Positions 1 through 20,277 of a DNA stretch of 20,277 bases are shown here, one piece after another (position 1 is the stretch's first letter; the number at the start of each line of letters is the position of its first letter). Both the position numbers and the translations under genes were made by a program. The stretch spans positions 1 to 20,277 of IMG/VR virus record IMGVR_UViG_3300030117_006295. One strand, 5' to 3'. The notes beneath the pieces are model-generated. The model made no database searches and was not told where the DNA came from. It saw only the letters and a list, made by a program, of their open reading frames with translations. This stretch comes from a virus.

Positions 1-288
1 CGTTGTAAACTGTCCACCATTTTGTTTTTCAGTTGTAATACCTACAAGAGATCCTGATGAAGATACTGTGCCAGTGCCGTTTGCTTCTAACTCATTGTTA
101 TAATTAGATATACCTGATGTGGTCCAACCGTTTGATCCACTAATACCGTTTATCGTTCCTGATTGATTTTGTAAGTTTGTTTGATTTACATTGGCGTTTG
201 GTAATAAATTACCGCTTGTTGCTGTTTCAGCAAAAGCATTACTCGTCAGAGTCAGAGTAATTAGAAGTCTTACTATTATTTTCTGCAT
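1..288 (-). CDS. Exported phage protein, C-terminus beyond window edge
   Basis: Ninety-six codons are visible and the frame is open to the left edge, so the C-terminus is missing. Residues 1-20 form a classic Sec signal peptide: Gln-Lys after Met, a hydrophobic run (IIVRLLITLTLT), then SNAFA with probable cleavage before ETATSG. The mature part begins with NLLPNANVNQTN and is rich in Asn, Gly, Ser and Thr, as in secreted beta-rich proteins. I recall similar NLLPNA-type exported proteins in marine phages, but no function is known to me. The start overlaps the 3' end of the preceding exported-protein gene by 50 nt in another frame. An AAAGG sequence lies about 9 nt before the ATG. A role at the cell envelope during infection or lysis is inference only. 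Confidence 0.85.
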   Translation of the reverse strand, partial: MQKIIVRLLITLTLTSNAFAETATSGNLLPNANVNQTNLQNQSGTINGISGSNGWTTSGISNYNNELEANGTGTVSSSGSLVGITTEKQNGGQFTT

Positions 289-856
289 CTTCAATAACCT
301 TTAATTTTTTTACGTATAGATCGTAGTCTGGTCGAAGTTTGCCATATTTTTTCCATTGTGCTTGTGCCTGTTTACCAATCTTACCATCAATCGGGCACGG
401 GGTCCCCGCCATTTCCATGCTTTGAAACACGCGCGGGTCCTGGCAGAGAAGTGCAACGGCTGCTACGTTCATACCGTTTGCTCTAAGTTCTCTTGATAAT
501 TTTATTCTCTCACAGTTTTTGTCTCTAAAACTTTTACCACCAGATACTCCTAAACCAAAAGTTTGAAGTCCAGCACTAGCTGATACTGAACACACATCTA
601 TTCCAGATGGTGCTAGACCTGGTGCTGTTGCAGTTGGTGGAGCTGATTTAATATTGGATGTTGTATTGTTTGTAGTTGTGCTAGCAGAACTACTACCTGA
701 TTCATAAGTTGTGCTGTTAGTGTAACCACCTGTAATGGACGTGTTGGATCCGCTTGTATTATTTTGTGTCGTATCCGCACGTGACGGAGTTGCAACCCAT
801 GTTATTAAAAACAATGCGAATACAATTAAAAATATAACCCATTCAGTTTTTTTCAT
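239..856 (-). CDS. Exported Cys-containing phage protein of unknown function
   Basis: This 205-aa protein begins with MKKTEW and a hydrophobic segment (residues 7-21) ending in TPSRA, a likely signal peptide cut before Asp28. Without cleavage it would be a membrane anchor. Residues 28-80 are a low-complexity Thr/Ser/Asn linker. Residues 85-190 are the conserved-looking domain, with four cysteines (C89, C115, C138, C154) that could form disulfides in the periplasm, and a basic C-terminal helix followed by an acidic tail (DSDE). It overlaps the upstream gene by 14 nt and the downstream exported protein by 50 nt. I do not recognise the domain. The placement of two exported proteins in tandem recalls lysis accessory genes, but nothing in the sequence shows this. 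Confidence 0.88.
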   Translation of the reverse strand: MKKTEWVIFLIVFALFLITWVATPSRADTTQNNTSGSNTSITGGYTNSTTYESGSSSASTTTNNTTSNIKSAPPTATAPGLAPSGIDVCSVSASAGLQTFGLGVSGGKSFRDKNCERIKLSRELRANGMNVAAVALLCQDPRVFQSMEMAGTPCPIDGKIGKQAQAQWKKYGKLRPDYDLYVKKLKVIEDAENNSKTSNYSDSDE

Positions 857-1493
857 CCTTTTTACTTACCTCATAAAACATTCTGTCAGAGTCCTCAGTA
901 ATTAGCCCTTTGTTCTCAACGTTCCAATAGGTTGTTTGTACTTTGTAATCTGGCCAGTTGTCTTTTACTGTAAAGCTTGGGACATTCCAGATCAATCTAT
1001 TATTTGGTTGAGCGGCAAAGTTGCCGTTTTCTAAAGCAAGAACATGAGCACATTTATGTTCTTGAGGTATTTCTGAGTGCTCGACATCTAGTATATTACT
1101 ATCTGGAGCCGCCCAGTCAATGGTAAATAAATATTCACCATGATAAAATTTTTTGTCTATGCCTCTAAATTTACCTTTTTCTCCCACTAAAAAATCAAAG
1201 CAATGCACACTAGGATGATAACTAAAACAGTTCCACAGTTCCAACTCGTGTACTGACATATCCGGCACTTTGGCTCGGTCATGCGATTTTTGGAAAAACG
1301 CTGAGATAGGCAGTCTCCAGTAACACGCACCATTCTCCAACATACAGTGGAATAGTATGGCACGTCCTGCAATACTTGTAATACCAAAGACCACAACGTC
1401 TTCAGCTTCTCCATAATGTTCTTGTAAGTCATATAAATATTCCCTCCTTATTTGACAATATATTGGTGGTATGTTTGCATTTAAATAAGCCAT
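843..1493 (-). CDS. Conserved phage protein of unknown function, downstream of polA
   Basis: This 216-aa protein begins MAYLNANIPPIYC. A longer open frame reaches 1517, but the ATG at 1493 sits 2 nt after the polymerase stop codon, and the extra eight residues (MGRYLRLI) would overlap the end of that gene, so I prefer 1493. The protein is rich in Trp, Tyr and His, has no signal peptide or transmembrane segment, and shows no catalytic motif I can name. I recall similar MAYLNANIP-type proteins in marine phage genomes, always without a function. Its position next to polA suggests a replication or nucleotide-related role, but this is inference. It overlaps the next gene by 14 nt. Confidence 0.88.
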   Translation of the reverse strand: MAYLNANIPPIYCQIRREYLYDLQEHYGEAEDVVVFGITSIAGRAILFHCMLENGACYWRLPISAFFQKSHDRAKVPDMSVHELELWNCFSYHPSVHCFDFLVGEKGKFRGIDKKFYHGEYLFTIDWAAPDSNILDVEHSEIPQEHKCAHVLALENGNFAAQPNNRLIWNVPSFTVKDNWPDYKVQTTYWNVENKGLITEDSDRMFYEVSKKDEKN

Positions 1494-1495
1494 AA

Positions 1496-3364
1496 TTAAT
1501 CGTAAATATCTCCCCAAGTCTCTCCCGATTCGTAGTCAACTTTATTAGGAACTTTTAATGTAACAGCGTTTTCCATAATCTCAACGATCTTTTTGGCGCG
1601 CTCTGGTGAGTCAACTGATAGATCAAGTTCATCGTGTATTTGTATGTGTGGTATAATTTTTTCTCTATATAAATCTAACATCGCTTTTTTTGTCATGTCA
1701 GCTGCAGATCCTTGAATAAGTTTATTTAAGGCTTTGTATGTAAATGCTCTTCTAATTCTTCCACGGCCATATGTTCTCTCTGCTTCTTCTAAAGTCATAG
1801 GTGTGTGCATACCAAACGTTGCAGGTTCCCATTTATCAAATCTACATTTTCTACCAAGTAAAGTTCCAATCGATCCAGATGTTTGTGCAAAGGACGATGT
1901 TCTATTCATTAATTCTCTTACAAATGGAACTTTGTCATGATATTGATTAAACAAATCTTCAGCTTCTTGCTTCGTGTTTAATCCTAACTCCGCTTGTAAT
2001 TTAGCTTTACCCATCCCATAGAACAATCCTAAATTAATTGTTTTAGCTTGTGACCTAGAAATATTTGCCATGTCGGCCACTGTTTGATGAAAATCTACAG
2101 AGCCATGTTTAAATTTTTCTACAATCTTGTTTACAGAGTCATTAAAACAAATTGGTTCAGTGGTAGCTGCATAATGCACAACAAGTCTTGGTTCTTGTTG
2201 TGAATAGTCAAAACAACCCCACTTACAATCTTTCTCTGGTATAAATAATCCTCTAATCATAGGACCTAAATCTTTATTTCTTGCAGGAATCTGTTGAAGA
2301 TTAGGATTGGAATAACTAAATCGTCCTGTAACTGTTCCTCCTTGATCAGATTTAATAGGATTAATATCTGCGTGAATTCTACCTTTGTGCTCATGTTTTA
2401 ATATCGTGTCAATAAATGTAGTGTGTGCCTTGTTTATTTCTCTAGCTTTTGCTATCTTCTGAACTAAAGGATGTGGATGTTCTTTTAAAAAATTTTTTGT
2501 AAAGGATGGTGCGTTTGATTTTAAAGTTCTGGAATAAGGTAAAGACAATTTATCAAATACTTGTGCAATCGACCTTGCCGCCCATATTTGGGTTTCTATT
2601 CCTGTTTCTTTTTTCACTTGCAGCAATAACTCTTCTTCTTCTGCAACTAGTTTTTGTTTCAGTGTATGAGCTCTTTCGACGTCGACCCTAACTCCATTGA
2701 ATCTCATATCAACTAAACATGGAAACAAGTTTGTCTCCAGGTCAAACACGTTTTGTAAATTTTGTTTTTGTATCTCTCTTGATAAGACTCTAAATAATTC
2801 TAGTGTAAGTTCTGCATCTTTTTCTGCATACGATCCAACATACATCGCTGGAAGTTTGTACATCTCTGATTTTGCATCTACCCCTGCAGTCTCTGCAGCT
2901 TCTTTTAATGCTTGTTCGTTTTTTACTTCTCCAAGATAATCATACGATGCACTATTTAAAGAATACCATCTTCTATTTTCATCAATCAAAGATAACATCA
3001 CCATGGTGTCAATGACAAAACCATTTATTTTAATGCCATATGATTTTAACCAACACACATCATACATTGCATTGTGAAAAATTTTTGTGTTGTCTGTTGC
3101 ACAAACTTTTGTAATCCACTCTAAAACTTTCTTTTTATCCATGTTTCCTTCACGATGACCAATAGGATAATATCCTGACCACCCCTCAACAGCTACAGCA
3201 ATGCCAATGATCTCTCCTTGACCTATTACAGAACCGGAACCTTTTGTTTTTAAGTTTGGATCTTTTGTTTCTAAATCAATTGCAATGTATTCATAATTAG
3301 ATAAATCTGGAAAATTTTCAGGACAAATCCATTCGGTTTGTGCTTTAAAAAAAGGCATTTTCAT
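1496..3364 (-). CDS. polA: Family A DNA polymerase with 3'-5' exonuclease, Leu762 type
   Basis: This 622-aa protein synthesises phage DNA. The N-terminal DnaQ-like proofreading domain (about 24-200) has intact motifs: Exo I IAIDLET (D30, E32), Exo II FHNAMYD (D102) and Exo III YAEKD (Y179, D183). The polymerase domain covers about 330-620: motif A DYSQQEPRL (D386, E391; the usual form is DYSQIELR), motif B RSQAKTINLGLFYG (R437, K441, L445, Y449) and motif C HDE (577-579). There is no 5'-3' exonuclease domain, as is usual in phages. R437, K441 and Y449 align at constant offset with E. coli R754, K758 and Y766, so L445 replaces Phe762. The ATG overlaps the stop of the upstream 29-aa gene (TAATG), which supports this start; a second Met lies two codons downstream. 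Confidence 0.98.
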   Translation of the reverse strand: MKMPFFKAQTEWICPENFPDLSNYEYIAIDLETKDPNLKTKGSGSVIGQGEIIGIAVAVEGWSGYYPIGHREGNMDKKKVLEWITKVCATDNTKIFHNAMYDVCWLKSYGIKINGFVIDTMVMLSLIDENRRWYSLNSASYDYLGEVKNEQALKEAAETAGVDAKSEMYKLPAMYVGSYAEKDAELTLELFRVLSREIQKQNLQNVFDLETNLFPCLVDMRFNGVRVDVERAHTLKQKLVAEEEELLLQVKKETGIETQIWAARSIAQVFDKLSLPYSRTLKSNAPSFTKNFLKEHPHPLVQKIAKAREINKAHTTFIDTILKHEHKGRIHADINPIKSDQGGTVTGRFSYSNPNLQQIPARNKDLGPMIRGLFIPEKDCKWGCFDYSQQEPRLVVHYAATTEPICFNDSVNKIVEKFKHGSVDFHQTVADMANISRSQAKTINLGLFYGMGKAKLQAELGLNTKQEAEDLFNQYHDKVPFVRELMNRTSSFAQTSGSIGTLLGRKCRFDKWEPATFGMHTPMTLEEAERTYGRGRIRRAFTYKALNKLIQGSAADMTKKAMLDLYREKIIPHIQIHDELDLSVDSPERAKKIVEIMENAVTLKVPNKVDYESGETWGDIYD

Positions 3365-3453
3365 TATAGATCTTTATTCCACCAAACGAGTGTAATGATA
3401 ACAATAGTAAAGGCAATCAACCAATATATATGTGTTATATCTTGAACATTCAC
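3364..3453 (-). CDS. 29-aa single-pass membrane micro-protein
   Basis: This small frame fills the gap between the DUF3310 gene and polA. It starts with GTG in a GTGA overlap with the upstream stop and ends in a TAATG overlap with the polA start. The peptide is MNVQDITHIYW followed by a hydrophobic stretch LIAFTIVIITLVWW and then NKDL, so it has one transmembrane helix (about residues 10-25) and a short charged C-terminus. Both junction types are the ones used elsewhere in this genome, which argues for a real, translationally coupled gene. There is no good independent ribosome binding site. The function is unknown; a membrane tether for replication proteins or a small toxin-like peptide are only possibilities. 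Confidence 0.68.
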   Translation of the reverse strand: MNVQDITHIYWLIAFTIVIITLVWWNKDL

Positions 3454-3689
3454 TTATCCCACTCCTTTCTTATTCTATCAATTTCTAAATCACAATAATG
3501 TTTTATTTTATTTAAATCTTGTATTGGATTTCCTTTTTTTAAATATCTAACAATGTATTTAATAACATTCCCCTGAAAAAAGTTCAACCCATTAGCCATG
3601 ATGAAGTGATAAGGTTGAATTTTTAATTTATAATGATCCCCACCTTCTTGACGATCACATGCTTTTTCAAAAAATGATTTGTTTGTCAT
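3450..3689 (-). CDS. DUF3310-family small phage protein
   Basis: This 79-aa protein carries the features I know from DUF3310: GGDHYK near the N-terminus (residues 17-22), IQPYHFIMANGLNFFQGNVI in the middle, then KYIVRYLKKG and a closing helix DLNKIKHYCDLEIDRI. The family is common in phages and is often found among replication or nucleotide-metabolism genes; it is sometimes annotated as a nucleotide kinase-like protein, without firm biochemical proof. The length fits the family. It joins the helicase gene by an ATGA overlap and the 29-aa gene by a GTGA overlap, so it is translated as part of the replication operon. Confidence 0.9.
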   Translation of the reverse strand: MTNKSFFEKACDRQEGGDHYKLKIQPYHFIMANGLNFFQGNVIKYIVRYLKKGNPIQDLNKIKHYCDLEIDRIRKEWDK

Positions 3690-5194
3690 AAGTCTTCTCC
3701 TATGTTGTATTGATATTCCGAATCTTGATTCGTAATATATAATTTGTTTTTTGCTCGGGTCACACCAACAAAGAACAAACGATGTTCTGTGTCTTTATTT
3801 ACTTGAGCAGATTCGTAAATAATTCTTTCTAAGTCTGTAAACAAAATAACATTTTCAGACTCTTCACCTTTAACAGAGTGTATTGTGGAAACTTTAATAC
3901 GTGCAGGTTTGTTTAGATCCTCGCCGCTTGCTACTAGACTCTCGATATATCGACGTTGAGCTTCTGACACATTTAAAACAGTCCAGTCACCAGAGACTAA
4001 TAAGCCGTGATCTTGTTTTAATTGATTTAGGTCAACTGAATCTATTTGAGCATAATCTTTACTTTTAAAACCATGTTTGATATCTTTCTTGGTTAAAAAA
4101 CTATATAAAAGATTTACTTCCTCTCCGCTAACATTTGCACCTTTATTTAAACGATCCCAGATATTAATTGCTTCCAATAAACTACTAGGTAATAAGTCGT
4201 TGTATTTACAATCAAAACGATGTCCTGTGTCATGCAAGTGTTCTACAATCGGTTTCATTTGTTCGTTAGTTCTTGTTAAAATTAACCACTGACCTTGACT
4301 CAAATCAATGTCAGGTAAATCTAAATGGTCAATGACTTCTCCTTCGTAGTCTCTAGGTTGCCATTCTTTATCCAAACGCTCTTGAACATGTTCTAAGATT
4401 GACAAAGCAACTTTATGCACTGCTCTTGGAACTCTTACGGACTGAGTTTGTGCATCAATAATACCACGTAAGTTTATAAATTCAGAAGGAGAGGCACCTT
4501 GAAACGTATAGATAGCTTGATCGTCATCCCCTGCAATGTAAGATCTTTTACACTGAGACTCAATGTAATAGAACATCTTCCACTGCAAAGGATTCAGATC
4601 CTGAGCTTCATCGAGAAAAACTACATCAAGGGATGGTGATAAGTCTTTCTCAACAAACTTGGTCAACATGTCAGAAAATTCATACATGTTATAGAATTCT
4701 TTATAATCTTTTAAATCTTGTTCAATTTGTAAAAGTAAATTATCATCAATGTGAATATCAAATTCTAATTCTGTTGCTGCATCTAACACATCAATTTGTT
4801 TTGCTCTGGCATACTCAATAATTTTCATGTATTCATTTTTGTAATTTCTATATCCAGACTCGGAGTGATAGTTTTCAAAAGACATATCTTTGCAAATCAC
4901 AGAAAAATTTTTAAAATCGTTCCAATTTTTTCCGTTTAATAGTTGGGCTGATGTATCTAAACCTAAAGCACGAGTGCCCATGGCATGCATGGTTGAGATG
5001 TAATCAAATTCATGTCCTGGAAATCTTTGATAAATTCTTGACTTTGCTTCTTTTGTTGCTGCATTACTAAATGTAATGTATGCAATTTTTTTAGAATCTG
5101 TTTTAAGATTAAATAATTCATGGTGTAAATATTTATTAATTAAGGTATGTGTTTTACCTGTGCCAGGAGGTCCAGGAATAATAGTCCTGGTCAT
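3686..5194 (-). CDS. Superfamily 1 DNA helicase, UvrD/Rep type
   Basis: This 502-aa ATP-driven helicase shows the SF1 motifs in order: Walker A GPPGTGKT (8-15, K14), motif Ia ITFSNAATKEAKSRI (40-54), a STMH element (67-70), Walker B VVFLDEAQD (191-199), motif III AGDDDQAIYTFQGA (221-234), an arginine-containing SVRVPR (252-257), motif V VSTIHSVKGEE (435-445) and motif VI HRLFFVGVTRAK (471-482, R480). At about 500 aa it is shorter than cellular UvrD (about 720 aa) and closer in size to phage helicases such as T4 Dda. It probably unwinds DNA or removes proteins during phage replication or recombination. The ATG overlaps the primase stop (ATGA) and its own stop overlaps the DUF3310 start. Confidence 0.96.
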   Translation of the reverse strand: MTRTIIPGPPGTGKTHTLINKYLHHELFNLKTDSKKIAYITFSNAATKEAKSRIYQRFPGHEFDYISTMHAMGTRALGLDTSAQLLNGKNWNDFKNFSVICKDMSFENYHSESGYRNYKNEYMKIIEYARAKQIDVLDAATELEFDIHIDDNLLLQIEQDLKDYKEFYNMYEFSDMLTKFVEKDLSPSLDVVFLDEAQDLNPLQWKMFYYIESQCKRSYIAGDDDQAIYTFQGASPSEFINLRGIIDAQTQSVRVPRAVHKVALSILEHVQERLDKEWQPRDYEGEVIDHLDLPDIDLSQGQWLILTRTNEQMKPIVEHLHDTGHRFDCKYNDLLPSSLLEAINIWDRLNKGANVSGEEVNLLYSFLTKKDIKHGFKSKDYAQIDSVDLNQLKQDHGLLVSGDWTVLNVSEAQRRYIESLVASGEDLNKPARIKVSTIHSVKGEESENVILFTDLERIIYESAQVNKDTEHRLFFVGVTRAKNKLYITNQDSEYQYNIGEDL

Positions 5195-6711
5195 TTTTCA
5201 AATTCAGCTTTCTTTGTTTTGTTTTTTCTTATAATTGGTTTTTTAAGTTCTAGTCCTTTGACCTGCCAAACTTTTACACTTTCTTCACCGATCTTTTTAA
5301 CAACAGACTCTGCTTGAAATAAAGTTTGTATTAAGCGTAAAGTTTTGTGTTGATTGTATGTTTTATCTTGCCATTGTTTAGTGGCCATTAAGTATCTCCA
5401 GAAGTCTTTAAATTTAAACCAACTATGGCCATTTTCTGTAAATGCTTTTCTTTTCAACACATCTTCTAATTGTTTTCCATTTTTACTTACAAAGTCTGTG
5501 AGTGCAGTTTGTAAAATTACATCGATACGCATATCATCTGGTGCTGGAATAGGGTCATCCATTTCTGCTAATAATTTATTTATTCTTTTCTTCCACATCA
5601 TTTTGTTTGTTGATAATAGTGTTTTACGAATATATATCATTGCATGTTTAGAAAATTTATCTGGGTCATGTAACGTGTCCGGATCACACTCCATAGTTTC
5701 ACCATCTGCAGTTACAAAATAAATTGGAGGATCCGAATCTAACATTCTAATTCCTGTAATATCTACATCAGGTGATCCTAATTTACCGAACTTTCTTGTA
5801 AAACAAAGTTTATCATTACAAAAATTACAAATCGGTTCATCTTTACATTTGTAATCATAATCTTTTTTATTAAGTGAACTAATTGTTTTAGTAACCTCAT
5901 CTCGTTTCATTGGTGGACTTACAAATTTTTCTGTATTGTAACTATCTATTTTGTTTTCCCAACCTGTTGGGTCAACCTTTTTTAAATATACACCAATATT
6001 ATATAAATAATTATTACGACCACCTTCCAATACTGCACCTTGTTTTGCGATTGTCTGTAGACACGGTGGTCCATCTGGAAAGTCTGAAGTTTCTTTTGTG
6101 TTTTGTGTTAACTGTAAACTTTGCAATCCTACTTTTGATATTACATGCTCTTCGTAATATTTAAAAAATTTATCCATAGACAACGCTTGTCCACCGTCAT
6201 CAAAAGCAAACCTAATTGATTTATCTCCACCATGATATGGCATGTTTAAAAAACTACCAACATCTCCTCGTTCTGCTTTTATCGTGTTTTGTTTTGGAAA
6301 AACTTCTGCCTTCGAATGACCTATGATAGATGCCATTTGTATTAATCTATTTCTCATTAAAATGGCAGGGACAAATTCTTTTGTAAAACAAAAGACGTGT
6401 GCTCCACCTGATTTTGATCTAAAAACAATCAAAGGTAATTTTTGTTCTCTTATTTTTTTAATTAAAGCGAGATGATCAAAAGTATAAGTATCAATATCAA
6501 TGCAACCCCATTTACATTCATTATCCTCATTAATTGGAATAATGCCCAATGCAGGTTCCCGCCCCTTAATGTGTTCCTCCCAAAGTTGATCTGTAACTGG
6601 TTTTTTAATTGTAAATGATTTAACTTCAGCTTTACCATCGGACCGAATTTCGTTGGTAATTTTAGTTTGACCATACGCACTTTCTAATCCTTTAAAAATT
6701 TCTTTCAACAT
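5191..6711 (-). CDS. AEP-type primase (TOTE/PrimPol-like) with Cys4 zinc motif
   Basis: With the start at 6711 this is 506 aa. The N-terminal half has the archaeo-eukaryotic primase signature: CIDIDTYT with the metal-binding pair D72/D74, then FRSKSGGAHVF (SGGAH at 101-105) and VFPKQNTI (138-141) followed by GSFLNMPYHGG. A GGRNNYLYNIGVYLKK helix (about 231-246) resembles the PriCT-like part that follows such domains. A C-x5-C-x2-C-x4-C cluster (C290, C296, C299, C304) followed by RKFG is a likely zinc-binding element. It would make primers, possibly also copy DNA. No Walker A is present, so it is not a primase-helicase fusion. The frame is open to 6750, but those 13 extra codons would run through a hairpin, while ATG 6711 has an AAAGGG site; I choose 6711. 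Confidence 0.9.
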   Translation of the reverse strand: MLKEIFKGLESAYGQTKITNEIRSDGKAEVKSFTIKKPVTDQLWEEHIKGREPALGIIPINEDNECKWGCIDIDTYTFDHLALIKKIREQKLPLIVFRSKSGGAHVFCFTKEFVPAILMRNRLIQMASIIGHSKAEVFPKQNTIKAERGDVGSFLNMPYHGGDKSIRFAFDDGGQALSMDKFFKYYEEHVISKVGLQSLQLTQNTKETSDFPDGPPCLQTIAKQGAVLEGGRNNYLYNIGVYLKKVDPTGWENKIDSYNTEKFVSPPMKRDEVTKTISSLNKKDYDYKCKDEPICNFCNDKLCFTRKFGKLGSPDVDITGIRMLDSDPPIYFVTADGETMECDPDTLHDPDKFSKHAMIYIRKTLLSTNKMMWKKRINKLLAEMDDPIPAPDDMRIDVILQTALTDFVSKNGKQLEDVLKRKAFTENGHSWFKFKDFWRYLMATKQWQDKTYNQHKTLRLIQTLFQAESVVKKIGEESVKVWQVKGLELKKPIIRKNKTKKAEFEK

Positions 6712-6715
6712 ACAT

Positions 6716-6721
6716 CCCTTT
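6716..6721 (-). promoter_or_regulatory. Ribosome binding site deciding the primase start
   Basis: AAAGGG stands 4 nt before the ATG at 6711 (about 6 nt counted from the AAGG core). The alternative start at 6750 has no comparable site, since it would need one within the end of the upstream gene. This supports MLKEIF as the true N-terminus. Confidence 0.7.
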
Positions 6722-6726
6722 ATGTG

Positions 6727-6748
6727 GGGCGCTAGTTTCCTAGCGCCC
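6727..6748 (-). other. Perfect 9-bp RNA hairpin with GAAA tetraloop
   Basis: Arms GGGCGCTAG (6727-6735) and CTAGCGCCC (6740-6748) are perfect complements separated by four bases. In the minus-strand transcript the loop reads GAAA, a GNRA tetraloop, on a GC-rich stem in an otherwise AT-rich region. It lies 8 nt after the stop of the 239-aa gene and just before the primase ribosome binding site. There is no T tract on either side, so it is not a standard intrinsic terminator. It could protect the 3' end of the upstream message, mark an RNase cut site or tune primase translation. Confidence 0.85.
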
Positions 6749-6756
6749 AATTGTGG

Positions 6757-7476
6757 CTATTTATTGTTAGCTTTTAATGTGTTGTGAAAGTCTTTAGCTC
6801 TCGCATAAAGATCAGATTTTTTTACTTCACCAACCAAGGATACGCTATATCCATACCATTGATTCCCCTTACCACTGTTTAATACAGAGGTAAGTTTGTA
6901 AGCATAAGCAAATGACGCTGGAGTAAATATCCCTTGTTCATCAGACATTGTCTGTGACATTTGTAAAGATAACCAGTTTTTTGCAACTTTACCTTGAGAC
7001 GCACTCATAGAAATCAATGCAGCTTCAGCGTGACCGTTTTCTGCAACGATCAATACAAAGTTTTGCTGCACAGTTAAAATGTAATTACCATTTTGTAATC
7101 TATCTCTATTACCGTCTTTTGTGGTTTTTGACATAATATCAGATTCTGCTGGATAAATGTTTTCTGGTCTACCTGAACCAGTACCAAATTCAGCCCACTC
7201 TTGATATTCTGTTTTATGATAACAAGGAATAACATTAATTCCTTTGTCACCATCATACAGTTTTTTAGTTACTGTGTTTAAAAACATACCTGGTTCTGCT
7301 CCCTCCACATAATTTTGATTACGCTTCTGTGCCTCACCGGATCCGTTTTGTAAAAGTTTTAAGATGGGTAATGCAAGAGATTCTTGTGTTACGTTCTCAA
7401 AACCTTTGTTAGCATCGTCTCTAAATAAAATAGAAGACGGAGTTTGTGCTTGTTTTTGAGTTGTTACTTCACTCAT
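6757..7476 (-). CDS. Phage replication-module protein, possibly ssDNA-binding
   Basis: This 239-aa protein has a polar N-terminus (MSEVTTQKQAQ), then a pattern I recognise from many phage proteins of unknown function: ESLALPILKLLQNGSGEAQK, YVEGAEPGMFLNT and LYDGDKGINVIPCYHKTEYQEW. The rest alternates short hydrophobic strands with polar turns, consistent with a beta-rich (OB-like) fold, and ends with a basic helix. Its place directly before the primase, and a high predicted expression, fit a single-stranded DNA-binding protein, but I see no diagnostic motif, so that role is inferred. The start is firm: AAGGAG (7485-7490) lies 8 nt before the ATG, inside the end of the preceding gene. A GNRA hairpin follows the stop. 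Confidence 0.9.
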   Translation of the reverse strand: MSEVTTQKQAQTPSSILFRDDANKGFENVTQESLALPILKLLQNGSGEAQKRNQNYVEGAEPGMFLNTVTKKLYDGDKGINVIPCYHKTEYQEWAEFGTGSGRPENIYPAESDIMSKTTKDGNRDRLQNGNYILTVQQNFVLIVAENGHAEAALISMSASQGKVAKNWLSLQMSQTMSDEQGIFTPASFAYAYKLTSVLNSGKGNQWYGYSVSLVGEVKKSDLYARAKDFHNTLKANNK

Positions 7477-7480
7477 AGTT

Positions 7481-8023
7481 TTAGCTCCTTTTTATATTTG
7501 TACGGTTACCCACGTAAATTTTAAAGCAGTCAGAAGGTATCTCGAGTCCAGACTCATGACACTCTCTGACCACACCTTTAAGGGTTTGAGGGTGTACTCC
7601 CACTTTCTGGATTGGTTCGTAGCCCTGTCCCTTAGCAAGGTTTGCATAGTTGCTCGCCTTGTTATCTTCGCCCATACCAAAGGTAACAGTGATCTCATTT
7701 TTAATAACATCACCTTGGTTGGTATCACGAAGCCATTTAAAAGCTGCTGCCTCATCTATAATTTTAGCAGAGTAAAAATTAGAGACCTCTACAGTCTCAC
7801 CATCTGTCAGCTTTAATTTCTTTAAATTCATTTCCTCCATCATTGATGGAATTTCAAATTGTGAAATTGCATTTGCTTTTTCTTTTAGTTTCTTGACGCC
7901 CGCCTCTGCGTTTGCGATTTCATCTTCTAGATCTTTTAATTCTTGTACTTTAGATGCTAGTTGCCGTGGATCAGTTACTGCTTTTATAGCATCTTGTTTA
8001 TCACTTCTATAATCAATCGTCAT
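7481..8023 (-). CDS. Coiled-coil phage replication-module protein, unknown function
   Basis: The chosen start gives 180 aa (MTIDYRSDKQ). Residues 20-65 form a strong coiled coil (LASKVQELKDLEDEIANAEA onward). The C-terminal half contains AAAFKWLRDTNQGDVIKNEI, then VHPQTLKGVVRECHESG and a closing IPSDCFKIYVGNRTNIKR, a pattern I associate with conserved podovirus early proteins of unknown role. An open frame reaches 8041, but AAAGGAG (8030-8036) is placed 6 nt before ATG 8023 and would lie inside the coding sequence of the longer form. It overlaps the upstream gene by 11 nt and ends 4 nt before the start of the 239-aa gene, carrying that gene's ribosome binding site in its last codons. It could be a partner of the possible ssDNA-binding protein. 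Confidence 0.88.
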   Translation of the reverse strand: MTIDYRSDKQDAIKAVTDPRQLASKVQELKDLEDEIANAEAGVKKLKEKANAISQFEIPSMMEEMNLKKLKLTDGETVEVSNFYSAKIIDEAAAFKWLRDTNQGDVIKNEITVTFGMGEDNKASNYANLAKGQGYEPIQKVGVHPQTLKGVVRECHESGLEIPSDCFKIYVGNRTNIKRS

Positions 8024-8372
8024 TAATTTCTCCTTTCTCATAAAGATTAATTGAAATAGGATAATATCTTCTTTCTTGTTTATCCCATTTTAGTAAATTA
8101 TACTTCCCATTTGTAATTTCAGATACGACAGAACATGCAACGCCTATTATTGCAGGATCTCCAGTTAATAATAAATAATCCCCTGGTTTATAATCCTTCA
8201 ACATTTTACGTAGTTTAAAAACCAATGGACCTGGAGAGAAAATAATTTGTGAGGTTTCTGGTAACAATATTTTTAATTTACCATATTCAGCTGCACCAAT
8301 AATATTTATTTTTGGACGGCCTTCTCGTGTTCCTGGTATTGCTTGTAGTACGTATACAAAATTTTCTTTCAT
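8013..8372 (-). CDS. First gene of the replication operon, unknown function
   Basis: With the start at ATG 8372 the product is 119 aa (MKENFVYVLQAIPG). A longer frame to 8417 would begin with TTG, but that TTG is the start of a TTGACA promoter box, and the extra residues would be encoded upstream of the predicted transcription start, so I reject it. The protein is a compact mix of strands and turns: PKINIIGAAEYGKLKILLPE, SPGPLVFKLRKML, YKPGDYLLLTGDPAIIG, and a basic RRYYPISINLY end. No catalytic motif or membrane segment is evident. As the promoter-proximal gene it would be the earliest protein of this operon; a regulatory or host-takeover role is possible but not shown. A weak AAGAAAG precedes the ATG. 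Confidence 0.85.
   Translation of the reverse strand: MKENFVYVLQAIPGTREGRPKINIIGAAEYGKLKILLPETSQIIFSPGPLVFKLRKMLKDYKPGDYLLLTGDPAIIGVACSVVSEITNGKYNLLKWDKQERRYYPISINLYEKGEINDD
8030..8036 (-). promoter_or_regulatory. Ribosome binding site deciding the start at 8023
   Basis: AAAGGAG, a near-perfect Shine-Dalgarno sequence, lies 6 nt before ATG 8023 and directly after the in-frame ATG at 8041. The latter therefore cannot use it, so 8023 is preferred. Confidence 0.82.
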
Positions 8373-8379
8373 AACTTTC

Positions 8380-8410
8380 TTGACATAATATTTAAAGTAT
8401 CCTATATAAT
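8380..8410 (+). promoter_or_regulatory. Predicted sigma70-type promoter of the SNF2 gene
   Basis: On the plus strand, TTGACA (8380-8385) is followed by TATATA (8403-8408, 17-nt spacer), overlapping a perfect TATAAT (8405-8410, 19-nt spacer). Transcription would start near 8417, about 20 nt before ATG 8438. It lies face to face with, and overlaps, the promoter of the replication operon, so the two probably compete for RNA polymerase. Confidence 0.65.
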
Positions 8411-8417
8411 CTGTCAA
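8389..8417 (-). promoter_or_regulatory. Predicted sigma70-type promoter of the replication operon
   Basis: A perfect -35 box TTGACA (8417-8412) is followed after 17 nt by TAAATA (8394-8389). A better -10 match, TATTAT (8390-8385), lies 21 nt away. Transcription would begin near 8382, leaving only about 10 nt before ATG 8372. The whole minus-strand operon down to the left edge could depend on it. It overlaps the plus-strand promoter. Confidence 0.65.
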
Positions 8418-8437
8418 TAGAAAGAATAAATTATTTT

Positions 8438-9865
8438 ATGAATTATAAGTTTAAAACAAAGCCATTTTTACATCAATTGAAGGCTTTAGAAATGTCATGG
8501 AAAAGACAAGTTTTTGCCTATTTTATGGAGATGGGTACAGGTAAATCTAAAGTATTAATTGATAATATTTCAATGCTTTATGACAATGGTAAAATTAATG
8601 GTGTCTTAATTGTGGCACCCAAAGGTGTGTATAAAAATTGGTATTCTGATCAAATTCCCATTCACATGCCCGATCACATAGAAAAAACAGTTGTTTTGTG
8701 GGAGTCTAGTAAAAATAAAGATGCAGAATATAAAAAATTATTTGAGTCGTCAGATAATTTACAAATTTTAATTATGAATGTTGAGGCTTTCTCCACACAA
8801 AAAGGTAAAATATTTGCTACAAAATTTTTAAATTGTCACAAAACTATGATGGCAGTTGATGAGTCAACTACAATTAAAAATCCTGGTGCGATTAGAACTA
8901 AAAATATTATTAACCTTGGTAAACACGTAGCTTACAAAAGAATTCTTACTGGGTCACCGGTTACAAAATCACCGCTTGATTTATTTACGCAGTGTTTATT
9001 TTTAGATCCTTGGTTGCTTGATCAACAATCTTATTATGCCTTTAGAACAAGGTATGCTATCTGTAAAAAAATAAATGTATCTGGCCGTTCAATTGAAATT
9101 GTAGTTGGTTATAGAAATCTTAATGAGTTAACAGAAAAAATAAAACCTTTTTCATATCGATGTTTAAAAGATGATTGTTTAGATTTACCAAGTAAAACAT
9201 ACATGAAGCGTACGATTGTCTTAACATCTGAACAAAAGAAACTTTATAAAGATATGAAAGAAAAAGCCATTGCTTTTTTAAACGGTAAAATGGTGTCGTC
9301 TGCAACAGTTATTACTCAGTTGATGCGACTACATCAAATCACTTGTGGTCATTTTAAATCTGATGATGGTGATATACAAAATATAAAATCAAACAGAATA
9401 AATGAGCTCATGAATGTGTTAGAAGAGATTGAAGGTAAGGCTATAATTTGGGCTCATTACCGACATGATATTGAAACAATTGTAAAGGAGGTTCAAAAAA
9501 AATATGGAGAAAATTCAGTCGTTACTTATTATGGTGATACTTCCATTGAAGATCGTCAAAAAGCGATTACAAAGATTCAGGATATATCCAATCCTGTTAG
9601 ATTCTTGGTCGGAACGACACAAACAGCAGGATACGGAATCACGTTAACTGCTGCATCCACTATGATCTATTATTCAAATGGATATGATCTTGAAAAGCGT
9701 CAGCAATCAGAAGCTCGTATTGATCGTATTGGTCAAGAAAAACCAATGACTTACATTGATATTATTTGTGAAGAAACAATTGATGAAAAAATTGTTGCAG
9801 CCCTTCGTAGAAAAATAAACATTGCTACTAAGATCATGGGTGAAGAATTAAAAAAATGGATTTAA
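8438..9865 (+). CDS. SNF2-family DNA-dependent ATPase / helicase-like protein
   Basis: This 475-aa SF2 protein has two RecA-like lobes. Lobe one: Q-like region KPFLHQLKALEMSW (8-21), Walker A EMGTGKSK (31-38, K36), motif Ia LIVAPKGVYKNW (57-68), DExx box AVDEST (139-144) and motif III LTGSPVTKSPLDLF (170-183). Lobe two: IIWAHYRHDIE (336-346), YYGDTS (364-369), motif V VGTTQTAGYGITLTAAS (391-407) and motif VI QQSEARIDRIGQ (422-433, R427 and R430). This matches phage SNF2-like ATPases that move along or remodel DNA in replication, repair or removal of bound proteins. No fused nuclease is present. It is the only large plus-strand gene, with its own promoter, and its stop overlaps that of the convergent 35-aa gene. 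The upstream AGAAAG is a weak ribosome binding site. Confidence 0.95.
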   Translation: MNYKFKTKPFLHQLKALEMSWKRQVFAYFMEMGTGKSKVLIDNISMLYDNGKINGVLIVAPKGVYKNWYSDQIPIHMPDHIEKTVVLWESSKNKDAEYKKLFESSDNLQILIMNVEAFSTQKGKIFATKFLNCHKTMMAVDESTTIKNPGAIRTKNIINLGKHVAYKRILTGSPVTKSPLDLFTQCLFLDPWLLDQQSYYAFRTRYAICKKINVSGRSIEIVVGYRNLNELTEKIKPFSYRCLKDDCLDLPSKTYMKRTIVLTSEQKKLYKDMKEKAIAFLNGKMVSSATVITQLMRLHQITCGHFKSDDGDIQNIKSNRINELMNVLEEIEGKAIIWAHYRHDIETIVKEVQKKYGENSVVTYYGDTSIEDRQKAITKIQDISNPVRFLVGTTQTAGYGITLTAASTMIYYSNGYDLEKRQQSEARIDRIGQEKPMTYIDIICEETIDEKIVAALRRKINIATKIMGEELKKWI

Positions 9866-9969
9866 TCTTTTTTATTTGAAATATCTTTGTAAAAATCTGT
9901 CCAAAAAACTTGAACATTTTTTAAGTAACCTGTCCAAAATTCTTTTACCTGTGCGTAAGTTGGGAACAT
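9862..9969 (-). CDS. 35-aa micro-protein with a tandem FWT repeat
   Basis: This short gene has a complete set of signals: a promoter at 10031-10003, an AAGGAG site (9981-9976) 6 nt before the ATG, and a TAA stop. The peptide starts MFPTYAQ and then contains two 11-residue units, VKEFWTGYLKN and VQVFWTDFYKD, before ISNKKD. It is aromatic, amphipathic and probably helical, with no transmembrane segment. Its stop codon interlocks with that of the convergent SNF2 gene over 4 nt (9862-9865). I know no function. A membrane-surface or protein-binding peptide, a small regulator or an inhibitor of a host protein are all open. Own promoter plus strong ribosome binding site suggest high expression. Confidence 0.8.
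   Translation of the reverse strand: MFPTYAQVKEFWTGYLKNVQVFWTDFYKDISNKKD
9897..9939 (-). repeat. Direct repeat encoding the FWT duplication
   Basis: CTGTCCAAAA (plus-strand reading) occurs at 9897-9906 and 9930-9939, exactly 33 nt apart. The offset of 11 codons matches the duplicated peptide unit, so the repeat probably arose from an in-frame tandem duplication inside the 35-aa gene. Confidence 0.75.
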
Positions 9970-10002
9970 AATAATCTCCTTGTTTATATTGCTTTGCAAC
10001 AA

Positions 10003-10031
10003 AATATAGAGGGTACTTAGGGTCGTGTCAA
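10003..10031 (-). promoter_or_regulatory. Strong sigma70-type promoter for the 35-aa gene
   Basis: TTGACA (10031-10026), a 17-nt spacer and TATATT (10008-10003, 5 of 6 consensus bases) form a near-ideal bacterial promoter on the minus strand. Transcription would start near 9996, giving a leader of about 27 nt that holds the AAGGAG site. It lies in the 101-nt gap between the 70-aa membrane protein stop (10071) and the micro-gene. No terminator follows the micro-gene, so transcripts may run antisense into the SNF2 gene. Confidence 0.75.
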
Positions 10032-10070
10032 GATTATTTCGTTAATTCTGAGGCATCTGAGAGGGTTTTT

Positions 10071-10283
10071 TTATAGTAAATTTAGTCCTTTTGCAGCTAA
10101 AAAGGCTAATCCAGTAATAATCAGCCCTAAAACATAATCTATTTTTTTGGATGTTTTATCTATGTCTTGGTGCATATGTTTAAGATGATTATTCTTTATT
10201 GAATGAATATCTTTTTTTAAACCTGTAATGTAACCATATAAAGCTACAATATGTTCACCAGTTGTTTTAGGTTCTTTTGCCAT
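10071..10283 (-). CDS. Small C-tail membrane protein, holin candidate
   Basis: The 70-aa product has a soluble N-terminus (MAKEPKTTGEHIVALYGYIT), a polar helix rich in Lys, His and Asp (22-48, heptad-like, likely coiled coil) and one C-terminal transmembrane helix (about 50-66, YVLGLIITGLAFLAAKG). This topology resembles XhlA-like phage proteins that assist lysis. It is the last gene of the virion operon, a common place for holins, but no endolysin is visible nearby, so the lysis role is inferred. Its ATG overlaps the stop of the 1339-aa gene (TAATG). An alternative is a membrane-associated virion or ejection factor. Confidence 0.85.
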   Translation of the reverse strand: MAKEPKTTGEHIVALYGYITGLKKDIHSIKNNHLKHMHQDIDKTSKKIDYVLGLIITGLAFLAAKGLNLL

Positions 10284-13200
10284 TACCCTAGTCCCCTTTG
10301 ACGTAGTCTGATTGCTTTTTCTGATGGTGATAATAAAGCCTCCTCTGTTGGTGTCAAGCCACTTTGTGCAGCCACAGCGGGTTGAACAGGTGGTGTAACC
10401 ACAGCTGGGTTTGGTTGTGGTGTTTGTGGAGCCTGTGTAGGTAAAGAACTTTGTGCACCTGGTTCAGGTAATAAATAATCTTTTACATTTATTTCTTGAT
10501 CAAAGTTTTTACCTAATTCTAATTCACTTAACTTATCTTGTATTTCTCCTATTACATCAATAACGTCATCACTTAATGGAGTTTCAAAAGTTTGTGTTTC
10601 AAATTTTTCTTGAAGTTTTTCAGTAATATCTAATTGTCTTTCTTGAAAACGTCTTGTTAGTTTTAAAGGTTCGTATATGCTTTCTTCAATAAGACCATAT
10701 ACCTTTCCTAATCTTTTCTTATCAAAAGCTTCAATTAATTTATCTTCATCATATTTTAAAATATTAGCAGCATCTACTACTCTTTTTAATTCAGACATAG
10801 CATTATATCTAGCTCTGTTTGCTTTAATATATTGTCTAATAATATCATTTTGTGTTCGTGGTCCACCTCGACCTGTTTCAGTGGTTAGTAAAGCTCCAGA
10901 GTCACGAATTTTTCTTTGAAAGTTGGCCAACTTAAATCTTATTCCTTGATCTAAATCTAATTTGACTCCACGCAATCCAATAAATCCTCTAAGCTCATCT
11001 GGCACTTCATATTTTCGACCGTATTTATCTTCAGGTTTATTTAACACTGCATTATACAATCTTTCTAACTGTTGCGCAGAACCAGGTGCTAGTTTATTTA
11101 TTACATACTCTGATATGCCGACAATTTTATCACCTAGTGGTGCCTCAGGATTTACAATTCTTCTACCATCAGGGAAGTCTTTTGTTGGTTTTGTACGCCC
11201 ACCTCTTGAAAGAATATCTTGAGCTGTAGAAATCCAAATAGACTCATCAACAAAAGGTCTCATTAATCTAGCAATACCTCTGTACGCTCCATCAACAAAT
11301 CCTTTTATTAATGGTGAGTCTGGGTCAAAGGTTTGTTCTCTTGCTACACCAGAAACAACACTTTCTAACGGGTTGGTTACAGTATCATAAGGTAAAGCCT
11401 GACTAACATCTACGTACATGTATTCACCTTTTTCGTTACGATAAGGACCAAAAAGTGTAGAGTCCTCAGAAAAGCTTGGTAAAAATTCTCTCATAGCTGC
11501 TAACGCCTCCTTACTAATTCCATAAAGTCCTCTCAAAATTTCTGGAATAACATAACCAAGTCCTGCGAGTGTAAAAGCATTACCAAGTAATCTTCTATAT
11601 CCCATTCCACCTCTAATTGGGTCGTTAATATGCTTTAATGATAGTTGAACAGAGTTTCCTGTTGTTCTAACTATTTCAGAGGCAAAGGAAACAAAGTTTC
11701 CAAGTGGTGATCTCCTTGATGCTTGAATAAAACTTCCTGTTAGTGCATAGTTTGGCACTGTATTTCTTACAATATCTGCAGCTTCACGCATCAAAGCAAT
11801 ATCTGCTGGAAGTTTTTTAATTTTACCTGTTCGCAGTGCTGCTTTGTGCGCATTTTTTAAATTATCAAATTCAGCTATAAAACTAAATATTTTAAAAAAA
11901 TCATCCTCTGCAAGATATAAATCTTGAGCACCTTTATAAATTTTACTCATGGTCTTGCCAAAGCTTTTAAATATTCGATCAAATACATCACCGCCTTTTC
12001 CGATATCATCAAACAATCCAGTAATATCTTTGTAGGTTGCACTACTACTTGCAACTCTTTCATCTAATAAAAATTTATACAACGCTTGGTCTCTTGGTAA
12101 GTTACGGTAAAGAATTTGTGGTTGAACTGTATTAAAAGCTTTTTTAAAATTTTTTACCATAAATGCAGGGTTTTTAAAAGGGGGTAAGTTTCCATTCATA
12201 CTTACAAATGTTCCAGCGGTTGCAAAGTTACGAGTGTGTGTAAACGGACCTAAAACTGTTTTTGATATTTGTGCCATACCTTTTGGTATTAACACTAAAT
12301 TTCTATAAAGCGTTGACTTAGCCAAAGATTCTAACGGTGCTTTTTCTGCAAATTGTAAAGCATCTGCAAAGTCTTTTCTTGTAAAATATCCATTGACAGG
12401 TGGTACGTAATCTTTACCCAATGAGGATGTTATTTGTAATCCTTTAGGTGATGCGATAACTTCAACATTTGGAAAAGCACGAACTGCCTCTTCGTAAGTT
12501 GGATAAAGCATTGCTCTCTCACCTTTTGCTCTTGCTTCATCACTAGCTTTTACAATGTTTCTATAAAATTTATCTTTAGCTGCAAGTTGTCCTAAATCGT
12601 GAATATAATTAAATATAGTCTCTCTTGGATCTCTAGTAACTCCAAAAAATCTTTCTAAGTTCTTTAAATCAGATTTTGTTTTAATAAAATCTGTTGCTAC
12701 AAATTTATTTTGTTTTACACTGTTTGCAATATTTACAAGTTGAGTAGCTGAGTCGTCTAACACTTGAGTTGGAACAGGAAACTCTGGAGTTTTTGTTAAA
12801 GGATTTTGTCTAACATTTTGTAAAATACTTTTAGTTAAAAGATCTAAATCTGTGTCATCATAAACTTTACCAATGCTTTGTCCATATCTAGCTATGATTT
12901 GTTTTACAGCATCAATAGATTCTTGTGTAGGTTTATAATTTTTTATACCAAAAAAATTTTTGTCGGTAAATATTCTATACTCTGATCTAAAAAAATTACT
13001 GAATCTATTAGACATAAGATCATTAAATTCTTTTATATTTAATGGAGTTGCTTGACCACCAAATAAGGCATTCTTACTTCTATTCATAGCATCTCTTACT
13101 TTTCCAAGTGTGCCAACCAATAAATCTTGTTGAGGTCCCTCAATTCCAAAATTAGTCACATAATTTTTAAACTCTTTTAATTTTTTTTCGTCAAACCCAC

Positions 13201-14302
13201 TAAATACAATTCGATTACCAATAGTTGTATCTTTTCCAGAAAACAATAACTCATCCATTTTACCTAATACACGACCGGGTGTTCCATCGTTGGTGAGTGG
13301 TTTTGATTGTTGAACAACTTTTGCTAAATTAATATCAATATCTTTTACAAGGTCCTTTGCTGTTAAATCTTGTCTTTCAATTCGGCCTAATGCTTTTATT
13401 TGTTCTTCAAATAGTTTAGGGTCTTTTTTACCTCTCGCTTGAAAAGGTGCTCTAATATAATTATCAATAAATCTTTCTATTTGTGAGTTACTGTAAGCTA
13501 AATCTTTACTTTGCTTTGACAATAAATTACCAATTAATTTACCACCATAAACAAAAGGCACAGTGATTAAGGTGTTCTCTGTTCCAAATTTAAATCTGTT
13601 ACTTAATTTTCTTATGGCATCATCTTGAGCAAGAGCTCTGTCTTCTCTATCTATAGCTGTAGCACCACCAAAAACATCACCAAAAGTTCCAATGTCCTCT
13701 ATATCTACGACAAAAGATGTGCCTACTCCACCACCACCAGCCACGGCAGCAAATCTCTGTGTACCTGATAGTTTATTTAAATCTTTTGCTTTTTTAAGAG
13801 CTTTTAAATTATTATTGCTTGGTATAACCACTTTATTATTTTTAGCTGCAGTAATATATTTATTAGCAAGAGCTTTTGCTTTTTCTGCACCTTTGATTGT
13901 AATATTGGTGCCAACTTTTGCTGTATTATATATTTGAACAAAAGCAGAAACCAACCTTCCTGCTGCTCTTTGTCTTGCTGTTTCTTCCGCACTTTTGGAT
14001 ATTTTACCAACAAAGGTATCATAAAAAGCTTTGTCTAATCTAGCTGCATAACCTTGATCAACTGGAACATCATCCTCTTGAAAAGCATCTAATATTTCTG
14101 CACCTAGTTGCACAAAACCATAAGGAACTTTTATAACACCATCAACAGCACCTGCTGCTATGGCTGTAAAAGCACCAACTACATTATCAGGTACCTCATC
14201 ACCTAAACCAAAATAATCAGCAAGACCTGCTTCTATTGGTTTTTTTCTAAAATCTTTTTCTGTTAATGTTTCTGGTATAGGTACAAATTTTTCAGAGGAC
14301 AT
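10283..14302 (-). CDS. Giant (1339 aa) phage virion protein, likely internal/ejected
   Basis: This 1339-aa protein is the largest in the window and occupies the end of the virion operon, where podoviruses encode internal proteins ejected with DNA (T7 gp16 is about 1300 aa). The N-terminal part has a hydrophobic, small-residue stretch (VVGAFTAIAAGAVDGVIKV, about 40-58) and a glycine-rich segment (AAVAGGGGVGTSF). The middle is long, mostly helical and charged. Near the C-terminus comes a Pro/Gln/Ala-rich linker (about 1288-1315) and then a tail LSPSEKAIRLRQRGLG that I recall from other marine phages. I see no lysozyme or transglycosylase motif. The internal-virion role is inferred from size and position. 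An alternative is a large polyvalent or fibre-like protein. The next gene overlaps by TAATG. Confidence 0.9.
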   Translation of the reverse strand: MSSEKFVPIPETLTEKDFRKKPIEAGLADYFGLGDEVPDNVVGAFTAIAAGAVDGVIKVPYGFVQLGAEILDAFQEDDVPVDQGYAARLDKAFYDTFVGKISKSAEETARQRAAGRLVSAFVQIYNTAKVGTNITIKGAEKAKALANKYITAAKNNKVVIPSNNNLKALKKAKDLNKLSGTQRFAAVAGGGGVGTSFVVDIEDIGTFGDVFGGATAIDREDRALAQDDAIRKLSNRFKFGTENTLITVPFVYGGKLIGNLLSKQSKDLAYSNSQIERFIDNYIRAPFQARGKKDPKLFEEQIKALGRIERQDLTAKDLVKDIDINLAKVVQQSKPLTNDGTPGRVLGKMDELLFSGKDTTIGNRIVFSGFDEKKLKEFKNYVTNFGIEGPQQDLLVGTLGKVRDAMNRSKNALFGGQATPLNIKEFNDLMSNRFSNFFRSEYRIFTDKNFFGIKNYKPTQESIDAVKQIIARYGQSIGKVYDDTDLDLLTKSILQNVRQNPLTKTPEFPVPTQVLDDSATQLVNIANSVKQNKFVATDFIKTKSDLKNLERFFGVTRDPRETIFNYIHDLGQLAAKDKFYRNIVKASDEARAKGERAMLYPTYEEAVRAFPNVEVIASPKGLQITSSLGKDYVPPVNGYFTRKDFADALQFAEKAPLESLAKSTLYRNLVLIPKGMAQISKTVLGPFTHTRNFATAGTFVSMNGNLPPFKNPAFMVKNFKKAFNTVQPQILYRNLPRDQALYKFLLDERVASSSATYKDITGLFDDIGKGGDVFDRIFKSFGKTMSKIYKGAQDLYLAEDDFFKIFSFIAEFDNLKNAHKAALRTGKIKKLPADIALMREAADIVRNTVPNYALTGSFIQASRRSPLGNFVSFASEIVRTTGNSVQLSLKHINDPIRGGMGYRRLLGNAFTLAGLGYVIPEILRGLYGISKEALAAMREFLPSFSEDSTLFGPYRNEKGEYMYVDVSQALPYDTVTNPLESVVSGVAREQTFDPDSPLIKGFVDGAYRGIARLMRPFVDESIWISTAQDILSRGGRTKPTKDFPDGRRIVNPEAPLGDKIVGISEYVINKLAPGSAQQLERLYNAVLNKPEDKYGRKYEVPDELRGFIGLRGVKLDLDQGIRFKLANFQRKIRDSGALLTTETGRGGPRTQNDIIRQYIKANRARYNAMSELKRVVDAANILKYDEDKLIEAFDKKRLGKVYGLIEESIYEPLKLTRRFQERQLDITEKLQEKFETQTFETPLSDDVIDVIGEIQDKLSELELGKNFDQEINVKDYLLPEPGAQSSLPTQAPQTPQPNPAVVTPPVQPAVAAQSGLTPTEEALLSPSEKAIRLRQRGLG

Positions 14303-14303
14303 T

Positions 14304-15161
14304 TTAGTTCCCCATTTCTTTGATATAATCTAAAGCACCTAAACTTTTAAATTCTCCGTCACCTACATAGGATAAAACTTTATTATTGGTTATATCAATA
14401 TAATACTTTCCTGGTATAAATTTTCGTAAACGATTAGCACTGCTGCCTGAAATTTTTAAATTACCATTTTGTAATGGTTCAAAACTCTCTTTTGTTTGAA
14501 TATATCTATCCTCTCGACTTGCTACTGATGCTCTTGGTATTGATAATTTTCCATTGTCCATAGTGAACATATTAAGATCTATCGCTGCATCTATATTTGC
14601 TTTACTTGGTGCTTGTTTTTGTTTTTCTCCTATTTGAATATCATAAAAACTTCGGTTTCTATTTATTTTATTTTGTATTACATCATCCGTGGCTCTAGAT
14701 TTTCTAGTTCCTAATTCACCTGCTTTTTTTAAGGCTGCTAGTTTTAAAGCTCTATCTGATTGTAAAACTCCTGACGCTGCAGTTAATCCAAGTTGTCTTT
14801 TAAATTGATCTTCAGCTGCAATTTGTTTTCCTAAGTCAGCTGCTGGTGCTTGTGCAGCTCCAGCAATATCTGCAAAAACATTACCTGTAGTTGGTCTAGA
14901 TGCAATGGCTGGACCAAATTGTAAAAGAAAATTTGTAAGCAAATCACGTCTTGAAGGTGCACCTGCAAATCTTCCTAATAGTGCTGCTTGTTGTTTTATT
15001 CTCTCTGCTTGAGACCCACCTTGAAGTGCATCTATTTGCGCTTGAGTAAAACCTTTTAAACCACCAACAGAAAATTTTTCTCTATCCTTAATACCAGTCA
15101 TCACACCTTCCATAGCAGGTCCGCCTTTTCTAAACATGGGTCTTTTTAATATTCTACTCAT
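14304..15161 (-). CDS. Phage virion-module protein with MFRKGG N-terminus
   Basis: The 285-aa product begins MSRILKRPMFRKGGPAMEGV, a basic N-terminal signature (KRPMFRKGG) that I associate with marine phage virion proteins. Residues 35-170 are Ala/Gln/Leu/Gly-rich and helical (TQAQIDALQGGSQAERIKQQ, then DLLTNFLLQFGPAIASRP and similar). Residues 220-285 look beta-rich (NGNLKISGS, GKYYIDITNNKVLSYVGDGE). It lies between the 365-aa and 1339-aa proteins, starts in a TAATG overlap and ends 1 nt before the next ATG. An internal virion or tail component is likely, but the exact role is unknown. It shares a GG...GVM motif with the 521-aa protein. Confidence 0.88.
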   Translation of the reverse strand: MSRILKRPMFRKGGPAMEGVMTGIKDREKFSVGGLKGFTQAQIDALQGGSQAERIKQQAALLGRFAGAPSRRDLLTNFLLQFGPAIASRPTTGNVFADIAGAAQAPAADLGKQIAAEDQFKRQLGLTAASGVLQSDRALKLAALKKAGELGTRKSRATDDVIQNKINRNRSFYDIQIGEKQKQAPSKANIDAAIDLNMFTMDNGKLSIPRASVASREDRYIQTKESFEPLQNGNLKISGSSANRLRKFIPGKYYIDITNNKVLSYVGDGEFKSLGALDYIKEMGN

Positions 15162-16258
15162 TATCCAAATGGTCCTTTAATCGCTCTATAAATACCAGCA
15201 CCTGTTGCTCCAATACCTAATGCAGTTTGTAATGGACTTGGGTCTGGAGTTCGTTGAAAATTAAATTGTGCTGGGAAACCAAACAATCCAGTAACACCTG
15301 TTCCAAAGAAAGCAGTTCTTTGTTGCTCTTCAAGTGCAGCATCTCTTGCCGCTCTAGCTGCAGCATCAAGTTGAGCTTGTGCTTGAGCTTGTTGAGCTAT
15401 TCCAACTTGACTTAATGTTCCTATATCTTGTTGACCTAAAGCTTGTTGTTGAGCGCCAAGTCCTGCTTGGAAACCACCCAATCCTTGAAGTGATTGTGAT
15501 AGAGCTTGTCTTGCTCCACCAATACCTAGGGCAGCTCCTGCTAAACTTTGTTCTGCTTGACCAATACCAAGTTGTTGTCCAGCAAGTCCTGCTTGAGCTT
15601 GAGCTAAACCTAATCGTCTACTAAAATCTTGTCCTGCTAATTGTTGTGCTTGTGTAAATCCTTGTTGTAATAATCCAGCTTGTAAAGCTGCTCTGTTTGC
15701 ATCTGACCTTGCTCCAAACTCTGCTTGTAAAACTCCTTCACGTCCACCTCCAAATGCACCGGGCACTCCTAGTACGGCCGCAGACTGTCTTGCTTCTTCT
15801 ATTTGTCTTTGTCTATCAAACTCTGCAAGTGTTGTATCAATAACGTCTTGTTGAAAAGGTGAGGTGTAAGCTTGATATGCGGTTGGTCCAGTAAGCCCCG
15901 CCGCTCCTGTTAGTGTTGTGCCTACATCGGTAAGTCCTTGTTGTGCGGCTGTGATTGCTCCAGGGACATTGGCTAATCTTAAATCAGCAGCTTGAATAGC
16001 TGCAGGAACACCGCCTAACTGTGTTGCCGCTTCTGTTCCTCTAGTTGCCGCTTCTGTTAAAAATGGTTGAAACGCTCCAACACCAGAAGCTGCAAGCGTT
16101 GCTGCTTGAGTTTGTAGTGGATCTTGTGCTGCAACTGTTGGTGCAAAAGCAGCCGTATCAATTGGTGTGCCTGAAACTCTAGCAAGTTGATCAGCAAACG
16201 TTTGTCCTATTGCTTCAATAAACGGTGCGGGTAATGTTCTTTGTGTTGTCTCTGCCAT
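15161..16258 (-). CDS. Ala/Gln/Gly-rich repeat virion protein
   Basis: This 365-aa protein is strikingly rich in Ala, Gln and Gly and poor in Lys and Cys. Residues 1-60 are mixed, 60-130 alternate small residues, and 135-215 are helical with charged positions (FDRQRQIEEARQSAAVLGVP). Residues about 223-279 contain seven-residue-spaced units such as LGIGQAE, LGIGGAR and AGLGAQQ. Residues 286-315 form an Ala/Gln/Arg helix. The C-terminus is hydrophobic (TGVTGLFGFPAQFNF, GIYRAIKGPFG). Such composition fits a long helical or fibrous virion protein, for example an internal or tail-tube component. I cannot name a family. It joins both neighbours through TAATG overlaps. Confidence 0.88.
   Translation of the reverse strand: MAETTQRTLPAPFIEAIGQTFADQLARVSGTPIDTAAFAPTVAAQDPLQTQAATLAASGVGAFQPFLTEAATRGTEAATQLGGVPAAIQAADLRLANVPGAITAAQQGLTDVGTTLTGAAGLTGPTAYQAYTSPFQQDVIDTTLAEFDRQRQIEEARQSAAVLGVPGAFGGGREGVLQAEFGARSDANRAALQAGLLQQGFTQAQQLAGQDFSRRLGLAQAQAGLAGQQLGIGQAEQSLAGAALGIGGARQALSQSLQGLGGFQAGLGAQQQALGQQDIGTLSQVGIAQQAQAQAQLDAAARAARDAALEEQQRTAFFGTGVTGLFGFPAQFNFQRTPDPSPLQTALGIGATGAGIYRAIKGPFG
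15422..15592 (-). repeat. Seven-residue peptide repeats in the 365-aa protein
   Basis: Residues 223-279 read as imperfect 7-residue units with the pattern Leu-Gly-(Ile/Leu)-Gly-x-x-x or x-x-Leu-x-x-x-x (AGLAGQQ, LGIGQAE, QSLAGAA, LGIGGAR, QALSQSL, QGLGGFQ, AGLGAQQ, QALGQQD). The DNA repeats are degenerate, so the repeat is old or is kept at the protein level. Confidence 0.7.
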
Positions 16259-17823
16259 TATGCTACTCTATTTTCTAGCTCCTTCATTGTGTCATACATC
16301 TTTTGTGCACCTTTTTCAATGCTTCCGTCTCCTGCACCTTTGACTGCATCAGCTGTCATGACAAATTCGTTTTTAGATAACATTGCTGGAACATCATCTG
16401 CTTTTTCTTTTATACCCACAGGCACAAAACCACCTGTTTCTCTGTAATCTCTTTCCATAATTCCTGCTGCATTTGTTTTCATAATACCTGTTGGCATATC
16501 AACTTGACCACCCTTTGCTAAACCTGGTAGATCTTGAAAAGCTTCTCTTGCTTTTCGTGCAGCTTCTTCTTCAGAAAAACCCTCTTCTAAAAATTCTTCA
16601 AAAAGCTTTTCTAATAATCTTTCGTTGTATTCATTAGATACCATCATGATACCACTCTTGTCTTCACTACCATTTGCAAGACCTACACGGCCACCTAATG
16701 CATAACCTAAGTTAGAAGTCGTTCTAGATAGAAAATCATCTAACTCAGCACCAGAATAAAAATTACTACCATATTGTCGTAAAAATTTTGTGACATCTGC
16801 TCGTCTTTGTGTAAATTCTGCTGCAGTTTCATCTTCTTGTTGTTCTGGGCTAAAGAAAAAAGGTGCAGCGGTTAGTGCTCCTAAAAGAACTTTTGGTGCA
16901 TTTTGTTTATCTGTTACATAATCAGCTAAACCACTTGCTGCTCCACTAATATCTCTATCCATTAAACTTCTTCCTATGTCTGCTAAAGTTGTTCTATTCG
17001 TTAGTTGTGCAAGAGGTGTTCCTCCTGGTCCCACTGGATCTCCTCTTCCTAAAAATTGTTCAACAGTTCGAGCAGCTTCAGCCTCAGCCAAATCTCCTGC
17101 ACTCTCTGCTTGAACGGCTTCAGCTCTTGCAGTTCTAAACGCTGCTCTATCTTTTGGTGTTAATTCAGCTGCTTGCGCAGTTCCTGTGATATTAAAATCT
17201 CGATCACTCGTTGGAGCAAGAAGTCTAGCTTCATCGAAAGTATCGAGTAATGGTCGATCTGAAACACGCGGTCCGCTAGCTGGAATAAATTGACCTTCTG
17301 CAAACTCATCAATACCAGATAATTGTTCAGCGCTTTGCATTGTTTTATTACCGTCTAGATAATCTGTTGTATCAAAACCCTCTTGTCCTGGAATAACACT
17401 TGGTGGTGAAAGTCTATCTTGTAACGCTCCTACACCTGCAAATAAACCACCAGCTAATGCAGCTTGTTGTAAATTAACATCTCTTCCGGTAGCAAGATTC
17501 GTTCCAATATTTGTAAGAGAACCCACAGCAGCTCTTTGTAATGCTTCATTTTGTATTCCTGAAATACCAGGGATATTAGGAACAGCAGCACCAATACCTC
17601 CAGCAACCAATGCGCTTTTTAAATCAACATCACCACCTGAAAGTTTAGTTGCAGCAGCGTTTATTAAAGCTCTATTTAACGCTTGGTTAATAAAACCAGT
17701 CCCTTTAAGAAAAGAAAATTGTGGTCCAAAAACAGCTAGACCAAGTTGTCCAACAGGACTACTAACAATTTTTTTAATTGGTTTAGTTACTTTTTTTACA
17801 ACTTTTTTAACTTTCGAGCCCAT
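16258..17823 (-). CDS. Phage virion protein with conserved GIM / EFVMTADAV C-terminus
   Basis: The preferred start gives 521 aa (MGSKVKKVVKKVTKPIKKIV), a very basic N-terminus. A longer frame to 17865 exists, but ATG 17823 has AAAAGGA just upstream. Residues 27-135 are glycine/alanine-rich and contain a duplicated unit (LSGGDVDLKSALVAGG and LATGRDVNLQQAALAGG). A charged helical region (about 215-265) follows. The C-terminal 140 residues hold GGRVGLANGS, an acidic coiled helix (LLEKLFEEFLEEGFSEEEAA), KGGQVDMPTGIMKTN, and then RDYRETGGFVPVGIKEKADD and LSKNEFVMTADAVKGAG. I recall this C-terminal module from many marine phages as a virion component of unknown role. It overlaps the HlyC-like gene by 17 nt and the next gene by TAATG. 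Confidence 0.9.
   Translation of the reverse strand: MGSKVKKVVKKVTKPIKKIVSSPVGQLGLAVFGPQFSFLKGTGFINQALNRALINAAATKLSGGDVDLKSALVAGGIGAAVPNIPGISGIQNEALQRAAVGSLTNIGTNLATGRDVNLQQAALAGGLFAGVGALQDRLSPPSVIPGQEGFDTTDYLDGNKTMQSAEQLSGIDEFAEGQFIPASGPRVSDRPLLDTFDEARLLAPTSDRDFNITGTAQAAELTPKDRAAFRTARAEAVQAESAGDLAEAEAARTVEQFLGRGDPVGPGGTPLAQLTNRTTLADIGRSLMDRDISGAASGLADYVTDKQNAPKVLLGALTAAPFFFSPEQQEDETAAEFTQRRADVTKFLRQYGSNFYSGAELDDFLSRTTSNLGYALGGRVGLANGSEDKSGIMMVSNEYNERLLEKLFEEFLEEGFSEEEAARKAREAFQDLPGLAKGGQVDMPTGIMKTNAAGIMERDYRETGGFVPVGIKEKADDVPAMLSKNEFVMTADAVKGAGDGSIEKGAQKMYDTMKELENRVA
17431..17661 (-). repeat. Internal duplication in the 521-aa virion protein
   Basis: Residues about 55-81 and 103-131 share the pattern Thr-x-Leu-(Ser/Ala)-x-Gly-x-Asp-Val-(Asp/Asn)-Leu-x-x-Ala-Leu-x-Ala-Gly-Gly, roughly 50 residues apart. 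The copies are diverged in DNA. Glycine/alanine-rich repeats of this kind often form membrane-active or packed helical segments, which would fit a DNA-ejection role, but that is inference. Confidence 0.65.
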
Positions 17824-18232
17824 AATGTCCTTTTGTAAATCTTTTTGTTTTTCTGTAAACTTCACCGTTTGGTGATACTCGTAACCAGCTTACATATTTA
17901 TTTAATCCTAATAACTCAGTAAAATATTTTTTAGTCCAACGGTGAACTTTTATAATATTACCTATACAAACTGTATCGATGTGCCATGGTCGATTACCAC
18001 TGTTCCAATCACCCGGTTCTAGCTCGGTTGTTTTTAAATATCTATTTTCAGCTTCTTTACTTAAAAAAGCCCAGTTTGTAAAAGCAATCACGTTTTCTCC
18101 GTCCTTGTGTATTTTATACTGTTCTAATTGAAAAGATGGCAAGATATGTTGGTAGAGTTCTTCATAGGTGTTATCTTTATATCGATCAAACTTTTTGTAT
18201 AGTTCGACAACAACCTGCATATCGTCATTCAT
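17807..18232 (-). CDS. HlyC-like (toxin-activating acyltransferase fold) phage protein
   Basis: The 141-aa product resembles RTX toxin-activating lysine acyltransferases of the HlyC family: ILPSFQLEQYKI (30-41; HlyC has LPAIQANQYVL), IAFTNWAFLSKEAENRYL (49-66; HlyC has AYCSWANLSLENEIKYL) and GDWNSGNRPWHID (74-86; HlyC has EDWTSGDRKWFID). D86 matches the catalytic Asp of HlyC. The catalytic His (H23 in HlyC) seems to be replaced; the matching position is near Y18. The family uses acyl-ACP to acylate lysines of RTX toxins, but no RTX protein is visible here, so the substrate is unknown and activity is doubtful. It could be a structural relic or modify a virion protein. It overlaps the next gene by 17 nt. 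Confidence 0.82.
   Translation of the reverse strand: MNDDMQVVVELYKKFDRYKDNTYEELYQHILPSFQLEQYKIHKDGENVIAFTNWAFLSKEAENRYLKTTELEPGDWNSGNRPWHIDTVCIGNIIKVHRWTKKYFTELLGLNKYVSWLRVSPNGEVYRKTKRFTKGHYGLES
17828..17834 (-). promoter_or_regulatory. Ribosome binding site deciding the start at 17823
   Basis: AAAAGGA stands 4 nt before ATG 17823. The in-frame ATG at 17865 lies deeper inside the upstream gene and lacks such a site. The Lys-rich MGSKVKK terminus also agrees with related N-termini I recall. Confidence 0.7.
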
Positions 18233-18237
18233 CTTAA

Positions 18238-18300
18238 TTAAACTGCAGGGATTTCACCTGAACCTATATATCTACTAGTTTTTACAGGATAAATCAACAC
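18238..18300 (-). CDS. Possible 20-aa coupled peptide
   Basis: A GTG start overlaps the stop of the 113-aa gene (TAGTG), with a GAGGTG-like ribosome binding site 8 nt upstream. The frame ends with TAA 5 nt before the ATG of the HlyC-like gene, so it exactly fills the only sizeable gap in this block. The peptide is MLIYPVKTSRYIGSGEIPAV. It has no membrane segment. At this length, chance occurrence cannot be ruled out. Confidence 0.45.
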   Translation of the reverse strand: MLIYPVKTSRYIGSGEIPAV

Positions 18301-18641
18301 TATGTTGTCACCTCTCTAGGCTTAATTTCTAGGGCTGATAACACCACATGGAGTCGATTTGCTGTAGCTGCAGTCACTTTTATAACTTCAGACTCTGTAG
18401 CAACTAGCGGATTTGTTAGTAATTCTGTTGTTCCATTTGCACTAATAGACTTTGTTTTAAATAAGCTAAATACATCATCTGATGTATCTGTAATTGTAAC
18501 TGTTATAGTATCTGCGTTCCCTGAGTCCTCAGACACGAGTATTGATTTAATCACCGAGGTTGTTGCACTAGGGACCGTGTATAACGTGGTTACACTCGTT
18601 GTGGTTAGATCTGCTTTTTTATTAATAAATGTATTAGCCAT
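18300..18641 (-). CDS. Small beta-rich virion protein
   Basis: The 113-aa protein starts MANTFINKKADLTTTSVTTL and then shows alternating Val/Ile/Thr strands typical of a beta-sandwich: LYTVPSATTSVIKSILVSED, ADTITVTITDTSDD, ELLTNPLVATESEVIKVTAA and LHVVLSALEI. I recall proteins with the MANTF...TLYT start from other phages, where they lie among tail and fibre genes. A head or tail decoration or adaptor subunit is likely by position. Its ATG lies in a TAATG overlap with the 54-aa gene. There are no cysteines and no membrane segment. Confidence 0.88.
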   Translation of the reverse strand: MANTFINKKADLTTTSVTTLYTVPSATTSVIKSILVSEDSGNADTITVTITDTSDDVFSLFKTKSISANGTTELLTNPLVATESEVIKVTAATANRLHVVLSALEIKPREVTT

Positions 18642-18805
18642 TAATTTAAAAAGAAGTTTTGTGCTTCAACTTCATCCTTCAAGTCTTGTTGATACGTTGT
18701 ATTTAATTTTTGCACAATACCATCAATATCACGAACTAGTGATCTTGCTGTGATGACATCATACTCTTGATTAGGTTGTGTAAGTGATTGTACAATTTTA
18801 GCCAT
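18641..18805 (-). CDS. 54-aa helical virion-module protein
   Basis: This frame exactly fills the space between two virion genes, with TAATG overlaps at both ends. The peptide begins MAKIVQSLTQPNQEYDVITA, continues with a charged amphipathic helix (SLVRDIDGIVQKLNTTYQQD) and ends with EVEAQNFFLN. The strong junction pattern and heptad-like spacing make it a convincing gene. I recall short MAKIVQ-like proteins beside tail genes in marine phages. A small structural connector or chaperone is possible; no function is known to me. Confidence 0.85.
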   Translation of the reverse strand: MAKIVQSLTQPNQEYDVITARSLVRDIDGIVQKLNTTYQQDLKDEVEAQNFFLN

Positions 18806-20277
18806 TATCTTCTACCATCCGAGTTGTAATCGATTCTAAATGTTCCAAGTCTCCAAAATTGATTTGTAGAATCATTAGAAACTTTTAGCGCTATAAACCT
18901 AGCTCTAGCACGTGTGTCTATTTTTTGTGTAGCAGGGCTAACAGTAAATGGACCAAGTGATGAGCTTGCTGCAGTATCATTTGGAAAATCTCTTAAGTCT
19001 AATTGTATTGTTGCGTTTCCTGTTTGTGATAAAAAATCTGGCAACACACGACTTATTCTCATCATCGTATCACCATCGCCTTGTAATCCTTCACGTTGAC
19101 CAATATCAAAATCACCTGATTTAATATTTGCAGTGATCGCTGTTGTTTGTCCTGACAACACTTGGTTAAGTCCTGTTTCATGTTGATAGTAAACAGAACA
19201 ACCATCTTGATTACCTTGTACGTAAGTTGTTGATGTAGAACTTACATTTGAACTATCATCATAGTCTGTTGCATGAGGTTTACCAAAAATTGCAGAATCA
19301 GACCAAGCTGTTCTATCAAGTGTGCCAATTGACCAAATAGGTCTTGCGGCTGTTGAATCTAAATAATTATAAGACACCATTCTATTAACTGTGTTCGATC
19401 CAGCGTTTGGATAGAACCACATCACTTCACCAAACAAGTTATTAAGTCCAGCATTAATATGTTGTCTCGGTGTTGTATTTAAATCATCAAAAACATGATC
19501 CTCAACTAAACACGGAAGTGATTCTAATTTACCAGTATATCTAAAGAAACCATTCTCTGACATCCAATAGGCTGTTCCATCAACTTCAACTGCAGCGTTC
19601 TGTCCAATCAAACCACAGTTAGTTCCAACTTGTTGAAATGAAAATGTAAAAGGTGGTCCAACAAAACGCATAATAAATAATGCAGTGTCCGTCCAAACAT
19701 AGATTGCATCACGACCACGAATAGCTCCAACAATTCGTGATCCGTCGGCTAATCTTTGTGTACCTGCAGTATTGGTTGATGATGGAGTATACGATGTTGT
19801 AGCATTAATACTTTCCTGATCTGAGAACCTGATAAACATTGGATCTTTAGTTGACTTTGTACCAATCGTTGTTTCAGTTCCAAAAAATATTAAGTGTCTA
19901 TCTGGTGTAGAAACTAAAGTTGTAGCGGTTGCTGTTGGTGCGTTTGCTAATATCGTTGCACGTGTTGAGTTTGCAGCTGTGGCCTCTGAGTTCCAACTAA
20001 ATGTTTCACCACCGTTAATGGTTGCAATTAGTAAATTACCAAAATTATCAAGTGACCATATTCCTGGTGCAGTAACAACATCTCCTGATGGCGCGCTGTT
20101 CCAAGCAGCAAAAGATGCAGCATCAGTTACTGTTGCGGCAGAATCATGTGCTGCAGCAGTTGTTCCTTGTGCTCCTCTTGTTAGACCTGATAGTGTTCCA
20201 GAATCATCGTTTGCTGTGTAGGTTATAAGTTCAGTTCCAATCAACACTGTTCCAGATGAAGAGAACGAAGATGAACT
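18805..20277 (-). CDS. Tail hub/nozzle-like virion protein, N-terminus beyond window
   Basis: The visible 490 residues are open to the right edge, so the N-terminus is missing; an in-frame GTG at 20247 is internal. The sequence is almost all beta strand: LIGTELITYTAND, GIWSLDNFGNLLIATINGG, DRHLIFFGTE, DAIYVWTDTALFIMRFVGPP, GTAYWMSENGFFRYTG, GEVMWFYPNAG and FIALKVSNDSTNQFWRLGTF. Repeated aromatic blade-like strands suit a beta-propeller-like tail protein, such as the P22 gp10 hub or the T7 gp12 nozzle. The assignment rests on pattern and on its place at the head of the virion block, not on a diagnostic motif. Its stop overlaps the 54-aa gene start (TAATG). Confidence 0.88.
   Translation of the reverse strand, partial: SSSSFSSSGTVLIGTELITYTANDDSGTLSGLTRGAQGTTAAAHDSAATVTDAASFAAWNSAPSGDVVTAPGIWSLDNFGNLLIATINGGETFSWNSEATAANSTRATILANAPTATATTLVSTPDRHLIFFGTETTIGTKSTKDPMFIRFSDQESINATTSYTPSSTNTAGTQRLADGSRIVGAIRGRDAIYVWTDTALFIMRFVGPPFTFSFQQVGTNCGLIGQNAAVEVDGTAYWMSENGFFRYTGKLESLPCLVEDHVFDDLNTTPRQHINAGLNNLFGEVMWFYPNAGSNTVNRMVSYNYLDSTAARPIWSIGTLDRTAWSDSAIFGKPHATDYDDSSNVSSTSTTYVQGNQDGCSVYYQHETGLNQVLSGQTTAITANIKSGDFDIGQREGLQGDGDTMMRISRVLPDFLSQTGNATIQLDLRDFPNDTAASSSLGPFTVSPATQKIDTRARARFIALKVSNDSTNQFWRLGTFRIDYNSDGRR

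Follow-up and report, generated by a model that had tools for sequence, protein, structure and literature searches.

What can a virus gain from a peptide of 35 residues, and can the DNA around its gene reveal the purpose? Small phage genes are mostly unclassifiable, the peptides being too short for homology; in the case described here the control site supplies a clue. The gene lies on the minus strand of a viral contig of 20,277 nucleotides (IMG/VR record IMGVR_UViG_3300030117_006295), and this whole stretch is referred to as the window. Its frame occupies 9862-9969, as given in the first-pass annotation of this DNA, and runs from an ATG (9969-9967) to a TAA (9864-9862), encoding MFPTYAQVKEFWTGYLKNVQVFWTDFYKDISNKKD (35 aa). 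The complete promoter and ribosome binding site that the annotation had assigned to it were both located on the minus strand: a -35 hexamer TTGACA (10026-10031), a 17-nt spacer and a -10 hexamer TATATT (10003-10008), together 11/12 matches in the promoter scan (10031-10003), followed by the Shine-Dalgarno sequence AAGGAG (9976-9981), 6 nt ahead of the ATG. Promoter-type matches as a whole were not enriched across the region (7 found versus 9.3 expected); unlike these, the microprotein promoter is conserved among homologues, with TTGACA retained in the loci L003, L006, L010 and L011 and absent from relatives that lack the gene. Homologues of 94 to 53% identity were found. Stops, frameshifts or missing conservation, any of which the annotation had taken to count against the gene, were looked for in these homologues and not encountered, and the purifying selection that it had asked about is indicated by pairwise dN/dS values of about 0.1-0.4. 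The frame is a true, selected gene with its own punctuation.

The gene sits in a variable slot bordered on one side by a convergent gene for a SNF2-type helicase (8438-9865, plus strand), whose stop codon overlaps that of the microprotein, and on the other by a gene for a conserved 70-aa protein (10071-10283, minus strand). Homologues occupy the equivalent slot in L003, L006, L010 and L011 and were found in two further neighbourhoods of relatives of this phage, namely in L163 and in L203, where the copy adjoins a homologue of the window gene at 843-1517. Another copy directly follows an Hsp20 gene in the T4-like phage L157, giving in total three gene neighbourhoods among pelagiphage relatives and one T4-like phage. 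Among the close relatives, presence is patchy: the microprotein is absent and the site nearly empty in three (L005, L009, L012), a different short stretch replaces it in seven (L001, L002, L004, L007, L008, L013, L014), and an Hsp20 gene occupies the slot in two (L015, L016). The microprotein gene with its promoter-operator is therefore an accessory cassette, found at differing places in differing phages. As for the carrier, the window helicase shares 71% nucleotide identity with HTVC027P, and PolA and AEP-type primase domains are encoded as well; the HTVC023P type is marked by its helicase and PolA. Possessing PolA, a SNF2/DEAD-type helicase and a primase as found in this type, the carrier resembles an HTVC023P-type pelagiphage.

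Some further features of these phages were observed. The Hsp20 gene that follows the 70-aa gene in L015 and L016 (about 4180-4500) has a similar promoter. The stretch before the helicase in the seven relatives with a replaced slot is conserved, and its opposite strand could encode a short hydrophobic peptide, for which the candidate in L001 is MKAIVVLFIAFLAISFIHFLA (translated by eye). The window itself encodes a HlyC-type RTX toxin acyltransferase domain (PF02794, E 4e-17) among structural genes at 17810-18232 (minus strand), and the AEP domain of its primase at 5194-6750 (minus strand) is of the TOTE conflict-system type (PF22548).

The peptide belongs to no known family, in agreement with the first-pass annotation: searches of Pfam, PHROGs and NCBIfam with the peptide and its relatives gave nothing significant, a peptide search detected no copy in INPHARED phages, and a search of solved structures gave no meaningful match. 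The pattern FPT[YF]xQVKx[FY] had 26 matches in bacterial genomes, about the estimated chance number, and none was titled SAR11. A host ancestor of the microprotein was not found, as a peptide profile run against 367 genomes of the SAR11-like order introduced below gave weak partial matches, mostly within large proteins or very short.

Earlier, the peptide had been described as a duplicated FWT unit. Two 11-residue units, VKEFWTGYLKN and VQVFWTDFYKD (9883-9948, minus strand), do follow each other with a 33-nt period and are identical at 23/33 nt in the window, a value reached by 0/1000 codon shuffles; residue shuffles reach the 5/11 identity in 0.9%. The repeat is thus real, but in diverged homologues the two units match at only 18-19/33 nt and 3-4/11 aa, which led us to reject a fresh tandem duplication and to read the repeat as an 11-residue period, old or constrained, of a single amphipathic helix. 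As 11 residues correspond to three helical turns, the Phe, Trp and Tyr residues stay on one face. The helical hydrophobic moment was significant for the window peptide (p 0.0065) and for all 13 microproteins tested (p 0.001-0.018 at 98.2 deg per residue), and AlphaFold predicted a single helix spanning residues 5-33 (pLDDT 88). By these predictions, the microprotein is one amphipathic helix with an aromatic face.

The repeat had stood in the heading of the first-pass annotation; it exists, but the informative part is a palindrome that had been left out, GTTGCAAAGCAAT (GTTGC-N3-GCAAC, 9988-10000). It lies in the stretch between the -10 hexamer and the Shine-Dalgarno sequence, TTGTTGCAAAGCAATA, and within a candidate PhaR-type operator, TTTGTTGCAAAGCAATATA (9985-10003, minus strand), that overlaps the expected transcription start. 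Because an operator-like palindrome covers the start site, the promoter seems to be regulated, and the high expression formerly ascribed to the gene does not follow from its signals. A 46-aa reading with a TTG start would begin at the palindrome and is unlikely.

Across 1.38 Mb of retrieved loci, GTTGCNNNGCAAC occurred solely upstream of microprotein copies, including that of L163 with its different neighbourhood. Viral contigs were then scanned with the pattern TATAWT-palindrome-GGAG, that is -10, palindrome and Shine-Dalgarno sequence; the searches covered IMG/VR, INPHARED and genome samples, the viral fragments being incomplete. The pattern matched 29 contigs, and in 23/29 it is followed by the start of a 34-50-aa amphipathic microprotein. 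These are mostly unrelated in sequence to that of the window (e.g. MFDFEKQYKDALEKFEVITKQTKDAYEFWYNCVMDTWKDLYSDPKKK), and all that were tested are amphipathic. The genes next to them, which were identified by eye from their translations and include RusA, a Dcm-type methyltransferase and terminase, suggest several phage backgrounds; a search for the hosts of these phages by DNA similarity matched no isolate. The remaining 6/29 contigs did not fit, three having no frame and three a protein of 55-61 aa that contains a hydrophobic stretch. In the latter three (L200, L206, L215) the palindrome between -10 and Shine-Dalgarno sequence has the loop TTA, and their differing product reflects either chance or a second class. 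A control palindrome of like make-up matched seven contigs with 0 microproteins, and the same spacing gave an unrelated short frame in 2 of about 121 cases without the palindrome versus 30/35 with it (redundant loci). Similarity between the HTVC-type microproteins and those of the other phages is weak (hhalign probability 58%), and for this reason common ancestry of the families is not claimed.

Palindromes of this kind are known as binding sites of PhaR. For PhbF, the Herbaspirillum PhaR, footprinting has given the motif TG[N]TGC[N]3GCAA, and in R. eutropha the start site of phaP is bound by PhaR (PMC3206438); the PhaR of Bradyrhizobium recognises TGCRNYGCASMA, from which PHB releases it (PMC6201568). 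The core of the phage site, TGTTGCAAAGCAA, matches the PhbF motif exactly and is located at -10/+1. Some SAR11, chiefly of brackish and freshwater clades, have pha genes and make PHB (PMC12113158). For the host side we used an order of small low-GC genomes, reached via the PhaR-carrying genome G364, whose size, base composition and gene content lead us to infer that they are SAR11; neither a 16S probe for SAR11 nor the SAM-V riboswitch had a match in the Pseudomonadota sample or in G364. PhaR (PF07879) is present in 7/117 genomes of this SAR11-like order. In 5/7 of these, TTGCNNNGCAACATA is found at -10/+1 of phaP in the form of TATATTGCNNNGCAACATA or a near copy, and the phaP promoters of the other two have a variant five-base spacer. 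In a set of 15 genomes, all five intergenic TTGCNNNGCAACAT sites were phaP promoters, and the 10 others lay in coding DNA.

A motif was trained solely on the five host phaP promoter sites and scanned over phage DNA. Its best match in the window (17.7 bits versus 9.9 for the next unrelated site) was the microprotein site, which likewise came first in the twelve other operator-bearing phage loci scanned; L157 had no match. On its own, a match as good as 17.7 bits is expected in about 1.3% of random sequences of 20 kb; what carries the operator argument is the position of the site and its recurrence in unrelated phages. The operator combined with a strict -10 and Shine-Dalgarno sequence gave three matches in 247 genomes of the SAR11-like order and three in 398 Pseudomonadota, mostly chance-like; this pattern missed host phaP because the phaP leader is longer than it allows. 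The identity of the candidate operator as a PhaR site is well supported by these sequence comparisons.

Two observations were made on bacterial loci. In a PhaR-positive bacterium (L245, about position 1500, plus strand), TGTTGCAGTGCAACA lies just upstream of a gene for a patatin-like protein, a possible PhaR target. In L258 and L259, two more TTGCNNNGCAA palindromes lie between the divergent phaC and phaP genes, which suggests several PhaR sites.

We propose, with a probability of roughly 60%, that the gene encodes a virus-borne phasin-like micro-protein (a mini-phasin) that is placed under the PHB-sensing repressor PhaR of the host and acts at the PHB granule. Going by the identity of the operator, host PhaR would bind the TGC-N3-GCA palindrome over -10/+1 and block the phage promoter; PHB granules would titrate PhaR off the DNA, and the gene would be on only when the infected cell has PHB. 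Both the titration of PhaR by PHB and the repression of phaP by PhaR are established for PhaR elsewhere. The Phe/Trp/Tyr face of the 35-aa helix may then bind the granule or its lipid or protein coat, as its helical form, aromatic face and regulatory company suggest. The bound peptide would compete with or replace phasins, which bind PHA via amphipathic helices and whose gene phaP is under PhaR (PMC5658603). The most likely outcome would be exposure of the polymer, the store being burned for phage production; protection would be the alternative direction, and mobilisation is preferred because it suits the needs of a lytic phage. The earlier view that such peptides act on host proteins or membranes holds in so far as an aromatic helix likely acts at a surface, but its generic target is superseded by the PhaR/PHB-granule hypothesis. 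Several findings speak against a mini-phasin: the L157 copy has no operator, which means that the peptide is usable without PhaR; PhaR is scarce in the SAR11-like genomes, and two of the seven phaP promoters deviate in their spacer; 11 microproteins had no Pfam or NCBIfam phasin match at E up to 10, and the peptide is far shorter than known phasins. More tentatively, and at slightly less than even odds, phages belonging to two or more bacterial groups may have gained micro-phasins independently or by gene exchange, in the form of 34-50-aa helices that have a host PhaR operator and act on PHB granules only when polymer is held, their expression being tied to the carbon reserve.

Among the alternatives, the one that fares best, though we consider it unlikely, accepts that host PhaR controls the gene and takes PHB only as a sensor of host condition, the helix acting on the inner membrane or a host enzyme, e.g. 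by tuning lysis or metabolism. Membranes, too, are bound by amphipathic aromatic helices, and both the T4-like copy without operator and the absence of phasin homology would be in line with it. It fits less well with an operator and helical design common to sequence-diverse microproteins, and with the phasin being the gene under that operator in SAR11-like genomes. Still less probable is a palindrome unrelated to PHB that forms a 5' mRNA hairpin or serves another regulator, with the microprotein as a generic early host-takeover peptide. GUUGCAAAGCAAU does fold as the terminal stem of the transcript, and phaR was absent from all 25 phage records examined. However, the host phaP promoters keep the TTGC/GCAA core even though their outer pair (ATTGC...GCAAC) cannot form in RNA, and consequently it is the sequence that is conserved and not the pairing; the fold of the whole leader is ordinary (z -0.01), Rfam gave no match, and the palindrome is the same as a site footprinted for the PhaR family. 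A chance or non-functional frame, which its shortness might suggest, is contradicted already by homologues that are free of stops down to 53% identity, evolve under the low dN/dS given above and share start and Shine-Dalgarno sequence in separate gene neighbourhoods, and its probability is negligible.

Through the operator, microproteins of diverse sequence and from several types of phage are brought together and linked to a known host sensor, so that viruses may tap the carbon-store sensor of their host. Should the mini-phasin reading be true, the bioplastic stores of abundant aquatic bacteria are read and manipulated by viruses, and the motif in the DNA is a tool for finding more such genes and for predicting PHB-making hosts.

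Phasins (PhaP; Phasin_2, PF09361, and related families) resemble the microprotein in their amphipathic helices with a hydrophobic face, and phaP of SAR11-like genomes has the same TTGC-N3-GCAA operator and promoter position. The window peptide shares the helix by prediction (hydrophobic moment p 0.0065, pLDDT 88); it differs in being phage-encoded, a single helix of about 4 kDa without a sequence match, and in that its binding of PHB is a proposal. Phasins measure about 11-25 kDa, with examples of 12.6-20.4 kDa (PMC5658603), and at 35 aa the microprotein does not count as a phasin by either its sequence or its size; it would be phasin-like in action only if it binds granules. Perilipins have helices of 11-mer repeats that coat lipid droplets, according to two reports (PMC5889406, PMC10238389). 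They share with the microprotein an 11-residue amphipathic repeat, in their case on the coat of a storage droplet, but they are eukaryotic and long, and the likeness is an analogy only. To the regulon of PhaR/PhbF, a PHB-titrated repressor (PF07879), the microprotein gene appears to fit by operator sequence (TG[N]TGC[N]3GCAA over the start site), position and host parallel, with the difference that the regulated gene is viral and the virus has no phaR in its examined sequence. Phage auxiliary metabolic genes for PHA (phaC, phbB and others) are described from PHA mixed cultures in a report that makes no mention of phasin or phaP (PMC12013262); a report of a phage phasin was not found in the open-access literature, which does not prove absence. 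Those genes are, like the proposed microprotein, aimed at host PHA metabolism, but they encode enzymes homologous to host genes, whereas the window gene specifies a micro-protein and has the operator of a host sensor. The placing of phage genes under operators of the host has a precedent in cyanophage genes under host PhoB. There, likewise, a virus reads a nutrient regulator of its host; in the present case regulator and nutrient are different, and the product is a new micro-protein.
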